From contig NZ_JAVDYB010000001.1 of the NCBI RefSeq assembly GCF_031458235.1, forward strand, positions 5,008,001 to 5,072,000: DNA of 64,000 nucleotides. Direction: 5' to 3'. The notes below the pieces were generated by a model. That model made no database searches. It saw only the letters and a list, made by a program, of their open reading frames with translations, and was not told where the DNA came from. Of the stretch, positions 1-64,000 are shown one piece after another (position 1 is the first letter of the stretch; every line of letters starts with the position of its first letter). A program made the position numbers and the translations under genes. This DNA is from Catenuloplanes atrovinosus. GTDB lineage: Bacteria > Actinomycetota > Actinomycetes > Mycobacteriales > Micromonosporaceae.

Positions 1-2
1 CT

Positions 3-680
3 CAATTGGTGTACGTCATGGACTTGCTCACGAACACCGACGATCATCTGATACTCCGGCTGACAATGCTTCCGGTCGACACCTACCACGACGAGTACCT
101 TTTCCTCCGTGTCCTGCAGTGCTTCGAGTTGCTGTTCTCGCTGCTCGTCGTGGACGTCCAAGACGTCATATCTTCGCTGTTCGCAGGCCGAGCGCGTCTC
201 GCCTCATCGCGCCTCGACGCCGCTACCGGCGTTCTACAGGAGGCGCAGGCCTTGTGGCCACTGATCGCCACCATGCAGCCGGCCGCCTTCGCACACTTCC
301 GGCAGAACACTGAGGGAGCTTCGGCTATCCAGTCACGGGCATATAAGTTACTTGAGTCGCTGTGTGCACGTCCGGCAGAGGACCGGCTTAGTTCGGTGGC
401 ATACTTGTCCGTACCGGATGTCCGCGCAAAAATCGTAGCTGGCCAAGCCTCTCTTGATGAGGCATTCCGCGCCACACGGGACCGGTTCGGCGCCGCGTCC
501 GTGGCAGAGCTGCACCAAGCCATGGAACGGTTCGCAGTGACTATTCTGCGATGGCGGCGGAGCCACCTAGGGATCGCTACCAGGATGCTCGGCACCGACG
601 AATCCGGAACTGGCAACACGAGCGGACTACCCTACCTGGCCACGGAAAAAGACCGGCAGGTATTCCGCACTTCCCCGTAG
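3..680 (+). CDS. Tryptophan 2,3-dioxygenase-like heme protein, 5' end outside window
   Basis: The reading frame is open to the left edge, so the start lies upstream. The visible part matches tryptophan 2,3-dioxygenases: an HDE-type helix (YHDEYLFLRVLQCFELLF), the M-x-P-x-x-F-x-x-FR / S-A-I-Q-S-R segment in the middle, and a C-terminal W-R-x-x-H followed by a GTG-N-T-SG-x-x-YL loop, where the His is the usual axial heme ligand. The family opens the indole ring of L-Trp to N-formylkynurenine in the cytoplasm. No other kynurenine-pathway gene is visible, so this could be a secondary-metabolism paralogue. It converges on the next gene. Family assignment is fairly sure, substrate is not. Confidence 0.75.
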   Translation, partial: QLVYVMDLLTNTDDHLILRLTMLPVDTYHDEYLFLRVLQCFELLFSLLVVDVQDVISSLFAGRARLASSRLDAATGVLQEAQALWPLIATMQPAAFAHFRQNTEGASAIQSRAYKLLESLCARPAEDRLSSVAYLSVPDVRAKIVAGQASLDEAFRATRDRFGAASVAELHQAMERFAVTILRWRRSHLGIATRMLGTDESGTGNTSGLPYLATEKDRQVFRTSP

Positions 681-751
681 TACGCTGCAAGAAAACGAGC
701 GCTCCGAACACCCGCGACAGATCGGAAAAGTGTGACAGCTTTCCCTATAGA

Positions 752-1627
752 TTAAAGCGCCCGCGGCATCCTGACGCACCATGGCAAGCGCCCGAGACGA
801 TTGAAACCAAGAGCACGATACTGCTCCCGCATTTCCCGTGGCACACCTTGGACTCCAATCGCGATCCGGCGGACGTCCGCTTCTTCTGCGACCTGATGCA
901 GCAGGATAGTCAGCGCGCGCTGACCGTCAGGCCCTTTATCACTTATAGCCTCGAGGGTTACCATGGTGACGTTACGATCCGACGCCCAGCGTCGGAGGTG
1001 GCGCCAGCCGCCACTGCCCATCTCAGCGTTAGCGGGATAGATAGTATGCGTGACGGCCAGCATGATTTCGACGCCAAGCACTAGGATGGCGGCCACTTCA
1101 GCGTGATCTAATGCCTGCCCTGCTGGCCCGACGGCGATTACCGCCATGCCAACCGCTGAAGGAAGAACGAGATAGAGCGCCGCCGACATCTGGGCGAACG
1201 CAAGGAGCCCGAGAGCTTTGCGTACCGGAAGTGTTCGCGGCCATGCCTGCCCGCTGAGGGTTAAGGCCTTATCGCCGTAGCAGCCGATGCTTCTATCGGC
1301 ATGCGCAGCACCGAGCAGGGCCAGAGTGGCGGGCCAGGCGCACATGGCCGCCACCAGATGCAGCAAGGGATGCAGGGCAGCTTGGCGGCCACGGGCACGG
1401 GCAACGAGCCATGCCAAGGTAGGCAGGCTCCACCAGTCCGGGCCACGGGCAGCAAGCAGCCGGTGGGCCGGGCGCCTGCGGCGGGCCGCATTCCCCGGCG
1501 GCGATGTCTGCTTCGGCCACGCACGGGCGCACGCACGGACGCGGACTATCGCCACTAGCTCGGCGGATAGGGGCCCGTCGTCACTCCCGACGGCCTCGCC
1601 CGTCGGGGGTTCGCCACGTCGCGACAT
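752..1627 (-). CDS. Membrane protein with GNAT-like C-terminus, function unknown
   Basis: About 291 residues from the ATG at 1627. The N-terminal third is Arg/Ala-rich. It is followed by hydrophobic segments around residues 85-105 and 140-195 that look like two to four membrane helices. The last 60 residues (VTLEAISDKG ... REQYRALGF) resemble the end of a GNAT acetyltransferase, where a Y-R-x-L-GF strand-helix closes the fold. The acetyl-CoA binding loop is not evident, so catalysis is doubtful. It lies downstream of the MAB_1171c-type gene on the same strand with a gap of about 95 bases. Not recognised as a named family. Confidence 0.5.
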   Translation of the reverse strand: MSRRGEPPTGEAVGSDDGPLSAELVAIVRVRACARAWPKQTSPPGNAARRRRPAHRLLAARGPDWWSLPTLAWLVARARGRQAALHPLLHLVAAMCAWPATLALLGAAHADRSIGCYGDKALTLSGQAWPRTLPVRKALGLLAFAQMSAALYLVLPSAVGMAVIAVGPAGQALDHAEVAAILVLGVEIMLAVTHTIYPANAEMGSGGWRHLRRWASDRNVTMVTLEAISDKGPDGQRALTILLHQVAEEADVRRIAIGVQGVPREMREQYRALGFNRLGRLPWCVRMPRAL

Positions 1628-1721
1628 GGCGCATACCCCCTTGGCTAGGACGGTCCCGGCGTTGTCGGTCTCGCCGACGTGGGCTCGGAAGTAGTAGAGC
1701 TTGCCGAAATTGATTGCGACA

Positions 1722-2960
1722 CTAGGAAGTAGCCGCGTTGGCCATTGCGAGAGCCTCCCTGGCGGCTGTTATCGCCGTCTCGGAGCTGAGGCGGTCCGAA
1801 ATTGCGGCTTGGGCCTCCATTTCATCGTCGATATCGCCAGGGTGGGTAGGCGTGGCCGGGCTGAGAGCGACGTCGTCGGCCGGCTCCTCGATGGGCACGG
1901 TCGTGCGATACAGCTCGACTGCGACGAGAACACGAGCCGCCTCGCCCGCCACTTCACCAGCCCGCTGTCCTTCTACGACCACCGTGGCAGCATAGGCAAT
2001 ATCGAAGGCACGTTGAGCCGTGGTGGAAGCCAGAAAGTCGGCGATCTCTAGCCGACCGTCGCCTATTTCGATGTATCGGCGGTATAGCCAGCGAGGGCGC
2101 AGCAGAGGAAGATTCGCGGTAGCGAGCCGAGTGCCGGGCTGGCGGGCGATTTCCGGCGCGACGGAATAGAATGCGAGCCATAGCGGATAGAGGCGTCGAT
2201 AGAGCCTATCCTGTGCGGGCCAGCGCCACGCGGCGACCACTGCTGTTCCGACGCTGGATATGGTGAAGCTTAGCGCAATAAAACCAATGCAGGAGGTGAT
2301 GAAAAGCTGAGATCCGGCCGATTCCGGCCAGGGCAGATTACCACCCAGGAATTCTGTGATGATAAAGAGTGCCTTGTGCGCGACGTAGCCAAGCCCCAGC
2401 ATACTGCCGATACTAAGAAGCCGTAAACTGAAGCGAACTATTTTTCGATTGACACGGCGCGCATAGCGCAGCGACATGCGCAAGATATCGGTGACCGCGA
2501 TGGCGAGGTAGGCAAGGTAGAAGAGGAAGTAGACACCGATCTGCGGAAGTGTCGCGTATCGCTCCGAGAAGTTAACCGGCTCCGAGACGTCGACTGGAGC
2601 GAGCCAGAATGCAACAGACATGATGCCGATCACTGCGGCGAGCATCGTCAGGCGAACACGTACGCGGGCAGGAGCCTTGGGCGGGTCTCCCAGGTGGAGG
2701 AAAAGGACTTGGAACCCAGCCGCGGCGATGAGTGCTGAGCCATTCTCGAACACTTTTGCAAGGTTTGGCACACCGGACGCTTCATCGATTGCGAGGTATA
2801 AAGGCTCCCAGCCGATGGCAACCGCCGATCCGAAGCCAAAAAGAATCCCGCAGGTGGCGCGTGTCGCGGGATTGCTGGGCTCGCGTATCAGCGCGACGAG
2901 CTTGACCGCCAGCGCCGTGGCAGCGAACCCTAGGGCTATGAGGTGGCCGATCTCAGGCAT
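1722..2960 (-). CDS. MAB_1171c-type multi-pass membrane protein
   Basis: 412 residues from the ATG at 2960, chosen because the peptide from there begins directly with a membrane helix (MPEIGHLIALGFAATALAVK). Six or seven hydrophobic helices fill residues 1-260. A cytoplasmic C-terminal domain follows, with the pattern LYRRYIEIGDGRLEI...A...A that is typical of the DUF6545-type tail. Family members are called putative transporters only by annotation; the transported substrate, if any, is unknown. The start overlaps the end of the upstream ImmA-like gene by 8 bases, so the two are probably translated together. From memory, this family often sits next to XRE and ImmA/IrrE genes in actinomycetes, as here. 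Confidence 0.75.
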   Translation of the reverse strand: MPEIGHLIALGFAATALAVKLVALIREPSNPATRATCGILFGFGSAVAIGWEPLYLAIDEASGVPNLAKVFENGSALIAAAGFQVLFLHLGDPPKAPARVRVRLTMLAAVIGIMSVAFWLAPVDVSEPVNFSERYATLPQIGVYFLFYLAYLAIAVTDILRMSLRYARRVNRKIVRFSLRLLSIGSMLGLGYVAHKALFIITEFLGGNLPWPESAGSQLFITSCIGFIALSFTISSVGTAVVAAWRWPAQDRLYRRLYPLWLAFYSVAPEIARQPGTRLATANLPLLRPRWLYRRYIEIGDGRLEIADFLASTTAQRAFDIAYAATVVVEGQRAGEVAGEAARVLVAVELYRTTVPIEEPADDVALSPATPTHPGDIDDEMEAQAAISDRLSSETAITAAREALAMANAATS

Positions 2961-3501
2961 ACCATTTCCGATCGTCAGCCAGCACGCCGCTGAATCTGTA
3001 GGCGACGTGGTCGTCGGGTGTGTCGTTGAGGGTTTCGTGCGAGCCGAGCGTCGCGCGCGTGCCGAGCATGGTGGCGATGTCTTCGGCGTCGCGCTCGTCA
3101 CTGATGTTGTACGTCTTGGGCGACCGGCCGAGCACGCTCTTGATCAGGGCAGGGTCGAGTTCAGTGAACATCTCGACAGCGCCCTGGAGGGTGATGACGT
3201 CCCCTTCGTGGCCCAGGATCAAATGGGCGAGCTCATGGAAGATGATGTGGTCGCGTACCACCGCCGGGGCCGTTGCGTCATAGACGATGACATCTTCGGG
3301 CTCATCCGCCTTGGAGATGGATATCAACAGCCCGCACCGCGCGACCCCGGGCGGCAGACGGGCGGTCATCAAGCGGATTGGCCGGCCGCGGGCCTCTCCG
3401 ACCGCTTCGCACAGCGCGGCCGACGTAAGGGGTACCGGGAGGCGCACCCCAAGCCTGATCAACTCACGCTCGAATTGACGCGCCACGTTCTTGCCGAACA
3501 T
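2953..3501 (-). CDS. ImmA/IrrE-type zinc metallopeptidase
   Basis: 182 residues. The motif FHELAHLILGHEG near residue 90 is the HExxH zinc site of the ImmA/IrrE family, soluble proteases that cleave a partner XRE repressor or otherwise relieve repression. A preceding strand (EDVIVYDATAPAVVRDHIIF) fits the usual fold. The C-terminal part contains an E-R-DAEDIATML helix that could supply the third zinc ligand. It is first in a two-gene unit with the MAB_1171c-type gene. An operator-like palindrome lies 106 bases upstream, and the same sequence flanks the XRE gene at 4452, its likely partner. Confidence 0.8.
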   Translation of the reverse strand: MFGKNVARQFERELIRLGVRLPVPLTSAALCEAVGEARGRPIRLMTARLPPGVARCGLLISISKADEPEDVIVYDATAPAVVRDHIIFHELAHLILGHEGDVITLQGAVEMFTELDPALIKSVLGRSPKTYNISDERDAEDIATMLGTRATLGSHETLNDTPDDHVAYRFSGVLADDRKWYA

Positions 3502-3606
3502 GCGTCGCCATCACCCCCTGAGCATCGCGGCGCTCCAGCTTCATGAAGCTGGCTGCCCACCCGCCCACTCCCGCTTGATCGCCGGTTGCCGCACCTCTAG
3601 AGCCGT

Positions 3607-3618
3607 CCACAATAGTGG
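3607..3618. promoter_or_regulatory. Operator-like palindrome, copy 1 of 3
   Basis: CCACAATAGTGG lies upstream of the ImmA/MAB_1171c unit (reads left) and before the PAP2-like gene (reads right). It is identical to the copy at 4941 and is the reverse complement of the copy at 4991. The half-site CCAC/GTGG is perfect and the core is A/T only, which stands out in this GC-rich sequence. Inferred binding site of the XRE protein at 4452. Confidence 0.6.
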
Positions 3619-3713
3619 CGGCCCGCATGGCAGCATAGGGTCACGCACCGGCATGAATCCATCTCGCTCAACATAGACCGGATAACGGAACATGAACGGA
3701 AGGTAAGAAACAG

Positions 3714-4418
3714 GTGACATCAGCAAGTTCGGCCAATCACGCAGAGACACGAGATGACACGACCGAACAGAGCCGGCAACAGCAGGGTGCCGCGACCGCC
3801 AAGGACAAGCCTGCGGCGCGCGACCGACTCAGCTTGGCGGCACGGTTACTTACCGAAGTCTTTGCGCCCGCAGTCCTTGCGGCAGTGATGCCGATCACAA
3901 TGGCGCTGGCTGCAGAGTCCAATGTGGTTGCCGGGCTCGGTTGGGGTGTCCTCGGCGCGGCGTTCACAGCCGTAGTCCCTTACGCGATCATTCGCTTGGG
4001 CATGTGGCGCGGCGAGTTGAAGGACCATCACATCGGCGACCGCTCCAAACGCGCGAAGCCCTTCGCGCTGTCTCTGATATCCGTAGCCGTGGGCGCGGCC
4101 GTCATCGCCATCGCCGGAGGACCGCGCGAGTTGGTCGGGACGATCGCGGTGATGTTCACCGTGCTGCTCGCAGGCACGGTAGTGAATTTGTGGTGGAAGG
4201 CCAGCGTGCATGGCGCCGTGATAGCCGGCTCGTGCACCATGCTGATGCTCGCGTTTGGTTTCATGGCCTGGCCAGCGTGGATTCTGGCGGGCGCGGTTGG
4301 ATGGTCGCGCGTTCGTCTTAGAGACCACACCACCGCCCAGGTCATTGCAGGCCTGGCCATGGGAGTACCAGTGGCGGCCGCAGTTTACAGCCTGATTACT
4401 GGTCTCTGGCGACCGTGA
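3714..4418 (+). CDS. PAP2-superfamily-like integral membrane protein
   Basis: 234 residues from a GTG at 3714, preceded by GGAAGG ten bases away. A polar N-terminus of about 40 residues is followed by six hydrophobic segments. The C-terminal half carries K-A-S-V-H-G (near residue 163) and W-S-R-V-R-L-R-DHT (near 200). These resemble motifs 2 and 3 of PAP2 phosphatases, in which His and Asp/His perform phosphate transfer. The classical K-x6-RP motif 1 is not obvious, so activity is uncertain. It may act on a lipid phosphate such as a polyprenyl diphosphate. The gene is divergent from the ImmA unit and convergent with the XRE gene. Confidence 0.6.
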   Translation: MTSASSANHAETRDDTTEQSRQQQGAATAKDKPAARDRLSLAARLLTEVFAPAVLAAVMPITMALAAESNVVAGLGWGVLGAAFTAVVPYAIIRLGMWRGELKDHHIGDRSKRAKPFALSLISVAVGAAVIAIAGGPRELVGTIAVMFTVLLAGTVVNLWWKASVHGAVIAGSCTMLMLAFGFMAWPAWILAGAVGWSRVRLRDHTTAQVIAGLAMGVPVAAAVYSLITGLWRP

Positions 4419-4451
4419 GTGAGGGGCGCGTACGGTGCGGACTGGCGCTCG

Positions 4452-4886
4452 CTAGACCGCACCGTCGGACTTGGACTTGTCCCAGTCGAGCACCTGGTTC
4501 ACGATCGCGAGGAATCCTCGACGGCGCGCCGGGTCTAGCCCCCGGGCTTTGATGATGACGCCGGCGAGTTCCTTGTCATCCAGTGCTTCTTTGAGCGCCC
4601 TCAGCTCGGCCAACTCGGCGACTTGTTCGCGGATCCTGTCGCCCTGAGCGCCATCGGAGAAGTAATCCTCCGGGACGTTGAAGAATCCGGCGATCGCTCG
4701 GACGACCGCCCGCGTGGGGTTATCTCTTTCGCCGGAGAGGAGGTAGTTGACGTAGGCCTTGCTGAGGCCTGTGCCGCGTGCGATCTCGGCCGCCGTGTAG
4801 GGCTTGCGGTCCTTCGGGTACACCTCGTCGCGAAGGGCCGCAAATCGCCTGGCGAACGAGGTGATGGGCTGCTCTCGGCCCTCCAC
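4452..4886 (-). CDS. XRE-family transcriptional regulator
   Basis: 144 residues from a GTG at 4886. Residues 8-75 form a helix-turn-helix of the EspR/XRE kind: YTAAEIARGTGLSKAYVNYL is the turn, followed by SGERDNPTRAVVRAIAGFF and a short Pro-Glu-Asp-Tyr-Phe segment. The remainder is helical and probably dimerises. A CCACAATAGTGG palindrome lies 55 bases upstream, where it would cover the promoter, and a second copy precedes the divergent ImmA-like gene. This suggests autoregulation and joint control of three units. Partner cleavage by one of the ImmA-like proteins is inferred from ImmR/ImmA precedents. Confidence 0.85.
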   Translation of the reverse strand: MEGREQPITSFARRFAALRDEVYPKDRKPYTAAEIARGTGLSKAYVNYLLSGERDNPTRAVVRAIAGFFNVPEDYFSDGAQGDRIREQVAELAELRALKEALDDKELAGVIIKARGLDPARRRGFLAIVNQVLDWDKSKSDGAV

Positions 4887-4940
4887 GACTCACCCCCACG
4901 CACCCTTGGTCGCCCTCAAGCTACGCCACGCTCCGTGTGA

Positions 4941-4952
4941 CCACAATAGTGG
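4941..4952. promoter_or_regulatory. Operator-like palindrome, copy 2 of 3
   Basis: CCACAATAGTGG, 55 bases upstream of the XRE start and preceded by GTGTGA. Its centre is 50 bases from the centre of the copy at 4991, close to five helical turns. That would allow dimers to bind on the same face between the divergent genes. Confidence 0.65.
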
Positions 4953-4990
4953 ACTCCAGCAGCAGTGTCGTTGCTTCGAGACATACGTGA

Positions 4991-5002
4991 CCACTATTGT
5001 GG
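4991..5002. promoter_or_regulatory. Operator-like palindrome, copy 3 of 3
   Basis: CCACTATTGTGG (reverse complement of the other copies), again preceded by GTGA. A TATCAT hexamer at 5012-5017 could be the -10 element of the rightward promoter, which would put the palindrome over its -35 region. Confidence 0.65.
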
Positions 5003-5126
5003 CCGAGTCGCTATCATCGACAACCAGTGCAGGTGGGGACGAAGGACCCACTCAACGCCGGCGGACATCAGCATCACCGTCGACGACAGGGCCAAACCGA
5101 TTGCAGGTCGCGCAGGGGAGGACATC

Positions 5127-6125
5127 GTGGCCCCCGAATGGAGTCGGCTCGAGGAGCAGCTGCGCCTCATGGCGCTCGATATCCCCCGGCCGTTCAACCT
5201 CGACCAGTTTCGCCGCAATGTCGAGGAGGCTCGGGACCGCGTGGTCACCACCGTCTACTTCCAACCGGACTACCGCACCACCACGGTCTCCGCCGTCACA
5301 CAGTGGTGGGCCACGTCTGAGGCGGACTACATCGTCGTCGATGAGTCGGCAGCACCGTTGCTCCAGGAGCAGGGGATCTTGCACGAACTGGCGCACATGC
5401 TGCTGGAGCACAGCGGACGACCGCTCATCGACTCCCTCACTCATCAGTTCAGGTTTGTCTCACAGGACGCGATTCTGCGAACCTTGGCACGGGACATCAC
5501 CGCGTACCACGATCCGCAGGAGGCTGCTGCCGAAGCCCTCGCCAGCCTCATTCCCTTGCCCCCTGAGCGAGCTAGCACGACCCGCCTGCGGGGCCAGGCA
5601 ACCGAGGCCATGCCAGACGCCCTTGGCCGCCTCTACCGCGCAGCGTGGCCGCTATGGAGCGAACTGGTGGGTATCCTCGACAGCCCACGTCTAGAATTTC
5701 TCACGCCCATACCGAGAGACACCCGGCTCCCCCTGCGTCTTCGGCGACTGGTTATCGAGAGCCTCGACGGCTTACACCGTCTCCGCCCGCACCTATCCGC
5801 GAAGGTTGCGGAGGCAGCACGAGATCAAGCCTTGGCCGCTGGCAACTCAATGAGTACCGCTCAAGTCATCGCCGACGCGGCAGCGATCGGCACCGCGATT
5901 GACCGTGCGGCAACCTTCAGCCACGCACGCCTTTGCACCTTCCCATCACCCGACCAGGAAGCAGTCGTCTCCCGCCGCCATGACCTGCGAGGGCCTTTAC
6001 ACAGCAGCACACCGTTCGCCAATGCCCATTGGCTAGCTCACGTCGCACAGGCGCTTGCGAGGAGTTTCATCGTTCGCCGAGTCCGCGAAGCGGCTGCGCT
6101 CCACGGGACCGACGGCATCCGATGA
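5127..6125 (+). CDS. ImmA/IrrE-like metallopeptidase with DUF6545-like C-terminal domain
   Basis: 332 residues from the GTG at 5127. AGGGGAGG sits five bases before it, which decides the start over upstream in-frame codons. The HExxH zinc site is in GILHELAHMLLEHSG near residue 90, and a Y-H-D-P-Q-E-A-A-A-E-A-L-A segment near 135 may provide a third ligand. The C-terminal half contains RLRRLVIESLDGLHRLRPHL followed by small-residue helices. This resembles the cytoplasmic tail of the MAB_1171c-type protein at 1722. The gene is divergent from the XRE gene and preceded by an operator copy. Likely a soluble sensor or protease acting with the XRE regulator; the fusion is unusual. Confidence 0.7.
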   Translation: MAPEWSRLEEQLRLMALDIPRPFNLDQFRRNVEEARDRVVTTVYFQPDYRTTTVSAVTQWWATSEADYIVVDESAAPLLQEQGILHELAHMLLEHSGRPLIDSLTHQFRFVSQDAILRTLARDITAYHDPQEAAAEALASLIPLPPERASTTRLRGQATEAMPDALGRLYRAAWPLWSELVGILDSPRLEFLTPIPRDTRLPLRLRRLVIESLDGLHRLRPHLSAKVAEAARDQALAAGNSMSTAQVIADAAAIGTAIDRAATFSHARLCTFPSPDQEAVVSRRHDLRGPLHSSTPFANAHWLAHVAQALARSFIVRRVREAAALHGTDGIR

Positions 6126-6400
6126 CGTGCAGCTCAACGGTACGGAGCCAGGTTCGTCAACGCGGTCCAGCAAGGTGAAGCGCGGCCCCGGGCGCGCTGC
6201 CTCATGCGGTGGCTGGGGCCGTTGGCCAGTGGGTCAAGTCAGGTGACATGCAAGCCAATCAGCATAAGCGGAAATCGTCGGGCGGGTGGTCCTGTCGAGG
6301 TGTCGCTCGATGCGGTCGATCAGCGCGTGGCCGAGGCCGCGCAGCTACGCGATCGCGGTCGCGCTCGGCGAGCGAGCGGTAGTGGGCCGCACGCCGCGGG

Positions 6401-7261
6401 TTACGTTCCGGGCGTCTGTTGTCGCAGGTGGGTGGTGACGAGGCCGAGTAGGTGGGGGTGGAGGGCGCCGTTGGTGATGATCGCGCCGTTGATGTGGTTG
6501 TCGTAGCGCTGTGGGTTGCCGTGCAGGTCGGTGACGTGGCCGCCTGCCTCGGTGGTGAGCACGGCGAGGGCGGCGATGTCCCATGGGCTGGTGTACGGGT
6601 AGACGTAGCCTGCGGCGAGTCCGGCGGGGACGAAGAGCCCGTCTTGTACGGCGGACCCTGTGGTGACGAGGTCGGCGCCGGCGCGGACTGCGGCGTGCAG
6701 GAGTCCGGCGCTGTCCAGCGCGGGTACCTGCCCGCCGGGCAGGGCGAGGCAGGCACCGGTGAGGTGCTGTGCCTGGTTGACGTGCAGGGGCCGGTTGTTG
6801 CAGGCGGCTCCGCCGCCAGCCACGGCGGTGAAGATGCGGTGTGTGTGCGGGTCGCGGACGACGCCGAGCACGGGTGTGCCGTCGACGACCAGGGCCACGG
6901 ACACGGCGCTGAGCGGGATGCCGGCGGCGAGCAGCCAGGTGGCGTCGGTGGGGTCGAGGACCCAGACCCGGCCGGGATGCGGCCCGTAGTCGGGAGGCGT
7001 GTCTTCCTCGGCCAGGAGCAAGTCGTGGGGGAACCGGGCTTGTAGCGCCTGGGAGAACAGGGTGTTGCCGGCCACGTCGATGGTGGTGACCGGTGTGCCG
7101 TCCGGTTTCACGGTCGCCGGGGCCGGGCGTGCGCCGGTCAGGAGGTCACCGATCGCGGCCGCCTGCGTGATCGCGAAGTCGAGTTCGTGCTGCCAGGGGC
7201 CGGATCCCGCGGGCGCGGCCGTCGACGGGTTTTCGGCGGTGTCCGGGTGCAGGCGTGCCAT
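6401..7261 (-). CDS. Inositol monophosphatase-family phosphatase
   Basis: About 286 residues from the ATG at 7261; a longer in-frame start at 7327 is possible. Family motifs are visible in order: L-L-A-E-E-D (metal site), W-V-L-D-P-T-D-A-T-W (the DPxDGT motif with Gly replaced by Ala), and S-P-W-D-I-A-A-L-A-V-L-T-T-E-A-G-G near the C-terminus (WDxAA...EAGG). The family hydrolyses phosphate esters such as inositol-1-phosphate, histidinol-phosphate or 3'-phosphoadenosine nucleotides with Mg2+. The Gly-to-Ala change in the metal loop may alter substrate. It is the last gene of the long minus-strand series. Confidence 0.8.
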   Translation of the reverse strand: MARLHPDTAENPSTAAPAGSGPWQHELDFAITQAAAIGDLLTGARPAPATVKPDGTPVTTIDVAGNTLFSQALQARFPHDLLLAEEDTPPDYGPHPGRVWVLDPTDATWLLAAGIPLSAVSVALVVDGTPVLGVVRDPHTHRIFTAVAGGGAACNNRPLHVNQAQHLTGACLALPGGQVPALDSAGLLHAAVRAGADLVTTGSAVQDGLFVPAGLAAGYVYPYTSPWDIAALAVLTTEAGGHVTDLHGNPQRYDNHINGAIITNGALHPHLLGLVTTHLRQQTPGT

Positions 7262-7516
7262 CGCCAAGGGGGGTCTCCCACGAGGGTTGAAGGGGTGTCG
7301 GCTGCGCGCGGATGGGGCGGCTGTCATGCGCGGTTGCGGTGTGCTGGCACCGCGCCGTGGTGTTCCACGGTGAGGGCCGCGCGGTGGGGCGGGCCGTGTC
7401 GTCCGGTGGTGCCGCGGCGGTGTGCCGGCGCGGCATGCGCGGTGGTCGCGTGGCCGGCCGTGCGCGGCCGGTGCCGCCCGAGCGGTGGGCGTCTGCCGGA
7501 CGGCCGGCGTAAGGGG

Positions 7517-8128
7517 TTACCCGGCTGGTGGTGGTAGCGGTGCGACCTCGCGGGTGACGTAGTCGACGACGTCCTCGCCGTCGGCGTACAGCGATGCGAT
7601 GAGGTCGCGGCAGGGGGCGGTGATGGTGCTGGAGGTGTGCCGGATCGCGCCGTCGGCGGCGCCGGCGCCGGTGTAGAGCACCTCGTAGGTGCGGTCCAGG
7701 CCGAGGCAGACCAGCTCCGGTAAGCGGGTGTGCGTCTCGAGCGCGCGGACATGGGCGGCGTCGAGGACGCGGATGCGGTCGGAGATGGCGCCCATCAGGG
7801 CCAGCGACCGCAGTTCCCATTGCAGGTATGGGGTCAGTGGCGGCTCGATCACCCGTACCCGGTAGGAGGTCAGGCCGATCTGGCGCATCCGGCGTGCGTC
7901 GTCCTCGTACTCCGTGCGCCGCGCTTTGATCAACCGCAGCGCGCGTTTCCAGTCGCCGGCGTGAAAGAAGGCCGCCCAGCTGGCGTCGCCGGGTTCGACG
8001 AATGTCTGGCGGCGTTCGAGTTTCCAGAAGTCGCCTTCCCTGATGTTCCAGAACTGGTCTGCGAACTCGGCGCGGAACTCGTCGGCGGTCAGCCGCTCGC
8101 CAGCGGGAAGAAGGATCGTATCTAGCAT
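7517..8128 (-). CDS. DUF6879 family protein
   Basis: 203 residues with GAGGAG eight bases before the ATG at 8128. The pattern of an N-terminal F-R-A-E-F segment, W-K-L-E-R-R-Q-T-F, a central R-V-R-V-I-E-P-P-L-T-P-Y-L-Q-W-E and a C-terminal D-L-I-A-S-L-Y-A-D-G is that of DUF6879. These actinomycete proteins of unknown function commonly sit beside XRE or TPR regulators. It is cytoplasmic by sequence. It lies 79 bases downstream of the TPR gene at 8208. Confidence 0.7.
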   Translation of the reverse strand: MLDTILLPAGERLTADEFRAEFADQFWNIREGDFWKLERRQTFVEPGDASWAAFFHAGDWKRALRLIKARRTEYEDDARRMRQIGLTSYRVRVIEPPLTPYLQWELRSLALMGAISDRIRVLDAAHVRALETHTRLPELVCLGLDRTYEVLYTGAGAADGAIRHTSSTITAPCRDLIASLYADGEDVVDYVTREVAPLPPPAG

Positions 8129-8207
8129 GCGGAGCTCCTCGTCCGGGGTGCGGCTCGCGTCGCGGTGTCGGCGCGCTGCCGGGGGTGGGTGGGGATGCCG
8201 GTGCCGG

Positions 8208-9542
8208 TCACGGCCGGCGGGCGCCGGCCGCGGTTCGTACCGCGGTGGTGGCCCGGGGCCCGCGGCGGGTCTGAAGGTTGTCGATGCGGTTGAGGAGGTC
8301 GGTGATGACGGTGTGGGTGTGGTCGCCGAGGTGGGCGTAGAGGTCGGCGGCGGTCTCGTAGTAGGCCCGGGCCTCGGGTAGGCAGCCGAGGCGCATGGCG
8401 AGGTCGCCGAGGTAGCGTGCTGCGGTGGCGTGGCCGCGGGGCAGGCCGAGGGTCACCATCTGCTGTAGGGCCATCGCGAGGATGAATTTCGCCGCGTCGT
8501 GGTCGCCGAGGGCGGTCAGTGCCCGGCCGGTCTCCAGGCCGACGCGGGTGGCGTGGTAGGGGTCGGTGCCGCCGGCGCGGATGAGCATGTCGCTGGCGAT
8601 GGACAGCACGGGCAGCGCGTCGCGTGGTCGTTGTGCGTTGATGAGGATGACCGCGGTGGTCAGCGCGGACAGGCCTTGGCTGCGGTTGTCGCCGTGGGCG
8701 GTGAAGACGCCTTGGTGGGCGTCGAGCAGGCGCAGCGCCTGGTCGATGTCGCCTTCCGCGGCGTAGATGGTGGCCAGGCCCTCAGTGGCGGAGGCGGTGG
8801 CGATGATGCGGGTGCGTGTGTCGTCGATGCCGGTGGCGGACTGGATCGCCTGCTGGAACGCGTCGTCGGCGGCGGCGTGGTGGCCCCAGTCGTATTGGCT
8901 CCAGCCGGTGCGGCGCCAGGCGTGGGACAGCCAGACGGGGTCACCGGCCCGCACGGCGCAGTCGAGGGCGATGCCGTCGGCGGTGATCCGGTCGTCCAGC
9001 CCGCCGCGGACGTCGAACAGCACCCGCAGCGCGTCCACCAGCAGCCACACCAGGTGCGGGTCGGTGTCCTTGCGGTCGTGGGCGAGGGCGAGGAGGGTGA
9101 CCCGCTCGTTCGCGAGCCAGTCCAGTGCCGCGGCCGGGGTGGGGAACGCGATCGCGGCCGGGTCGAGGTGGGCGATTTTCGCCGGGTACGGGGTGCGGTA
9201 CGGGGCCACGATCGCGGCGGCGGCCCGTGCGTGGCCGAGGCACCAGTCGCCGAACCGTTCGGTCAGCAGTTGGCGGCGGCCCGGCCTGCGCTGCAGTTCT
9301 TTGGCAGCACGGGCCCAGAAGAGGGGCGGCATCCGGTATCGGCCGCCCGGTTCCGGCCGCACCAGGCCGGTGCCGGTGAGGTGGCGCACGTGCGCGTCGA
9401 CGTCGGTGTCGGTGGTGCCGAGCGTGGCGGCCAGTGCCGGCACGCTGACGTCGTGGCCGGGTTGGACGGTGAACGCGTCGCAGCAGCCGCGGACCGGTGC
9501 GGGCAGAGCGCGATACTGCTTACGGAGCGGCAGGCTGGGCAT
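8208..9542 (-). CDS. Winged-helix/TPR regulator-like protein
   Basis: 444 residues from the ATG at 9542, with AGGA eight bases upstream. Residues 10-75 look like a winged helix (LAATLGTTDTDVDAHVRHLTGTGLVR). The rest is an array of tetratricopeptide-like helices (ALDCAVRAGDPVWLSHAWRR, AAEGDIDQALRLLDAHQ, ALGDHDAAKFILAMALQQMV, LGCLPEARAYYETAADLYAHLGD). The layout is that of the C-terminal half of AfsR/SARP-type or NB-ARC-TPR proteins without the NTPase. It is paralogous in architecture to the gene at 12305, and a decayed partial copy lies immediately upstream at 9577. Probably a protein-interaction or regulatory factor. Confidence 0.65.
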   Translation of the reverse strand: MPSLPLRKQYRALPAPVRGCCDAFTVQPGHDVSVPALAATLGTTDTDVDAHVRHLTGTGLVRPEPGGRYRMPPLFWARAAKELQRRPGRRQLLTERFGDWCLGHARAAAAIVAPYRTPYPAKIAHLDPAAIAFPTPAAALDWLANERVTLLALAHDRKDTDPHLVWLLVDALRVLFDVRGGLDDRITADGIALDCAVRAGDPVWLSHAWRRTGWSQYDWGHHAAADDAFQQAIQSATGIDDTRTRIIATASATEGLATIYAAEGDIDQALRLLDAHQGVFTAHGDNRSQGLSALTTAVILINAQRPRDALPVLSIASDMLIRAGGTDPYHATRVGLETGRALTALGDHDAAKFILAMALQQMVTLGLPRGHATAARYLGDLAMRLGCLPEARAYYETAADLYAHLGDHTHTVITDLLNRIDNLQTRRGPRATTAVRTAAGARRP

Positions 9543-9576
9543 CGCAGTTCCTCGTGTCCGGGGGGGGTGGGCGGGG

Positions 9577-9954
9577 TCAGAGGGTGGTGCGGGTGGCGTG
9601 GACGGCGGCTTCCTCGCGGTCACCGAGGGTGTGGTAGAGCGGCGGCGTGCAGGCGGGTGCGGGCGCCGTCACGGTCGCCGAGAGCGACCGCGAGTTCTCC
9701 CAGGTAGTGGTGGGCGAGGGCGCGCGGCCGCGGGGCCGGTCGACGGCGGTCATCGTGTGCAGGGCGGTGTGGTGAGGGCGGTGGGCGTCGTCGTAGCGGC
9801 CGAGCCGGGTGAGCGCGCGTCCGTGTTCGAGGCCGGCCCGGGGGGCGTGGTACGGGTCGGTGCCGCCGGCGCGGGCGAACAGGTGGCGGGCGTCGAGAAG
9901 GACGGGCAGCCCGCGGCCCGGCGGGCCCGGATAATCGGCGACGATGGTGTGCAT
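9577..9954 (-). pseudogene. Decayed C-terminal copy of the TPR gene at 8208
   Basis: The frame from 9954 encodes RAGGTDPYHAPRAGLEHGRA followed by LTRLGRYDDA. This aligns directly with RAGGTDPYHATRVGLETGRA and LTALGDHDAA in the neighbouring 8208 gene. The end (TLGDREEAAVHATRTTL) again looks TPR-like, but the middle runs out of frame. No winged-helix part is present. A partial tandem duplication followed by decay explains it best. Confidence 0.6.
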
Positions 9955-10020
9955 GCGATGTCTTCCTGATCAGGCGGGGTGCGGGGACGGCAGCGGATCG
10001 GGCCGCGGGCGGGGGCGGGT

Positions 10021-10938
10021 TTATGTGGTGAGGAGGGCCAGGTCGATCTCCGCGACGGTGAGCCGGTGATCACTGAGCAGGTTGCTGCTGGGGAAGTCGT
10101 CGACGTGGTAGCCGACGGTGGCCGCCAGCGCCGCGGCGCTGTTGGTGGCGAGGATGTCCAGCCGGCGCGGTTCGCGCAGGTCTCCGGCGAACGGCGGGAA
10201 TCCGGCGGTGGGCCGCCACGGCGCCCGCAGCGCGGGGGCGATGTCGCGCAGCCCGGCATCGATGAGCGCCTGGCCGGCGCTGCGGTCGACCGGGTGCATC
10301 CGGCGGCGGTAGAGGGTGCGCCGGCGCGCGCACTGGTCGGCGTACGCCGGCTGCCACGGGCGTGCCTGGAACGGGTCGGGGTCGTAGAAGCGGCCGAACC
10401 GGGTGCGGGCGGCCGAGGTGGCGTTGAAGTCGAACCCGAGCCAGGTCGGCAGCCCGGCCAGTCGGGACGCGCCGGCGAACCGGCGCACCATGGACGGTCG
10501 GCTCTCACGGTCGAACGGCGGGAAGTGCGCGACCCCTGCCTGCAACCGCACACCGCCGCACTCGAAGGCCACGAACAGCCAGTCATCGCGGTCTCCCGGC
10601 CGCGGGACCCGCTTGGACCCCGGCAGCGCCCGGATCCCGGGCCGCCAGAGCACGCCGAGTTTGGACCAGCGGGCGGGGTGGTAGCTGCACGCGGTCACCG
10701 AATGCGTGATCCCGCATTCCATCCCGGCCATCCGGGCCAGCGTCCACGTCTGCGTGGCCGTCTCGACCTCGGACTCCCCGGACAGCTCCTGCACCACGAG
10801 GATCATCGGCAGGTCCGGCCGGTACCCGCGGATCCGCTCGCCGATGGCCTGGTAGCGGGCGAGTGCCTCCGGAGTGGACTCGCGCCCGAACTCGTACAGG
10901 TTCCACGAACCGAACAACAGACGACCGGGTGTCATCAC
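10021..10938 (-). CDS. Endonuclease/exonuclease/phosphatase (EEP) family protein
   Basis: 305 residues, with AAGGAG seven bases before the start. Family landmarks in order: GSWNLYEFG near the N-terminus (the N-W-N strand), L-V-V-Q-E-L (catalytic Glu), G-V-A-H-F-P, W-L-G-F-D-F-N-A (the D-x-N pair) and a C-terminal L-L-S-D-H-R-L-T-V (catalytic D-H). These are the metal- and phosphate-binding residues of DNase I/APE1-like phosphodiesterases. No signal peptide is seen, so it acts in the cytoplasm. The substrate could be nucleic acid or a phospho-small molecule. Confidence 0.8.
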   Translation of the reverse strand: MMTPGRLLFGSWNLYEFGRESTPEALARYQAIGERIRGYRPDLPMILVVQELSGESEVETATQTWTLARMAGMECGITHSVTACSYHPARWSKLGVLWRPGIRALPGSKRVPRPGDRDDWLFVAFECGGVRLQAGVAHFPPFDRESRPSMVRRFAGASRLAGLPTWLGFDFNATSAARTRFGRFYDPDPFQARPWQPAYADQCARRRTLYRRRMHPVDRSAGQALIDAGLRDIAPALRAPWRPTAGFPPFAGDLREPRRLDILATNSAAALAATVGYHVDDFPSSNLLSDHRLTVAEIDLALLTT

Positions 10939-11076
10939 GTGGCGTCTCCTTCACGAACACCGGCCACCGGCATCGGCGCGCCGGCGGCACAACAGGTACG
11001 GCGGCCGCCAGGCGGCAACCGTTCGAGGGGTGGGGCCGGTGTGGCGTGGTGCGCCACACCGGTGCGGACATGCCCG

Positions 11077-11691
11077 TCATCGCTGCGTGCGCGGCTGCGG
11101 CCCGGGCGCCGGGCCTGGCCGGATCAGCAGCGGCGGTGAGGCGGTACCGAAGGTGCCGCCGGCCGGCCAGGGCAGCGCGGGCGCGGGCCGCACGCAGCCC
11201 GACTGGTGCGCCAGCATCGCGGCGTCGACGAGGTGCCCGAACGCGAGCACGCCGAGCGGCGGGCGCCCCGGCACCGGTACGGCCCCGACACCGGCCAGCA
11301 CAGACGCCGCGGCCTGCTGCCGCCGGGTGATCTGCCGTACCGCGGCCGCGTCACACCGCCCCGGCCCCGGTACCGGCTCTCCCACGTCGGCGGGCCGACC
11401 CGGCACCAGTCGGGCCGCCGCGGGCGGACAGCACGTCGTGACAGCGACGTGGCACACCAGCACCACCACGACCACCGCGCGCAGCACACCCTTCCACGCG
11501 GCCTTGGTATGACCCGGGGCCGGCGCACCGTCGTGCGGCTGGCCGGTCCGCTGCCGCACGCCGCCGGCTGCGGCGGGTCCGCGTGCCGCACCGTCCGCAG
11601 CCCGGCCGCGGACGCCGGCAGCCGGTATACCGGCCGCGGTCTGGAGCGCGGCCTCGGCGGCGGTGTGGGACGCGCCGATCACCGGACGCAC
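11077..11691 (-). CDS. Hypothetical protein with one membrane segment
   Basis: 204 residues from a GTG at 11691, which overlaps the stop of the GNAT gene by 13 bases as expected for coupled translation. One clear hydrophobic helix lies around residues 69-86 (VLRAVVVVVLVCHVAVTTCC). The Ala/Gly/Pro-rich tail contains AAVRQITRRQQAAASVLAGV. No family recognised. Composition is close to random GC-rich translation, so the call rests mainly on the overlap and the membrane helix. Confidence 0.4.
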   Translation of the reverse strand: MRPVIGASHTAAEAALQTAAGIPAAGVRGRAADGAARGPAAAGGVRQRTGQPHDGAPAPGHTKAAWKGVLRAVVVVVLVCHVAVTTCCPPAAARLVPGRPADVGEPVPGPGRCDAAAVRQITRRQQAAASVLAGVGAVPVPGRPPLGVLAFGHLVDAAMLAHQSGCVRPAPALPWPAGGTFGTASPPLLIRPGPAPGPQPRTQR

Positions 11692-12299
11692 TTCGCACCC
11701 GTGGCGGCCGACGGGGAGACCGCCGAAGGAGTGCGGGCCATCGGATGCAGGACCGGGCCACCGCAGGGCAGGCGGATCGGGTCACCGTCGGCGGCGTATC
11801 CGGCGTGCCGGTAGAACCCGGTGGTGTCGCCGGTCGCCTCCACGTAGCCGGTCACGGCGTGCTGGTCCAGGTAGGCGTGGTGGTGTGCCAGCAGCGCGGT
11901 GCCGATCCCCCCGCCGCGGGCGGTGCCCGCGACGGCGAGCAGCGCCAGGTAGTCGCGGCCGGGCGGGCGCCGGGTCGTCAGGATGTCGTGCAGCAGCGGC
12001 AGGTTCGCCAGCGTCCCCTCGCCCCACATGGTCTCCCACTCCTGCGGGTGCGCCGGTGGCAGCGGCTGCCCCGAAGGTGTCCACACCGCGGCGGCCAGCC
12101 CGTCGACGACGTCGACGTGGCCGCGCACCAGCGCGTATTCCACGATCGGGCGCACCAAGTAGCCGGCCAGCGCGTCCCGGATGTCGTCGCTGGGCAGTGC
12201 CCAGCGCAGGACCGGGCTGTTGCGGTAGGTCAGGGCCAGCAGGCCGGTCACCCAGCCGATGTCGTCCTCGCCGGCGGGCCGCGGCATGTGTCCGCTCAT
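11679..12299 (-). CDS. GNAT-family N-acetyltransferase
   Basis: 206 residues from the ATG at 12299 (peptide MSGHMPRPAGEDD). The core L-A-L-L-A-V-A-G-T-A-R-G-G-G-I-G-T-A-L is the acetyl-CoA pyrophosphate loop (R/Q-x-x-G-x-G/A). V-E-A-T-G-D-T-T-G-F-Y-R-H-A-G-Y closes the fold. It strongly resembles the second GNAT of this block at 17164: both have YLDQ/HLDQ, E-A-T-G-D, a GGP-x-L-x-P-M ending and the same length. They are paralogues, and the acceptor substrate is unknown. It is five bases downstream of the TPR gene at 12305 and probably cotranscribed with it. Confidence 0.85.
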   Translation of the reverse strand: MSGHMPRPAGEDDIGWVTGLLALTYRNSPVLRWALPSDDIRDALAGYLVRPIVEYALVRGHVDVVDGLAAAVWTPSGQPLPPAHPQEWETMWGEGTLANLPLLHDILTTRRPPGRDYLALLAVAGTARGGGIGTALLAHHHAYLDQHAVTGYVEATGDTTGFYRHAGYAADGDPIRLPCGGPVLHPMARTPSAVSPSAATGAKCVR

Positions 12300-12304
12300 G
12301 ATTT

Positions 12305-13600
12305 CTACGCTGTTCCTCTCGCATGGTCGGGGCAGCGGTCGGCCAGCAGCTGCGCGACGATGCCGGCCTCCCGGCTGCCGCTTTCGATGAAAAGCTGGTG
12401 GGCGCGCCGCAGCCGGGCGTATTCCAGATCCGGTGCGCCGTCGGCGAGCGCGGCGAGCCGCCACAGCACCAGGGCCTGCCCGTGCGATGACCGGAGACTG
12501 GTCATCGCGGTCAGCGCGGCAAACAGCAGCCGCGCGGCGCGTTCGCGTGCGCCGCACGTGACGGCAAGACGCCCCTGCGCGATGAGCAGCAGTCCACGCG
12601 TGTACCGGTCCGGCACCGCCGGCAGCGCGCCCAGCAGGGTCCCCGCGGACCGCAACGCCTCCCGGGCCGCCCGATACCTGTCGCACGCATGGTAGGCGTC
12701 GGCCAGGCGCAGCTCGGCCAGCCCGGCCCGCCGCCGGTCGCCGAGGGCACGGAAGATGTGGCGCTGGCCGCGCAGCAGGTAGCAGGCGTCGGCGGCCTGG
12801 TCCAGGTCGACGGCGACCATCGCCATCGCCTCGGTCGCGGCCGCCCACCCCCACTCGTCGCGGCGGCGGCCGGCGACCTTGCGGGCGGCGCGTAACACCC
12901 CCAGCGCCTGCGCCAGCTCGCCGTGGTGGTGCAGGGTCTCGCCGTAGCGCAGCAGCGCCCGGGTGATACGCGCTTCGTCCCCGACCCGCTCGGCGCAGCG
13001 CAACGCGGTGGCGTCGGTGGCGACCCGCAGCCCCGGCACCCGCCACAAATGAGTCAGCGGCTCGAGGCAATCGGCTAGCTGCCAGGCCGAAAGCGGCGCA
13101 CCCTCGGCGAGCGCGGCGACGGCCGCGGCGAGGTTGCGCTGCTCGGCCTCCAGCCAGCCGGCGGCCGCGTCGTAGCTGGGCAGCCGTACCACCCCGGGCG
13201 ACAACCGGGTGAACCGGATCATGACGTCGGTGCGGTGGTACGGGCTGATCACATGCCCGGCCGCCAGCGCCCCGGCCAGCAGCCACTCCACCAGACGCTG
13301 CCACAGCGCCTCCCCATCCCCGGCAGCGTCGGCGATCCGCCGCGCCGGCTCCGCCACCGCCGGATGCACCCGGTACCGGACGCCCACCCCGTGCGCCGGC
13401 GTCACCTGCTCGGCGAGGCCGGCGGCCACAAGCCCGTCACCGCACCGCGCGGCGGTCTCGACGGTGCAGCCCAGCACGACAGCGACCGCCTCGACCGCGA
13501 TGTCCGGGCCTCGGTGCCCGCCCAGCAGCCGGAAACAGCGCACCGTCTCAGGGTCAAGACCCGCCAGTCGCGCCAACGACCCGCTCACCGCCATCCCCAC
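12305..13600 (-). CDS. Winged-helix/TPR regulator-like protein, paralogue of 8208
   Basis: 431 residues. The N-terminal 80 residues resemble a winged helix (VEAVAVVLGCTVETAARCGD, GLVAAGLAEQV). A helical repeat region follows, with A-L-R-C-A-E-R-V-G-D, A-Q-A-L-G-V-L-R-A-A-R-K and similar TPR-like pairs. The sequence I-S-P-Y-H-R-T-D before the repeats matches A-P-Y-R-T-P-Y at the same place in the 8208 protein, supporting common ancestry. No NTPase motif is seen. Translation is likely coupled to the GNAT gene just downstream. Possibly a scaffold or transcriptional co-regulator. Confidence 0.65.
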   Translation of the reverse strand: MGMAVSGSLARLAGLDPETVRCFRLLGGHRGPDIAVEAVAVVLGCTVETAARCGDGLVAAGLAEQVTPAHGVGVRYRVHPAVAEPARRIADAAGDGEALWQRLVEWLLAGALAAGHVISPYHRTDVMIRFTRLSPGVVRLPSYDAAAGWLEAEQRNLAAAVAALAEGAPLSAWQLADCLEPLTHLWRVPGLRVATDATALRCAERVGDEARITRALLRYGETLHHHGELAQALGVLRAARKVAGRRRDEWGWAAATEAMAMVAVDLDQAADACYLLRGQRHIFRALGDRRRAGLAELRLADAYHACDRYRAAREALRSAGTLLGALPAVPDRYTRGLLLIAQGRLAVTCGARERAARLLFAALTAMTSLRSSHGQALVLWRLAALADGAPDLEYARLRRAHQLFIESGSREAGIVAQLLADRCPDHARGTA

Positions 13601-13761
13601 CCACCCGGCCGCGGCGCGAACGCATCAACGGTGTCGACACGGCCGGTCCACCTGACCCGGTCCTCGCCCCCGCACGGCCGGGGCACGGCCGGTATGCCGC
13701 GCGCGGCCGGCGCCGTCGTGGGCACCGGGATGGCGATGTCCTTCACCTCGCCGGCGGGCAT
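13585..13761 (-). CDS. Possible small protein
   Basis: 58 codons from the ATG at 13761 (MPAGEVKDIAIPVPTTAPAA), ending 16 bases inside the next gene. The A-I-P-V-P-T-T-A-P start resembles the A-M-P-V-P-T-T-G-P start of the small protein at 20246. That is the only reason to prefer it over other short frames here. The rest of 13762-13970 holds nothing I recognise. Confidence 0.3.
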   Translation of the reverse strand: MPAGEVKDIAIPVPTTAPAARGIPAVPRPCGGEDRVRWTGRVDTVDAFAPRPGGWGWR

Positions 13762-13970
13762 GGGCGGGGCGAAGCCGGCTGCCGCGGCAGGAGCGCACCG
13801 CCGGGCCCGCAGCAACGCGTGCTGACGCCCGTACGCGCCAGGCTCGCCCCCGGCAACGGCCCCGCCCCGGGCGCGCGCACACCGGCTACCGCCGACGGCG
13901 GCGCAGCGCGCACGCACCGCCCGCCGTTGCGGTTTGCCCGGGTGGGCCGCGTGCCGGTCGGGTATCGCCG

Positions 13971-14603
13971 TCAGATGCGGGTGCATGCGCCACCGCCGGT
14001 GCCGATCGCCGTGCCCGCGCCGCAGCGGCTGGTACGGGCCTGGCGCGCCGCGGGCAGGGCCTGGCACCAGCCACGCCAGCGGTACAACACCTTCGCCGCG
14101 CGGGGATGCTGGAACGACCACAACGGGCACCGCGCCAGGTAGCCGGCGATCATCGTGTCGGTGAGGTCCTGACCGCAGACCTGGTAGTAGCCGGTGACCC
14201 GGCGTACGTACCCTCGGTAGGTCGCCGCCGTCGCCGCGGTCAGGTGGCCGTCCTCACGCAGATGCGCAGTCCAGGCATCGATCAGGTTATTCACGTGCGG
14301 CGGGATGCGCCGGTGCTCGTCAGCGGCGCTGGTGTCCCATCGGGCGCACACCGCCGCGGAACCCAGCCAGCGGCGGATGTGCGAGGCCGCGCAACTGCGG
14401 GTCCGCTCCGCCCGATACCCGGCGAGGAAGTCGGCCACCATCCTCGCGGTGAGTTCCTCCACCGGCACCGGATAGCGCTCGCGGAACCGGCGGACGGTGA
14501 CGGCGTACCTGCGGATCGACGCCTTGTCCAGCGCCGTGGTGGTGCGTAACTCGTCGATGAACCGTGCGACTTCGCCAGCGCTGCGGCGCGGCGACGTTTC
14601 CAC
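13971..14603 (-). CDS. Two tandem recombinase core-binding-like (SAM-like) domains, no catalytic domain
   Basis: 210 residues from the GTG at 14603, with GAGGA seven bases upstream. Residues about 10-80 (VARFIDELRTTTALDKASIR, then RYAVTVRRFRERYP) and 110-185 (NNLIDAWTAHLREDG, then LTAATAATYRGYVRRVTGYY) each look like the N-terminal DNA-binding four-helix domain of tyrosine recombinases. Each ends in R-W-L-G or Y-R-W-R-G-W. The R-H-R-Y catalytic domain is absent. The product could be a DNA-binding protein or the remnant of an integrase. A strong hairpin upstream separates it from the trypsin gene. Confidence 0.5.
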   Translation of the reverse strand: METSPRRSAGEVARFIDELRTTTALDKASIRRYAVTVRRFRERYPVPVEELTARMVADFLAGYRAERTRSCAASHIRRWLGSAAVCARWDTSAADEHRRIPPHVNNLIDAWTAHLREDGHLTAATAATYRGYVRRVTGYYQVCGQDLTDTMIAGYLARCPLWSFQHPRAAKVLYRWRGWCQALPAARQARTSRCGAGTAIGTGGGACTRI

Positions 14604-14767
14604 GTCCACTTCCTCGCGGTCCTTTCGGTGGGTGCCGTGCGGCGGTGCAGACCTTCCGACGGGTGCGGTGCTGGTCTGCTGCAGTTCCTGCGCTGGAGGG
14701 GCGCTGCTCGTGCGCAGCTGTCGGGGATCGGCCTCGAGCTCAGGCAGACGCTGATGACGTGGGGGTT

Positions 14768-14803
14768 GCGGTGTGCAGGCCCGTGGGCCGGCCTGCACAC
14801 CGC
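14768..14803 (-). terminator. Strong hairpin after the trypsin gene
   Basis: A perfect 13-bp stem (GCGGTGTGCAGGC paired with its complement at 14791-14803) with a 10-base loop, 22 bases after the stop codon at 14826. No T-run follows, as is usual for actinomycete terminators. Confidence 0.7.
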
Positions 14804-14825
14804 TTCGCGCCTGCGGGCTGACCGA

Positions 14826-15749
14826 TCAGCAGGTGATGCCGCAGCCCATCCACCGGTACGCCGACGACCCAGGCGCCAGCGTGCGCCCAGGGCGCGGCAC
14901 GGCGGCGCCGCGGCCGGCGATCGTGTCGTTGATCCAGGTCCGGTAATAGACGGCGCTGGTGTAGACGACCGGGCCGGTACAGCCGGCCGCGGTCTCACGC
15001 GACGCGGTACCGGCCAGGTGCCAGATCGTCTTGCTGGTCTTGGTCGGTGTCATCACCGGGCCGCCGGAGTCGCCGTTGCAGGCCGCGACGCCGGGGCGGG
15101 CGGGGTCGGCGACGCACACCTCGCCGGCGTCGATGTCGGCCGCCGTGCACGCGGCCGGGTCCACGATGCGCAGGTCCGCCTCGGACATGTACCGCGGCGC
15201 TGTCGGATCGGCCGGCGGTGAGGAGGTGTACCCCCAGCCGACGATGCGGGCCTGCTGCCCGGCCGGCGGCGCCGGGGAGTGCCCGACCGGCGGCAGCGCG
15301 CTGGGCACGCTCCACACCGGCGTGTTCAGCCACAGCACCGCGATGTCGCCGTGCAGGCCGCCGCCCGGCGTGAGCCAGTCCCAGTCCTGGTGGGCGACGA
15401 TCTTGGTCACGCCGGTCACCGGATCGCCCGCGAGCCGGTCGATCGCATCCCACTGGATCGTGTACCGGGCCGGGTCCTTGGGCAGGCCGTCCGTGGTGGT
15501 CACGCAGTGGGCGTTGGTGATCGCGTGCCGTGGCGTCCACAGGGTGACCGCGCAGGTATGAAACGACGGGTCGGTGCCGCGCTGCACCTGCAGCGACCCG
15601 ACACCGCGATACACCTGGGTGGCCGGGCGGCCGCCGACGATCAGCGGCTGCGGGTCCTCGGCCGAGGCCGGTGCCGTCGCGGCGGGGCCGAGCAGCAGTA
15701 CCGCCGCCGCCATCGCGGCCGTCACGAGCAGCCGGGCTGTGTGTCTCAA
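14826..15749 (-). CDS. Secreted trypsin-like serine protease (S1 family)
   Basis: 307 residues from a TTG at 15749, chosen because GGAAGGA lies six bases upstream and the peptide starts with a signal sequence: Arg residues, then LLVTAAMAAAVLLL and an A-S-A cleavage site near residue 30. After a short pro-segment comes I-V-G-G (residues 37-40). The catalytic triad is visible: His81 in T-N-A-H-C, Asp135 in H-G-D-I-A-V-L and Ser228 in N-G-D-S-G-G-P. Cysteine pairs fit a chymotrypsin fold. It would be exported and cleave proteins outside the cell. The tail ends W-M-G-C-G-I-T-C. It is a single-gene unit closed by a hairpin. Confidence 0.9.
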   Translation of the reverse strand: MRHTARLLVTAAMAAAVLLLGPAATAPASAEDPQPLIVGGRPATQVYRGVGSLQVQRGTDPSFHTCAVTLWTPRHAITNAHCVTTTDGLPKDPARYTIQWDAIDRLAGDPVTGVTKIVAHQDWDWLTPGGGLHGDIAVLWLNTPVWSVPSALPPVGHSPAPPAGQQARIVGWGYTSSPPADPTAPRYMSEADLRIVDPAACTAADIDAGEVCVADPARPGVAACNGDSGGPVMTPTKTSKTIWHLAGTASRETAAGCTGPVVYTSAVYYRTWINDTIAGRGAAVPRPGRTLAPGSSAYRWMGCGITC

Positions 15750-16023
15750 TGCAGATCCTTCCCATCGGTGTCGGCTGCCGCAGACGCGGCAGACGCCCGC
15801 CACCGCACGACGCGGCGGCAAGTCAGGTGATGCGGCGGGCCGGCGGCTCACCATTCGCGGCGCCTCGACCGGGGGCGTCCCCGTGCGGCGGCTCTGCCGC
15901 CGGATCGTCACCACACGCGGGTAGGCAACGCTGACGGCTCCACCCGCCGCGATCCGCACGCCACGCGCGGCGGGATCAGGCCCGGTGAGCCGGGGCGGGC
16001 TGCCGCGCGGGAGCCGGCGCAGG

Positions 16024-16821
16024 TCATCGCGTGCGTCCGATCGCCGCATACACCCTCGGCACCGCCGCCGGGTGTGCGCGGGCGTCGTGGCCGGGCGTCC
16101 AGTCGCGGGCGGCGGTGATCCCCGGGCCCAGCAGGTCAAGGCCTTCCAGGGCCGCGGCGAAGTCGGCGGCGCTGATGCCGGCGTGCGGAAGATGGTGGCG
16201 GGTGTGGTGGTGCCAGCGGGCGCGGTCGGTGTCCGGCAGCCCGTCGAGGGTGCCCGCGGTCACGGCGAGCAGGCTGCCCGCGGGCAGCCGTCGGATGTAC
16301 CGGGCGAGTATCGACGGGGTGTCGGCCCGGCCGGCGAGCCGGTCCACGGCGCCGATGAGCATCAGCCCGACCGGCGCGCGCAGGTCGATCACGTCGCGCA
16401 GCGCTGGGTGGTCGAGGACCGTGTCCGGGTTGGTCAGGTCCGCGGTCACCGCGACCGTGGTGCCGTACCCGACCAGACGGGCTCGCAGATGCGCGCTGAT
16501 CTGCCGGTCGTCATCGACGAACGCCACCCGGGCCCCGGCGCTGATCCGCGCGGTCAGGGCCACGGCGACCTCGGCCGTGCAGATCCCGCCGCCGACGACA
16601 ACGATCTGGCAGATCCGCTGTTGCGCCAGCTCGCGCAGCGCCCGCCGCCGGAACACGTCCGTTTCCAACTGCGCTTCGACGTACTCGGGCAGGTCGCGGG
16701 CGAGCGCGGCCGCCGCCGTGCGTTCGCTTTCGGAGCCGACCGGCAGACCGGCCAGCGCGGCGGCCACGAACGCCGGCCGCGGCGCCAGCGATCCGCCGCC
16801 GGGTGCCGCGGACTCAGTCAT
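16024..16821 (-). CDS. SAM-dependent methyltransferase of the DUF574 type
   Basis: 265 residues from the ATG at 16821. It follows the DUF574 methyltransferase layout: R-P-A-F-V-A-A-A-L-A-G-L-P-V-G-S-E at the start, then Q-I-V-V-V-G-G-G-I-C-T at the SAM loop (usually FLDIGTGLPT), A-R-V-A-F-V-D-D-D as the acidic ribose-binding strand, P-V-G-L-M-L-I-G-A-V-D and L-P-A-G-S-L-L-A-V-T. The natural substrate of this large actinomycete family is unknown. It shares an ATGA overlap with the small frame upstream. The changed glycine loop (VGGG for DIGTG) is notable. Confidence 0.75.
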   Translation of the reverse strand: MTESAAPGGGSLAPRPAFVAAALAGLPVGSESERTAAAALARDLPEYVEAQLETDVFRRRALRELAQQRICQIVVVGGGICTAEVAVALTARISAGARVAFVDDDRQISAHLRARLVGYGTTVAVTADLTNPDTVLDHPALRDVIDLRAPVGLMLIGAVDRLAGRADTPSILARYIRRLPAGSLLAVTAGTLDGLPDTDRARWHHHTRHHLPHAGISAADFAAALEGLDLLGPGITAARDWTPGHDARAHPAAVPRVYAAIGRTR

Positions 16822-17039
16822 CGCCGCCCCCCGATACCCGCCAGAGCCCAGGCACCGGCTCCGGCCCGCGGGTGCGGCCCCCGGGGCACGGCCGCGTGCG
16901 GCGGACGGCCGCAGCAGGCATGGCCGCCGGGACGGCGGCCGGCGGGTGTCGGCGTGCCGGGCAGGCCACCAGCCGATACCACGGGCGCGGGCCGGTGGCC
17001 GGCCGGCACGGCCATGGCCGGGAGCGGAGAGCGTGTCAC
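16818..17039 (-). CDS. Possible small protein coupled to the methyltransferase
   Basis: 73 codons from a GTG at 17039, with AAGGA five bases upstream. The stop overlaps the methyltransferase start in an ATGA junction. The product (MTRSPLPAMAVPAGHRPAPV...) is Pro/Gly/Ala-rich with two Cys and no recognised family. The good ribosome binding site and the overlap support it; the composition does not. Confidence 0.4.
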   Translation of the reverse strand: MTRSPLPAMAVPAGHRPAPVVSAGGLPGTPTPAGRRPGGHACCGRPPHAAVPRGPHPRAGAGAWALAGIGGRR

Positions 17040-17163
17040 GAGAGTCCTTCACGATCGGGTGGGCGGATGGCGCGCCGACGTATCGGCGCGGCCGGGGGCG
17101 GCGCGCCATCCGGCGGGGTGGGTCCGTCGGCCGGCGCGGCGGCCGGCGGACGGTGGTGGGTGT

Positions 17164-17775
17164 CTACGTGCGCGGGTCGCGCCACATCGGGTACAGCAGC
17201 GGGCCGCCGCGGGTGACGGGGAAGGGGGCGCCGTAGTCGGTGTAGCCGTGGCGGCGGTAGAGGGCGCGGTTGCGGTCGCCGGTCGCTTCCAGGTACGCCG
17301 GAACGCCGAGCTGGTCCAGGTGCGCGTGGGTGGCGCCCAGCAGCGCCGACCCGAGCCCGCGCCGCTGCGCGGCCGGCCGCACCGCCAGGAACGCCAGATA
17401 GGTGTGTGGCCGGTCGAGCGGGTGATTTAGGGCGATCGCCGCGTCCAGGTCGGCGAAGCGGGGATGGTCCGGCCCGCACACTGCACGCAACCGTGCCGGG
17501 TAGCCGTCCGGCTCCGGTGGCGGGCGGCGATCGAGGTGGATCCAGCAGGCGACCGCGTCGTCGCCGATCATGTTCACGTAGCCGTGGGTGAGCAGCGGCT
17601 CGGCGAGCATGCCGAGGTAGCCGGGGTAGATCTCGGCGCGGCGGGCGGGGTCGGGCACCAGCCAGGAGGCGAGATCGCCGCCGTGCAGTGCGTCGGCCAG
17701 CACGGATGCCACCGCGGGTAAGGCGTCGATCCGGACTCTGCGCACCGGCGGGCCGGACGGTGTCGTGCCGGTCAT
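17164..17775 (-). CDS. GNAT-family N-acetyltransferase, paralogue of 11679
   Basis: 203 residues from the ATG at 17775, which overlaps the permease stop by four bases (ATGA), so translation is coupled to transport. The acetyl-CoA loop is L-A-V-R-P-A-A-Q-R-R-G-L-G-S-A-L-L and the fold closes with Y-L-E-A-T-G-D-R-N-R-A-L-Y-R-R-H-G-Y. The C-terminal G-G-P-L-L-Y-P-M-W matches the ending of the GNAT at 11679. The acceptor may be the permease substrate, for example an amine or amino acid; that link is inferred only from the overlap. Confidence 0.85.
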   Translation of the reverse strand: MTGTTPSGPPVRRVRIDALPAVASVLADALHGGDLASWLVPDPARRAEIYPGYLGMLAEPLLTHGYVNMIGDDAVACWIHLDRRPPPEPDGYPARLRAVCGPDHPRFADLDAAIALNHPLDRPHTYLAFLAVRPAAQRRGLGSALLGATHAHLDQLGVPAYLEATGDRNRALYRRHGYTDYGAPFPVTRGGPLLYPMWRDPRT

Positions 17776-19325
17776 CGAGGGTCTCCGCCGGTGGCCGGCA
17801 GCGGCGTGACCGGGTCGATCCGGGTCGGCACGCTGGAGCCCAGGCCGATCCGGGCGTAGACCGCCGGGCGGCTGCGGCGCAGCACCTCGGCCCACACCAC
17901 ACCGATCGCCCCGGCGGCGAGGAAGGCCGCAGGGAGGAGCCAGCGCACCGGGTCGGCCGCGTCGACGCCGAGAAGGACGTGGAACGTCTGGAGGGTCTCG
18001 ACGAAGATCCAGGCCATCAGCGCCGAGGCGATCATCGGCGCGATGATGCCCTGCACGACGCTGACCGGCTCGTCGTCCATCGCGTCGGCGGGCTGCGTGC
18101 GGCGGCGGGTGCGCCAGCGGGCGAGGTGGAAGGCGGCCACGCTGACGGAGGTGACCGCCATCAGGATCAGCACGCCGAGGCCGGCCAGGCAGGTGATCCA
18201 GTAGAACAGGTGGGTCATCGGGTCCCAGCCGGCGATCGCGTAGAGCCCGATACACACCAGGCCGATGACGGACTGGGTGATCGACCCGCCGATCGGGGCG
18301 TTGGTGCGCGGGCTGACCTTGGCGAACACGGCCGGGATCACGCCTTCGCGGCCGAGGGCGAAGATGTACCGGGCGAAGGCGTTGTGGAAGGCGAGCCCGG
18401 CGGCCAGCAGGCTGGTGACGAACAGCAGCCGGCCGGCGGTGATGACGACGGCGGGGACGAAGGCGGCCGCGAGGGAGAAGATGAGCTCGCTGCCTTCGGC
18501 GGTGGCCCGGCCGACGATGTGCTGCGGCCCGGCCGCGACCGACATCGCCCAGGAGCAGAACGCGTAGAGCACGCCGATCAGCCCGAGCGCGATGAACGTC
18601 GCGTTGCGGACCGTGCGCCGCGGGTCCTTGGTCTCCTCGGCGAAGACCGCGGCGCCTTCCACCCCGACGAAGCCGGTGTAGCCGACCACGAACGCCACCG
18701 CGAAGCTTCCGCTGGTGACGAGCGTGGCGAGGTGGAGTGCGTCGTAGGTGATCACCCCGTCGGCCGGGTGGGTGACCTGCACCGCGGCGAGCACGGCCGC
18801 GATGAGGATCTCGCCAGCCAGCAGCACCGCGAGCACCGCGCCGTTGACGTCCACGCGCAACACGCCCATGACCGCGATGACGGCCCAGCAGATGAGCGCG
18901 AACACCCACCACGGCGCCGACCAGCCGAACTCGACGTCGAAGAACGTCGCCGCGACGGGCCCGGCGCCGCCGTACAGGCCGACCTGCATGGCGCCGTAGG
19001 CGACGACCGCGATGAACGCCCCACCGACGGCCAGATGCCGGCCGAGGCCCTGCCGGATGTAGGCGTAGAACGCACCGGCGTTCGGGATCCGCCGCGACAT
19101 GTCCAGGAACCCGACGAAGAAGACGGCGAGGACGACCGCGACGGCGAGGTAGGCGACCGGGATGCCGAGCACGCCGGTCACGGCCCACTGCGTGGTCGCG
19201 CCGCCGGCGATGACGGTCATCGGCGCGGCCGCGGACATTACGATCGCGACGACGGGCCACGTGCCGAGCCGGGACTGGGCCAGCGTCGCCGCCACGACGC
19301 TGCCGGATCCGGATCTGGAAGGCAT
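17772..19325 (-). CDS. APC-superfamily amino acid/amine permease
   Basis: 517 residues from the ATG at 19325, with CAGGAG nine bases upstream. About twelve hydrophobic helices are visible. Typical APC features are P-N-A-G-A-F-Y-A-Y near the start and V-E-G-A-A-V-F-A-E-E-T-K-D-P-R-R-T-V-R in the middle loop, followed by F-A-L-G-R-E-G-V-I-P. The family imports amino acids or polyamines by proton symport or exchange across the cytoplasmic membrane. Its stop overlaps the GNAT start, suggesting that the imported compound or a product is acetylated. Confidence 0.85.
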   Translation of the reverse strand: MPSRSGSGSVVAATLAQSRLGTWPVVAIVMSAAAPMTVIAGGATTQWAVTGVLGIPVAYLAVAVVLAVFFVGFLDMSRRIPNAGAFYAYIRQGLGRHLAVGGAFIAVVAYGAMQVGLYGGAGPVAATFFDVEFGWSAPWWVFALICWAVIAVMGVLRVDVNGAVLAVLLAGEILIAAVLAAVQVTHPADGVITYDALHLATLVTSGSFAVAFVVGYTGFVGVEGAAVFAEETKDPRRTVRNATFIALGLIGVLYAFCSWAMSVAAGPQHIVGRATAEGSELIFSLAAAFVPAVVITAGRLLFVTSLLAAGLAFHNAFARYIFALGREGVIPAVFAKVSPRTNAPIGGSITQSVIGLVCIGLYAIAGWDPMTHLFYWITCLAGLGVLILMAVTSVSVAAFHLARWRTRRRTQPADAMDDEPVSVVQGIIAPMIASALMAWIFVETLQTFHVLLGVDAADPVRWLLPAAFLAAGAIGVVWAEVLRRSRPAVYARIGLGSSVPTRIDPVTPLPATGGDPR

Positions 19326-19378
19326 GACAGAAAACTCCTGACAGTGAAAGGGGGTGGGAAAAAGGGGATGGGCAGCCG

Positions 19379-20161
19379 TTACCGATGGACCTCGACGGCC
19401 TTGCCGATCGCCGCCCTGGTGCACAGATACAGCGCCCGCAGATCAGCAGGTACGGTCTCCAGCACCCGTTGCGCGTGCGCGACGGCGTGCGCCGTGTCGT
19501 CGTAGAAGACGTGACTCTGCAGGCCGCACGCCATCACCAGCGCCAGCAAGCCGATGTCCTCGGCGGTGAACGGCTCGTCGGCGCGGCACCGGCGCATCAG
19601 CTGCAGCGCCGGCCACGTCAAGAGGATGTTCGCCGGCTCGTACCGCTTCCGCAGCGTGCCGCGCACCACCGCTTTCCGCTCGGTGACCAGCCGGTCGACG
19701 GTACGGCGGTAGACGCCGCAGCTTGCGATGAACTCCAGCCACACCAGCGTCGAATGACCGGCCTGCGCTTCGTCGATCAGATACCGGAGGATCTCCGCTT
19801 CCAGCGCATCCTCGGGCAAGCCTGCGGCCTCGACCCGTCGTACGACGGTGATCGACTCGCTGCCGATCGCGATGTACTCGCGCAGGTCCCACAGCAAGGC
19901 GGCAGCGAGCCCGAGCTCCGCCGTCGCCGCGGAGACCCGGCACACGCCACGCGACTCGTGAAAGGCCCAGAAAAGGTCGTCGACGGTGCGGTGGCCCGGT
20001 TTGCGCCGCACCGTCGACGCGGCAGGCTGCCGTGCAGTGACGACGGCGACCGGCACCGTCGGCCCATCGACGGCAGCGGATGCACGGCCGGGAGTGGGAC
20101 GCACTGCGCCGCTGTGGTGTTGTGGCCCCGCGTAGGCGTGCCGTCCGTATCCGTGCGTCAT
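19379..20161 (-). CDS. GPP34 (GOLPH3-like) family protein
   Basis: 260 residues with AGGAGG before the ATG at 20161. After a 55-residue disordered leader the sequence follows the GPP34 pattern: T-V-D-D-L-F-W-A-F-H, then A-E-L-G-L-A-A-A-L-L-W-D-L, W-L-E-F-I-A, L-V-T-E-R-K-A-V-V-R-G-T-L and a late hydrophobic helix D-I-G-L-L-A-L-V-M-A-C-G-L. Eukaryotic members bind phosphoinositides at the Golgi; the role of the many actinomycete copies is unknown. A similar RYEPxDIxLTW stretch occurs in a remnant at 24932. Moderately sure of the family. Confidence 0.6.
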   Translation of the reverse strand: MTHGYGRHAYAGPQHHSGAVRPTPGRASAAVDGPTVPVAVVTARQPAASTVRRKPGHRTVDDLFWAFHESRGVCRVSAATAELGLAAALLWDLREYIAIGSESITVVRRVEAAGLPEDALEAEILRYLIDEAQAGHSTLVWLEFIASCGVYRRTVDRLVTERKAVVRGTLRKRYEPANILLTWPALQLMRRCRADEPFTAEDIGLLALVMACGLQSHVFYDDTAHAVAHAQRVLETVPADLRALYLCTRAAIGKAVEVHR

Positions 20162-20245
20162 CTCGTCGCCTCCTCCTGATACTGAGCCGCAAAGTCACCG
20201 CTGTCGATGCCCGTGGGGTGGTCGGGCCGCGGCCGGCGCAGAGCG

Positions 20246-20584
20246 TTACACCGCGGCGGCACGACGGACCTCCTGACGGAAGGCCGTGAACGTGGCCCCG
20301 CGCCCGGCGGGCCAGGGCCGCTCCAGGGCACAAGGCCGCAGATGCCGGTCGATAGCCGTAGGCTCCGCACGGGGCGCGACGCAGTCCGGCCGGAAGTCGT
20401 TGACTCCGGTGGCGTTGTGCCCGACCTGATACCGCACGCGCACCGCAGCAGCCGACGCCGCCTCGACCGCGCCGGGCCACCACCGATCCTGGAACACCCA
20501 CACCCGCTGCCCCGGGACGTACGAGGCTGCCGGCGGCACGTCCGACGGTTTCCGGTCCTCCGGACCGGTCGTAGGAACTGGCAT
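20246..20584 (-). CDS. Small hypothetical protein with Tudor/SH3-like core
   Basis: 112 residues from the ATG at 20584, which has GGAGG five bases upstream; an alternative ATG at 20608 has poorer spacing. The core Y-V-P-G-Q-R-V-W-V-F-Q-D-R-W-W-P-G-A-V-E then V-R-V-R-Y looks like a small beta-barrel of the Tudor/Agenet/SH3 kind. Such domains bind peptides or nucleic acid. The tail is basic with a C-terminal helix (FRQEVRRAAAV). No named family recognised. It lies between the GPP34 and CPBP genes. Confidence 0.55.
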   Translation of the reverse strand: MPVPTTGPEDRKPSDVPPAASYVPGQRVWVFQDRWWPGAVEAASAAAVRVRYQVGHNATGVNDFRPDCVAPRAEPTAIDRHLRPCALERPWPAGRGATFTAFRQEVRRAAAV

Positions 20585-20828
20585 CGCGACCTCCGCGCTT
20601 GCTGACATAACCTTTTCCGGATCGAGGGCCGCAGCGAAATGCCGCGCCCGTACGTGGCCGGCCCCAGAACCGATCAGTGATCGATCGGGCCGCGGTGACC
20701 GGGCGAGCAGACCGGGCCGGGTGGCCTGCGCCGGTGCTGCCGGCGAGGCCTCAACGCCGCGGTCGAAGGCAACGCCGCCAGTGGCAACGGCGCGCCCACC
20801 ACAACGCGGTTCCCGGTGCCGGGCCCGG

Positions 20829-21854
20829 TCAGCCGGGTGCGGCGGGACCAGGGGTGGTGGTGTCGCGGGCGGTCTTCCTGGCCACGGTCGCGGCGTAACC
20901 GACGACGGTGACGAGCATGGCGGGCAGCCACAGCCAGGAGTCCACGTCCGCGACGCCGATGTCGGGGCCGAACGCGGCCAGCCCCGAGTGCAGGAGCCAG
21001 AGGACGCCGCCAGAGATGTTGGTGACCAGGTGCCAGGCGATCGCGGCTTCCAGCCCGCCGCTGTGGACGGTGACCCAGCCCAGCATGACGCCGACGAGGA
21101 CCAGGGCCACGGCGCCGTGGACGGAATAGTCCGCGTGCAGCAGCGCCCAGACCGCGACCTGAGCGAAGATCGCCTGCCACGGGGAGCGGGTCACCCGCAC
21201 CGCCTGCAACAGCCACCCCCGCTGGTACTCCTCCGCGATCGTCTGCGCCGCGAGCAACGCGACGATGATCAGCCCGCCGATCAACACGTCCCGCCCCGGC
21301 TCCCCGCCGAACGTCTGAGGCGCCGCACCGGACGGCGAGGTGGGCACCGCTGACGGGACCACGAGCCCGTACACGAGGAGGGTGCAGACCACCACACCGA
21401 CGAACAGGAACTGGAAACCGGTGGCCACCAGCAGCCACCAGCCCAGCCGCGACCAGCGCAGCCGGCCGGCGATCGAACTGACCGTGCCGGCCGGACGGCG
21501 CTCGATGCCCCACGCGGCGGCCAGCACCAGCGGGGTACACACCGCGACGCCGAACAGCCGGGCGGCGAAGCCGGACGCCGGGCCGAGGACCGGCAGCTGC
21601 CCGCCGGGAAGCTGCGCGGCCGCGAACTCCAGCACCGCGCGCAGCCCTATCCAGACCGTGAAGATCACGATCGTGGCGGCGAGCGTGCGCCGCCACGACA
21701 CGTGCGCGCTCAGCCGGTGGTACCAGACGACCGCCGCCACCTGCCCGGCGCCGGTATCCGGCGGTGCGGCCGTGCCGGCGGGTGGTGTGCCGGCGTCCGC
21801 GGCCGCCACCGTAGCCGCCAACGGCTGGCCGTCGTGGGGTTGATCGATTGTCAT
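20829..21854 (-). CDS. CPBP-family intramembrane metalloprotease
   Basis: 341 residues from the ATG at 21854. An Ala/Pro-rich N-terminus of about 40 residues is followed by seven or eight membrane helices. The active-site motifs are visible: A-E-E-Y-Q-R-G-W-L-L-Q (EExxxR), F-A-Q-V-A-V-W-A-L-L-H (FxxxH) and L-E-A-A-I-A-W-H-L-V-T-N (third motif with HxxxN). The family includes Rce1/Abi proteases that process peptides or prenylated proteins in the membrane and are often involved in bacteriocin maturation or immunity. No RiPP precursor is evident next to it. It is preceded by a large hairpin. Confidence 0.85.
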   Translation of the reverse strand: MTIDQPHDGQPLAATVAAADAGTPPAGTAAPPDTGAGQVAAVVWYHRLSAHVSWRRTLAATIVIFTVWIGLRAVLEFAAAQLPGGQLPVLGPASGFAARLFGVAVCTPLVLAAAWGIERRPAGTVSSIAGRLRWSRLGWWLLVATGFQFLFVGVVVCTLLVYGLVVPSAVPTSPSGAAPQTFGGEPGRDVLIGGLIIVALLAAQTIAEEYQRGWLLQAVRVTRSPWQAIFAQVAVWALLHADYSVHGAVALVLVGVMLGWVTVHSGGLEAAIAWHLVTNISGGVLWLLHSGLAAFGPDIGVADVDSWLWLPAMLVTVVGYAATVARKTARDTTTPGPAAPG

Positions 21855-21890
21855 GCCTCTTCGATTCCTCACATCGTCGTGGTGGGGGGT

Positions 21891-21940
21891 GCGAAGGCCG
21901 GGGGACGCCCGGACCCTTCATCCGGGCCCGGCCTTCCGCA
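21891..21940 (-). terminator. Two-tier hairpin between the SBP and CPBP genes
   Basis: An outer stem GAAGGCCGGG/CCCGGCCTTC encloses an inner stem GCCCGGA/TCCGGGC (21907-21927). It lies about 100 bases after the stop of the gene at 22036 and about 40 bases before the CPBP start. It may be a terminator or a leader structure of the CPBP gene. Confidence 0.6.
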
Positions 21941-22035
21941 CCCGCTGAGCCGCGGGTGTTCAACACCGCGGCCGTGCCGCCCGTGGGGCGGCGGACGCGG
22001 CCCGGGCAGAGCTAGTGCACCGAGCCGCTACAACG

Positions 22036-23094
22036 TCAGACTCCGCCGGGCCGCTGCGGGAACTGCACCGGCCGCGCCATCGCGAAGTCGATGTACGCGG
22101 CCGGGTCGAGGTCGCCGGTGATCAGCCCGCCGCCTTGGAGGATCGACACCGCGCGTGTGGCGCGGTCGGGGTCGATGCCGCCGAGCGTGCCGTCCCCGTT
22201 GGTGAACACCTGCGGGACCATGGCCTCGATCTCGCGCTGGGCCACACCGGGCCGATAGTGGTAGGGGTCGGCTTCGATGACCGCCGCGGCCTGGTCCGGG
22301 TGGGCCAGCGCGTAGGACAGCGACTTCAGTACCGCGTCGTGGAAGCGCTGCACCAGATCCGGCTGCTCGGTCATGATCCGGGTGGTGGTCGCCCACCCGT
22401 TGCCGTACGGGTCCGTCAGGTACTGCTCGAACGGCAACACCACCGCAGGCCCGGCGACGCCGTTGTCCTTGAGGACGCTTGCGGTGCCGTTCACGCCGAT
22501 CAGCGTGTCCGTGATCGCATCGAGCTTCCCGGCCGCCAGGTTCGGCTTCAGGTCGTCCGGGTTGGAAATATCCTGCCAGTTGACCTTGGATGCGTCGAAG
22601 CCGGCGAGTTGCGCGTACAGCGGGAACAGCTCGGAGTTCGCGCTGCCGGGGAACCGGCCGATCGTCTTGCCTTCCAGCGACTTCGGCGACGTGGTGATAC
22701 CCGCACCCGGCCGGGCCGTGATCGCGGCGATCATCCGCTGATAGACGCAGGCGAAGATCACGAAGTCCGTGTGGCCCCCACCGAACAGGATCGACGCGGC
22801 CGTGATGTCGCTGGTCACGAACTGCGCCCGGCCGCTGGCCAGGATCGCCATGTTGTCGCTGGTGCCCTTACCGCCCTGGACCTCCAGGGCGATCCCGGCG
22901 TCACGGAAGAAACCCATCCGCTCGCCGAGCAGGAGGTACGCGTCCTGGCCCTGGAGGCCAAACCCGGTCAGCGCGACCACGGGGGTCAGACCACTCGCGC
23001 TGGGCGCGGGCGTCGTGCCGTTGGTGGCGCAGCCGGTGACGGCGAGGAGCACCGCGAACGCGGCGCCGAACGCTCGCCGGATCCCGTGAACCAT
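22036..23094 (-). CDS. NMT1/THI5-like ABC substrate-binding lipoprotein
   Basis: 352 residues from the ATG at 23094. The N-terminus is a lipoprotein signal peptide with the lipobox V-T-G-C (Cys22). The mature part has the two-domain pattern of NMT1-like binding proteins: L-T-G-F-G-L-Q-G-Q-D-A-Y-L-L-L-G-E-R-M-G at the start, L-E-G-K-T-I-G-R-F-P-G-S-A-N-S in the hinge and a late D-P-A-A-Y-I-D. The family captures pyrimidine precursors, nitrate, taurine or sulfonates at the outer membrane face. No ABC permease or ATPase lies within the window, which is odd. Confidence 0.8.
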   Translation of the reverse strand: MVHGIRRAFGAAFAVLLAVTGCATNGTTPAPSASGLTPVVALTGFGLQGQDAYLLLGERMGFFRDAGIALEVQGGKGTSDNMAILASGRAQFVTSDITAASILFGGGHTDFVIFACVYQRMIAAITARPGAGITTSPKSLEGKTIGRFPGSANSELFPLYAQLAGFDASKVNWQDISNPDDLKPNLAAGKLDAITDTLIGVNGTASVLKDNGVAGPAVVLPFEQYLTDPYGNGWATTTRIMTEQPDLVQRFHDAVLKSLSYALAHPDQAAAVIEADPYHYRPGVAQREIEAMVPQVFTNGDGTLGGIDPDRATRAVSILQGGGLITGDLDPAAYIDFAMARPVQFPQRPGGV

Positions 23095-23280
23095 GAATAC
23101 GACCTTTCGGATATTTCGGGCTGGGTGAGGGCGTGCGGGAACGGCGCGGCGTCCACACAGCACGCGGGACGTCGCGCTACCACCAGCGCCCATGTCAGGG
23201 GTGGGGGTGCCCCGGCCGGACCGTTCGACGGGCGGATTGCCGATCAGCCCGGCCGGGGCACAGGGGGAACGGAGCCAGGC

Positions 23281-24087
23281 TCAGTCGCCGGTACGGATCG
23301 CGGTGGTGCAGACCAGCGGGTTCGCCACCAGCCGCGTGGACGGGTGCCTCAACATCTCATGGAGCCGGCCGACGTCCTGCTCGCCGAACCCCTGCGCGGC
23401 CAGGTGCGGCCGCAGCCCGTCCGACACGGACACCAACAGCTCGCAGCCGGCGGTCGCACCGGGCCACGTCTCGGTGTGCACCTCGACGTGGAAATCGCTG
23501 TAGCCGGCCCGGGCGAGCACCCGCGGGATCTGCCTCGCCCACGTGGCCTCGTTGCCGAAGCCGTCCAGGATCTCCCGCAGCGCGCCGCTGTACCGGGCGT
23601 GCAACCGCTGCGCATCATCGACGGCGCTATACGCGACGTACCCGGTGTACAGGCCCATCTCCTCGACGACTATCCCGCCACCGCGCCGCACCGTACCGGC
23701 GGCACGCAGCAGCGCCTCCTCGCGCGCGGGAATGTGCGCGAACACCATCCGGGCGTGGACGCCGTCGAACGGTTCGTCATCGGGCACCGGGTCGGTCACG
23801 ATGTCGTGCCGCTCGACCCGGACGACCGCGCCCGGATGCAGCGTCTTATCCGTGGCCCGGACGAACCCGGACGGCCCGACGACCTCCTGCATGTCCTGCG
23901 CCGTTCTGCCGTGGCCGGCACCGATTTCCCACCACCGCCCGCCCGCGCCCAGCCCCACCGACTCCATCCGCGCGATGCTGAAGCGGTCGAACATCGCCGA
24001 CAAGTGGTCGAGGGAGGTGTCGCCAGCGGGGTGTGCGAGCCCATAGCTGCCCGCGCGGGCGGCTTCGGAAGTGCTGATAGCGGTCAT
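23281..24087 (-). CDS. Class I SAM-dependent methyltransferase
   Basis: 268 residues from the ATG at 24087, with CAGGAG five bases upstream. Motif I is W-W-E-I-G-A-G-H-G-R-T near residue 55. It is followed by an acidic strand region (FVRATDKTL), P-F-D-G-V-H-A-R-M-V-F-A-H-I as motif II/III and R-R-G-G-G-I-V-V-E-E-M. The C-terminal third is a helical cap, probably for the substrate. The layout resembles small-molecule methyltransferases of biosynthetic clusters. The substrate is unknown, as no partner biosynthetic enzyme is recognisable nearby. Confidence 0.8.
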   Translation of the reverse strand: MTAISTSEAARAGSYGLAHPAGDTSLDHLSAMFDRFSIARMESVGLGAGGRWWEIGAGHGRTAQDMQEVVGPSGFVRATDKTLHPGAVVRVERHDIVTDPVPDDEPFDGVHARMVFAHIPAREEALLRAAGTVRRGGGIVVEEMGLYTGYVAYSAVDDAQRLHARYSGALREILDGFGNEATWARQIPRVLARAGYSDFHVEVHTETWPGATAGCELLVSVSDGLRPHLAAQGFGEQDVGRLHEMLRHPSTRLVANPLVCTTAIRTGD

Positions 24088-24147
24088 GGGAACTCCTGAG
24101 TCAGATACAGGTGCCGGCCGGGCATGGCGAAGCCGCACACCAGAGGG

Positions 24148-24786
24148 CTAGGCGATTGGGATGGGATGGCGCGCCGGAAGATGCCGGTCGCGCAGTTCGG
24201 CGTGCAAGGGCTCCAAGGCGGCCCACTCGGCGAAGGGCGACAGGTGGCGGTCCGGCCAGGCCTCGTAGGGCAGCTCGAACGTCACGGGCTCGGCCGGAGC
24301 ACCGTCGATGACTTCGAGGCGGACGAGGGTCGCGCCGTAGTCGCAGGTTCCCGGCGCTGGAAGGTTAGCCTCGATGGGCACCAGCGGCGCGACGTACCGG
24401 GCGCGCCCGGTACGGCCGTCACCGACCGTGGAGGATTGCACCTCCTGCCACGCGCTGGCGTGTTCGTACCAACACAGACCAGCGTTCGCCCCGCTGCACC
24501 AAGGCGGGTGCGACAGCAACCGCCGGATGCCATCCGAGCTGGCCCACGCGGTGACACGGCCGTACACCAGCCCCGTAGACAATGGAGGCTCACCCTCCGC
24601 AAGCCGCGCTGCCGTCAGGTCATGGAAAGCCCGAGCCGCCAGCGGCAGAACCTCAGACAGCAGCTTGTGCGGGCCGTGCTCGCGCAGCATCGACAGCTTC
24701 ACCGGCAGGCATGGATACAACTCTCCGTCTTCCCAGCATCTCCACGAGCGCGGATGCGGCACATGGCGTGAGAGGTCCAGATCCAT
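24148..24786 (-). CDS. Hypothetical protein
   Basis: 212 residues from the ATG at 24786, with GGGAGGAG about ten bases upstream. No family recognised. It is a soluble protein with several Trp and Cys residues (SWRCWEDGELYPCLPVKL near the start, WCSGANAGLCWYEHASAWQE in the middle). Its strand-rich second half ends D-R-H-L-P-A-R-H-P-I-P-I-A. Codon use is typical of the neighbours, so it is likely a real gene and the first of the long minus-strand series. Confidence 0.6.
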   Translation of the reverse strand: MDLDLSRHVPHPRSWRCWEDGELYPCLPVKLSMLREHGPHKLLSEVLPLAARAFHDLTAARLAEGEPPLSTGLVYGRVTAWASSDGIRRLLSHPPWCSGANAGLCWYEHASAWQEVQSSTVGDGRTGRARYVAPLVPIEANLPAPGTCDYGATLVRLEVIDGAPAEPVTFELPYEAWPDRHLSPFAEWAALEPLHAELRDRHLPARHPIPIA

Positions 24787-24931
24787 CAAAGCGGCGCTCC
24801 TCCCAAAGAGGTAATCCGGTCGGTGGTTGAGGCGGCGGCCGCGCGGAAGTTCGCCCAACCGCGCGGCCGCCTTTCGCTGTTCGGCTGAGGGTTGCGAGCC
24901 AGCAGCCGAGCACCGGGTCAAAGAACCCCGG

Positions 24932-25246
24932 TCAGGGCGGGTCCCCCCGCTCCACCGCAGCCGGGCCGGTCTGTGAGTCAGCCGTTGCGTTGCGGCGGCG
25001 GCAGCGGCCGGCCGACAAACCGCCGCGTCGCAACGCCTGGCGTCCTCTCGGCCACATCCGCCAGGTCAACCTGATATCGGTTGGTTCGTACCGCTCGCTA
25101 CATGGAAGATTCAGAAAAGATCCGTTACGCAGCTTGCGCCTGGCCAGCGTCTGCCGGGCCCTCGTGCCGTTCGCCGCGGCTCGTCGGCTGAGCCTCACGT
25201 GTATGACCGGTATTGCCACCGCGGGCTCGTCGGATGCGCGCGGCAC
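24932..25246 (-). pseudogene. Possible remnant of a GPP34-type gene
   Basis: The frame contains L-R-N-G-S-F-L-N-L-P-C followed by ERYEPTDIRLTW. That resembles KRYEPANILLTW in the GPP34 gene at 19379. The rest of the frame is Arg-rich and looks non-coding. No ribosome binding site is seen. The remaining sequence up to 25427 holds no gene that I can support. Confidence 0.25.
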
Positions 25247-25427
25247 CCGACGACTGCGGGAGGTGCACCACGGGTTCCCTCAATCCGATACGCGTGCGTC
25301 ATCCCAACTCCAGACCTCTGTCAAATCGCCGCATCCCCACCCGGAGGATGGGGAACGCTTGCGTATAACCGCCGCCAGGTGAGGCGTCTCAACGATCGCC
25401 ATTGGGCGACGAGCGGTCGATAGGTTC

Positions 25428-25454
25428 GATGCGGACGGTAGCCGTGTCCGCATC
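25428..25454. promoter_or_regulatory. Inverted repeat, copy 1 of 2
   Basis: GATGCGGAC, a 9-base spacer, then GTCCGCATC. The arms are perfect. It lies about 100 bases upstream of the XRE-TPR gene at 25552, and both arms recur exactly, with the same spacer length, at 28850. Confidence 0.65.
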
Positions 25455-25551
25455 GGTCATGCGCAGCGCCGGGGATTGCAAGCCGCCCGTAGACGGGCGA
25501 CAATCGGTCCTCGTTTAGGTGGTCCGCGATGCCACGAAGGTTGCGATTTGT

Positions 25552-26814
25552 GTGAGTCAGACCCCAAAGAGGTTGGTTCCGGCCAGGTCAGTGCTGGACT
25601 ACGTCGGTGCGCGGATCCGAGAGTTGCGGGCGGCTCGAGGGATGTCACAGGCGGACCTTGGCGTACTGCTGTTCGTTCATCGTGATCTTGTCCGCAAGAT
25701 CGAAACGGCTGAACGGGTTCCTTCAGCAGACTTCCTTACGCGCTGTGACCAAGTGCTGGAAGCGCATGGGGCATTGGCGCGGTTGGTGCCGGTAGTCGAA
25801 CGCGAGAGGGTTTTGCGTGCTGTGCGCGCAGATCAAACCAGCGAGGTAGCGTTTCGCAGCAGTGCGACCGACCGGCCGGTACTCGATTGGTTGCTCGCCG
25901 ATTCTGCCGGTCAGCAATCAGCAGTAGACAACGACATCACCGCAGAAGCGGCGAGGGAGCTGGAGGATCTTCGTGACCGTGACCATGCAGAAGGTGCCGG
26001 CGCGACATATCCAGACGTTGAGGGCGCGCTCCGCGGGCGGTTGACCACATTAGCCACGACTGCACCGCAAATTGCGACCGGGATGCTCGAGCTCGCGGGG
26101 TATGAGGCTGTCGATCTCGGCGTTGACGGTTTGGCTCAGCAGCATTATCTGCGTGCGTTAGACCTGATGACCCGTACCGGTAACCACGTTTACGGCGGCT
26201 ACTTGATTGCAGTTAGTCTCGCGCACCTCGCGTTGCACTGTGGTGACGAGCAGCAGGCTCTTCGGCTGGCCACTGCTGGCTTGCGCGGCACAGGGGATCG
26301 AGCCACCCCGGCGGTGCGGGCAGCGTTTCGCACAGTACAGGCACGTGCCTATGCCAGGCGCCGCGACGAGTCCGCCTGTGCAACGGCGCTGCTGCGAGCC
26401 GAGGCTGACTTAGCTCGCAGCAACCGAGCTGATGAGCCTTACTGGATTGGATACTTTGGCGAAGCCGACTTCGCCGACGAGAAGGCCCACTGCTTCTTCG
26501 ACCTCGGCCTTTATGGGCTCACGCGCCGTGAGACTAGGACCGCACTCACCTTGCTATCCACTGACCGGGTACGTCGGATCGGCATCGACACCGCCCTCCA
26601 GGCTTCCGCCCTCGCGCGCGGCGGTGAACTCGACGAGGCCTGTTCTGTCGCCCGGCGGGCGATCGACCACATGGGTGGACTGGCGTCCTTCCGCGCCGGG
26701 CATCGGATCGTTTTGATGCTCGCCGAGTTGCAGCCGTACGCTCATCTGCCGCAGGTCCGTGACGTGATTGAATACGCCGATGCCACTCTTGGACCGCTTC
26801 TTAATCCGGGGTAA
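25552..26814 (+). CDS. XRE-family regulator with TPR-like C-terminal domain
   Basis: 420 residues from the GTG at 25552 (VSQTPKR); an earlier GTG at 25519 lacks a ribosome binding site. Residues 20-75 are an XRE helix-turn-helix (YVGARIRELRAARGMSQ, then ADLGVLLFVHRDLVRKIETA). From about residue 160 on the protein is a helical repeat domain of the kind seen in many actinomycete XRE proteins that sense peptides or small signals. GC content is visibly lower than that of the block to the left. It converges on the S9 peptidase pseudogene with a 14-base 3' overlap. A matching inverted repeat upstream of each gene suggests joint control. Confidence 0.85.
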   Translation: MSQTPKRLVPARSVLDYVGARIRELRAARGMSQADLGVLLFVHRDLVRKIETAERVPSADFLTRCDQVLEAHGALARLVPVVERERVLRAVRADQTSEVAFRSSATDRPVLDWLLADSAGQQSAVDNDITAEAARELEDLRDRDHAEGAGATYPDVEGALRGRLTTLATTAPQIATGMLELAGYEAVDLGVDGLAQQHYLRALDLMTRTGNHVYGGYLIAVSLAHLALHCGDEQQALRLATAGLRGTGDRATPAVRAAFRTVQARAYARRRDESACATALLRAEADLARSNRADEPYWIGYFGEADFADEKAHCFFDLGLYGLTRRETRTALTLLSTDRVRRIGIDTALQASALARGGELDEACSVARRAIDHMGGLASFRAGHRIVLMLAELQPYAHLPQVRDVIEYADATLGPLLNPG

Positions 26815-28568
26815 CGATACTTTCGCGGTCGACAACTTTTCGATATGCCGCTAACTCCGCTTCAAGGGCAGCCCTTTGTGTCGTACCGTTCATATAGTGA
26901 CCTATTCCGTCGAATATAAGAACTCCGGCGAGAAGGTTGCGTCGACTCACCTCTCGTGCTAAATCCTCGGCGTCCCTGGAAGGTGCGACCGCGTCGGCCG
27001 CACCATGAATGATCAGTACTGGCACGAATCTGTCTGGCATCGACCGGTGATATGGCTGAGGCAAGAATTGCGGCATGTGGTCGTTGGAATCGTGGTGCGG
27101 TCGTGCGCCACGAATTCGGATTTACGATGGCCGATCGCGCGACCGCCATCGCGAACGGCCCACTCCTGCAGGCCGCTTTCAGCGCGGTGTATCCGCCAGC
27201 GCTGGCCCCTGAGATGAAGACGGCGTCTGCGCGTACTCGGCCCTCTTCGATGAGTTGAATAGCACACGCCTCGCAGTCTTCTACATCGAACGCTCCCCAG
27301 TTGCCATCGAGTGCTTTGCGGAACGCTCGGCCATAGCCGGTGCTACCTCGATAGTCGACATCTGCTACGGCGAATCCACGACTTGTGAAGAATTGGACTT
27401 CGGAGTCCAGGCGCAGCTCGCTATGGTAGGTAGGTCCAGCGTGTGGTCGCACGATTAAGGGTGGCGCTTCATGTGGGGGCGGCATTGGCGGATATAATGT
27501 AACGATTACTGGTCCGCCAGCAGAGTCGACCTGCAGCACCTCAGGATGCGACAGCGTCTCTTCCGCTGACGATAGTGCTGGCCGACGGATCACTTGAACC
27601 GAGTCGCTCCCATCTGTTGCAACTAGTGCAATCTCGGAAACATTTGTAGTTGACGCGCCAATCAATCCAACACGGTCACCATGTGCCGCGAGATAGGGCT
27701 TGAACGAGGTGTACGGAGTCTCGATGGCTCGTGAACTGCCGTCAAGCTCGACGACCAGCAGTCGCTGCCGCGGACCATTCTGAGTCGTCATTGCAACCCG
27801 GCCGCCCGGCAGTAAGGCGTAATTTGCATAACCCGACTCCCAGGGCGCAGTCGCACACTCAGCAGACATTGGCGCTACGGCCTGCGGTTCGCCGTCGTGC
27901 CAACGGTAGAGGTTCCACCATCCCGATCGATCTGATATAAAGTATAACGACCCGTCGGCTGACCAGGTCGGCTGAACTGCCGATTCGTCCGCTCCGCCAG
28001 CAATGCGCCGCGCATTCGCGATCTGGCCACCTCTTGCATAATCGGCAACCCATAGCTCGCAGGAATCCCACGGCATGACGGAAGCGCTCCACTGCGACCA
28101 GGCCAGGCGGCCAGTAGTCCAGCGAGGCGAGGCAAGAAAACCGTTAACCGAAAGCAGAATGCGAATATTGGTGCCATTCGGTGTCGCCGTCACGAGGTCG
28201 TCACCGTTCTCATGCTCGCGAATCGCGAACACTTCACCGCTTCCTGTAGAAAGATCGCCGTAGGCGAAAGGACCTTCGGAGGTTAATGGCGACCCTGAAA
28301 ATTGGCTCGTCTCGGCGTCCAACGCCGCAACCTGGTCCGGCTGGACGACGGTGTATGGTCGTCCTCCGTAGGCGTGCAGCCTGCTGCCGATGCCACCTCC
28401 CGATGCGCTGTGTGCAATTAGGCGGCCGGCGCTCCAGCGCATTACGACCGACTGATTCGCTGGTGGTTGGTACTCCAGCCACCACAGAGCGGTGCTGTCG
28501 CTGGTCAGCCAATCAAAGCTCGATCCTGGATCTGAAATACTCCACTCGCCCACGGGGACCTTGGTCAC
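26801..28568 (-). pseudogene. S9 (prolyl oligopeptidase/acylaminoacyl-type) peptidase, one frameshift
   Basis: From a GTG at 28568 the frame encodes an N-terminal beta-propeller (for example WSADGSLYFISDRSGWWNLY) and an alpha/beta-hydrolase part. The latter has V-D-Y-R-G-S-T-G-Y-G-R-A-F and the nucleophile elbow G-A-S-A-G-G-Y. Near 27025 the frame breaks: S-P-V-D-A-R-Q-I is in one frame and V-P-V-L-I-I-H-G-A-A-D-A-V-A-P, with the acidic residue and then the catalytic His in G-I-G-H-Y, is in another, ending at 26801. One inserted or deleted base restores a complete enzyme of about 590 residues. The family cleaves or transfers small peptides in the cytoplasm. Confidence 0.8.
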
Positions 28569-28849
28569 CGGTCGAAGCTCACCGTCCACGGACCGATCAC
28601 AGCACACCGACCGAAGAGTGACAACGTGTGGTTGCCGCCGACAAGTGACCGGCCGCAATCCAACGCTTGCCGCCTGCGGGTGCTCTGCCGCCATGCATGT
28701 CGAGGCTGGTGTCCGCGCTGAGTGCCCGCTGCCCCACGTCGGACGCCTTGCGCGAGGCTTGCTCGCCCCACAGATGTTAGAAGATCACCGGCCCAGCACG
28801 GCGGATGCCTGGTGCTGATCGACGAGAAGCTTTGGTTAGCTGAACAACT

Positions 28850-28876
28850 GATGCGGACACCACCGCTGTCCGCATC
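28850..28876. promoter_or_regulatory. Inverted repeat, copy 2 of 2
   Basis: GATGCGGAC, a 9-base spacer, then GTCCGCATC, the same arms and spacer length as at 25428; here the arms extend two bases further (CT/AG). It lies about 280 bases upstream of the S9 gene start. Together the copies bracket the lower-GC regulator/peptidase pair. Confidence 0.65.
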
Positions 28877-28962
28877 AGCTGCCTTGCACCGACGAGTCGC
28901 AAGTTGTCGGATTAAAAGCTCCTAACACGATCTACTGAATCGATGTTGATCAGCGTCGCGTA

Positions 28963-29642
28963 TTGGTGTCGAGTCTCGTTCGTACGGGTCTGAGTGCGCC
29001 GTGGGTGGTCGATGACGAGTTGTGGGCGTTGATCGAGCCGTTGTTGCCGCCGTGGCCGGAGAGGTCGCCTGGTCCGCGGCCGGTGCCGGACCGGTTGTGC
29101 CTGCAGGGCGTGTTGTTCGTGCTCTACACCGGGATCGGCTGGGAGGACCTGCCGCAAGAACTCGGGTTCGGGTCCGGGATGACGTGCTGGCGGCGGCTGC
29201 GGCGGTGGACCGACGCCGGACCCTTCGACCGGCTGCACCGGATCCTGCTCGCGAAACTGAACGCGGCAGGCCGCATCGACTGGTCGCGAGCGGTCATGGA
29301 CGGCGGGCACCTCGACGCGAAAAAGGGGGTCCCGGCACAGGTCCGTCACCGGTCAACCGCGGCAAGCCCGGCAGCAAGCATCACCTGATCACCGACGGCG
29401 AAGGCACCCCGCTGAAGGTGCTCACGACCGGCGCGAACGTGCCGGACATCAGCATGGCCGTCGCACTGCTGGATTCCGTGCCGCCGATCGCCGGCCGGGT
29501 GGGCCGGCCACGCTTCCGGTTCCCGGTCCTGCTGGCCGACAAAGGCTATGACAGCAAAAAGTTCAGGGCCGAATGCCGACGACGTGGCACCCAGCCGATC
29601 ATCCCGCAGCGCAGACCCGGAAGAGTGCGCAAGCACCCGTGA
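28963..29642 (+). mobile_element. IS5-family transposase, -1 frameshift, 3' end missing
   Basis: The first frame (28963 to about 29325) gives W-A-L-I-E-P-L-L-P-P, the N-terminal Transposase domain and R-A-V-M-D-G-G-H-L-D-A-K-K with the first catalytic Asp. A run of five A and five G (29320-29329) allows a -1 shift, after which the frame continues G-P-S-P-V-N-R-G-K-P-G-S-K-H-H-L-I and L-L-A-D-K-G-Y-D (second Asp). A programmed -1 shift is common in this IS group. The protein stops at R-K-H-P without the last catalytic Glu region, so the element is truncated near 29640. I could not identify its left inverted repeat. Confidence 0.8.
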
Positions 29643-30549
29643 CTTGACGTTGGACTGTGGTCAATAGCGTTTCGAGGGACGGGAGCATATTCCGGCCGAG
29701 GGCGGCCTGATCGAGTAGCCAGTTCGCGGCCCACATCCGGTGCCAGCCGAGTGCCCAGTCGGCGGCGGGAAGCCCGCCGCGCGTGGTGAGCGCGTCTCGG
29801 GCGCCGCCGGCGGCCACGTAGGCGCGGATGTGTGCGTGGAGGCGCTGTGGATTCGGTGGGCTGCGGGTGCCGTACCAGGTGGCCAGGTCCAGTAGGCCGG
29901 GGCCGATGAAAGTCTTGGCGAGGTCGACCAGGCGCAGGCCGCGGGCGCCGATGTGCACGGACGTCGGGTGCAGTTCGCCGTGCACGAGCCCGAACGGTGC
30001 GAGGCTGGCTCCGGCGGCGCGCTTCGCCGCTACTTTGTCGGCCGCGGCAAGCATGACCGCGATGTCACCAGTGACGTCCCCCAGCCGGGAGTTCCTGGTC
30101 AGTGTGCCGAGCGCGGTGAGCGCTTTCCCGGGCAGCATCGCCAGGTTCTGGTCAGACCAGACCGGCAGCGGGGAGAAGGGGGTCATGTCGCGCTGCTGGT
30201 GCAGGACAACGGCGACGCGTGCCGCATCACCGGCGGACGCTTCCCGGATGGGATGACCGAGGTCTTCCAGCAGCATCGTCAGGATGCCGTCGTCATGGCG
30301 GGCCGCGAGCACGTCCGGTACCGGTACTCCGGCCCGTCGGCAGGCCGTCAGAAGCCTGTCCTCGCCGGTGAAGGGTGTCTTCGCATACTTGAGGACCACT
30401 GTGCGGGCGTCGGTCAGGCGGATCCGTTCGACCCCAGAGTGGGCCCAGACACGAATCGGTGTGTGTCCCGCCGGTGCCGCGAGGCCGGCGTCGGTGCAGA
30501 GGCGCTGGAGGAGACAGCCGATGCGGTCTTTGTCCCAGTCTCCTGTCAT
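29599..30549 (-). CDS. Aminoglycoside-phosphotransferase-like protein, degenerate active site
   Basis: 316 residues from the ATG at 30549, which overlaps the HD gene stop (ATGA). The fold motifs are recognisable: T-V-V-L-K-Y-A (ATP Lys), L-T-M-L-L-E-D-L-G hinge, then F-G-L-V-H-G-E-L-H-P-T-S in place of HGDLHxxN and L-R-L-V-D-L-A-K in place of D-x-D. Both the catalytic Asp and the metal Asn/Asp are changed, so it may be a pseudokinase. The last residues (CALFRVCAAG) are read from the IS5 remnant, so the native C-terminus was replaced when the IS truncated it. Confidence 0.7.
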   Translation of the reverse strand: MTGDWDKDRIGCLLQRLCTDAGLAAPAGHTPIRVWAHSGVERIRLTDARTVVLKYAKTPFTGEDRLLTACRRAGVPVPDVLAARHDDGILTMLLEDLGHPIREASAGDAARVAVVLHQQRDMTPFSPLPVWSDQNLAMLPGKALTALGTLTRNSRLGDVTGDIAVMLAAADKVAAKRAAGASLAPFGLVHGELHPTSVHIGARGLRLVDLAKTFIGPGLLDLATWYGTRSPPNPQRLHAHIRAYVAAGGARDALTTRGGLPAADWALGWHRMWAANWLLDQAALGRNMLPSLETLLTTVQRQVTGACALFRVCAAG

Positions 30550-31133
30550 GGCCGTGAACGGCGCGCCGCGGCCGTAGCGACGACGAGGTCCGTGACGACG
30601 CCACCCAACGCATCCGCCAGGCCAGCCGGGATGAGCGGGGCTGCCGCCAGGTGGAAGGCGGAAAAGTGCGGCACCAGATCGAGGAGCTGCGCTCGCTGGG
30701 AGAAGAATGCGGTGGTGTCGCCGGAGGCGGCTGCCCGGCGCAGCAGCGACCGCAGTGCGACGATCTTGTCGGCGGTCGAGACGAGCAGGACCGGCTGATC
30801 ATCGATCAGCACGGCAGGGGCGCCGCTGTCGAGGGCTCGATGCTCGGCTTGAAGGGCCCGTACGACGCGGGTCGTCTCGGCGCTGTAGCGGGCGGTGAGG
30901 TACCCGTCGAGGTCGAAGCCGGCCGGGACGAAGTCGGGGCTGTCGTGCAGGAGGGCGGCGGCGACGATGTCGGGGGCGATACCCGGCTCGTGTGCGGCGA
31001 GGGTGGCGGCGACCTGGGTGGCGTGGGCCAGAGCCGGCCGGCCGTCGATGATGTGGCCCTCGCACCAGCGTTGGGCGTCGGTGAGGGCGTACTCGATGAG
31101 GGGATGCCGGGGCGCGGCGAGGACGCTGGTCAT
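30546..31133 (-). CDS. HD-domain phosphohydrolase, RelA/SpoT-HD-like
   Basis: 195 residues from the ATG at 31133. Metal ligands are seen as His37 (A-L-A-H-A-T-Q-V-A), His63-Asp64 (A-A-A-L-L-H-D-S-P-D-F) and a later Asp in L-L-V-S-T-A-D-K-I-V-A-L-R. That is the spacing of the HD domain of RelA/SpoT and small alarmone hydrolases. It probably hydrolyses a nucleotide phosphate. It overlaps the kinase-like gene by four bases, so the two are cotranslated, and it is divergent from the gene at 31169. Confidence 0.75.
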   Translation of the reverse strand: MTSVLAAPRHPLIEYALTDAQRWCEGHIIDGRPALAHATQVAATLAAHEPGIAPDIVAAALLHDSPDFVPAGFDLDGYLTARYSAETTRVVRALQAEHRALDSGAPAVLIDDQPVLLVSTADKIVALRSLLRRAAASGDTTAFFSQRAQLLDLVPHFSAFHLAAAPLIPAGLADALGGVVTDLVVATAAARRSRP

Positions 31134-31168
31134 CGTGCGGGTACCGCCTTCGTCGATAGCATGGCCGC

Positions 31169-31618
31169 ATGGTGGGACCACGGCCGCAATGGTCAGAGGA
31201 CACCTGCGCGGTCTGCCCGGCGCAGCTGCTGGGTCCTGGCGACTTCGATGTGGTGGCCCGTCCGGGGCGGGAGTTCGGCTACCGGCCCGAGGTCGGCTGG
31301 CGGATCGGCCCGGACGGGACCGCCGTGTGTGTCCACCCGTACCGGGTCGGGCTACCACCCGGCCGGTACGCCTCCGCCGGCGCACCGCTCCCTTCGCCGG
31401 CCGAGGCGGTGCCGCTGCCGTCGGAGGAGGCGCTGCGGCTGCCGGAGGCACTCGACGATCTGGAGGGGTGGCTGGTCGCGACCCTGCGAATGGCAGGCGA
31501 CGACGAGATCTTCTCCGCCGTGGCGCGTGCGGAACGCACAGCGGCCACCCGGTTCGCCCCCGGCGCAGTCGTCACCGCGCTGCGCCGGGTGCTGTCGCGC
31601 GAACTCGCGCGGCGTTAG
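31169..31618 (+). CDS. Hypothetical protein, leaderless promoter
   Basis: 149 residues from the ATG at 31169. TAGCAT ends six bases before the start, the usual geometry of a leaderless actinobacterial promoter. The protein opens with C-A-V-C-P and has a strand-rich first half (YRPEVGWRIGPDGTAVCVHP) and a helical second half (DDLEGWLVATLRMAGDDEIF). No family recognised. Its stop overlaps the end of the convergent gene at 31615 by four bases. Confidence 0.6.
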   Translation: MVGPRPQWSEDTCAVCPAQLLGPGDFDVVARPGREFGYRPEVGWRIGPDGTAVCVHPYRVGLPPGRYASAGAPLPSPAEAVPLPSEEALRLPEALDDLEGWLVATLRMAGDDEIFSAVARAERTAATRFAPGAVVTALRRVLSRELARR

Positions 31619-32205
31619 CCGACCACGGCCGGGCTGCGGCCGGCGTCGAAGTTGATGTCGTGGGCGCGTCCCCAGCCACGCACGCCCGCGCCGGCGTAGA
31701 CGGTGTCGAGGACGGTCAGCCGCCGGTCGACCTCCGCGGCGTCGAGCCAGTACCGCAGCGGCTGCTCACCCCACCCGGCAGCGGCGTAGTAGGTGTCGGT
31801 GACACAGCCGCGGGAGTAGGTGAACTCCTCCAGCTCCGTGGCGTGCGGGAACGTCACCCCGAGGTCGGCCTGCATCCGGGTCATGACCGTGAACTGCGCC
31901 AGGACCGCGTGGATCATCTCGTCGACCGGCGGCGGCACCAGCAGCTCGGCGGCCTTCTCGTCGCCGGTGAGGCCGAAGACCGCGGCCTTGAGCGCGAGCA
32001 CCCGCAGCGCCTCGGTCAGCAGCGGCCCCGCATCGGTGTCCAGGTTCCACCTGGCGACCAGGGGGTAGCCGGTGAACGTCGCCCAGCACGTGCTGTACTT
32101 CATCGACGAGCTGGTCAGCCGCTGGTGCAGCGGGTGCGTCTCGATCGCGGCGAGGATCTGCGCCGCCCGCTCGCCGACCTGCTGCGGGTTCAACGTGGTG
32201 GTCAT
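31615..32205 (-). CDS. Hypothetical protein, distantly like glycine-rich-domain family
   Basis: 196 residues. The helix V-D-E-M-I-H-A-V-L-A-Q-F-T-V-M-T-R-M and a following Y-S-R-G-C resemble the V-D-I-G-W-H-T-L-I-L segment of the protein at 62208. This suggests a relative of the glycine-rich-domain proteins found next to XRE genes and kinases. The similarity is short. The C-terminus is D-R-R-L-T-V-L-D-T-V-Y-A-G-A-G. Function unknown. Confidence 0.5.
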   Translation of the reverse strand: MTTTLNPQQVGERAAQILAAIETHPLHQRLTSSSMKYSTCWATFTGYPLVARWNLDTDAGPLLTEALRVLALKAAVFGLTGDEKAAELLVPPPVDEMIHAVLAQFTVMTRMQADLGVTFPHATELEEFTYSRGCVTDTYYAAAGWGEQPLRYWLDAAEVDRRLTVLDTVYAGAGVRGWGRAHDINFDAGRSPAVVG

Positions 32206-32388
32206 CGCGTGCGTCCCTTCATACGGGGATACCGGACGGGCACGGCGACGACGCCCTGTCGGCAGTAGCCGCCGCGTCCGGATACCCCGACGCTAAAAGC
32301 AATGACGCACGTTGATGTAAGACGCGCTGTCCCACTCCGGCAGGCGCGCGCGGGCACCGAGTAGGACGGGTGGGGTGAGCACCGCTGG

Positions 32389-33591
32389 TCAGGCAGCCGA
32401 CAGACCCATCCGGTTCGCCAGACCCACCAGACCGGGCAGGCGGTGCTTGCGCCGCCGCGGCAACAACTCCGCCACCGTCGCCCGCGCGATCCCCTGATGA
32501 TGCAGCGCCTTCGGGGCGATCCTCTCCGCCCGCAACAGCGTGCCGACCGCATCACCCGAGCGCCAGTCGAGGGTCTGCGCCCACGCCACATTGAGCAGGT
32601 ACCGCATGTGCATGGCCGGCGGCACGCTCTCCGGACGCTCCACATCCCGGGTCAGCTCAAGCGCCCTCCGCGGCTTCTCCGCACTGATCTGCGCGTCGAC
32701 CGCCCGCATCGCCACCACCGTCGGCCCGAACGCCACCCCGACATACCGGGTCGCCGAATCGGCCCCCATCCGCGCCGCCGCAGCCCTCATCAGCCCGATC
32801 ATCTCATCCGCCTCGGCATGACGCCCGCTACGCGACAGCGCCACCGCCGTGTACCGCAACAACTCACCCCACACCGCGACTTGATCCAGCGACGCCTGCG
32901 ACAACGCCGGCTCCACCTCCGCCGCCGCGGTCACCGCCAGATGCTCCGCCTCCGACCACAACCCCTGCCGGGACAGCAGCCACGAACGGGTGGCCTGCTG
33001 GCTGGCGAAGAGCAACTCATCGCCAGCCGCCTCCGCGGCCCGCCTCGCACCATGCAGCGCCAGATGCGCAAGATCCTCATGCGCCAGATGCGCCAGCAAC
33101 GACGCGGCGATCTGCAACGCCTGCGCCAGCGCACCGTGCGCAACCGGCCGCTGCTGCTCCGGCACGGCGCTGATCGCCACATTCGCCGCCATCAACTGGG
33201 CCGGCAACTCTCTGGCGAGGAGTGGATAGTCACCGGCCCAATACCGCCGCCACAGCTGCCGTACCCCGTCCTGCACCTCAGCCACCGACAACACCGGCCC
33301 ATCCACCGGCATCAGGCCGAGAACAGCCCGGCGCAACCGCAACAGCTCAGAGTCCTGGGCACCGTAAGGAAGGCCACGCGGCTTACCGAGCAACTCACCC
33401 GCATCAACATCCAGAGCGTGCGCCAGCCGCGTTAACGTCTCCAAACTCGTCGACAACCGCTGCTTCTGCTCCAGCTTCCGAATGACCGCAACCGAAACCG
33501 ACGATGCCTCCGCCAAGCCCTGCTGCGTCATCCCCCTCCGCCGCCGCACCGCAACGAGGTGATCACCCAACGAGACGTTCTCCGCCGCCAT
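32389..33591 (-). CDS. XRE-family regulator with TPR-like C-terminal domain
   Basis: 400 residues from the ATG at 33591. The XRE domain spans residues 5-65 (LGDHLVAVRRRRGMTQQGLA, then EASSVSVAVIRKLEQ). A helical repeat domain of about 300 residues follows (GALAQALQIAASLLAHLAHE, ARRAAEAAGDELLFASQQA). This is the common actinomycete XRE-TPR layout for a ligand-sensing repressor or activator. No palindromic operator is obvious upstream. Its neighbours, a kinase-like gene, an HD gene and a possible glycine-rich-domain protein, are the sort of genes it could control. Confidence 0.8.
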   Translation of the reverse strand: MAAENVSLGDHLVAVRRRRGMTQQGLAEASSVSVAVIRKLEQKQRLSTSLETLTRLAHALDVDAGELLGKPRGLPYGAQDSELLRLRRAVLGLMPVDGPVLSVAEVQDGVRQLWRRYWAGDYPLLARELPAQLMAANVAISAVPEQQRPVAHGALAQALQIAASLLAHLAHEDLAHLALHGARRAAEAAGDELLFASQQATRSWLLSRQGLWSEAEHLAVTAAAEVEPALSQASLDQVAVWGELLRYTAVALSRSGRHAEADEMIGLMRAAAARMGADSATRYVGVAFGPTVVAMRAVDAQISAEKPRRALELTRDVERPESVPPAMHMRYLLNVAWAQTLDWRSGDAVGTLLRAERIAPKALHHQGIARATVAELLPRRRKHRLPGLVGLANRMGLSAA

Positions 33592-33869
33592 CCTCGCCTC
33601 CCGGCCCGGTCGATGCCCATCGTCGGAGTTCCCATCAAGCCTATCCGCAGCAGCAATGGGGCACGGGAACGCCAGCCGCCCCCGACTACGGCTGGTGCTG
33701 CCGGGTGAATGTTTCAGCGCCACCCGCCTGGGGCGACCAGCCACACCTCGGCCGTCGACCGGGTGTTTTCGGCAGGTTGATAGGGCACCGCTTCGGCAGG
33801 TCCTTCGGCCACCACCAGGATCCAAGACGCTCGAATGCGGCGCACGTCAATGATCAAGATCGGCGCCTG

Positions 33870-34414
33870 GTTTCGGCACAGCAGGTCACCGAGGAGGAAC
33901 TGTCCATCGAATTCCGGGCCGTCGTCATCGACACCCCGGCCGAGGCCGGTGACCTGCTCGCCGTGCTCGACCGAGCACTGAGCCGCGCCCGCCGGCACGC
34001 CTTCATCCTCGCCGGCCACGACCTCGACACCGACCTGCACCGCATGCAGGCGCTGTCCCCACACCCGCTGCGCGGCGCTGCCGGCGTCGCCGCGCTGTGG
34101 ACCGACCGCACCACCGCGGACCGCGGTCTCGCCCTCATGATCGACACCAGCGCCGAAGCGCTCCCGGCCAGCTACCCACCACCGTCAGCCGCGGCGACCA
34201 ACTCGACAACGCCAAGGCCCACCGCGCACCATGCATCGTCGTGCCCGACGAGCAGCTCACCGACGACCACGCGATCGCGGACGCCTGCGCGAAGCTGTTT
34301 CATCACCGCCGACCCGGCTCGCCGCACCCCGATCGGGACCGGGTACGTCAAGCCGCCACAAACATCGCCACGCAGCTCCTGCATCTGGCCCGCTCACAGC
34401 GACGCCTCCGTTGA
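33870..34414 (+). pseudogene. Frameshifted hypothetical gene
   Basis: The frame T-E-E-E-L-S-I-E-F-R-A-V-V-I-D-T-P ... H-A-F-I-L-A-G-H-D-L-D-T-D-L-H-R ... L-A-L-M-I-D-T-S-A looks like a real alpha/beta protein up to about 34160. The coding signal then moves to another frame: A-P-C-I-V-V-P-D-E-Q-L-T-D-D-H-A-I-A-D-A, ending at 34414. One frameshift around 34165-34200 joins them. The start is unclear. Function unknown; not a recognised family. Confidence 0.5.
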
Positions 34415-34435
34415 GCACCATGGCCGTGCAACGTC

Positions 34436-34813
34436 TCAAGCGCGGCCCTCTGGCAGGTCACCTCGCCACAGCACATGCACATGCAGGTGCTTGGACTCCT
34501 GGTAGTCACCTTCGTTCGTCACGACACACGCCGCCCCATGCTCCTCGCGCACCATCGCGGCGACCTTCCGGACCATCTGGAACACGTCCATCAGCACTTC
34601 CTCGCCGGCATCACCGAGATTCACCAGCGACGGCACATGCTGCTTCGGGACCACGACGATATGCACCGGGTAGCTCGGTCGAGTGTGCTCGAACGCCAGC
34701 ACCGTCTCCGTCTGCATCACGACCTTGACCGGCGTCCGGCCCGACAGCGCCTCGTCGCAGTAGAAGTCCGACACGTTCGCAGCAGGTACCGACGTAGTCA
34801 AAAAATCACCCAT
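34436..34813 (-). CDS. HIT (histidine triad) family nucleotide-binding protein
   Basis: 125 residues from the ATG at 34813. Features are D-F-Y-C-D-E-A-L near the start, P-V-H-I-V-V-V-P-K-Q-H-V-P in the middle and the triad K-H-L-H-V-H-V-L-W near the end. These proteins hydrolyse nucleoside phosphoramidates or dinucleotides, with the second triad His as nucleophile. A single-gene unit at the edge of the decayed region; the gene itself looks intact and of normal length. Confidence 0.85.
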   Translation of the reverse strand: MGDFLTTSVPAANVSDFYCDEALSGRTPVKVVMQTETVLAFEHTRPSYPVHIVVVPKQHVPSLVNLGDAGEEVLMDVFQMVRKVAAMVREEHGAACVVTNEGDYQESKHLHVHVLWRGDLPEGRA

Positions 34814-35082
34814 TCCGCATTCACCACGACCACCGCACCAGCGAAGATCGCGCACCGACACCATGTCCGCCGAACCCGGCGGCCAAACGGCGCATAGGCT
34901 ACATGGAAGTTGCCCAGCACGCATAAACTGCGCCGCTCCGCGTCTCGAAATTTTCCGCCAACCACACCACTCGTCGCGTGCGACTGCATTCGTGAAACAG
35001 GTGAAATACGCGTGCCAGAAGATCCCAGTCACCGGTCGCTCGAGTAACCTTCCGCGCGAGCCCGCCAGCAGGGTGACGCCGC

Positions 35083-35088
35083 TAGGGT
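35083..35088 (+). promoter_or_regulatory. Leaderless -10 element of P-loop remnant
   Basis: TAGGGT followed by eight bases and the ATG at 35097. The same block (CAGCAGGGTGACG, then TACGGT, eight bases, ATGGACCGTA) recurs at 44845-44887, so promoter and start were inherited together. Confidence 0.45.
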
Positions 35089-35096
35089 CGCGGGCC

Positions 35097-35177
35097 ATGG
35101 ACCGTATCGCGATCATCGGCTGCGGCGACGCCGGCAGGGCCGCCTTGACCGCCCGGCCTGGGCTTGACCCGTTTTGA
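35097..35177 (+). pseudogene. P-loop NTPase/kinase 5' remnant, cut by IS3
   Basis: The frame reads M-D-R-I-A-I-I-G-C-G-D-A-G-R, the start of an adenylate-kinase-like P-loop protein (GCGGxGK) with the P-loop already mutated. It ends at a TGA supplied by the adjacent IS3 remnant. The same start and promoter occur again in the remnant at 44878. Confidence 0.5.
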
Positions 35178-35562
35178 CGGACAGGGTCTATGAGTTGATC
35201 TTTAAGCTACCTTGAGCGCGGGTAGCAGGCTGATGACGGCGCCGCCCTCGTAAGCGGCGGGACTGAGGTAACCGAGGCTGGAGTGCCGGCGGCGGGTGTT
35301 ATACCAGCCCTCGATGTACTCGAATATGGCTTGGTGGGCGGCCTTGCGGGTGGGCCAGGCCTGGCGGTGGATCAGCTCGGTTTTGATCGTGGAGAAGAAC
35401 GATTCGGCGACCGCGTTGTCCCAGCATTGCCCGCGTCGGCCCACGCTCAGGCGGACGCCGTGCCGCTTCGCGAGGCGCGCGTGCTGGGCGCTGGTGTATT
35501 GGCAGCCGCGATCGGAATGGAAGACCAGGCCGTCGGCGGGCCTGCGCCGCCGGAGGGCGCGA
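35175..35562 (-). mobile_element. IS3-family transposase (OrfB) 3' remnant
   Basis: The minus frame ending at 35202 encodes the last part of an IS3-type integrase-fold transposase: A-D-G-L-V-F-H-S-D-R-G-C-Q-Y, then W-D-N-A-V-A-E-S-F-F-S-T-I-K-T-E-L (catalytic Glu) and R-R-R-H-S-S-L-G-Y-L-S-P. Coding similarity begins abruptly near 35562, so two thirds of the gene is missing. TGACGGACAGGG at 35175 is the likely outer end, fused to the P-loop remnant. Confidence 0.75.
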
Positions 35563-35933
35563 CGGTGCCCGACCTGGTCTCGGGCAGGCTCGATACCGTG
35601 ATCGCCGGCTGCATCGACAACCTTCGCAGCTCGCACAGCGAGGCCGGAACCCCGTGCACCGCCTCGTTTCTGCTGTGCCTGTCGTGCCCGTGCGCCCGCG
35701 CGACTCCGGCGCACCTGCCGGTCCAGGTTCTCGTCCACGACGAGTTGCTCGCCCGCCAGGCACGGATGACTCCGCTGGCCTGGGCACAGCGGTTCACCAC
35801 GCCGACCACACAGGTGGCGGGCCTGCTGGCCCAGTACGGGCCCGGCGCGGTCGCCGACGCCCGCGCCAACGCCACCGACGTCCAGCGGAAGCTGGTCGAC
35901 CGGTTCCTGAGCCGAGAGCTGGACTGGACATGA
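35562..35933 (+). pseudogene. C-terminal part of a recombinase-associated gene
   Basis: The frame holds the end of a protein that in actinomycetes precedes a recombinase-like gene: I-A-G-C-I-D-N-L-R-S, C-T-A-S-F-L-L-C-L-S-C-P-C, then L-A-R-Q-A-R-M-T-P-L-A-W-A-Q and D-V-Q-R-K-L-V-D-R-F-L. The N-terminal part is replaced by the IS3 remnant. Its stop overlaps the next start in an ATGA junction, an intact operon trace. Confidence 0.45.
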
Positions 35934-36570
35934 GCACCGCCGCAGTCTCCCGCCGGCTGCCACAGCCGCCGACCCGGACGGGTCGGCCGGCCGCGGACAC
36001 GCTGGTGCTTTCCAACCGACCGCTGCGCCCCGATGTCGATCCCGCCCGGTTGTCACGCTTCGGCGACGACCGGTGGGTCCTGACCCCTGCGCTGCACGAG
36101 GCCCACGCCAAGCCACTCACCCTGAACATGGCCGCCGTCCCGGCAGCGTTCCGCGAGGTGGTCAAGCACGCCGCGTGGCTGATGCTCAACGAGGACCTGG
36201 ACGCCAACACGGCATTCGGGGGCGCACGAGCCGGCCAGCCGTCAAGACCGTCGCCGCCACGGTCGGGTTCATCACCCGGTTCTGCGAATGGCTGCGGCTG
36301 CGCGGCATCGCCGCTTCGCCGACGTCACCGCCGCGGATTCTGTCCAGTACGCGTTCGACGTTCGTCACAGCGACGTCAGCCACGGTCAGCGGGAGGATCT
36401 TCTCGCGGCGGTGGCGCGGCTGTGGGCGATGCGTTCATGCTGCCCGAGGCTGACCGGCTGCCCGAGGCACCGCCGTGGGGCGGCGAACGTATCCACGACG
36501 TCCCGGGCGTGCGGCGGGCCAGCGGCGAGAACTGCACGCCCGACCCCACAGCGCGATCGGTGCGCCACCG
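35930..36570 (+). pseudogene. Integrase-like gene with several frameshifts
   Basis: The coding signal jumps frame at least twice. First frame: D-R-W-V-L-T-P-A-L-H-E-A-H-A-K-P-L-T to A-F-G-G-A-R-A-G. Second: V-K-T-V-A-A-T-V-G-F-I-T-R-F-C-E-W-L. Third: D-V-S-H-G-Q-R-E-D-L-L-A-A-V-A-R-L-W-A. It then returns to A-D-R-L-P-E-A-P-P-W-G-G-E-R-I-H near 36450. The opening is the DNA-binding region of a tyrosine-recombinase-like protein; the catalytic half is gone. Confidence 0.5.
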
Positions 36571-36573
36571 CCC

Positions 36574-36615
36574 ACCGGCAACCGGCAACCGGCAACCGGC
36601 AACCGGCAACCGGCA
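36574..36615. repeat. Six tandem copies of ACCGGCA
   Basis: A 7-bp unit repeated six times without change, 16 bases before the ATG at 36632. The unit length is not a multiple of three, so copy changes would shift any frame crossing it and alter promoter spacing. Confidence 0.85.
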
Positions 36616-36631
36616 ACCGACCGAGCAAGAC

Positions 36632-36895
36632 ATGCGCGACGTTCTTGACCAGTTCGGATACGAATCGCCGTTCGTCATCGACAACGGCCACGTGTGGACA
36701 CACGGGCTCGGCGAACAGCGTCGCTACGCTCTCCAGCACACTCTCCGATACCAAATCTGGGAGATCGACCAACCACACCTGCTCCACGCCCACGGCCGCT
36801 CACTCACCGGCCACCTTCCCCCAGAGGATCAGCAGTACGAGTTCGCGCGCATCCGCGACACGTTCACTCAGCAGATCGTTACCACCGACGACTGA
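36632..36895 (+). CDS. Small hypothetical protein
   Basis: 87 residues from the ATG at 36632 (MRDVLDQFGYESPFVIDNGH). It is a compact soluble protein with a strand-rich start and a helical end (DQQYEFARIRDTFTQQIV). Codon use and composition differ from a random frame, so I take it as real, although it could be the tail of a decayed larger gene. It is preceded by the heptamer repeat and followed 20 bases later by the exonuclease gene. Confidence 0.5.
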   Translation: MRDVLDQFGYESPFVIDNGHVWTHGLGEQRRYALQHTLRYQIWEIDQPHLLHAHGRSLTGHLPPEDQQYEFARIRDTFTQQIVTTDD

Positions 36896-36915
36896 ACCCA
36901 TCGACTCGGAGCCCG

Positions 36916-37575
36916 ATGACAAGCACGAACTGGTTTCACGCTCCCCTGGCCGCCCTCGATCTCGAAGGCACCGGCGGCCAGGATAAAGACCACGAGGCCA
37001 TCCTCGAGATCGCCACGGTCCGACTCATCGACGGCCGACCCGACTACAACACCGCCTTCCACACCCTCATCAACCCCGGCCGCCCCGTCCCACACCGGCC
37101 GTGGATCAGTCCCGGCATCACCGACGCAGACCTCACCACCGCGCCCACCACCGCCGAAGTCGGCGCCCGCCTCAAGCCGATGGTGCACGGCTGCTATCTC
37201 GTCGGCCACAACGTCCGCGTCGACTGGAAACTGCTCCACCGCCACTACCCCACCATCACCATCGCCGGACTCATCGACACGCTCCGGCTGGCGCGCACCG
37301 CAGTCCACGGCGTCCACCACTCCCTCACCTCGCTCCTCGACCACTTCGCCCTCACCGACGAGGTCACCGCCGCAACCGGCAGCCGCCCACACCGCGCCCT
37401 CTGGGACACCGTCGGCACCGCACTCCTCCTCCCCACGCTCGTCCAGCACCATTGGGCACGCGAGCCAACCCTCACCACGCTCCTCGGCCTCGCCGGCATC
37501 CCCGCGGACTCCCACATTCCATCGCCACCCGGCCAGCCGGCGCTATTCGACCTCGACGCACACCCCGACGTCTGA
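36916..37575 (+). CDS. DEDDh 3'-5' exonuclease (DnaQ-like)
   Basis: 219 residues from the ATG at 36916. Exo I is L-A-A-L-D-L-E-G-T-G (D-x-E), Exo II is L-V-G-H-N-V-R-V-D-W-K-L-L, and Exo III is H-R-A-L-W-D-T (H-x4-D). Size and motifs are those of stand-alone proofreading-type exonucleases, which degrade single-stranded DNA or RNA from the 3' end with two metal ions. The C-terminal 40 residues are Pro-rich and may be a linker or partner-binding tail (QPALFDLD resembles a sliding-clamp-binding peptide). Confidence 0.85.
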   Translation: MTSTNWFHAPLAALDLEGTGGQDKDHEAILEIATVRLIDGRPDYNTAFHTLINPGRPVPHRPWISPGITDADLTTAPTTAEVGARLKPMVHGCYLVGHNVRVDWKLLHRHYPTITIAGLIDTLRLARTAVHGVHHSLTSLLDHFALTDEVTAATGSRPHRALWDTVGTALLLPTLVQHHWAREPTLTTLLGLAGIPADSHIPSPPGQPALFDLDAHPDV

Positions 37576-37894
37576 CAACCGGCCACCAGCCGAGACCGGA
37601 CGTGAAGCGACCATGACACATTCCGCGACGTTCACCATCGGCGGCGACCTCACCATCAGACAGACCGCTGGCTCAGAGCGGTGCGCTCCATAGCCGGAGG
37701 CCTCCGTCCGGTCAGCCGGGCGCCTACAGTCCCTGGGCGGGCGTGGACCTCGTCGGGGTGAGGGCCTCCAGCACGGCGTTTGCGGCTGGTGACACGTTCT
37801 TACCAGCATCCCAAGTCGAGCAACGGTCGGTCCGGGTGTTGCACGACGCGGGCGTCCGGCGCCACTGCCTGGATGAGACGAGGAGGTCAAGCCC
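37576..37894. other. Gene-free stretch
   Basis: About 320 bases with no convincing frame. The only structure seen is a perfect 12-bp palindrome CGGAGGCCTCCG at 37695-37706. Confidence 0.4.
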
Positions 37895-38117
37895 ATGTCG
37901 GGTTCGCACCAGCAGTCCAGGCCAGCGCCGAGTGACTGCCGCTCACACCCCGCCGCACCCGCGGGCCCGCCGGCGAACCGCGACACGGCGGAGCTGACGG
38001 TCGCCGCGAACCGTCGCCAGCGCGCTGGCCGCGTACACGGCGTCCGGGTCGGTCGCGGTCACGGCGATCGCGGCCTGGGCCACGGTCGTGCTCTTCGCGA
38101 TCGGCCGCCACCGGTAG
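37895..38117 (+). pseudogene. Possible small membrane protein, frameshifted
   Basis: An ATG at 37895 follows a strong GAGGAGG site at eight bases. The first frame gives a polar start (MSGSHQQSRPAPSDCRSHP). In the +1 frame the same stretch continues V-A-S-A-L-A-A-Y-T-A-S-G-S-V-A-V-T then W-A-T-V-V-L-F-A-I-G-R-H-R and stop at 38115, a plausible membrane anchor. One frameshift near 38010 would join the two. Confidence 0.3.
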
Positions 38118-38205
38118 CTGACCTGCCACAACGCCGGTCGATCTCTAAGCGTGATCCCGGCACAGTGACTCACCATGATTCACAATCTCATGCGAGCGGG
38201 GCCTG

Positions 38206-38472
38206 GTGGTCGTCACCGCAGGACGACACGGCGCCTGGGCGCAATCAGCCGCCGGCCAGAGATGGCGAGCCACCGCCTTGGCGGTCGACGTCCGTCAGCC
38301 GCAGGGCGCCGGCGCGGCGTTCTCCGCCGGACTGATCCACACCTGGGACACCGGCCAGGACATCGCCGCCCGGCTCCGCTTCGCCTGCGCGGTCGGCAGC
38401 CTGTGGTGCACGCGGGCCACCAGCGACCCGCTGCCCACCGACACCGAGGTCGCGGAGGCACTCACACCGTGA
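38206..38472 (+). pseudogene. C-terminal remnant of a PfkB-family sugar kinase
   Basis: The frame reads V-V-V-T-A-G-R-H-G-A-W-A then V-D-V-R-Q-P-Q-G-A-G-A-A-F-S-A-G-L-I-H. This is the signature-2 region of PfkB kinases (D-T-x-GAGD-x-F-x-x-G). The catalytic Asp of GAGD is replaced by Ala and the N-terminal two thirds are absent, so it cannot be active. It overlaps the end of the Nudix gene. Confidence 0.6.
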
Positions 38473-39064
38473 CGCGGGCCGACTCCAACGCCCCGGACAG
38501 CTTCGTCACGAACCGGCTCACCTGATCGGGGGCGAAGCAGTCGCCCACCCACCGATCAACGTCAGCCAGCCGGACCCAGCGGATACCGGCGAACTCGCGC
38601 GGGTCCGGCTGGATCGGCATGCCCTCCTGCCCCCGGATCACGTACCACAAGGTGACGTCGGTGTGCGCCATCGGATCGCCGTCGGCACCGACCCGGCTCT
38701 CAGTGACGAACAACGGCAGCGACCCGATCGCCGGATGAAACTCGGCGGCCACCCCCAGCTCCTCGCTGGCTTCCCGCACCACGGTCACATCAGGTAGCTC
38801 GCCGTCGTTGTGGCCGCCGGCGAATACCCACCTGCCGGCCTTGACGTGATCAACCTGCATCACCGTGCCGGCCGCGTCGTCCAAGAGCGCGAAAAACACC
38901 GCAAGATGCCGCGGCGGGACCGCGCCATGCTCCCGAAACAGCGGCTCGCCCGAATCGATCCACTCCAGCACCGACGCCTGCGTGGAAGCCTCGATCACAT
39001 CGAGCGGGCGAATGCCCGCGACCAAATCACGGATCGCGTCACGAAGGGCCTCGTCAACGACCAT
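38462..39064 (-). CDS. Nudix hydrolase
   Basis: 200 residues from the ATG at 39064, with AAAGG seven bases upstream, preferred over an ATG at 39085 without such a site. The Nudix box is G-G-H-N-D-G-E-L-P-D-V-T-V-V-R-E-A-S-E-E-L-G-V. It is preceded by an extra N-terminal helical part (EALRDAIRDLVAGIRPLDV). The family hydrolyses nucleoside diphosphates linked to another moiety, using Mg2+ bound by the REAxEE glutamates. Likely a house-cleaning or metabolite enzyme; it seems intact among decayed neighbours. Confidence 0.85.
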   Translation of the reverse strand: MVVDEALRDAIRDLVAGIRPLDVIEASTQASVLEWIDSGEPLFREHGAVPPRHLAVFFALLDDAAGTVMQVDHVKAGRWVFAGGHNDGELPDVTVVREASEELGVAAEFHPAIGSLPLFVTESRVGADGDPMAHTDVTLWYVIRGQEGMPIQPDPREFAGIRWVRLADVDRWVGDCFAPDQVSRFVTKLSGALESARVTV

Positions 39065-39272
39065 CCTCAACCTTTCGACTCTCATCAATAAACTGTGGCT
39101 CACGCCGCGATAGAACCTACCGCGCTCCGAGCCGCTCTGGGCGACGCCACGGTGCCCGCGTTGAGGTGTCTGATCCCGTTGGAAGGACGCCGGTCCCTCC
39201 CGAGGGGTAGTCGCCGCCCGTGTCGCAGGCCGGGTCGAACGGTGCCGCACTACGGTCGCGGCCGTGGGCTTC

Positions 39273-39432
39273 GTCCGCGAGTTTGGGGCTCTGCCCCGTC
39301 TTGCGTGAAGGGTCATCACCCACGGCCTGGGCCCATTCAGCCGTAGCCTTGGTTCCCGGCGCCTTCGGCCATCACCGATGGAAGGGCGATGCGTCATCAC
39401 GATTGGTGGGACAGAGCCCGAAACTGGCGGAC
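39273..39432. repeat. 160-bp element with 25-bp inverted ends (MITE-like)
   Basis: GTCCGCGAGTTTGGGGCTCT at 39273 (25 bases in all) pairs with the sequence at 39408-39432, with three mismatches. The inner sequence contains no gene. The size and ends fit a miniature inverted-repeat element or the joined ends of a lost IS. No target duplication is obvious. Confidence 0.45.
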
Positions 39433-39521
39433 ACGAGAAAGGGCCAGTAGCCCCTGGGCCCCAAGATCACAGACAACTGGTACCCACGCAGACGCACAAA
39501 GCCAGGCATCTGGGCCCGCCG

Positions 39522-39685
39522 AACGACCCCAAAGCCGCCATCACCCTCCTGCGCCGAACCACCAGCCTCGGGGTCAATCACCTCGACACCGCCGACGCCT
39601 ACGGAACCCCACACCGCCGAAGAACTCATCGCCGCTGTGCTTCACCCGTACCCAACCGACCTGGTCATCGCCACGAAAGGTCGAC
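39522..39685 (+). pseudogene. Aldo/keto reductase remnant, frameshifted
   Basis: One frame gives A-A-I-T-L-L-R-R-T-T-S-L-G-V-N-H-L-D-T-A-D-A-Y-G. The next, one base shifted, gives T-A-E-E-L-I-A-A-V-L-H-P-Y-P-T-D-L-V-I-A-T-K. These are the catalytic Asp/Tyr region and the Lys strand of aldo/keto reductases. Only about 55 residues remain. Confidence 0.65.
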
Positions 39686-39806
39686 TTATGTTGCCAAGCC
39701 ATCAGCCGGCTTTACCACGACGAGCGGCCTCAAGACTGCCCCGCACAGCCACCGTCTGGGGGTGGTCGGGGACGGCGTGAACTCGGCCAGCCGGACGCTG
39801 ACGCGG

Positions 39807-40754
39807 TCAGGTGTAGGGGTTGTCGTTGCTGTGGAGCATCTCGACGCGGGCGTGCTGGGTGTCGAAGTCGGCGCGGCGGTGGTCGCGTTGTTTCCACAGC
39901 ACGGCCAGCCAGCGCAGGGCGCAGGTGCGCTGGTTCGCGGCGAACTGGCGCCGGTTGGCATCGGTGATGCCGAGGTCGGGCAGCACCTGGGCCCAGATGT
40001 GGTCCGGGACGGCCCGGCCGGAGATGTGCTCGATGAGGTCGGCGGCGTCGAACGGCACGGTGCTGTAGCCGGCGTACTCGAAGTCGACGCAGCCCGCCCC
40101 GGTGTCGGTGATCATCCAGTTGAGCAGGTTCGCATCGCCGCGGGACAGCACGGGGGTGGTCGGGGTGGTGACGAGGTCCGCGTCCCCGCTGCGCTGCCAG
40201 GTAGTGAGCAGCTTCCGCATGGCGGGGGCGAGCGAATCGTCCGCCTGTGAGGCCAGCATCTGCGGCCACGTCTGGGTCAGCCGGATCATGTAGTGCTCGC
40301 CGGTGTCGATGCGGGGAAGGGTGGCCAGCAGGCCGGTCAGCCGCACGGTCTGCAGCCGGGCGGTGGTGTGCGCCAAGGCCCGCAGTGCGGCCATCTTGTC
40401 TGTGGCCTCAAGCAGTGGCTGGCCATGGAGCCGGCTCATGCCGATCGCCGGCTCGGCCGGCGTGTGGTCTAGCCACAGGGGGGCGGGGACGGTGGTGAGG
40501 CCGTGTGGGGCGAGCAGTGTCAGGGCCGCCCATTCCCGCTCTACCCGGTTGCGATCTGTCTTGACGTACAGCTTGATCACGACATCGTCGCCCGCCGAGG
40601 AGGTCCACAGGTAGAGGTCGTTGTGCATGCCGCCGGTGAGAGGGCGTAGGCCCAGCTCCGCCAGCGCGGTCTCGCCCTCGGCGCCGGTGTCGGCGCGTAC
40701 GCGGCGCAGCTGTGCGAGCAGCTCGGCTGGGGTATCGACGAGCGGAGCAGTCAT
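39807..40754 (-). CDS. Aminoglycoside-phosphotransferase-family kinase
   Basis: 315 residues from the ATG at 40754. The ATP-binding part has D-L-Y-L-W-T-S-S-A-G-D-D-V-V-I-K-L-Y. The catalytic loop is P-V-L-S-R-G-D-A-N-L-L-N-W, where Asp is kept and the preceding His is Arg. The metal Asp is in G-A-G-C-V-D-F-E-Y-A-G. The family phosphorylates hydroxyls of small molecules (aminoglycosides, choline, homoserine, sugars). Here it is more likely metabolic than resistance-related, as it lies near the FxLD-type methyltransferase and has no resistance context. Confidence 0.8.
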   Translation of the reverse strand: MTAPLVDTPAELLAQLRRVRADTGAEGETALAELGLRPLTGGMHNDLYLWTSSAGDDVVIKLYVKTDRNRVEREWAALTLLAPHGLTTVPAPLWLDHTPAEPAIGMSRLHGQPLLEATDKMAALRALAHTTARLQTVRLTGLLATLPRIDTGEHYMIRLTQTWPQMLASQADDSLAPAMRKLLTTWQRSGDADLVTTPTTPVLSRGDANLLNWMITDTGAGCVDFEYAGYSTVPFDAADLIEHISGRAVPDHIWAQVLPDLGITDANRRQFAANQRTCALRWLAVLWKQRDHRRADFDTQHARVEMLHSNDNPYT

Positions 40755-40975
40755 GCGGTACGGGTCCAAGTTCCACGGGATGTCTTCCGGAACTGACCGT
40801 AGTGCCCGGTCGAATGTGGGTCGCGTGACACCGCCGAGAATGTCACGCGACGGTGGTCAGGGCCCCAGGTGGCGTCAGGCCGACGGTGGTATTGACGTGG
40901 TGGACGTGACGCAGGAACGCGCACGCCACCCCGGAAACCCCCACCGCGCACACCGACCCCGCTACCCTCAGCGCG

Positions 40976-42202
40976 GTGACCACCGACACCACCACCATCG
41001 ACGCCACCGACGCCGCCGCCCGCCAGCAGGGCCTGGCCGACTACATCCGCGACCGCGGCACCTTCACCGGCCACCCCCGCGTCGAAGCCGCGTTCCGGAC
41101 CGTCTTCCGGCACCAGTTCCTGCCCGGCATCCCGCTCGACGTCGCCTACGGCAACCAGCCCGTGGTCACCAAAACCGCCGACGACGGCACCGCACTGTCG
41201 TCGGCGTCCAACGCCAACCTCGTCGCCGCCATGCTCGGCCAACTCCAGATCACCCCCGGCGACCGCATCCTGGAAATCGGCGCCGCGACCGGATTCAACG
41301 CCGCCCTCATGGCCGAACTGACCGGCCCCGACGGACACGTCGTCACCATCGAATACGACGCCGACCTCGCCGACGGCGCCGCCCGGCACCTCGCCGACGC
41401 CGGCTACCACAACGTCACCGTCGTCAGCGGCGACGGCGCCCACGGCCACGCCGACCACGCCCCGTACCAGCGGATCATCGTCACCGCCGGCGCCGCCGAC
41501 ATCTCCACCGCCTGGTGGCAGCAACTCGCCGCCGGCGGCCGCATCGTCATCCCCCTGCGCCTGCACCCCAGCGGCCTGTCCCGCTCCATCGCCTTCACCC
41601 ACACCACACCCGGCCACCTCGTCAGCGTGGAAAACCCCCTCGTGTGCGGGTTCGTACCGATGCGCGGCACCGCCGCAGCCACCGAACGCCACATCCGCCT
41701 CGCCGAAGACGTCCTCCTCAAAATCGACGCCGCCGACCAGGCCGACGACACCGCGCTCGCCGACGTCCTCCGCCACCCGGGCGAAGCGCACTGGACCGGG
41801 ATCCGCATCCACGACCAAGAACCCGCCGCGCACCTCGACCTCTGGCTCGCCACCACCAGCGACATCCCCTTCGGCCGGCTGTCCGTCGGCCCCGTCGCCC
41901 GCTCTAGCGGTCTACTCGACCCCGCGCTGCGCTGGGCGGGCGCGACCCTCCACGACGGCACCGCACTCGCCTACCTCGCCGTGCGACCCGTAACCGACGA
42001 CGAAAACGAACTCGGCCTGATCGCACACGGACCCCAGACAGCCACGCTGGCGGCACGCGGCCTCGCGCTGCTACGCCAATGGGACACCGACCGGCCAGCC
42101 GTACCCACCATCACCGCCGTCCCCACACCCTCAGAAACCCCGCATCCCGCAACGCCCGGACACCTCCCCCGCCCGGACACGCTCATCACCATCACCTGGT
42201 AA
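40976..42202 (+). CDS. FxLD-type PCMT-like methyltransferase
   Basis: 408 residues from the GTG at 40976. A TACCCT hexamer seven bases before it suggests a leaderless transcript. The N-terminal part is like protein-L-isoaspartate O-methyltransferase: F-L-P-G-I-P-L-D-V-A-Y, S-S-A-S-N-A-N-L-V-A-A-M-L, motif I L-E-I-G-A-A-T-G-F-N-A and A-W-W-Q-Q-L-A-A-G-G-R. A 200-residue C-terminal domain follows, as in enzymes annotated as methyltransferase, FxLD system. Those act with lanthipeptide-type RiPP precursors. I find no FxLD precursor, dehydratase or cyclase here, so this copy is an orphan or acts in trans. Confidence 0.75.
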   Translation: MTTDTTTIDATDAAARQQGLADYIRDRGTFTGHPRVEAAFRTVFRHQFLPGIPLDVAYGNQPVVTKTADDGTALSSASNANLVAAMLGQLQITPGDRILEIGAATGFNAALMAELTGPDGHVVTIEYDADLADGAARHLADAGYHNVTVVSGDGAHGHADHAPYQRIIVTAGAADISTAWWQQLAAGGRIVIPLRLHPSGLSRSIAFTHTTPGHLVSVENPLVCGFVPMRGTAAATERHIRLAEDVLLKIDAADQADDTALADVLRHPGEAHWTGIRIHDQEPAAHLDLWLATTSDIPFGRLSVGPVARSSGLLDPALRWAGATLHDGTALAYLAVRPVTDDENELGLIAHGPQTATLAARGLALLRQWDTDRPAVPTITAVPTPSETPHPATPGHLPRPDTLITITW

Positions 42203-42487
42203 GAGCAGAACTCGGACACAAAGTCCAGCACGCCCACGCAACGCACTTCGGGGACGCACCGCCACGGCGCCGACGCAGGTGATCACGCTCACCACGGCGG
42301 CCGTAACGCCCGTTAGAGTCGGTGGCCGCCGCCCACCTCCGCACCGGCGGCCGCCGATCACCAACTCCCCACCCCGCATCCCGGAGGACTGCCGTGCACA
42401 TGATCAGCGACCTGTCCGGCCCCGGCGCTACCCCGGCCCGCCCGCCCGGCACCCGACTGATCGCGTCCATACCTCTCAGGCGCGGAC

Positions 42488-42896
42488 ATGGCCGGCGTGA
42501 ACCTCAGCGGCGCGGACATGGTCCGCGCGAATCTGGTGGGTGCGAACCTGGAGCGCGCGCAGATGGTTTTCACGAGCCTGGGCGGCGCAGACATGGCCGG
42601 CGTGGTCTTGGCCGACGCGGACCTGTCCGGCGCTGCCCCCGGCCCACGCAAACTTGCGAAACGCGAACCTGCACGGCGCCAACCTGCACGGCGCAGCGCT
42701 GGAGGGCTCGGACCTGCGCAACGCGGATCTGGAGCAAGCGAACCTGAGGCGCGCGATGCTACGCGCCGCGAGTTTGCAGTCCGCGCATCTGTCCGGTGCG
42801 GATCTGCGAGACACTCTGGGCGTGACGCAGGCGCAGATCAGCAGCGTCACCCTGGACGAGAGAACACAGTTTCCGCCCGGGCGTACGCCGAACTGA
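42488..42896 (+). pseudogene. Pentapeptide-repeat protein, frameshifted
   Basis: From 42488 one frame reads M-A-G-V-N-L-S-G-A-D-M-V-R-A-N-L-V-G-A-N-L to L-A-D-A-D-L-S-G-A-A. After a C5 run near 42636-42640 the repeat continues one base out of frame: A-N-L-R-N-A-N-L-H-G-A-N-L-H-G to L-S-G-A-D-L-R-D. It ends in V-T-Q-A-Q-I-S-S-V-T-L-D. The A(D/N)LxG repeats form a right-handed beta-helix. A frame fragment upstream (from 42402, MISDLSGPGATP) may be the true start, needing another shift. Confidence 0.7.
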
Positions 42897-43316
42897 CCCG
42901 TACGCTGCGCGGTGCCTCTGCCGATCTGCCGCTGACCGATCCACTTGACCGAGGACAGCGCGCGGCGCGACGTCGCGAACACGGTCGCCGGCAGCCGCAC
43001 CGCGGATTCGAGTGGCCTCATACCGTGCTGGCGCACGGATCGCGGCAGATCAGTACGTCGGGCAGCTCAGAGTAGGTTGGTTGCCAGCGGTGTCGAGAGA
43101 GACCGTGACGCGGCCGTACGGTTCGGTGCGCGAGCCGCGAAAAAGGCGTGAGCCTCCTTCATTTATTGATGGGTACCAAGCTCTTCGGGTCATCGACTGG
43201 TTCCGGGCATAGGGCGACCGTACGATTCTCGGGTGACAGACGATTCCAGTACGCCATCTCGAAGTCATGAGAGTCCTGACTGCGTCCTCCGCCCAGGCCT
43301 GGTCGGCCTGCGTCGA
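42897..43316. other. Gene-free stretch
   Basis: About 420 bases after the pentapeptide remnant. I see no convincing frame, repeat or RNA gene. Composition drops from GC-rich to mixed near 43130, marking the edge of the lower-GC gene that follows. Confidence 0.4.
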
Positions 43317-44534
43317 TCACCTGTCCCTTCGTCCGGAAACGCGATCAGCGAATCTTCTGAGAAGCTCCACCAAGAGGTTGCCAACCACTCCAATTGCGAT
43401 GCCCGCAACGTATAGATACTGGTCAGCTTCTTGGGCGGCGTACATGTCTTCGACGTGGGCGGTCCGGATTCTACTTTCCACCGCTATGGCTCGATCCTCA
43501 GCACTCTTAGAGCAAGAATTCCATTCGGCCAATTCGCCTTGCGGTCCGCCAGACCCGTAATACGCGAGTGTGGCGCCAGGAAATATGTGTAGGTACTCGG
43601 AATAGTCACCTGATCCCTCCTTGAATGGAGAGCGATCTGGATAGGTATAGCGAATCTCTTGCCCTCCCTTAACCTCAATCGACACAGATGCGCAGGCAGT
43701 AGGGGTGGCGCCCCTACGATCGTCGGATACCGTTGCGTAATCCGCGGGAGAGAATAGGTTGTAACTTCCGGCTCGCCCTTCCCAGAAGTCGTCTGCGGTG
43801 CCGAACTCGCAAACTAATCCTCCCGCATCAATAGAATCGCCCCCTGATGCCGCAACGTCGATCCTCACAACCGTGGACCAGAAGTTCAGTACGTCGTCTC
43901 CCACTTCTTCGGCTACTTCAGCAAGAGAATCTTCACCGGCGATGACTTCTACGCCAGCTCCGTGCACTGGGTCGCACAGACCGAGCCGTTCAGAAGCCGC
44001 GCCAGCTGCAAGCAGGTAGGCTGTCCCGCCTTCTGGTAATCCTTCGAGGTTTACCAAGACTTGGGATCCAGCGTTCGGTCTCATCGAAAGTTGAATGCCA
44101 GCCGCCGCCAATGGAAAACCGCCAGAGACGCGCAGTTCGAGACGATCTCCCTTATACCAGAAGACACTTCCCCCTGCACGATTGTCCAAGAAGTTTAAAG
44201 CGCTCGGGATGGCGAACCAGAGCAAAAGGACGGCTACCCCGCCGAGAATCAACGTTGACAGCCAACTTCGTCGAGGCGGCTCGGACATTGATTCTTCGGG
44301 CGCGGCCTCATTGGAGTCCGCGCAGGCTTCGGGGAGGGAGCCGGACGAGCTGCCGCTTGGCGCCCTATGAGATTCTTCGATCGTCGCCAGGGCTGCCAAT
44401 TTCTCATATTGTGCACTGAAGAGTCCTCTGGCTGAGCTTTGGCGATATAGAGCAGCCGCTGCCAATACGGTCGCCCCTATCGATATCACGATACTTAAAG
44501 CTATTCCCATAGATGATTGCTTTTGGTCGGACAT
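43317..44534 (-). CDS. Membrane protein with large extracytoplasmic domain, unknown
   Basis: 405 residues from the ATG at 44534. There is one membrane helix at the N-terminus (GIALSIVISIGATVLAAAAL), a charged cytoplasmic loop, a second helix (LSTLILGGVAVLLLWFAI), about 240 extracytoplasmic residues rich in Gly/Ser/Asp with a few Cys, and a third helix near the C-terminus (YLYVAGIAIGVVGNLL) with a basic tail. No family recognised. The GC content is clearly below that of its neighbours, suggesting recent acquisition. The topology would suit a sensor or surface-anchored protein; that is inference only. Confidence 0.7.
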   Translation of the reverse strand: MSDQKQSSMGIALSIVISIGATVLAAAALYRQSSARGLFSAQYEKLAALATIEESHRAPSGSSSGSLPEACADSNEAAPEESMSEPPRRSWLSTLILGGVAVLLLWFAIPSALNFLDNRAGGSVFWYKGDRLELRVSGGFPLAAAGIQLSMRPNAGSQVLVNLEGLPEGGTAYLLAAGAASERLGLCDPVHGAGVEVIAGEDSLAEVAEEVGDDVLNFWSTVVRIDVAASGGDSIDAGGLVCEFGTADDFWEGRAGSYNLFSPADYATVSDDRRGATPTACASVSIEVKGGQEIRYTYPDRSPFKEGSGDYSEYLHIFPGATLAYYGSGGPQGELAEWNSCSKSAEDRAIAVESRIRTAHVEDMYAAQEADQYLYVAGIAIGVVGNLLVELLRRFADRVSGRRDR

Positions 44535-44877
44535 GAGCCTAGTCATGCAAGGCATGCTATTTGATTTGCGCTTTGCAGAACAGCCTCAAGCAGAGGCTAA
44601 TCTCAATAAGTGGTTTCACTCTTCTCGACAGATGCGCGCATCCGGCACGCCAGCCGTTTCATGATCCGCCGCACCCACGGTAAACTGGTTCCGATGGCGC
44701 ACCGGCAATGGAGATCCGCCAGTCGTACCGGCACTCGTCAACATCTCGGCTCGCGGCGCCGGCAACGTCGAGCCGGAACTCGTCGAACATCTAGAACCCG
44801 AATCTCAATCTAGCGAACGGAGGCCGACCGGCTCATTGACGCCTGCCAGCAGGGTGACGTCGCTACGGTCGCGAGCC

Positions 44878-45000
44878 ATGGACCGTAACCACGCGATCAC
44901 AGGCTGCGGCGGCGTCGGTAAGACCGTCTTAAGCGCACGCCCGACCACCAGCTCGGCCCTGTCGGTCATCAACCTCGACGCTGCTGCCGTTGGCGCGGCG
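44878..45000 (+). pseudogene. P-loop NTPase/kinase 5' remnant, second copy
   Basis: The start M-D-R-N-H-A-I-T-G-C-G-G-V-G-K-T keeps an intact P-loop, but the following sequence (VLSARPTTSSALSVINLDAA) does not continue as a kinase. Promoter (TACGGT eight bases before the ATG) and first codons match the remnant at 35097. Confidence 0.45.
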
Positions 45001-45036
45001 TGCACGGTGGCCGAGGCGCCATCGGGCGCGAGGATG

Positions 45037-45426
45037 TCAGCCGCGGCGGCCGTAGAGATGATCGACCGCGCCGGGTCCGAAGTAGGGCGGGGAGGCCGCG
45101 ATGTCGTGGGGTGGCCAGGACTGGACGTCACCGCAGCGCCGGCAGGCCCACGACCGATGCCCGCCGGAGGCGTTACACGGGCAGCCGATCCAGCCGATCA
45201 GCACCGTACCGGCCAGCAACGAATGTTGCTCGGGACCAGCACACCGCTCCGGCGCCTCCTCCCGGTACACGACCCGCCCGCGGACAAGGACCGTGCGGAG
45301 CAGACCCACCATGCACTCCGGGCAGGCTGGCACCACCCCCGCGTACGGCCGGATGACGGGGCCGTGATCTGCGCACACCCATTGGCCGGGCACCGGCCGA
45401 AGCGAGGGCCAATCTACGTGTTCCAC
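45037..45426 (-). CDS. Hypothetical zinc-ribbon-like protein
   Basis: 129 residues from a GTG at 45426 that lies six bases after a TAGGGT element, so probably leaderless. Cys/His pairs (W-V-C-A-D-H-G, C-P-E-C, C-P-C-N, A-C-R-R-C-G) are spaced as in zinc ribbons. The middle is hydrophobic (GLLRTVLVRGRVVY). No family recognised. A perfect 16-bp palindrome lies about 20 bases upstream, so the gene is probably under repressor control. Confidence 0.6.
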   Translation of the reverse strand: MEHVDWPSLRPVPGQWVCADHGPVIRPYAGVVPACPECMVGLLRTVLVRGRVVYREEAPERCAGPEQHSLLAGTVLIGWIGCPCNASGGHRSWACRRCGDVQSWPPHDIAASPPYFGPGAVDHLYGRRG

Positions 45427-45446
45427 CCACGCACCCTACCCGAAGT

Positions 45447-45462
45447 TCGTACACGTGTACGA
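45447..45462. promoter_or_regulatory. Perfect 16-bp palindrome, probable operator
   Basis: TCGTACACGTGTACGA, just upstream of the -10-like TAGGGT (45434-45439, minus strand) of the gene at 45037. Symmetry and position are those of a repressor site, for example of a GntR- or TetR-type protein. Confidence 0.6.
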
Positions 45463-45810
45463 TTTCGTGGAATCGATCAGAGCGAGACCCGGCGAAGGAG
45501 CACCTTCCGAGAGTGCGCGGTACGTCCGCGACCAGCCTTCACGGGTACGGCAGCGCACAACTGCACCGCGCCGACCTCGCGAGCCGCATCATCGCAACCC
45601 CAGGCGTCGGCAAGCCGGGCTCGCCGTCCACGGCCAAGGACGCGCGGCACCGTGCCCCTGCACCGCCAGCACCTGCCACGACAGCGCGCCAGCCTGCACG
45701 GATGTCCGATCGGGCGGGCCGGCCACGCCGATGCCGGACTGACGCCGGGCCAGTCAGACCGGCGACCAACCGGTCCCGTTGCCCTCCCGCGGGCGGCGGG
45801 TCCGCCCGTT
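45463..45810. other. Gene-free stretch
   Basis: About 350 bases. A rightward frame starting GTG at 45455 (VYDFVESIRARPGEG) is open, but its later part is low-complexity and shows no family. I do not call a gene here. Confidence 0.35.
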
Positions 45811-46251
45811 CTACCTGCGGCGGCACAGCGCGGCGAGGTCCTCCACGAACTTGTCGACGAGTGCGTGAATGTCCCGCTCTTGGGCACCGTGCGGGTCGAG
45901 CCAGGGCCTGCCGTCAACACGGAAATATTCCAGGACCTCGTGGACTCCCTCGGCGACGGCGTAGTTCGCGAACCGGTCGATCCATTCTTCGACGCTCCGA
46001 ACACCGCCCGGTATCCCGTCCTCGGGTCGCTCCCAGCCTCCGGTCTGCACACCGTCTTCCGCGTAGGCGCACGGGATCGCCGGCCCGGTCAGTTCGCCGG
46101 GACCGAACTCGCGTCGCTGCGGCGTCCGTCCGTAGTTGAGCTGGAACGTAACGCGCCGCGCGGCCTCTTCAGCGTTTCCCGCGTTCTTCCTCTCGTCCAG
46201 GTACTCCTGCTCGGAGTCGAACGAGAGACCGTTATATATGAATTCGGGCAT
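45811..46251 (-). CDS. Hypothetical protein
   Basis: 146 residues from the ATG at 46251 (MPEFIYNGLSFDSEQEYLDE). It is an acidic soluble protein, rich in aromatic residues, with a helical centre (SVEEWIDRFANYAVAEGVHE) and a basic end (VEDLAALCRRR). Codon use and amino-acid composition are those of a real gene, with fewer Ala/Arg than surrounding spurious frames. No family recognised and no partner gene evident. Confidence 0.65.
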   Translation of the reverse strand: MPEFIYNGLSFDSEQEYLDERKNAGNAEEAARRVTFQLNYGRTPQRREFGPGELTGPAIPCAYAEDGVQTGGWERPEDGIPGGVRSVEEWIDRFANYAVAEGVHEVLEYFRVDGRPWLDPHGAQERDIHALVDKFVEDLAALCRRR

Positions 46252-46626
46252 GCCTACCCCAGCTGATGGAACGAGTGTTGGACAGCGGGAAAGGTAACGC
46301 CGCGCTGCATACGCCTTACGTCGCGTCTCTCGGTCGGCGCACGGCCGATGTGGAGTCCCGTTCACCGTAACCGACTACCGGACCGCGGCATCTGGGCGCC
46401 GCGCGAGCGAGGGGTCCGCAACCCGGGTCGTGCCCGTCGTCAAAGGCGTGCAGCGCTACCACTGAGGGCTAAGCGCGCCTTCAGGCTGCGCAGGCGGGCA
46501 CTCCGAGCGCACGCTTCGGTCCTCGATACGTACGGTGGATGGCGTGGCGCGCTACACACGACGGCGTACAGCGTCGCCGGGCCACCGCCGTACCGGCTCC
46601 AATCGCATGTGACCTGGAGGTTCCCG
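46252..46626. other. Gene-free stretch
   Basis: About 375 bases upstream of both the leftward gene at 46251 and the rightward frame at 46627. No repeat, RNA or convincing frame seen; it presumably holds the divergent promoters. Confidence 0.35.
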
Positions 46627-46944
46627 ATGGCGTCACCGGCACCGCCGCAGATCCACCCGGCGCCGATCCGCCCGCCATCACCCTCGACGGTATCGGTGGC
46701 GCTCCCACCGTCAGCACCACCGGCGGGCATCTGCTCTACGCCGCCGCGTCGCGCGACGACACCAGCAACGCAGGCGCTGTGGCCGTCACCAGCCACCTCG
46801 GGGGTGTCCGCGGCCGCGAACTCCAGCCCGCGCCAGCCGGCCCGCGACGGCGTCACCGGCAACGCCACGCGCGGCGTAGCCGCCGTCCCGCAGGACCCGA
46901 CCGATGAGCATCGCCGAGCACCGCCGCCTGCGGATCCTGCGTGA
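46627..46944 (+). CDS. Possible Pro/Ser/Thr-rich small protein
   Basis: 105 codons from an ATG with GGAGG six bases upstream (MASPAPPQIHPAPIRPPSPS). The product is almost entirely Pro, Ala, Ser and Thr, so it would be disordered. It overlaps the next start by 41 bases, which argues against it. The other frame over the same bases also looks partly coding, so this call is weak. Confidence 0.3.
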   Translation: MASPAPPQIHPAPIRPPSPSTVSVALPPSAPPAGICSTPPRRATTPATQALWPSPATSGVSAAANSSPRQPARDGVTGNATRGVAAVPQDPTDEHRRAPPPADPA

Positions 46945-47179
46945 TATCCGCGACGGGCACATCACCGTGACCGCGCGCGTCGCCTGGTTCGACCCCGACA
47001 CCGGCACCCTGCTCGACGAGCCCGTCGTGTACGACATCGGCGCCGACCGCGCCGTGGGCCTCGCACCCGGCTGGTGGGACGCCCTGATCGCTGACGGGCT
47101 CCTGGAACTACAGGCCCACACCACCCGGTACACGCTGACCGCTACGGCCACAGCCCTCCTCACGGACGCCGCGCTATAA
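46904..47179 (+). CDS. Small hypothetical protein
   Basis: 91 residues from the ATG at 46904. The fold is suggested by R-L-R-I-L-R-D-I-R-D-G-H-I-T-V-T then L-A-P-G-W-W-D-A-L-I-A-D-G-L-L-E-L and T-T-R-Y-T-L-T-A-T-A. This looks like a winged-helix hairpin (an -AxGLLx- helix followed by a beta wing). It may be a small DNA-binding or phage/plasmid-type accessory protein. Not recognised as a named family. Confidence 0.6.
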   Translation: MSIAEHRRLRILRDIRDGHITVTARVAWFDPDTGTLLDEPVVYDIGADRAVGLAPGWWDALIADGLLELQAHTTRYTLTATATALLTDAAL

Positions 47180-47202
47180 CCGGCGTCGCCCGCTGCGGAG
47201 CG

Positions 47203-47517
47203 TTAGACGGCGCGCGACGTCCAGGGAAGCTCGTGGCCGGCGGCAAGGTCGGCGCTGTGCAAGACCACCTTGAGCACGTAGTCGCTATGCCCGTGCGCCT
47301 GCTCCTGGATCTGCCGGATCAGGTCCTCGGTGACCGGCGCGAGGCCGGCCTGCGCCCGGTGCCGGTTCACCCGCGCCAGGAGCATCGCCCGCTCGGCGGC
47401 GAGCGCCTCGTCCAGCGGCAGACCGGCCGTGTCACGAACCAGCTCGCGCAGCCGCCGCTCAAGGTCGGCCCTGATCGCCCGCTCACGCTCAACCGTTGCA
47501 TAGGCGTTCGTCGTCAT
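47203..47517 (-). CDS. Small helical hypothetical protein
   Basis: 104 residues from the ATG at 47517 (MTTNAYATVERERAIRADLE). It is highly helical and charged in the middle (RRLRELVRDTAGLPLDEALA), with R-V-N-R-H-R-A-Q-A-G-L-A-P-V and D-L-I-R-Q-I-Q-E-Q-A-H-G-H later. Probably a soluble coiled or helical bundle protein. It converges on the small gene at 46904. Function unknown. Confidence 0.6.
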   Translation of the reverse strand: MTTNAYATVERERAIRADLERRLRELVRDTAGLPLDEALAAERAMLLARVNRHRAQAGLAPVTEDLIRQIQEQAHGHSDYVLKVVLHSADLAAGHELPWTSRAV

Positions 47518-47648
47518 ACCCGCCAGTGTGCCCGACACCTACGGCCGCACATCCCCGCGGCAAGCGACCAGACCCGCAGACCGCCAGCACCCACCCCACG
47601 ACTCGACCGCCGCTCTGAAAGCCATGGTCCACGCGATCGCAATGCCGA

Positions 47649-47939
47649 TCATCGCCGGCAGCCAGGCACGGCCCCGCTCGGCGGGCAGCAGCACGCACAA
47701 CCGCAGGTACAACGGGACACCGGCCGCGCAGCGGCCACCCACCGGCCCCTGCCCTGCTGGCACACGATCTCCCCGCTGGTCTCCATCACCCTGACCGCCT
47801 CACGAAGCGATCCCAGCCCGACACCGAGTGAAGTCGCGATCTCCCGGCCCGGCGGTAACCGGTCTCCCGGAGCGAACCGTCCCTCGGCGATCCACCGGCG
47901 AATCTGCGTGATCACCACATCCGGCTGCGTCGCTGCCAT
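47649..47939 (-). CDS. GntR-type winged-helix protein, DNA-binding domain only
   Basis: 96 residues from the ATG at 47939. The GntR signature is seen: V-I-T-Q-I-R-R-W-I-A-E-G-R-F-A-P-G-D-R-L-P, then G-R-E-I-A-T-S-L-G-V-G-L-G-S-L-R-E-A-V-R-V-M and a beta-wing G-E-I-V-C-Q-Q-G-R-G. The usual ligand-binding domain is missing; the last 25 residues are Cys/Pro-rich and may be out of frame. It could be a truncated regulator or a short plasmid-type KorSA-like repressor. It is a candidate for binding the palindrome at 45447. Confidence 0.7.
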   Translation of the reverse strand: MAATQPDVVITQIRRWIAEGRFAPGDRLPPGREIATSLGVGLGSLREAVRVMETSGEIVCQQGRGRWVAAARPVSRCTCGCACCCPPSGAVPGCRR

Positions 47940-48098
47940 TCGCTCACGATATCGCACCCTATCGTCATAGTCGATTATGCATTCGGCCGCCAAGCATCCA
48001 ATGGGTACGCCGGTGATAGGGCGGCCACGCCACCATGAGCAGCATGCCCCTCGCCATAGTGGATCCGCTGGCAGCTCGAGCGCGCAATCGCGCGTTCG

Positions 48099-48401
48099 GT
48101 GGGTGCCGCAGCGGTGATCGCTGCCGTGAGCGCCACGGTGGTAGCGATCGCGCCCCGCTGGTGGGCTACTACCCGCCGGCCCGCCACACCTGCCGAGGCA
48201 CACACAGCCCGTTGGACTCCGGACCACACCCTCCAACTCAACGCTGCTCTCCGGCGGATCCTGCAGCGCAGCGAGTTCACCGACGAGGTCAAAGACTTCG
48301 AGGCAGGCTACGACCAGGCACTCGCTGACGTTATCCGCGACCTCGCGTCCGCCTGGTCCCACCGGCCCGGATATCGCCCGGAATGGGCACCACAAAGGTG
48401 A
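48099..48401 (+). CDS. Small membrane-anchored protein
   Basis: 100 residues from a GTG at 48099. The N-terminus is a single hydrophobic helix (AAAVIAAVSATVVAIAPRWW), followed by a linker and a helical soluble part (LQLNAALRRILQRSEFTDEV, then FEAGYDQALADVIRDLASAW). The layout suggests a membrane-tethered protein with a cytoplasmic or extracellular helical domain. Divergent from the GntR-type gene. Function unknown. Confidence 0.5.
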   Translation: MGAAAVIAAVSATVVAIAPRWWATTRRPATPAEAHTARWTPDHTLQLNAALRRILQRSEFTDEVKDFEAGYDQALADVIRDLASAWSHRPGYRPEWAPQR

Positions 48402-48467
48402 CCGGCTCCCACAGAAGTCGCACACGCGTGCGCTGAGCCCGCATCGATCAGCGCGCGAGACCTGCCG

Positions 48468-49778
48468 TCATATCGATGGGTCGCAGACAATCACGATCCG
48501 TTGGCCGGCACGGCACCGGCGAGCGATGGCCCGCTGCTCTTTATCGGAGGCGACATACACCGTCATCGACGACAGCCGGGCGGCGATCTCCGCGGTGATC
48601 CGTGACGCCACCGGGCAGATCACGGCCAGCACCCGCCCGTTGAAGATCAGCGAGACGCCCATCGCGTGGTCGATGTCGCCCTCACACGCCCACGGCACCA
48701 TGCCGGATTGTGCCGCGACCAGACGCGTCACGAGCGGTGTGAGCTCCTGCTGACGTGCGCGCAGCGCCGCGCGGTTCGCTTCGTGCCGCTGCACGTCCTG
48801 CCCCCTGCCACCATCCGGCCGCCCCTGGGGCTTCGGTGGGACCTGCCGCTGCGGCGCCTCCGGCACGGGTGGGGTCGCTGGTGCAGCGTGCGGCTGCGCC
48901 GCGGTGCCCCACCGTTGGCGACGGCGGGTACGTAGTTCCGCCGCCGGCGCATCGGCTGCCGCCTGCGCCCGGCGGACGACGTCCTGACGCTCCAGATCAG
49001 CGCGGTGTGCCCACCACTTCTCCACGGTGGCAGGTGACCGTTGACGGGCGGTCTGCTTTCCGCCGGCCTTCGGTACGGCGAGTGTGGCGTGGACGAGGTC
49101 GTCCCGGCAGATCAACGCCACGAACGTCTCCAACGGCAGCGCAACCGCTTCCCACACCCTGTGGCCCGGGCACGGCAGCACTGCTGGCACGTCACGGTAT
49201 CGCCGGCAGCGGCCCGGCGGGCAGTACCCGACGTCGAGCCGGGCGACCGGGCCCGTGACCTCGATCCGGGTCTGGTCGACGTCTACCACGACCGAGGGCG
49301 CGTCGTCGCGGACCGGGCGGTCGCGCACCCACACCACCTCAACGTCGTCCTCGGCGTACCGGGCCGTACGGGCTCGGGTGTCGTCGTGATGCTGGTACGC
49401 CAGCTGCGCCTCCCACGCCACCCGACGGCGGCTGTCCGGCGCACTGGCGAGCACGTCCGCACGCCAGCGCGCGCCCGGCCCGGTCGCCTCGAGGACGGCG
49501 TGCCAGCCCGCCCTCCGCACCGCCGCGGCAAGTGCCGACTTCAGCAGCCGATGATCCGGTGTCTCCCCGGTGAGCGGGCAGTCGGCGCACGCGGTGTCGT
49601 GGGCGAAGAACCGCAGCCCACGTGAGGAGATCTTCGCGTGCATCACCCCGCCGCAGGCGTCGCAGTGCAACGGCACCCGCGGCCGCACCCGGTAGATACG
49701 CTGCCACGGCACACCGATACCAAGATCCGCCGCTGTCGCGTCGAGCAGCCCACCCACACCCCGCGCCACCATAGGCAT
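48468..49778 (-). CDS. CoiA-like competence/nuclease-domain protein
   Basis: 436 residues from the ATG at 49778. The N-terminal half follows the CoiA pattern: a zinc-like H-C-D-A-C-G-G-V-M-H-A-K, R-F-F-A-H-D, C-P-L-T-G-E-T-P-D-H-R-L-L-K, W-R-A-D-V-L-A and V-A-W-E-A-Q-L-A-Y-Q-H-H-D-D. The D...E-x-Q residues match an endonuclease-like (PD-D/ExK) active site. The middle is a basic Pro/Gln/Arg-rich linker, and the last 100 residues form a separate alpha/beta part. CoiA helps process incoming DNA in competent firmicutes; in actinomycetes its role is not known. Confidence 0.7.
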   Translation of the reverse strand: MPMVARGVGGLLDATAADLGIGVPWQRIYRVRPRVPLHCDACGGVMHAKISSRGLRFFAHDTACADCPLTGETPDHRLLKSALAAAVRRAGWHAVLEATGPGARWRADVLASAPDSRRRVAWEAQLAYQHHDDTRARTARYAEDDVEVVWVRDRPVRDDAPSVVVDVDQTRIEVTGPVARLDVGYCPPGRCRRYRDVPAVLPCPGHRVWEAVALPLETFVALICRDDLVHATLAVPKAGGKQTARQRSPATVEKWWAHRADLERQDVVRRAQAAADAPAAELRTRRRQRWGTAAQPHAAPATPPVPEAPQRQVPPKPQGRPDGGRGQDVQRHEANRAALRARQQELTPLVTRLVAAQSGMVPWACEGDIDHAMGVSLIFNGRVLAVICPVASRITAEIAARLSSMTVYVASDKEQRAIARRCRAGQRIVIVCDPSI

Positions 49779-49899
49779 ACTTCGATGGTGACGTGTGGTG
49801 TCCCGGATACACCAGACAGGGGCTCATCTGAGGCACACCACCGTTACCCGGCCAGCAGACGGTCCCGGCCGACGGTCGCAGCCTGGAACAGGCGGAAGG

Positions 49900-50314
49900 C
49901 TACAGCGCGAGGTTTCCCGCGCGGTGCTCGCGCAAGAAGTTGAGGGTGTTCGCCGACAGCTGTCGTTCCATCCCGGCCAGATCCGGCAGCGCGAAGTACA
50001 GGCAGTCGTCATGGGTCTGCGGTTCTCTCACCGACGGCGTCCCGGCCACGACCGCTGCCAGAAACCAGGTGTACCTCATGGGTGCGGGAGTCCTCCTCGA
50101 ACGACTTCTCGCCCAGCCGGCGCACGATCACGACGTCGACGCCGACCTCCTCGCGCACCTCCCGGACCGCCGCCGCCCGCGCATCCTCCCCTGCGTCGAT
50201 CTTCCCGCCGGGGATCTCCCACTGCACCCGCCCCGCGGTACGGCGATGCAGCAGCAGGATCCGTCCGCCCGCATCCGTGATCACACACCCTGCCAGCACC
50301 AGCCGATTCACCAA
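49900..50314 (-). pseudogene. Nudix hydrolase (MutT-like), one frameshift
   Basis: From a GTG at 50314 the frame encodes [10 protein letters not shown], then a full Nudix box ([28 protein letters not shown]) and T-H-E-V-H-L-V. Near 50070 it runs out of frame. One base shifted, the expected continuation appears: [29 protein letters not shown], stop at 49900. The single shift may be real decay or a sequence error. The catalytic box is intact. Confidence 0.8.
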
Positions 50315-50587
50315 TGCCCCTTCCCGTATTCCGTCCGAGGATCAGACGCCCAGGACGCCACCTTGCCCGCGACCCCGCCGTAAGGCGGGGCGCCACTGCG
50401 TGACAGCTCCGGACAGCACCGCCGACCGAGCCCTGATCGGCTCGCAGATCCCGGCCGGGCTCCGCCCGGTGCCAAGAAATGTGATGGGCGGTTGCGAGGG
50501 CGGTAGCCGGGCGCCGTTCCCACGTTAGAGCTCGACGGCTCGGGATTGACTCAGGCGTTTCCAGCCACCGTCCACGCACCCGCCACC

Positions 50588-51058
50588 TCATCCAGGCGCC
50601 GGGCCGGGAAACGCGCGGTCTTCGTCGTAGAACTCGCCGCGGGCCAGGCAGTGATGCAGCCCGGACAGCAGCCGCCCGCCGAGGTGACGTAACGCCCCGG
50701 CGTGCGTGGCGCCGGCCTCACGACGGCGGTCGTAGAGGGCACGGGCCCCGGGCGAGCGGGTCAGCGCCGAGAACGCCCACTGGTAGCAGACGTGCTTGAG
50801 GCGACGGTTGCAGATCCTGCGGTGGGTGACCAGGCTGCTGGCCCCGCTGGCCCACGTCAACGGCGCGAGCCCGCATAGGCCCGCAGCCCTTTCGCGGACG
50901 CGAACCGGGCCGGGTCGTCACCGATCTCCGCGAGCAGCCGCGCACCGGTCAGCAAGCCGCACCCAGGAAACGACAGATAGACCGCAGCGTGCGCATGAGC
51001 GTCGAACGCCTCGGTCAGCGACGTGCCGAGGTCATCAGCGCTGGCACAGGCGTGGTCG
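50588..51058 (-). mobile_element. IS110-family transposase C-terminal remnant
   Basis: Two adjoining minus frames give the Transposase_20 part: V-Y-L-S-F-P-G-C-G-L-L-T-G-A-R-L-L-A-E-I, G-D-D-P-A-R-F-A-S-A-K-G-L-R-A-Y-A-G, then L-T-W-A-S-G-A-S, R-R-I-C-N-R-R-L-K-H-V-C-Y-Q-W-A-F and A-L-R-H-L-G-G-R-L-L. The DEDD half is missing and a frame shift lies near 50860. Its inner edge at about 51058 truncates the gene to the right. Confidence 0.75.
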
Positions 51059-51059
51059 A

Positions 51060-51821
51060 ACGTACGAAGCCGTCTGGGAACGCCACCCCGACGACACCGC
51101 CCGCTGGGCCGCCATCCACGGCGTCCTGCGCGCCGCCGACGCCGCCGTCGCACCACCCGCCGCGCCCGCCGTCGCGCCGCCCGTGCCGGAGTGGACCGAC
51201 GCGGCCCGGGCCCGGCTCGCGCTCGCGGCCGCGGCCGCCGACCTCGCCGACACCGCCGCCGCCCTGGTCAGCACCGCGCACGAGGACGAGCACGCGTCCG
51301 CGCTGGAGCACTTGACCCGGATCGAGGAGATCGCCGGCGCGGTCGCCGAGGTGCGCAAGCTCGCCGTCATCCACGCGCGCGAACGGGCCATGCCGTGGGA
51401 GCGCATCGGCGACGCGCTCGGCGTCACCCGGCAGACCGCGCACGCCCGGTTCGGCGCCGTCGTCGACGAGTGGCACGACGTGCTCTACGACCCCGACAAG
51501 CACGGCTGGGCCTGGATGCCCGAAGGCGCGTACGACCCGGCCGCGACCGCGGCCACCCTCGACCGCTGGCTGGCCCGCCGCCACCACGGCGACGGACCGG
51601 CACCCACGGTCAGCGCCGGCCTGCCCACCTACGACCCGATGACCCGCGCCCGCGAAACCCTCGCCCGCGCGAACTGGCTCACCCGCCGCATCGGCGCCGG
51701 CACCGAGGTCAGCCCGGCCGCCAAGGCCGAGCACCACCGCCGCAAGGACGCCGCGCTGACCGCGATCGCCGACGACCCGACCACCCCGCCCGCACCGCAG
51801 GACGACCAGCCGACGGGCTGA
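51060..51821 (+). CDS. Hypothetical HTH protein, 5' end removed by IS110
   Basis: About 253 residues remain. The coding signal begins at the IS110 junction (T-Y-E-A-V-W-E-R-H-P-D-D). A long Ala-rich helical region follows (LALAAAAADLADTAAALVST), then a sigma-like helix-turn-helix M-P-W-E-R-I-G-D-A-L-G-V-T-R-Q-T-A-H-A-R-F and a C-terminal tail with P-T-Y-D-P-M-T-R-A-R-E-T-L. No native start is visible, so the gene is probably non-functional or uses an internal start. Likely a DNA-binding protein. Confidence 0.6.
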   Translation, partial: TYEAVWERHPDDTARWAAIHGVLRAADAAVAPPAAPAVAPPVPEWTDAARARLALAAAAADLADTAAALVSTAHEDEHASALEHLTRIEEIAGAVAEVRKLAVIHARERAMPWERIGDALGVTRQTAHARFGAVVDEWHDVLYDPDKHGWAWMPEGAYDPAATAATLDRWLARRHHGDGPAPTVSAGLPTYDPMTRARETLARANWLTRRIGAGTEVSPAAKAEHHRRKDAALTAIADDPTTPPAPQDDQPTG

Positions 51822-52142
51822 GCCTGGACCCGGCCCGCGCTCGGCGGCAGCCGGTCCGCCCTCGATGACGTGCACCTGCCCGCTGGCCTTCTTCACGCGC
51901 CCGGCGGGCCGGTGCCGGCCGCCTCGCCGTCCACGGCGTCGATGCGGTCAGCAGGGGATCGGGTTCGGCTTGGAAAGTGTCGTACCTGGTGCGTACCGTA
52001 CGACATGTCGAGTTACCCCGACGTGGACAATGCCGCTCCCACCAGGGGCGGGATTGAGATGGGACCTCGCCGCCCAGTTCTGCAGCCGAACGGCGAGGGA
52101 CCCTTGTTTGGATTGATTCCGAGGTTGTGGCTTCCGCCTTGG
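51822..52142. other. Gene-free stretch
   Basis: About 320 bases with short open frames but no ribosome binding site or recognisable product. Confidence 0.35.
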
Positions 52143-52268
52143 TTAGGCGGGGCCGCAGCCCTGGAGCACGACCGCCAGGTCTGACCCGGCGCTGACGACG
52201 GCGGCCGCCGTGGCGAGCACGACGACGATCCAGTCCCAGCGGTGGGGCCGATCGGGCTGAGCGGGCAT
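52143..52268 (-). CDS. Small single-pass membrane peptide
   Basis: 41 residues from the ATG at 52268, preceded by a near-perfect AGGAGGTGAG site. Polar start (MPAQPDRPHRWDW), then one membrane helix (IVVVLATAAAVVSAGSDLAV) and a short tail (VLQGCGPA). The very strong ribosome binding site makes expression likely. It could be a small regulatory membrane protein or toxin-like peptide; no antitoxin is evident. Confidence 0.6.
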   Translation of the reverse strand: MPAQPDRPHRWDWIVVVLATAAAVVSAGSDLAVVLQGCGPA

Positions 52269-52589
52269 CCTTTTTCTCACCTCCTCCTTCCGTAGAGCTC
52301 TGCCGGAAGGAAGGGCGAGAACAGCTTGACACACGGGTATGACGGCTTCGGCCCTCGCTTGCCGCCAACGTGGCAAGCGGAGACGCCGACCATGCAAACC
52401 GCCAGAAGTGCCTGACCACCCTGCCAAGCGCAGCCTGAGCACGGATTTTGATACGAATCGCCGGTCAACGCGTCAGCATCTCGCCCACCAATATGGCGCG
52501 TAGCGCGGCGTAGGGGTCTTTCGCGCCGGTGGATTACTTCATATTCCTGACCCCGCCCCTGGTGGATAAGGCCGGGCAGTGCACGGTTG
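52269..52589. other. Gene-free stretch
   Basis: About 320 bases upstream of the small membrane peptide and downstream of the XRE remnant. No supported gene; presumably the promoter region of the peptide. Confidence 0.35.
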
Positions 52590-53125
52590 TCATCCGGCGC
52601 CTGGAGCAGTCATCGCGAGGACGCACGCCATCTGCCCGGCCGCGCGCGAGAGGTGCCGGTCGTCGGGCTGGGCGATGAGCAGGTGCTGCAGGATGACCAG
52701 ATCGGTTTGCAGGCGCCGCAGCAGCTCGCCGAAGCCGACGAGGTAGAAGTCGGTGGCGTACTCCTCGCGATGCCCTGCCAGTGGTCGGTGTCGGCGTCGG
52801 TCGCGTGGCTCAGGCCCTGCCGCAGCGCCTCCAGCGTGATCATCGGTGACATCGTGCCGCTGACGGCCAGGCCGGTCAGCGTGCCCAGCAGCGCGCGCCG
52901 CCGCTGGTCGGCCTCCTGCCCGCCGTGGTACAGGGCGACCAGCTCGCCGCCGGCGTCCAGGGCGGTGTCGCACACCGCGGCGAACTCCGCCGAGCCCGTC
53001 CGCTCGCCCCGCTCCACCTGTCCGATGTAGCCCCAGTCGTAGCCGGTGCGGTCGGCCAGCGCGCGCAGGCTGCGGTAGGCCGACTGCGTGCGGCGTCGCC
53101 GCAGCGCCTCTCCGAAGGTCTCCAC
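52590..53125 (-). pseudogene. XRE-family regulator, frameshifted and truncated
   Basis: From the ATG at 53125 an XRE domain (FGEALRRRRTQSAYRSLRAL, then DRTGYDWGYIGQVERGERTG) and a helical linker are in frame up to H-W-Q-G-I-A-R near 52775. One base shifted, the protein goes on E-Y-A-T-D-F-Y-L-V-G-F-G-E-L-L-R-R-L, then L-V-I-L-Q-H-L-L-I-A-Q-P-D-D, and stops at 52590. It would normally carry a longer helical domain. A perfect palindrome upstream is a likely autoregulatory site. Confidence 0.7.
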
Positions 53126-53158
53126 GGGCCTCTCCCTGCGAGCACGGCGAGGGAGTGT

Positions 53159-53174
53159 GAGCCCACGTGGGCTC
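53159..53174. promoter_or_regulatory. Perfect 16-bp palindrome, probable XRE operator
   Basis: GAGCCCACGTGGGCTC, 34 bases upstream of the XRE start at 53125. The position suits autorepression. No second copy was noticed in the window. Confidence 0.6.
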
Positions 53175-53349
53175 CACTGCTCACCCCTGTTGATCGCTGT
53201 CCGTGCCTGGGACGCTACGGGCCATCAGGCGAGACCGTCCAGATCCCCCCACGGATGGGTCGCGCGATCCGAGCCGGCTGCGGCGGCAACTGGGACGCCC
53301 TTTTGCCGCCGCGGCCCGCAAGGGGACACGACGAAGGAGACCCCGCCCC

Positions 53350-53580
53350 ATGCGCGCAACGCAGCAACCGCGGCGCGAGGGCCCCGACGAGGCACGCACC
53401 CTCGCCTGCAGCCTCGACCGCCTCTACCCCGAGCACTGGGCCGGGCCGAACCAACCCGGCTGCAAAGGCTGGCTGACGGCATCCGCGGGCACACCCGCAC
53501 GTCACTGCACCTGCCAGTGCCACGCGGACGGCAAACGCACAGCTCAACCGCCGCCACCCGTGCCGCTGAAGCGTCGCTGA
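53350..53580 (+). CDS. Small Cys-containing hypothetical protein
   Basis: 76 residues from the ATG at 53350, with GAAGGAGA nine bases upstream. The centre (LACSLDRLYPEHWAGPNQPG) is followed by C-K-G-W-L-T-A and R-H-C-T-C-Q-C-H, a possible metal-binding cluster. The end is basic and Pro-rich. Divergent from the XRE remnant across the palindrome, so perhaps once its target. No family recognised. Confidence 0.55.
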   Translation: MRATQQPRREGPDEARTLACSLDRLYPEHWAGPNQPGCKGWLTASAGTPARHCTCQCHADGKRTAQPPPPVPLKRR

Positions 53581-53853
53581 GCCCAGCGGCCGGGCGCCGT
53601 CGCGCCGCGCGCCGCGCGTCCGCGGCCGGCCAGAAAGGGCTGCTGCTGGAGCGGGCCGTCGCGTAGCGCCGCACCGGCTAGGACGGCCCTTGGGCACCGC
53701 GACCCCGCACCGGCCCCAGCGCGCGTTCGTCCGCGGCCGGTCTCGCCGGTCGTGCGCTGGCACCGTGCCCTGATCGGCGGTTCATATGGCGCACCGTCGG
53801 CCCGGTCCGGCTCCTGCCCTCGGGTGACGCGTACGGGAGCAGAGATCTCGCGC

Positions 53854-54399
53854 TCAGTCCCGAGCCCTGGGATCGCCGTGACGTCCTGCGGACCCCTGAC
53901 CGCGGCATCCAGGGCTTCCGGAGCCGATCACCGTTCGGCGGCCTTGCCCGCCTCGGGGAACGCTGGCCGGTGTACCGCCGCCGGTACGCCCGGTCCTGAT
54001 GACGTCGTCCGGTCGGGGCGGGCCAGACCGGAGGGCGGCGATGCGCGCGGCGCGGGCGGCCAAGCCGTCGAAGACGTCTTCTGCGGGCACCGGCATGAGG
54101 GCCGATAGGGCGCCGGTCACGTCCGGCAGGTGACTGGCTCGGGCGGGAATCCAGCGTGATCGGCCGTAGAACAGCAGGTGGCGCGGTGCGCTGTCGAGGG
54201 AGGCGTGGGTGATGAATAGGCCGTTGCTTCCCAGTAGCGTCGGCAGCGCGTGGTGCATCGCCCAGGCGAGCGCGGGCAGTTCAGCGCGCAGGCGCGCGAG
54301 ATCTGCGCGCCGCTGCTGGTCATCGCCGGAAACGGGCGGGGGAAGGTCGCGGACCCGGATGTTGGTAGGGAATGTGTCACCAGATCCAAACGGCGGTGA
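53854..54399 (-). pseudogene. Hypothetical gene truncated at the inverted-repeat edge
   Basis: The frame is open from a TGA inside the repeat edge (54400) and reads T-F-P-T-N-I-R-V-R-D-L, Q-Q-R-R-A-D-L-A-R-L-R-A-E-L-P-A-L-A-W, G-L-F-I-T-H-A-S-L-D and R-H-L-L-F-Y-G-R-S-R-W. It then becomes low-complexity. The first Met is internal (54258). The coding signal begins right where the large inverted repeat ends, so the native start was probably lost in the rearrangement. Family unknown. Confidence 0.5.
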
Positions 54400-54456
54400 T
54401 CACATCTGCTCGACGTGATCGGCGCGATCTCCTCGAGTGGGGTTGAAGGCTGGTGG

Positions 54457-56460
54457 TCAGGGGTTGGCCCGGTGGATGACTGCGGTGCCTTTGGCGGTCA
54501 GGATGCCGGCGTGTTGCAGGGGGGTCAGGATGGTGATGATCTCGGTCATTACCGAGGTGCGGGCGGTGCCCTCGAGTGTGTCGGCCAGTGCTGCGAGGGT
54601 CACGCTCAGCTCTTCGGCGAGGTCGACGCGGGCTGGTTCCTGGTGTAGCAGCGTCCGGCGGGTGTGCGCGGCGCGGCGCAGGAGCGTTCTGGCCTCCTCC
54701 ATCCGGCCTGCCCTGACGGCCAGGTCACCCAGCCGCTCGTAGGAGATGGACAGGTCGCGGGCGTAGCCGGTGTTGTCCGGCTCGGCGGCGGCCAGCCGCT
54801 CGCGGATGGTCAGGGCCTGCTGGTACAGGCCGGCGGCCCGCTCACCCTGCCCCACCGCCACGGCCAGGTCACCCAGCCGCTCGTAGGAGACGGACAGGTC
54901 GCGGGCGTGGCCGGCGTTGTCCGGCTCGGCGGCGGCCAACTGCTCGGCGATGGTCAGGGCCTGCTGGTACAGGCCGGCGGCCCGCTCACCCTGTCCCACC
55001 ACCACAGCCAGGTCACCCAGCTTGTTGTAGGAGACGGCCAGGTCGCGGGCGTGGCCGGTGTTGTCCGGCTCGACCGCGGCCAGCCGCTCGCGGATGGTCA
55101 GGGACTGCTGGTACAGGCCGGCGGCCCGCTCACCCTGCCCCACCGCCCGCGCCAGGTCACCCAGCCGCTCGTAGGAGACGGACAGGTCGCGGGCGTAGCC
55201 GGTGTTGTCCGGCTCGACCGCGGCCAGCCGCTCGCGGATGGTCAGGGCCTGCTGGTACAGGCCGGCGGCCCGCTCACCCTGCCCCACCACCACAGCCAAA
55301 TCACCCAGCTTGTTGTAGGAGACGGCCAGGTCCCGGGCGTAGCCGGTGTTGTCCGGCTCGACCACGGCCAACCGCTCGACGATGGTCAAGGCCTGCTGGT
55401 ACAGGCCGGCGGCCCGCTCACCCTGCCCCACCGCCCGCGCCAGGTCACCCAGCCGCTCGTAGGAGACGGCCAGGCCCCGGGCGTAGCCGGTGTTGTCCGG
55501 CTCGGCGGCGGCCAACTGCTCGCGGATGGTCAGGGCCTGCTGGTACAGGCCGGCGGCCCGCTCACCCTGCCCCACCGCCCGCGCCAGGTCACCCAGCCGG
55601 TTGTAGGAGACGGACAGGTCCCGGGCGTAGCCGGTGTTGTCCGGCTCGGCGGCGGCCAGCCGCTCGCGGATGGTCAGGGCCTGCTGGTACAGGCCGGCGG
55701 CCCGCTCACCCTGCCCCACCGCCACGGCCAAATCACCCAGCTTGTTGTAGGAGACGGACAGGTCGCGGGCGTAGCCGGTGTTGTCCGGCTCGACCACGGC
55801 CAACTGCTCGCGGATGGTCAGGGCCTGCTGGTACAGGCCGGCGACCCGCTCACCCTGCCCCACCGCCACGGCCAGGTCACCCAGCCGCTCGTAGGAGACG
55901 GACAGGTCGCGGGCGTGGCCGGTGTTGTCCGGCTCGACCACGGCCAACTGCTCGCGGATGGTCAGGGCCTGCTGGTACAGGCCGGCGGCCCGCTCACCCT
56001 GCCCCACCGCCCGCGCCAGGTCACCCAGCCGCTCGTAGGAGACGGCCAGGCCCCGGGCGTAGCCGGTGTTGTCCGGCTCGGCGGCGGCCAACCGCTCGCG
56101 GATGGTCAAGGCCTGCTGGTACAGGCCGGCGGCCCGCTCACCCTGCCCCACCGCCCGCGCCAGGTCACCCAGCCGGTCGTAGGAGACGGACAGGTCCCGG
56201 GCGTAGCCGGTGTTGCCTGGCTCGGTGACGTGTCTGCGCTGGTCGATGAGGAATGCGGTGATGAAGATGGTTTGGGCGTCGGCGGCGCGGCCATGGTCGC
56301 GGGCGAAGATTCCGAGGGTGTCCGCAGCTTGGCTGAGCTGGTGTTGGACGGTGGGTGGGAGCGCGGCGACGCGGGTGTCGGTCAGCAGCGCGGCGTGAGC
56401 ACGGCACAACGCATCCAGCAGACCGGCGCGGTGGACGGTGCCGGATCGGGCTGGCGTCAT
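54457..56460 (-). CDS. TPR protein with ten 48-residue repeats
   Basis: 667 residues: a unique N-terminal domain (1-85, helical), ten uninterrupted 48-residue units (86-565) each built as A-R-D-L-S-V-S-Y-E-R-L-G-D-L-A then G-E-R-A-A-G-L-Y-Q-Q-A-L-T-I, and a C-terminal domain (566-667). Every unit is a TPR-type helix pair plus linker, varying only at a few positions (R/V, E/N, K/R). Such arrays bind partner proteins or act as sensors in STAND-based conflict systems. It is the long version of the gene at 59134. No complete gene precedes it on its strand; only a coding stub matching the end of the protease gene remains upstream. Confidence 0.9.
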   Translation of the reverse strand: MTPARSGTVHRAGLLDALCRAHAALLTDTRVAALPPTVQHQLSQAADTLGIFARDHGRAADAQTIFITAFLIDQRRHVTEPGNTGYARDLSVSYDRLGDLARAVGQGERAAGLYQQALTIRERLAAAEPDNTGYARGLAVSYERLGDLARAVGQGERAAGLYQQALTIREQLAVVEPDNTGHARDLSVSYERLGDLAVAVGQGERVAGLYQQALTIREQLAVVEPDNTGYARDLSVSYNKLGDLAVAVGQGERAAGLYQQALTIRERLAAAEPDNTGYARDLSVSYNRLGDLARAVGQGERAAGLYQQALTIREQLAAAEPDNTGYARGLAVSYERLGDLARAVGQGERAAGLYQQALTIVERLAVVEPDNTGYARDLAVSYNKLGDLAVVVGQGERAAGLYQQALTIRERLAAVEPDNTGYARDLSVSYERLGDLARAVGQGERAAGLYQQSLTIRERLAAVEPDNTGHARDLAVSYNKLGDLAVVVGQGERAAGLYQQALTIAEQLAAAEPDNAGHARDLSVSYERLGDLAVAVGQGERAAGLYQQALTIRERLAAAEPDNTGYARDLSISYERLGDLAVRAGRMEEARTLLRRAAHTRRTLLHQEPARVDLAEELSVTLAALADTLEGTARTSVMTEIITILTPLQHAGILTAKGTAVIHRANP
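54766..56205 (-). repeat. Tandem array of ten 144-bp TPR units
   Basis: Ten near-identical 144-base units in frame with the 54457 gene. Differences between units are scattered single bases, and some units share the same variants, consistent with unequal recombination. The matching gene at 59134 has one unit. Confidence 0.95.
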
Positions 56461-56560
56461 CGGCCGGGCTCCCCGGATAAGGACTGATCAAGCCGAGTTG
56501 CTTCGGCTAGTTCGGACAGAGTACGTGACGGTGGTGGTCGAGGGGTGTGCTACCGCAGGG
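56461..56560 (-). pseudogene. Coding stub of a second protease-STAND gene
   Basis: In the minus direction the sequence just before the long TPR gene reads S-R-T-L-S-E-L-A-E-A-T-R-L-D-Q-S-L-S-G-E then P-G-R-stop. Its last 12 codons match the end of the 57155 gene (G-Q-S-S-S-G-E-P-G-R) and keep the same ATGA overlap. The long TPR gene therefore once followed a gene of that kind. The frame is closed by a TAG further upstream. Confidence 0.55.
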
Positions 56561-56803
56561 GGATTCCGTCGTCCGATCGGCTGGGTGCCGCGCTGTTCGT
56601 CGTCTCGCACCGGTACGGGTGTCCATGGTGTGCTGTGGGGCACGGTGGTTGATGCTGCTTATGACGTTGACCTCTGGTGGTGTCGGCTTGCCGACTGGGC
56701 GACGGCTTTGCCTCGCGGAGGTGGGAGCGGGAGGCTATCGGGGCGCTGCTGAATGTGGTGGCGCGGTGACGTATCCGCTTCGGGGCGGGAAGGGGCAGTC
56801 GGG
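56491..56803. other. Intergenic region upstream of the protease operon
   Basis: About 310 bases between the divergent units. Apart from the stub at its left edge I see no gene. It must contain the promoter of the trypco1-protease-TPR operon; no clear operator palindrome was noticed. Confidence 0.4.
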
Positions 56804-57148
56804 GTGAGTCAGCCGGGGCCGGTGCGGGCCAAGCATGTGGAACGAGTGCGGACCGGAGGGGCAGAGTTCTTTGTGGAACTCGCGGACGGCGGCGGGCCAC
56901 AGACGGTCGGAGCGGACCGGTCGTTGTCCTTCGACGGTGTCCGGGACACGGTGCGGGCGGTGGCGGAACAATTGGGCGAGGTGTGGGAGGCGGTCCGCCC
57001 GGCAGAGGCAAGTGTGGAGTTCGGTCTGTCGTTGACGGCGAAGTCGGGGAAGCTGACCGGTCTGCTGGTCGCCGCCGACGGCGCGGCGAGTTTGAAGGTG
57101 ACGTTGGTCTGGAAGAAACCGGGCACGGAACCGGACGGCCGGGAGTGA
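56804..57148 (+). CDS. CU044_2847-like trypsin-co-occurring domain 1 protein
   Basis: 114 residues from the GTG at 56804 (VSQPGPVRAKHVERVR). The pattern E-F-F-V-E-L, L-S-F-D-G-V-R-D-T-V-R-A-V-A-E-Q-L-G, A-S-V-E-F-G-L-S-L-T-A-K-S-G-K-L-T-G-L-L and S-L-K-V-T-L-V-W-K-K is that of the small protein family which regularly precedes trypsin-STAND genes in actinomycetes. It is thought to be an adaptor or substrate of the protease. Only six bases separate it from the protease start. Function otherwise unknown. Confidence 0.75.
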   Translation: MSQPGPVRAKHVERVRTGGAEFFVELADGGGPQTVGADRSLSFDGVRDTVRAVAEQLGEVWEAVRPAEASVEFGLSLTAKSGKLTGLLVAADGAASLKVTLVWKKPGTEPDGRE

Positions 57149-57154
57149 GCGGCG

Positions 57155-59137
57155 GTGCGCACGCGGATTGATGCGCGCCAGCTGCGCCGTCATGTGGTGC
57201 GGATCGACCGGGTCGACGGCACCGGCGTGTGCGGTACCGGATTCTTCGTTGCTCCTGGGTGGGTGTTGACCGCCGCGCACGTGGTCTATGACGACGACAG
57301 CGGGGCCCCGCTGTCGCAGGTGATGGTGGTGCCTGCCGATCCGGCGGTGGGTGAGCAGGGCGTGCGGGCGGAGGTCGCGTCGCGGTCAGTGCCGCCTGTC
57401 GCGCCCGGTGGATTGTGGCCGTTTCCAGATCTGGCGCTGCTGCAACTGCAGCCGGACGCCGAGTGGGTGGCGATCCATCCGTGCGTATGGCTGGTGGGTG
57501 AAGACCCGCTCGGCGAGACGTGTCACGCGTTCGGTTTTCCGCCCCGGGATGAGGGGATACCGCCGGGGGCACCGGCGTCGTTCGTGTTCGAGGGTGTAAC
57601 CGGTGACGGTTTCCTGCAGTTGAAGGCGGGGCAAGCGGCGCCAGGGCTGTCCGGGGCTCCGCTGGTATGCCCGGCCCGGCGAGCGGTTGTCGGCGTGGTG
57701 ACCGCGACCCGGGATCGGTACACCGACCTGGGCGGATGGGCCGCTCCCGTGGCCGCGCTGCTACCGGACCAGACCGGTGGATTGCCGGGAGCCGCGTCCG
57801 GGGTGTCGGACGATCTGGCCACGCTGGGCGGGAAGATCGCGGCGGCGGGCCAGGCCGCGGTGCTGGCCGCCCGGTCGCTCTGGCATGCGGTGCTGCCCGT
57901 TGACGGTGCCGAGCGGCTGGTGGACCAGCCGTGGATCGAGGCGCAGGTGACCCCCGGTGTCGGACAACCCTCGACGATGCTGCGCCCGGAGTTCGCGGTC
58001 GTGGACTACCTGTTCCGCGGCGACGCCCTCGACGTCGTCGCCGCCTGGTGTGAGCAACCGGAGCGGTTGTCGGTTCGCTACATCGACGCTGCAGGCGGTG
58101 CCGGCAAGACCCGCTTCGCGATCGAGGCCTGCCGGGCGCAACGGGCGCATGGCTGGGTGGCGGGCCTGCTCCCCGCCACCGGCGGACACCTCGAGGATCT
58201 ACCGCTACCGCGGCTACTGGTGGTCGACTACGTCGAGGAACGCGACGCGGAAGCCCTCGCCGCCACATTGACCGCATTGAGCCGCCCGGAGTCGGCGTCG
58301 GCACTGGCGCCGGTCCGGGTACTACTCCTCAGCCGCCCGGCCGCCGGGACGGCGGCCGGGCATACCTGGGACCCATTGCGGGCGGTCGCTGCTGGCGCCA
58401 CCCTGATGGCGCTGGACGCCGCCACCGACACCCCCACCGCAGTGACCGGGCTTACCAGCCCGCAACGACACGACCTATTCACCGCAGGCCTGACAGCGTT
58501 CGGCCAGACCTGGCACGGCCCCGGCTGGACCGCCCCGCAGCCGACGGTACAGCTGACAGGCCCGCACTACGACCGGCCGCTGGACGTGCTGCTGGAGGCG
58601 TTCGACGCGGCCCTGTCCGGCCCGCACTGGAAGCCTGACTCCCGCCCACCGGTGGACCGCGCCCTGGACCACGAGGCCCGACGGTGGACAGCCCGCCTCC
58701 CCGACCTCGACCCGGACCTGCTCCGCCTGTGCGTAGCCCTGGCCACCCTGGCCGGCGCCCGCGACGACACCGAAGCCCACACCCTGCTGGACCTGATCCC
58801 CGACCTCACCGATCCACAGATCCGCAGCCGGGTCGACCAGTGGCTACATCACCTGTATCCCGGACCCGACCGGTGGAACCCGCTGCGCCCCGACCGACTC
58901 GGCGAAGCCCTCATCGCCCACGTCCTGACCAACCAACCCGACGGCGGACTGACCCTACTTCACCAGGTCCTGGACCTGCCCTCCGACGCCCAGGTAGTAC
59001 GGGCCCTCGACGTCCTGGTCCGCCTAGCCACCCACCACAGCGTCGTCGACACCGCCGCCACCGCGTTCGCTAACCGCTACACCCGCCTCACCGCGCGTCT
59101 GCTTGGTCAGTCCTCATCGGGGGAGCCCGGCCGATGA
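57155..59137 (+). CDS. Trypsin-like protease fused to STAND NTPase
   Basis: 660 residues. Residues 10-210 are a trypsin-like domain with His42 (T-A-A-H-V-V), Asp92 (F-P-D-L-A-L-L) and Ser166 (P-G-L-S-G-A-P-L). A P-loop NTPase follows with G-G-A-G-K-T-R near residue 313 and Walker B L-L-V-V-D-Y near 355, as in STAND switches, then a helical C-terminal part. There is no signal peptide, so it acts in the cytoplasm. The likely mode is signal-dependent NTP binding that activates proteolysis of self or target proteins, as proposed for multi-domain conflict systems. The stop overlaps the TPR gene by four bases, so both are made together. Confidence 0.85.
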   Translation: MRTRIDARQLRRHVVRIDRVDGTGVCGTGFFVAPGWVLTAAHVVYDDDSGAPLSQVMVVPADPAVGEQGVRAEVASRSVPPVAPGGLWPFPDLALLQLQPDAEWVAIHPCVWLVGEDPLGETCHAFGFPPRDEGIPPGAPASFVFEGVTGDGFLQLKAGQAAPGLSGAPLVCPARRAVVGVVTATRDRYTDLGGWAAPVAALLPDQTGGLPGAASGVSDDLATLGGKIAAAGQAAVLAARSLWHAVLPVDGAERLVDQPWIEAQVTPGVGQPSTMLRPEFAVVDYLFRGDALDVVAAWCEQPERLSVRYIDAAGGAGKTRFAIEACRAQRAHGWVAGLLPATGGHLEDLPLPRLLVVDYVEERDAEALAATLTALSRPESASALAPVRVLLLSRPAAGTAAGHTWDPLRAVAAGATLMALDAATDTPTAVTGLTSPQRHDLFTAGLTAFGQTWHGPGWTAPQPTVQLTGPHYDRPLDVLLEAFDAALSGPHWKPDSRPPVDRALDHEARRWTARLPDLDPDLLRLCVALATLAGARDDTEAHTLLDLIPDLTDPQIRSRVDQWLHHLYPGPDRWNPLRPDRLGEALIAHVLTNQPDGGLTLLHQVLDLPSDAQVVRALDVLVRLATHHSVVDTAATAFANRYTRLTARLLGQSSSGEPGR

Positions 59138-59902
59138 CGCCAGCCCGATCCGGCACCGTCCACCGCGCCGGTCTGCTGGATGCGTTGTGCCGCGCTCACG
59201 CCGCGCTGCTGACCGACACCCGCGTCGCCGCGCTCCCACCCACCGTCCAACACCAGCTCAGCCAAGCTGCGGACACCCTCGGAATCTTCGCCCGCGACCA
59301 TGGCCGCGCCGCCGACGCCCAAACCATCTTCATCACCGCATTCCTCATCGACCAGCGCAGACACGTCACCGAGCCAGGCAACACCGGCTACGCCCGGGAC
59401 CTGTCCGTCTCCTACGACCGGCTGGGTGACCTGGCGCGGGCGGTGGGACAGGGTGAGCGGGCCGCCGGCCTGTACCAGCAGGCCCTGACCATCCGCGAGC
59501 GGCTGGCCGCCGCCGAGCCGGACAACACCGGCCACGCCCGCGACCTGTCCATCTCCTACGAGCGGCTGGGTGACCTGGCCGTCAGGGCAGGCCGGATGGA
59601 GGAGGCCAGAACGCTCCTGCGCCGCGCCGCGCACACCCGCCGGACGCTGCTACACCAGGAACCAGCCCGCGTCGACCTCGCCGAAGAGCTGAGCGTGACC
59701 CTCGCAGCACTGGCCGACACACTCGAGGGCACCGCCCGCACCTCGGTAATGACCGAGATCATCACCATCCTGACCCCCCTGCAACACGCCGGCATCCTGA
59801 CCGCCAAAGGCACCGCAGTCATCCACCGGGCCAACCCCTGACCACCAGCCTTCAACCCCACCCGAGGAGATCGCGCCGATCACGTCGAGCAGATGTGATC
59901 AC
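59103..59902 (+). repeat. Inverted repeat arm B (short TPR copy)
   Basis: Counterpart of arm A at 54396-56490. Similarity starts inside the last codons of the protease gene and ends at GTGATCAC (59895-59902), immediately before the IS256 left end. Confidence 0.9.
59134..59841 (+). CDS. TPR protein with one 48-residue repeat
   Basis: 235 residues: the same 85-residue N-terminal domain and 102-residue C-terminal domain as the 54457 protein (Tyr/His difference at the first residue of the C-terminal part), with one 48-residue unit between them. The length difference is exactly nine units. It is coupled to the protease-STAND gene by an ATGA overlap, so it is the current partner of that protease. 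A single TPR pair is unlikely to present the same binding surface as ten, so the two versions should differ in ligand or threshold. Confidence 0.9.
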   Translation: MTPARSGTVHRAGLLDALCRAHAALLTDTRVAALPPTVQHQLSQAADTLGIFARDHGRAADAQTIFITAFLIDQRRHVTEPGNTGYARDLSVSYDRLGDLARAVGQGERAAGLYQQALTIRERLAAAEPDNTGHARDLSISYERLGDLAVRAGRMEEARTLLRRAAHTRRTLLHQEPARVDLAEELSVTLAALADTLEGTARTSVMTEIITILTPLQHAGILTAKGTAVIHRANP

Positions 59903-61306
59903 GGGTCCGTACCTAGATCGGTGTTTCCGGCTCTTGGTTAGTAGGTTTCGGCGGCCGGCCAGCGGTCACCGAAGGTGATGGCGAAGGCGTTCAGCACGGG
60001 CTTCCAGCGCATCGTCCATCGGGCGCGGCCGGTCCCTGTGGGTCCAGGCTGCGGGTCACAAGATACAGGCACTTCAGCGCGGCCTGCTCGCTCGGGAAAT
60101 GTCCTCGAGCGCGTACGGCCCTGCGATAGCGGGCGTTCAACGACTCGATCGCGTTCGTGGAACAGATCACTTTCCTGATCTCGACGTCGTAGTCAAGGAA
60201 CGGGATGAACTCGTTCCATGCGTTACGCCATAGCCGGATCATCGCCCGGTATTTCGTGCCCCATTTCTCTTCCAGGTCGTCTAGGGCGGCAGCCGCGGCG
60301 TCCGCGTTGACGGCGGTGTAGATCGGCCGGATATCACGCTTGATCGCGTCCGCGTCGGCCCGGGACGTCAGCCGGAACGTATTCCTGATCAAGTGGATGA
60401 TGCATGTTTGGACGATGGCGTGCGGCCAGACCGCTTCGACGCTGTCGGGCAGCCCTTTCAACCCGTCGCAGACGACGAAGAACACATCGGCCACGCCGCG
60501 GTTCTTCAGATCGATCAGGACGCTGAGCCAGAATTTGGCGCCCTCGCCGCTGGTGCCGGCCCACAGGCCCAGGACGTCCTTGCGGCCGTCCACGGTGACG
60601 CCGATGGCGGCGTAGATGGGCCGGTTCGCGACCTGGCCGTCCCGAACCTTGATCACGATGGCGTCGACGAACACGGCCGCGTACACGCGGTCCAGGGGCC
60701 GCGATGACCATTCCGTCATCTCCGCGACGACTTTGTCGGTGATCCGCGAAACGGTCTCTTTCGACACCGACGCGCCATAGATCTCCGCGAAATGCGCGGA
60801 AATCTCCCCGGTCGTCATTCCTTTCGCATACAACGACAGCACGATCTCGTCGACCTCAGTCAACCGCCGTTGCCGCTTCTTCACGATCTGCGGCTCGAAC
60901 GTGCCCTCCCGATCCCGGGGGACCTCGATTCGCACCTCGCCGACAGCGTCCGAGAGGACCGTCTTGCCGCGGCTGCCATTCCGCACATTCGTCGACTCAC
61001 GTCCCGGCTCGGCCTGGTTCTTCTCGTGGCCGAGATGCTCGGTCATCTCCTCGTTCAGCGCGGTCTCAAGCACATTCCTGGTGAACAGCTTCAGCAACCC
61101 GTTCGGACCGGTCAGCTCCAACCCGCGGGCCTTGGCCTCGGCCACCATCGCCGCCGCGGCGGCCTGCTCCGGCGACAGCTGCTGCCCGTCACTATCGATC
61201 TTCTTCCGTGGACTCACAACGTTCGATGTCATCACGCACAGTGCCCATCCCGCCAGGTCTTCAGCCCGGCGTGTCGGGCCGGAAACACCGCTCCTGGCAC
61301 AGTCCC
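59903..61306 (-). mobile_element. IS256-family insertion sequence
   Basis: The element is bounded by imperfect 28-bp inverted repeats (59903-59930 and 61279-61306, sharing CGGTGTTTCCGG), with total length 1404 bases, normal for the family. No 8-bp target duplication is seen: GTGATCAC on the left, TCCGGCGA on the right. The left end touches the end of the TPR inverted repeat exactly. Confidence 0.8.
59938..61235 (-). pseudogene. IS256-family (mutator) transposase, late frameshift
   Basis: From the ATG at 61235: L-L-K-L-F-T-R-N-V-L-E-T-A-L-N-E-E-M-T-E-H-L-G at the start, V-F-V-D-A-I-V-I-K-V-R-D (first Asp), F-F-V-V-C-D-G-L-K-G (second Asp) and C-S-T-N-A-I-E-S-L-N (Glu region). After S-L-D-P near 60048 the frame is wrong. 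One base shifted it continues T-G-R-A-R-W-T-M-R-W-K-P-V-L-N-A-F and ends at 59938. The catalytic residues lie before the shift, so activity is uncertain rather than excluded. Confidence 0.85.
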
Positions 61307-61316
61307 TCCGGCGATG

Positions 61317-62136
61317 TCAGCCGACTGCTCGATGTGCCGACCACGCCTCGGCGGCCTCCGCTAGCGGAAGATGATGCGGGGCTGCGATGGTTTGATGCCA
61401 TCCGCGCCAGAGGTCAGCCGCGGCGGCGGCGAAGCAGTCCAGTGCGTACGGTGTGGCGCCCTGCCAGGCCTCGGCCACGCTAACAACATCCTCGGCCGCG
61501 GCTGGGGTGTGGCCGGCGCGGATGAGCCTGATGATGAGTAGTGCGTACGGGATCCAGGGTGCGCCGATGCACGGGTTGGTCCAGTCGATGACCCAGGCGT
61601 GCCCGTCGTGGACGAGTAGGTTTCGTGGGGTCAGGTCGGTGTGGATGAGGGTGTCGCCGGTGACGGCGTCTGGTGGGATCCGGTCGGCCCATCTGCGCGA
61701 GAATGGCAGCTTCCGCGGGTGCAGGTGTCAACGCGTGGGTGAGGTCGTCGAGGGCCACGAGGACCGGCGCGATGTCGGGCGAGGCGGGGCTGAGGTCGGC
61801 GTGCCGGCCGGGGGCGTAGCGGTATCCGTGTAGCAGCCAACCCTCCGACGCGACCTCCCACCGCAGCCGCGGCACTCTGCCGGCCGGAAGCAGCGTGTTG
61901 AGTGCGGCCTCTCGGCGGTGCCCGCGTACCGCGTGCGGGTTGGCCGTACGCGTGTCGATGCCCTTGACGAAGATCCGCTCGTGCGCGGTGGTCAGGACCG
62001 TGGCGATATCGGCTACGGAGCCCGCCGCCAGATCCTCGACCGTGCGGATGTCCCCGGTTTCGCGCTGCACGGCAGCACGTACTCGTGGGGGAAGGTCGGA
62101 CCACTGGCGGCGGGGCACTCTTTGATTCTCCTGCAC
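61317..62136 (-). pseudogene. Aminoglycoside-phosphotransferase-family gene, one frameshift
   Basis: From a GTG at 62136 the frame gives a normal N-lobe (E-R-I-F-V-K-G-I-D with the ATP Lys, W-L-L-H-G-Y-R-Y) up to A-A-I-L-A-Q near 61700. One base shifted, the C-lobe follows: W-A-D-R-I-P, then T-L-I-H-T-D-L-T-P-R-N-L-L-V (catalytic loop) and W-V-I-D-W-T-N (metal Asp). It ends A-W-S-A-H-R-A-V-G at 61317, 11 bases from the IS256 end. If the shift is an error this is a complete, active-looking kinase of about 270 residues. Confidence 0.75.
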
Positions 62137-62207
62137 GCTGGCGTAACCGGGCTTCGCCGAGCATAGGACGTGCCCCGTCGGACGGCGGGCTGCCGTCTCG
62201 TGTCTGG

Positions 62208-62717
62208 TCAGCGCGTGGGACGGTCGGTGCACCCCGAGTGGCATTGGGTGCAGTCGGCGGTGCCGCCGCTGGTCCACAACGGCAGGTCAAGCCGGTAGCC
62301 CGCGGTCACGATTGCGGCCGTCGCAGCGGTCAGCGGCAGGCCGTTGCCGGTATCGCTCGGGTCGTCGGGGAGGTGGTGGATGAAGCGTCCAGCGATGCGC
62401 TGGCAGAGGCCGGCGTACGCCGCGGTGTCCAGGATGAGGGTGTGCCAGCCGATGTCGACGAGCCGGGACGGGCCGATCGGTGTCGTCGTCACGGCGCAGG
62501 CGCCGAGGAATGCCAGGGCCTGATCGAGGATCCGGGCCGGCATGTCATCGGTGAGGTCGGGATGGTCCGCGGCGATGCGGGCCGTCAGGACGGTGAACAG
62601 TGCGGGATCGATCAGGTTCCGGCCGGACCGGGCGGCCGGGTCGGGTGATTCGTCCGGCCAGCACGCGGCGTCCGCGGTGACGGTGCCGTGGCCGATGAGA
62701 GTGACCGTGGGGTTCAC
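62208..62717 (-). CDS. Glycine-rich-domain-type protein
   Basis: 169 residues from a GTG at 62717, with GGAGGA four bases upstream. The centre L-V-D-I-G-W-H-T-L-I-L-D-T-A-A-Y-A-G-L-C and the following F-I-H-H-L-P-D-D are the hallmark of actinomycete proteins annotated as glycine-rich domain-containing. These usually neighbour XRE regulators and phosphotransferases, as here. The C-terminus has C-T-Q-C-H-S-G-C, a likely metal site. Function unknown. It is divergent from the XRE remnant across a palindrome. Confidence 0.65.
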   Translation of the reverse strand: MNPTVTLIGHGTVTADAACWPDESPDPAARSGRNLIDPALFTVLTARIAADHPDLTDDMPARILDQALAFLGACAVTTTPIGPSRLVDIGWHTLILDTAAYAGLCQRIAGRFIHHLPDDPSDTGNGLPLTAATAAIVTAGYRLDLPLWTSGGTADCTQCHSGCTDRPTR

Positions 62718-62797
62718 GGGGTCCTCCGTTCTGCGGTGTGGTTGTTCTCAGCATCCGGCCGTCGGTGCCGGGCGGGAACGGACCGGTGTAGCACCTC

Positions 62798-62818
62798 CGT
62801 GGCACCTTCGGTGCCACG
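62798..62818. promoter_or_regulatory. Inverted repeat between divergent genes, probable XRE operator
   Basis: CGTGGCAC, a 5-base spacer, then GTGCCACG; the 8-base arms are perfect. It lies 52 bases before the XRE start at 62870 and 80 bases before the gene at 62717, placed to control both. Confidence 0.6.
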
Positions 62819-62869
62819 CTCGTCGATACGTGGTCCGATGGTGTGGTCTGGAAAAGGGGGCGGACCGGG

Positions 62870-63632
62870 ATGATCGCGGTGGACCGCTGGACCGGTGCCC
62901 ACGCGCAGGCGCTGCGGTACGCGCTGCGGATGAGCGTGCGTGCCTACGCTGCCTACCTCGGCGTCGCGGTCCGTACCGTGTCGAAGTGGGAGAGGCTCGG
63001 CCCGCGCACCTATCCGCGGGGCGTTTCCCCAGGAGGTGCTCGATGTCGCGTTGGCCCGCTGTGATGACGACACGCGCGCCAGGTTCGCCCTCGCCCTCGC
63101 CGCGCGCACGGCGGCACCGCAGGTGTCCACACCATCCGGGGACCTGGATCATGAGAGCTGGGTCGACGACATCGAGCGGGCGGCCGCGGCGCTGGCGGGG
63201 CAAAGTTTCGCGTTCGCCTCGGCGCTGCTGCAGCGCTGGACCGCCGTGACGGATCCGCACCGGCTCGGCGAGCGTGGCCACTACCTGTACGCGCGCAGCA
63301 CGACACTGCTCGGCGACCTTCGCCGTGACCAGGGCATGATCAGCGGGCTGTTGTCAGCCGTGCACTCCTACACCATCGCGCGATCTGTCTACCAGCATTT
63401 CGCCGGGTGGTGCCCAGCGTGCTCTATCCCGTACACAGATCATGGCGGCGACCCTCAATACGTGCGACAGGCACCCGGCGTGCTCGCCTCGATCTCCCCG
63501 ACCTTGGCACAGGCTCGCGTCGAAGAATCATCTGAGCGGTCTCGCGCAGCCTTGAACGCACACATTGAGATTCCTGCGCCCCACCATGACACAAAAGCTG
63601 ACCAAAATCGATCTTTCTATTTTGCTCGATGA
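62870..63632 (+). pseudogene. XRE-family regulator, frameshifted, degenerate 3' part
   Basis: From the ATG at 62870 the helix-turn-helix is clear (LRMSVRAYAAYLGVAVRTVS, then KWERLG). Near 63025, beside a C4 run, the frame breaks. The next frame gives F-P-Q-E-V-L-D-V-A-L-A-R-C-D-D-D-T-R-A-R-F and a TPR-like stretch (GHYLYARSTTLLGDLRRDQG) to about 63400. Beyond that the product no longer looks like this family and stops at 63632. The gene has probably lost its sensory domain. Confidence 0.65.
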
Positions 63633-64000
63633 GATTTCGTGCATAGCCCGCATCATTGCATTCAGTTACGATGAGGTCAGCGAGGGGAGTACCCCGAGAA
63701 GAGTCTCACCGGTCAGTTCGGGAAGCCTTGGTTCCCCCGGTGGACCACCGCTAGCAGTCCCCCTGTGGGCCTGTGCGTAGCAGGTGGGGGAGACCTCGCG
63801 AAGACTTCATCATGGTTTTCGCCGGCCGAGAACCCCAAATACCATGGAGAGGGCCTACATAGGCCCATCTGAGCCCATGTCCGAGGCGCCGGGTCTCAGC
63901 TTGCCAGTGATGGTGCACTGGTCGAGCTGAGCGCTGCGCGTCGCAGCCCGACCAGCGCCTCGACGTGAGGTGTAGGTACTGTGGATCTCTCAGACTGGGT
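63633..64000. other. Gene-free stretch at window end
   Basis: About 370 bases without a supported gene. It contains a short palindrome GGGCCTACATAGGCCC (63851-63866). No tRNA could be recognised. Confidence 0.4.

What the first reader, a model, noticed from the sequence alone, without database searches (positions are those of the whole stretch)
54396..59902. Invertible-looking cassette: one protease-STAND operon between a 10-repeat and a 1-repeat copy of the same TPR gene
The TPR genes at 54457 (-) and 59134 (+) share the same first 85 and last 102 residues and differ by exactly nine 48-residue units (1296 bp). They lie as inverted arms around the trypco1 and trypsin-STAND genes. Recombination between the arms would flip the 2.6-kb middle and connect the protease gene, through the same ATGA overlap, to the ten-repeat TPR instead of the one-repeat TPR. 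This would be a phase switch that changes the sensor or partner of a conflict system. I know of no description of this arrangement.
Basis: partly seen in the sequence, partly recalled or inferred. Interest (0 to 1): 0.9.

Follow-up and report, generated by a model that had tools for sequence, protein, structure and literature searches.

The report
Rearranged NLR-like protease locus, inverted sensor copy
In this bacterium a predicted NLR-like immune protease, whose repeat sensor is part of the same protein in its relatives, has that sensor as a separate gene present twice, a ten-repeat and a one-repeat copy lying as mirror images, so the DNA between them could flip, but nothing yet shows that it does.

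Summary
Two TPR genes lie as inverted arms (54396-56496, -; 59098-59902, +) around trypco1 and a trypsin-STAND gene and differ by nine 144-bp units. One correction: the last 101, not 102, residues are identical. In relatives the TPR array is the C-terminal part of the trypsin-STAND protein: 7 of 7 loci with a readable junction are one ORF (4 of 11 loci not countable), and one of the two closest has exactly ten units. 0 of 11 related loci carry an inverted copy. Here the polypeptide is split at an ATGA overlap, the sensor gene is duplicated inverted, and the operon copy looks like a nine-unit deletion. The right arm ends on the first base of a Mutator-type insertion element without target duplication, so its original extent is lost. 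Flipping by general recombination is geometrically possible. It would turn nothing off; it would swap which sensor follows the protease, and crossovers inside units would redistribute 11 units. No site-specific recombinase was recognised in 34 window ORFs, and no second orientation or recurrence was found. I read it as a rearranged NLR-like sensor locus; the phase switch is possible but unsupported.

The parts
54396..56496 (-). left inverted arm: TPR10 gene, its 61-nt 3' flank and a 36-nt leader related to the 3' end of the protease gene
54457..56460 (-). TPR10: 667-aa protein, 85-aa N part (56206-56460), ten 48-aa units (54766-56205), terminal unit and C part (54457-54765); predicted TPR superhelix
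   Evidence: Pfam TPR_12 E 1.6e-31; units; AlphaFold2 mean pLDDT 86.7 from the single sequence
56461..56752 (.). 36-nt leader of TPR10 plus spacer between the divergent TPR10 and trypco1 ORFs; presumed control region (no sigma-70-like site found)
56753..57148 (+). Trypco1 (trypsin-co-occurring domain 1) gene; in 9 of 10 relatives homology begins at residue 18 or later (L026 at residue 6), so the true start may lie near 56804
   Evidence: Pfam PF19493 E 1.4e-15; tblastn to relatives
57155..59137 (+). trypsin-like protease fused to a predicted P-loop STAND-type NTPase, 660 aa; H42, D92, S166 and the GGxGKT loop invariant in the 10 aligned sequences
   Evidence: Pfam Trypsin_2; alignment A1; nSTAND_NTPase5 in 5 of 10 members, best E 0.00018, not in the window protein
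59098..59902 (+). right inverted arm, cut at 59902 by the insertion element
59134..59841 (+). TPR1: 235-aa protein, same N and C parts, a single unit that looks like an L1/L10 hybrid (59389-59532); its start overlaps the protease stop codon (ATGA)
59903..61306 (-). Mutator-type (IS256-like; label recalled) insertion element (transposase ORF 59991-61235, TIRs 59903-59931 and 61278-61306), no target duplication; truncates the right arm
   Evidence: Pfam Transposase_mut; TIR 79%; copies with the same ends in sister genome G067; target-site comparison

Best explanation
This is a predicted NLR-like defence protease locus (Trypco1, then trypsin-STAND, then TPR sensor) that has been rearranged in this lineage. 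Shown by sequence: relatives encode trypsin, STAND and TPR as one protein; here the reading frame is split at an ATGA overlap, the TPR sensor gene exists twice in inverted orientation, the operon copy has one unit against ten, and the right arm ends at an insertion element. Inferred: the ten-unit array is the ancestral sensor, the one-unit copy arose by one deletion between unit 1 and unit 10, and the locus works as STAND sensors generally do (recalled), with the TPR superhelix binding a trigger, the NTPase oligomerising and the trypsin domain being activated, now with the sensor supplied as a separate subunit. The near-identical inverted arms allow gene conversion and occasional inversion by general recombination. 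These would be by-products of the duplication rather than a dedicated switch.
For: In 7 of 7 relatives with TPR and a readable junction the TPR part is in the same ORF as the protease (L025, L026, L027, L028, L029, L030, L034). L025, one of the two closest relatives, has exactly 10 units of 48 aa plus the terminal unit. Units of the left array differ from each other by 3-19 of 144 nt, while the arms outside the array differ by 3 nt in 625 after the ATG (1 in 255, 1 in the terminal unit, 1 in the last 295), so the array is older than the duplication. R1 matches unit 1 in its 5' part and unit 10 in its 3' part with one further difference. Trypsin residues and the P-loop are invariant in 10 sequences. 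0 of 11 related loci have an inverted copy. IS ends confirmed and no target duplication. Varying unit positions include TPR positions 5, 6, 12, 13 and 33, which are variable or ligand-contact positions of the concave face in PMC1261162.
Against: The function is inferred from domains only. NTPase assignment is weak: no Pfam STAND hit for the window protein, nSTAND_NTPase5 in 5 of 10 members at a threshold of E 1, a profile search of solved structures returned only trypsin-fold proteases (34 sequences), and the AlphaFold2 model failed (mean pLDDT 44). PADLOC gave only weak hits and NCBIfam none for the protease. No sister strain is held, so the order of events rests on one genome plus relatives of at most about 70% identity. 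The hybrid reading of R1 is not unique: unit 4 has the same 3' half as unit 10, and the odd base of R1 also occurs in unit 9. The operon copy could be the later one: a contracted duplicate followed by one inversion, or a misassembly, gives the same map. pN/pS among units is 0.76 (0.64 in L025), so positive selection is not shown.
Confidence: 0.68

Rival explanations
1. Invertible sensor switch. RecA-type recombination between the inverted arms flips trypco1-protease, so that the protease is followed, through the same ATGA, by TPR1 or TPR10. Crossovers inside the units redistribute the 11 units as k and 11-k, giving a population of cells with different sensor lengths in the operon.
For: Inverted arms of 482 and 539 nt at 97% flank an open operon. 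All units are 48 codons in one frame, so crossovers would keep the genes open (inference). The split at ATGA makes sensors exchangeable without fusion. The arm core is nearly identical while the inner 36-nt edge has 4 mismatches (4/36 against 4/769, Fisher p 2e-4), as expected if the core is homogenised by exchange.
Against: No second orientation seen, and none could be looked for. 0 of 11 related loci have the inverted copy. No site-specific recombinase in the window ORFs scanned. A flip would not silence either gene. The edge statistic is biased, because the arm end was set where identity falls.
Confidence: 0.12
2. Gene-conversion reservoir: the divergent ten-unit copy is a donor that rewrites the operon sensor, or the reverse, keeping the arms identical and shuffling units.
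For: After the ATG, 4 differences in 769 nt against the best mosaic of the left units, against 4 in 36 at the edge. Units are mosaics of a few variants, 10 distinct protein units of 10.
Against: A recent duplication explains the near identity without conversion, and 36 nt is a short edge. The present operon copy carries only one unit, so it shows no sign of being refilled.
Confidence: 0.2
3. Decaying locus: the frame split, the nine-unit deletion and the insertion element mark a defence gene on its way to loss, and TPR1 is a stub.
For: Split of a gene that is a single ORF in 7 of 7 readable relatives; nine units fewer; IS without target duplication at the arm end; flanking ORFs 53854-54258 and 61480-62277 give no Pfam hit.
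Against: All the genes are open, the protease residues and P-loop are kept, the TPR genes have no internal stops, and the ATGA overlap would allow coupled translation.
Confidence: 0.25
4. Assembly artefact: the inverted copy or its orientation is false.
For: Arms of 0.8-2.1 kb with near-identical units are hard to assemble; relative L034 has a run of N inside its array.
Against: The genome is held as one contig. The arms differ in unit number, in 4 leader bases and at a few other positions, so one cannot be a mere copy of the other; only the orientation of the middle could be arbitrary.
Confidence: 0.08

Closest known systems
Trypco1/trypsin conflict systems of multicellular bacteria (Kaur et al. 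2020, PMC7159879; passages seen)
   Same: Trypco1 gene beside a trypsin-like peptidase coupled to a further, NTPase-type module
   Different: In the passages seen, Trypco1/2 go with trypsin fused to VMAP in MoxR-vWA systems; here the trypsin is fused to a STAND-type NTPase with a TPR sensor, and what varies is repeat number and gene arrangement, not a reverse-transcriptase target
Fused trypsin-STAND-TPR proteins of Micromonosporaceae (L025/L035 Micromonospora sp. PLK6-60, L034 Micromonospora sp. NBS 11-29)
   Same: 67-70% identity over trypsin-STAND, Trypco1 upstream, TPR homologous; 48-aa units in L025
   Different: One polypeptide, no inverted TPR copy
NLRs with internally conserved, length-variable repeats in fungi (Dyrka et al. 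2014, PMC4986451; abstract and passages seen)
   Same: STAND-type protein with very similar TPR units; variation at concave-face positions
   Different: There the repeats are fused and vary between alleles, with positive selection reported; here the sensor is split off, held as a long and a short copy in inverted orientation, and positive selection is not shown
Invertible phase-variation loci driven by site-specific recombination, e.g. in Clostridioides difficile (PMC9286219, search listing only)
   Same: DNA between inverted repeats could flip
   Different: Long coding arms, no site-specific recombinase found, no silent state

Membership tests
Trypco1/trypsin conflict system (Kaur et al. 2020) | Trypco1 gene next to a trypsin-like peptidase gene | tested here: met
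   PF19493 E 1.4e-15; Trypsin_2 E 6.2e-11
Trypco1/trypsin conflict system (Kaur et al. 2020) | MoxR-vWA-VMAP partners in the same neighbourhood | tested here: not met
   No VMAP, MoxR-type AAA or vWA hit among the 34 window ORFs scanned (not every ORF was scanned). The relative L025 has a separate Trypco1-trypsin-VMAP operon with an AAA ATPase next door
NLR-like STAND protein | P-loop STAND NTPase | tested here: inconclusive
   Invariant GGxGKT, nSTAND_NTPase5 in 5 of 10 members, none for the window protein itself; no STAND structure in the profile search of solved structures; structure model failed
NLR-like STAND protein | N-terminal effector and C-terminal superhelical repeat sensor in one polypeptide | tested here: not met
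   Met in 7 of 7 readable relatives, split into two genes in the window
NLR-like STAND protein | Trigger-dependent oligomerisation and defence activity | not testable with these tools
   Needs experiment
Invertible phase-variation locus | Inverted repeats long and similar enough to recombine | tested here: met
Invertible phase-variation locus | Both orientations observed | not testable with these tools
   One genome per species, no reads
Invertible phase-variation locus | Dedicated recombinase nearby | tested here: not met
   No site-specific recombinase family among the 34 window ORFs scanned with Pfam (not every ORF was scanned); not required for RecA-type inversion
Invertible phase-variation locus | Arrangement conserved in relatives | tested here: not met
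   0 of 11 related loci with inverted repeats of 60 nt or more
IS256/Mutator insertion element | Mutator-type transposase, terminal inverted repeats, copies with the same ends | tested here: met
   another copy has an 8-bp direct repeat at its ends

The most novel reading that the evidence does not exclude
The locus is a recombinational sensor allocator: splitting the sensor from its NLR-like protease and placing a long and a short copy as inverted arms lets ordinary homologous recombination deal the 11 repeat units in different portions (k and 11-k) to the operon copy and the divergent copy, so cells of one clone carry NLR-like receptors of different sensor length without any dedicated recombinase. 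The signature would be a conserved sum of units across variants.
Probability: 0.08. Interest if true: 0.85.

Novelty: new variant of a known kind. Interest (0 to 1): 0.42.

Why it matters
Rapid repeat change in NLR sensors is documented in fungi (PMC4986451, passages). A bacterial case in which the sensor is split off and held in two lengths in an arrangement that can recombine would give a simple place to measure how such receptors diversify. If the flip is real it would be a recombinase-free way to vary an immune receptor within a clone. If not, it is still a clear record of how an NLR-like gene is taken apart.

Tried and rejected
Duplication being chance or a common feature of this genome: rejected on the window and a 400-kb sample. 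Left array expanded from one unit after duplication: rejected, because units differ far more than the arms. IS-IS recombination as the cause: the DNA search found only one copy of this element in the own genome, so present-day copies cannot explain it. A sequencing slip in the G-run as the cause of the frame split: unlikely, because both arms have the same spacing there although their bases differ. Left and right flanks sharing the lost part of the arm: only short chance-level matches. Clean empty site in sister genomes: the right flank is found in G084 and G067, where the protease gave no match; the left flank is not beside it (nearest piece in G084 about 57 kb away, its best piece megabases away), so there is none. 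TGATCA near both ends of the left arm as a boundary signal: dropped, the word occurs 29 times in the window. AlphaFold2 model of the protease: too poor to use, so no fold search was made with it. Relatives in viral contigs: none in one scan. PADLOC: weak hits only. Sigma-70-like promoters and terminators: 0 found. Literature: the ten searches listed no paper whose title or shown abstract describes inverted sensor copies around a STAND protease; this covers only the held open-access library and the rows listed. Passages were seen in PMC7159879, PMC10907252, PMC4986451, PMC1261162 and PMC8195603; no paper was read whole, all others were seen as listings.
Full report
Observation. The window holds two TPR genes as inverted arms around a Trypco1 gene and a trypsin-STAND gene. 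The arms are 2101 and 805 nt and differ by 1296 nt, nine units of 144 nt. Outside the array, after the ATG, they differ by 1 of 255 nt (N part), 1 of 144 nt in the terminal unit and 1 in the last 295 nt (in the 3' flank); the 36-nt leader differs by 4. The pair is not a common feature: in 20 sampled 20-kb stretches of the same genome (400 kb of 8.9 Mb) no inverted pair of at least 150 nt and 85% was found; the locus stretch L033, scanned with them, gave this one. The genome is held as a single contig and strong matches occur only at these two genes.

What the genes are. The protease ORF has trypsin matches, with H42, D92 and S166 and the GGxGKT loop invariant in the ten aligned sequences; naming these as catalytic triad and Walker A is recalled knowledge. 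A STAND NTPase family (nSTAND_NTPase5) is found in 5 of 10 members at a threshold of E 1 (best 0.00018), not in the window protein itself. Against this, a profile search of solved structures returned only trypsin-fold proteases (34 sequences), and the protease model failed (mean pLDDT 44). So the STAND label is likely, not proven. The TPR10 protein is predicted as a regular two-helix repeat with good confidence from its sequence alone (mean pLDDT 86.7). Foldseek matches it to TPR proteins such as LGN and the TPR domain of OGT (target-normalised TM up to 0.79 and 0.63), though no match covers it well as a whole (query TM at most 0.45 in the rows listed).

Relatives. The protease was sought in 300 genomes of the family (9 matched at E 1e-60, own included), 5 of the genus (1, the own), 394 of the class (2 at E 1e-40, own included) and 397 of the order (8 at E 1e-40, own included); these sets overlap. 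In 7 of 7 loci with TPR and a readable junction (L025, L026, L027, L028, L029, L030, L034) the TPR part continues in the same ORF as the protease; L034 then runs into N. Four of the 11 loci were not counted: L031 has only a weak TPR match, L032 runs off its contig within the TPR part, and L043 and L044 gave no TPR match. Trypco1 lies upstream in 10 of 11 loci, all but L044. 0 of the 11 loci have an inverted repeat of 60 nt or more (8, 3).

History (inferred). L025 has exactly ten 48-aa units and a terminal unit, like TPR10. Left units differ from each other by 3-19 of 144 nt, far more than the arms differ, so the array predates the duplication. R1 equals unit 1 in its 5' part and unit 10 in its 3' part with one further difference, as one deletion of nine units would leave it; unit 4 has the same 3' half and unit 9 the odd base, so other routes are possible. 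Both arms share the split reading frame with the same spacing, so the split probably came before the duplication. The right arm ends at 59902; the next base is the first of a Mutator-type (IS256-like) element whose ends (59903-61306) are those of eight full-length 88% copies in sister genome G067. One of those copies has an 8-bp direct repeat at its ends, the window copy has none. The arm was therefore probably cut there and its original outer limit is unknown. The right flank from 61327-61338 on is found in G084 and G067 at 79%, and the protease gave no match at E 1e-60 in the four sister genomes.

Would a flip be a switch? But both TPR genes are open, and the control region between trypco1 and the divergent TPR gene moves with the middle, so each flip leaves one TPR gene in the operon and one on the divergent side. 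Nothing is turned off. Crossovers between R1 and unit k would redistribute the units as k and 11-k; this is inference from the unit register, not observed.

Signs of exchange. The leader has 4 mismatches in 36 against 4 in 769 after the ATG, the latter counted against the best mosaic of left units (Fisher p 2e-4). This fits homogenisation of the core, but the arm end was set where identity falls, which inflates edge mismatches, and 36 nt is little. I treat it as a hint.

Sensor variation. pN/pS among the ten units is 0.76, and 0.64 in L025, so positive selection is not shown. Varying residues map to TPR positions 1, 5, 6, 12, 13, 20, 27, 31 and 33 (the register is my own assignment). Four of the seven most variable positions of PMC1261162 are among them (p 0.061); adding contact position 6 from the same passage gives 5 of 8 (p 0.017), the six contact positions alone 4 (p 0.031), and common variants only p 0.048 and 0.007. 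These sets were tried after seeing the data, so this is suggestive only. Dyrka et al. report variation on the concave face in fungal NLR TPR repeats (PMC4986451, passages).

Verdict. A predicted NLR-like protease locus, split and with its sensor gene duplicated in inverted orientation. The arrangement is real and unusual; the phase switch is a testable possibility without direct support.

Noticed in passing
L025:1652-4778 (-): One of the two closest relatives has, divergent from the trypsin-STAND-TPR gene, a second Trypco1-trypsin operon whose trypsin protein carries VMAP-C, followed by an AAA ATPase: two Trypco1 systems side by side.
   Followed up: partly
window, whole: TGATCA occurs 29 times against about 4 expected from base composition; GTGATCAC occurs 8 times.
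   Followed up: no
window:42510-42694: Short 15-nt period repeats that look like pentapeptide-repeat coding sequence; the label is recalled, no family search was made there.
   Followed up: no
window:14826-16139 (-): A second trypsin-family protein (Pfam Trypsin E 1e-24).
   Followed up: no
window:35202-36116 (-): Transposase-type integrase core (rve) ORF, a second mobile-element trace in the window.
   Followed up: no
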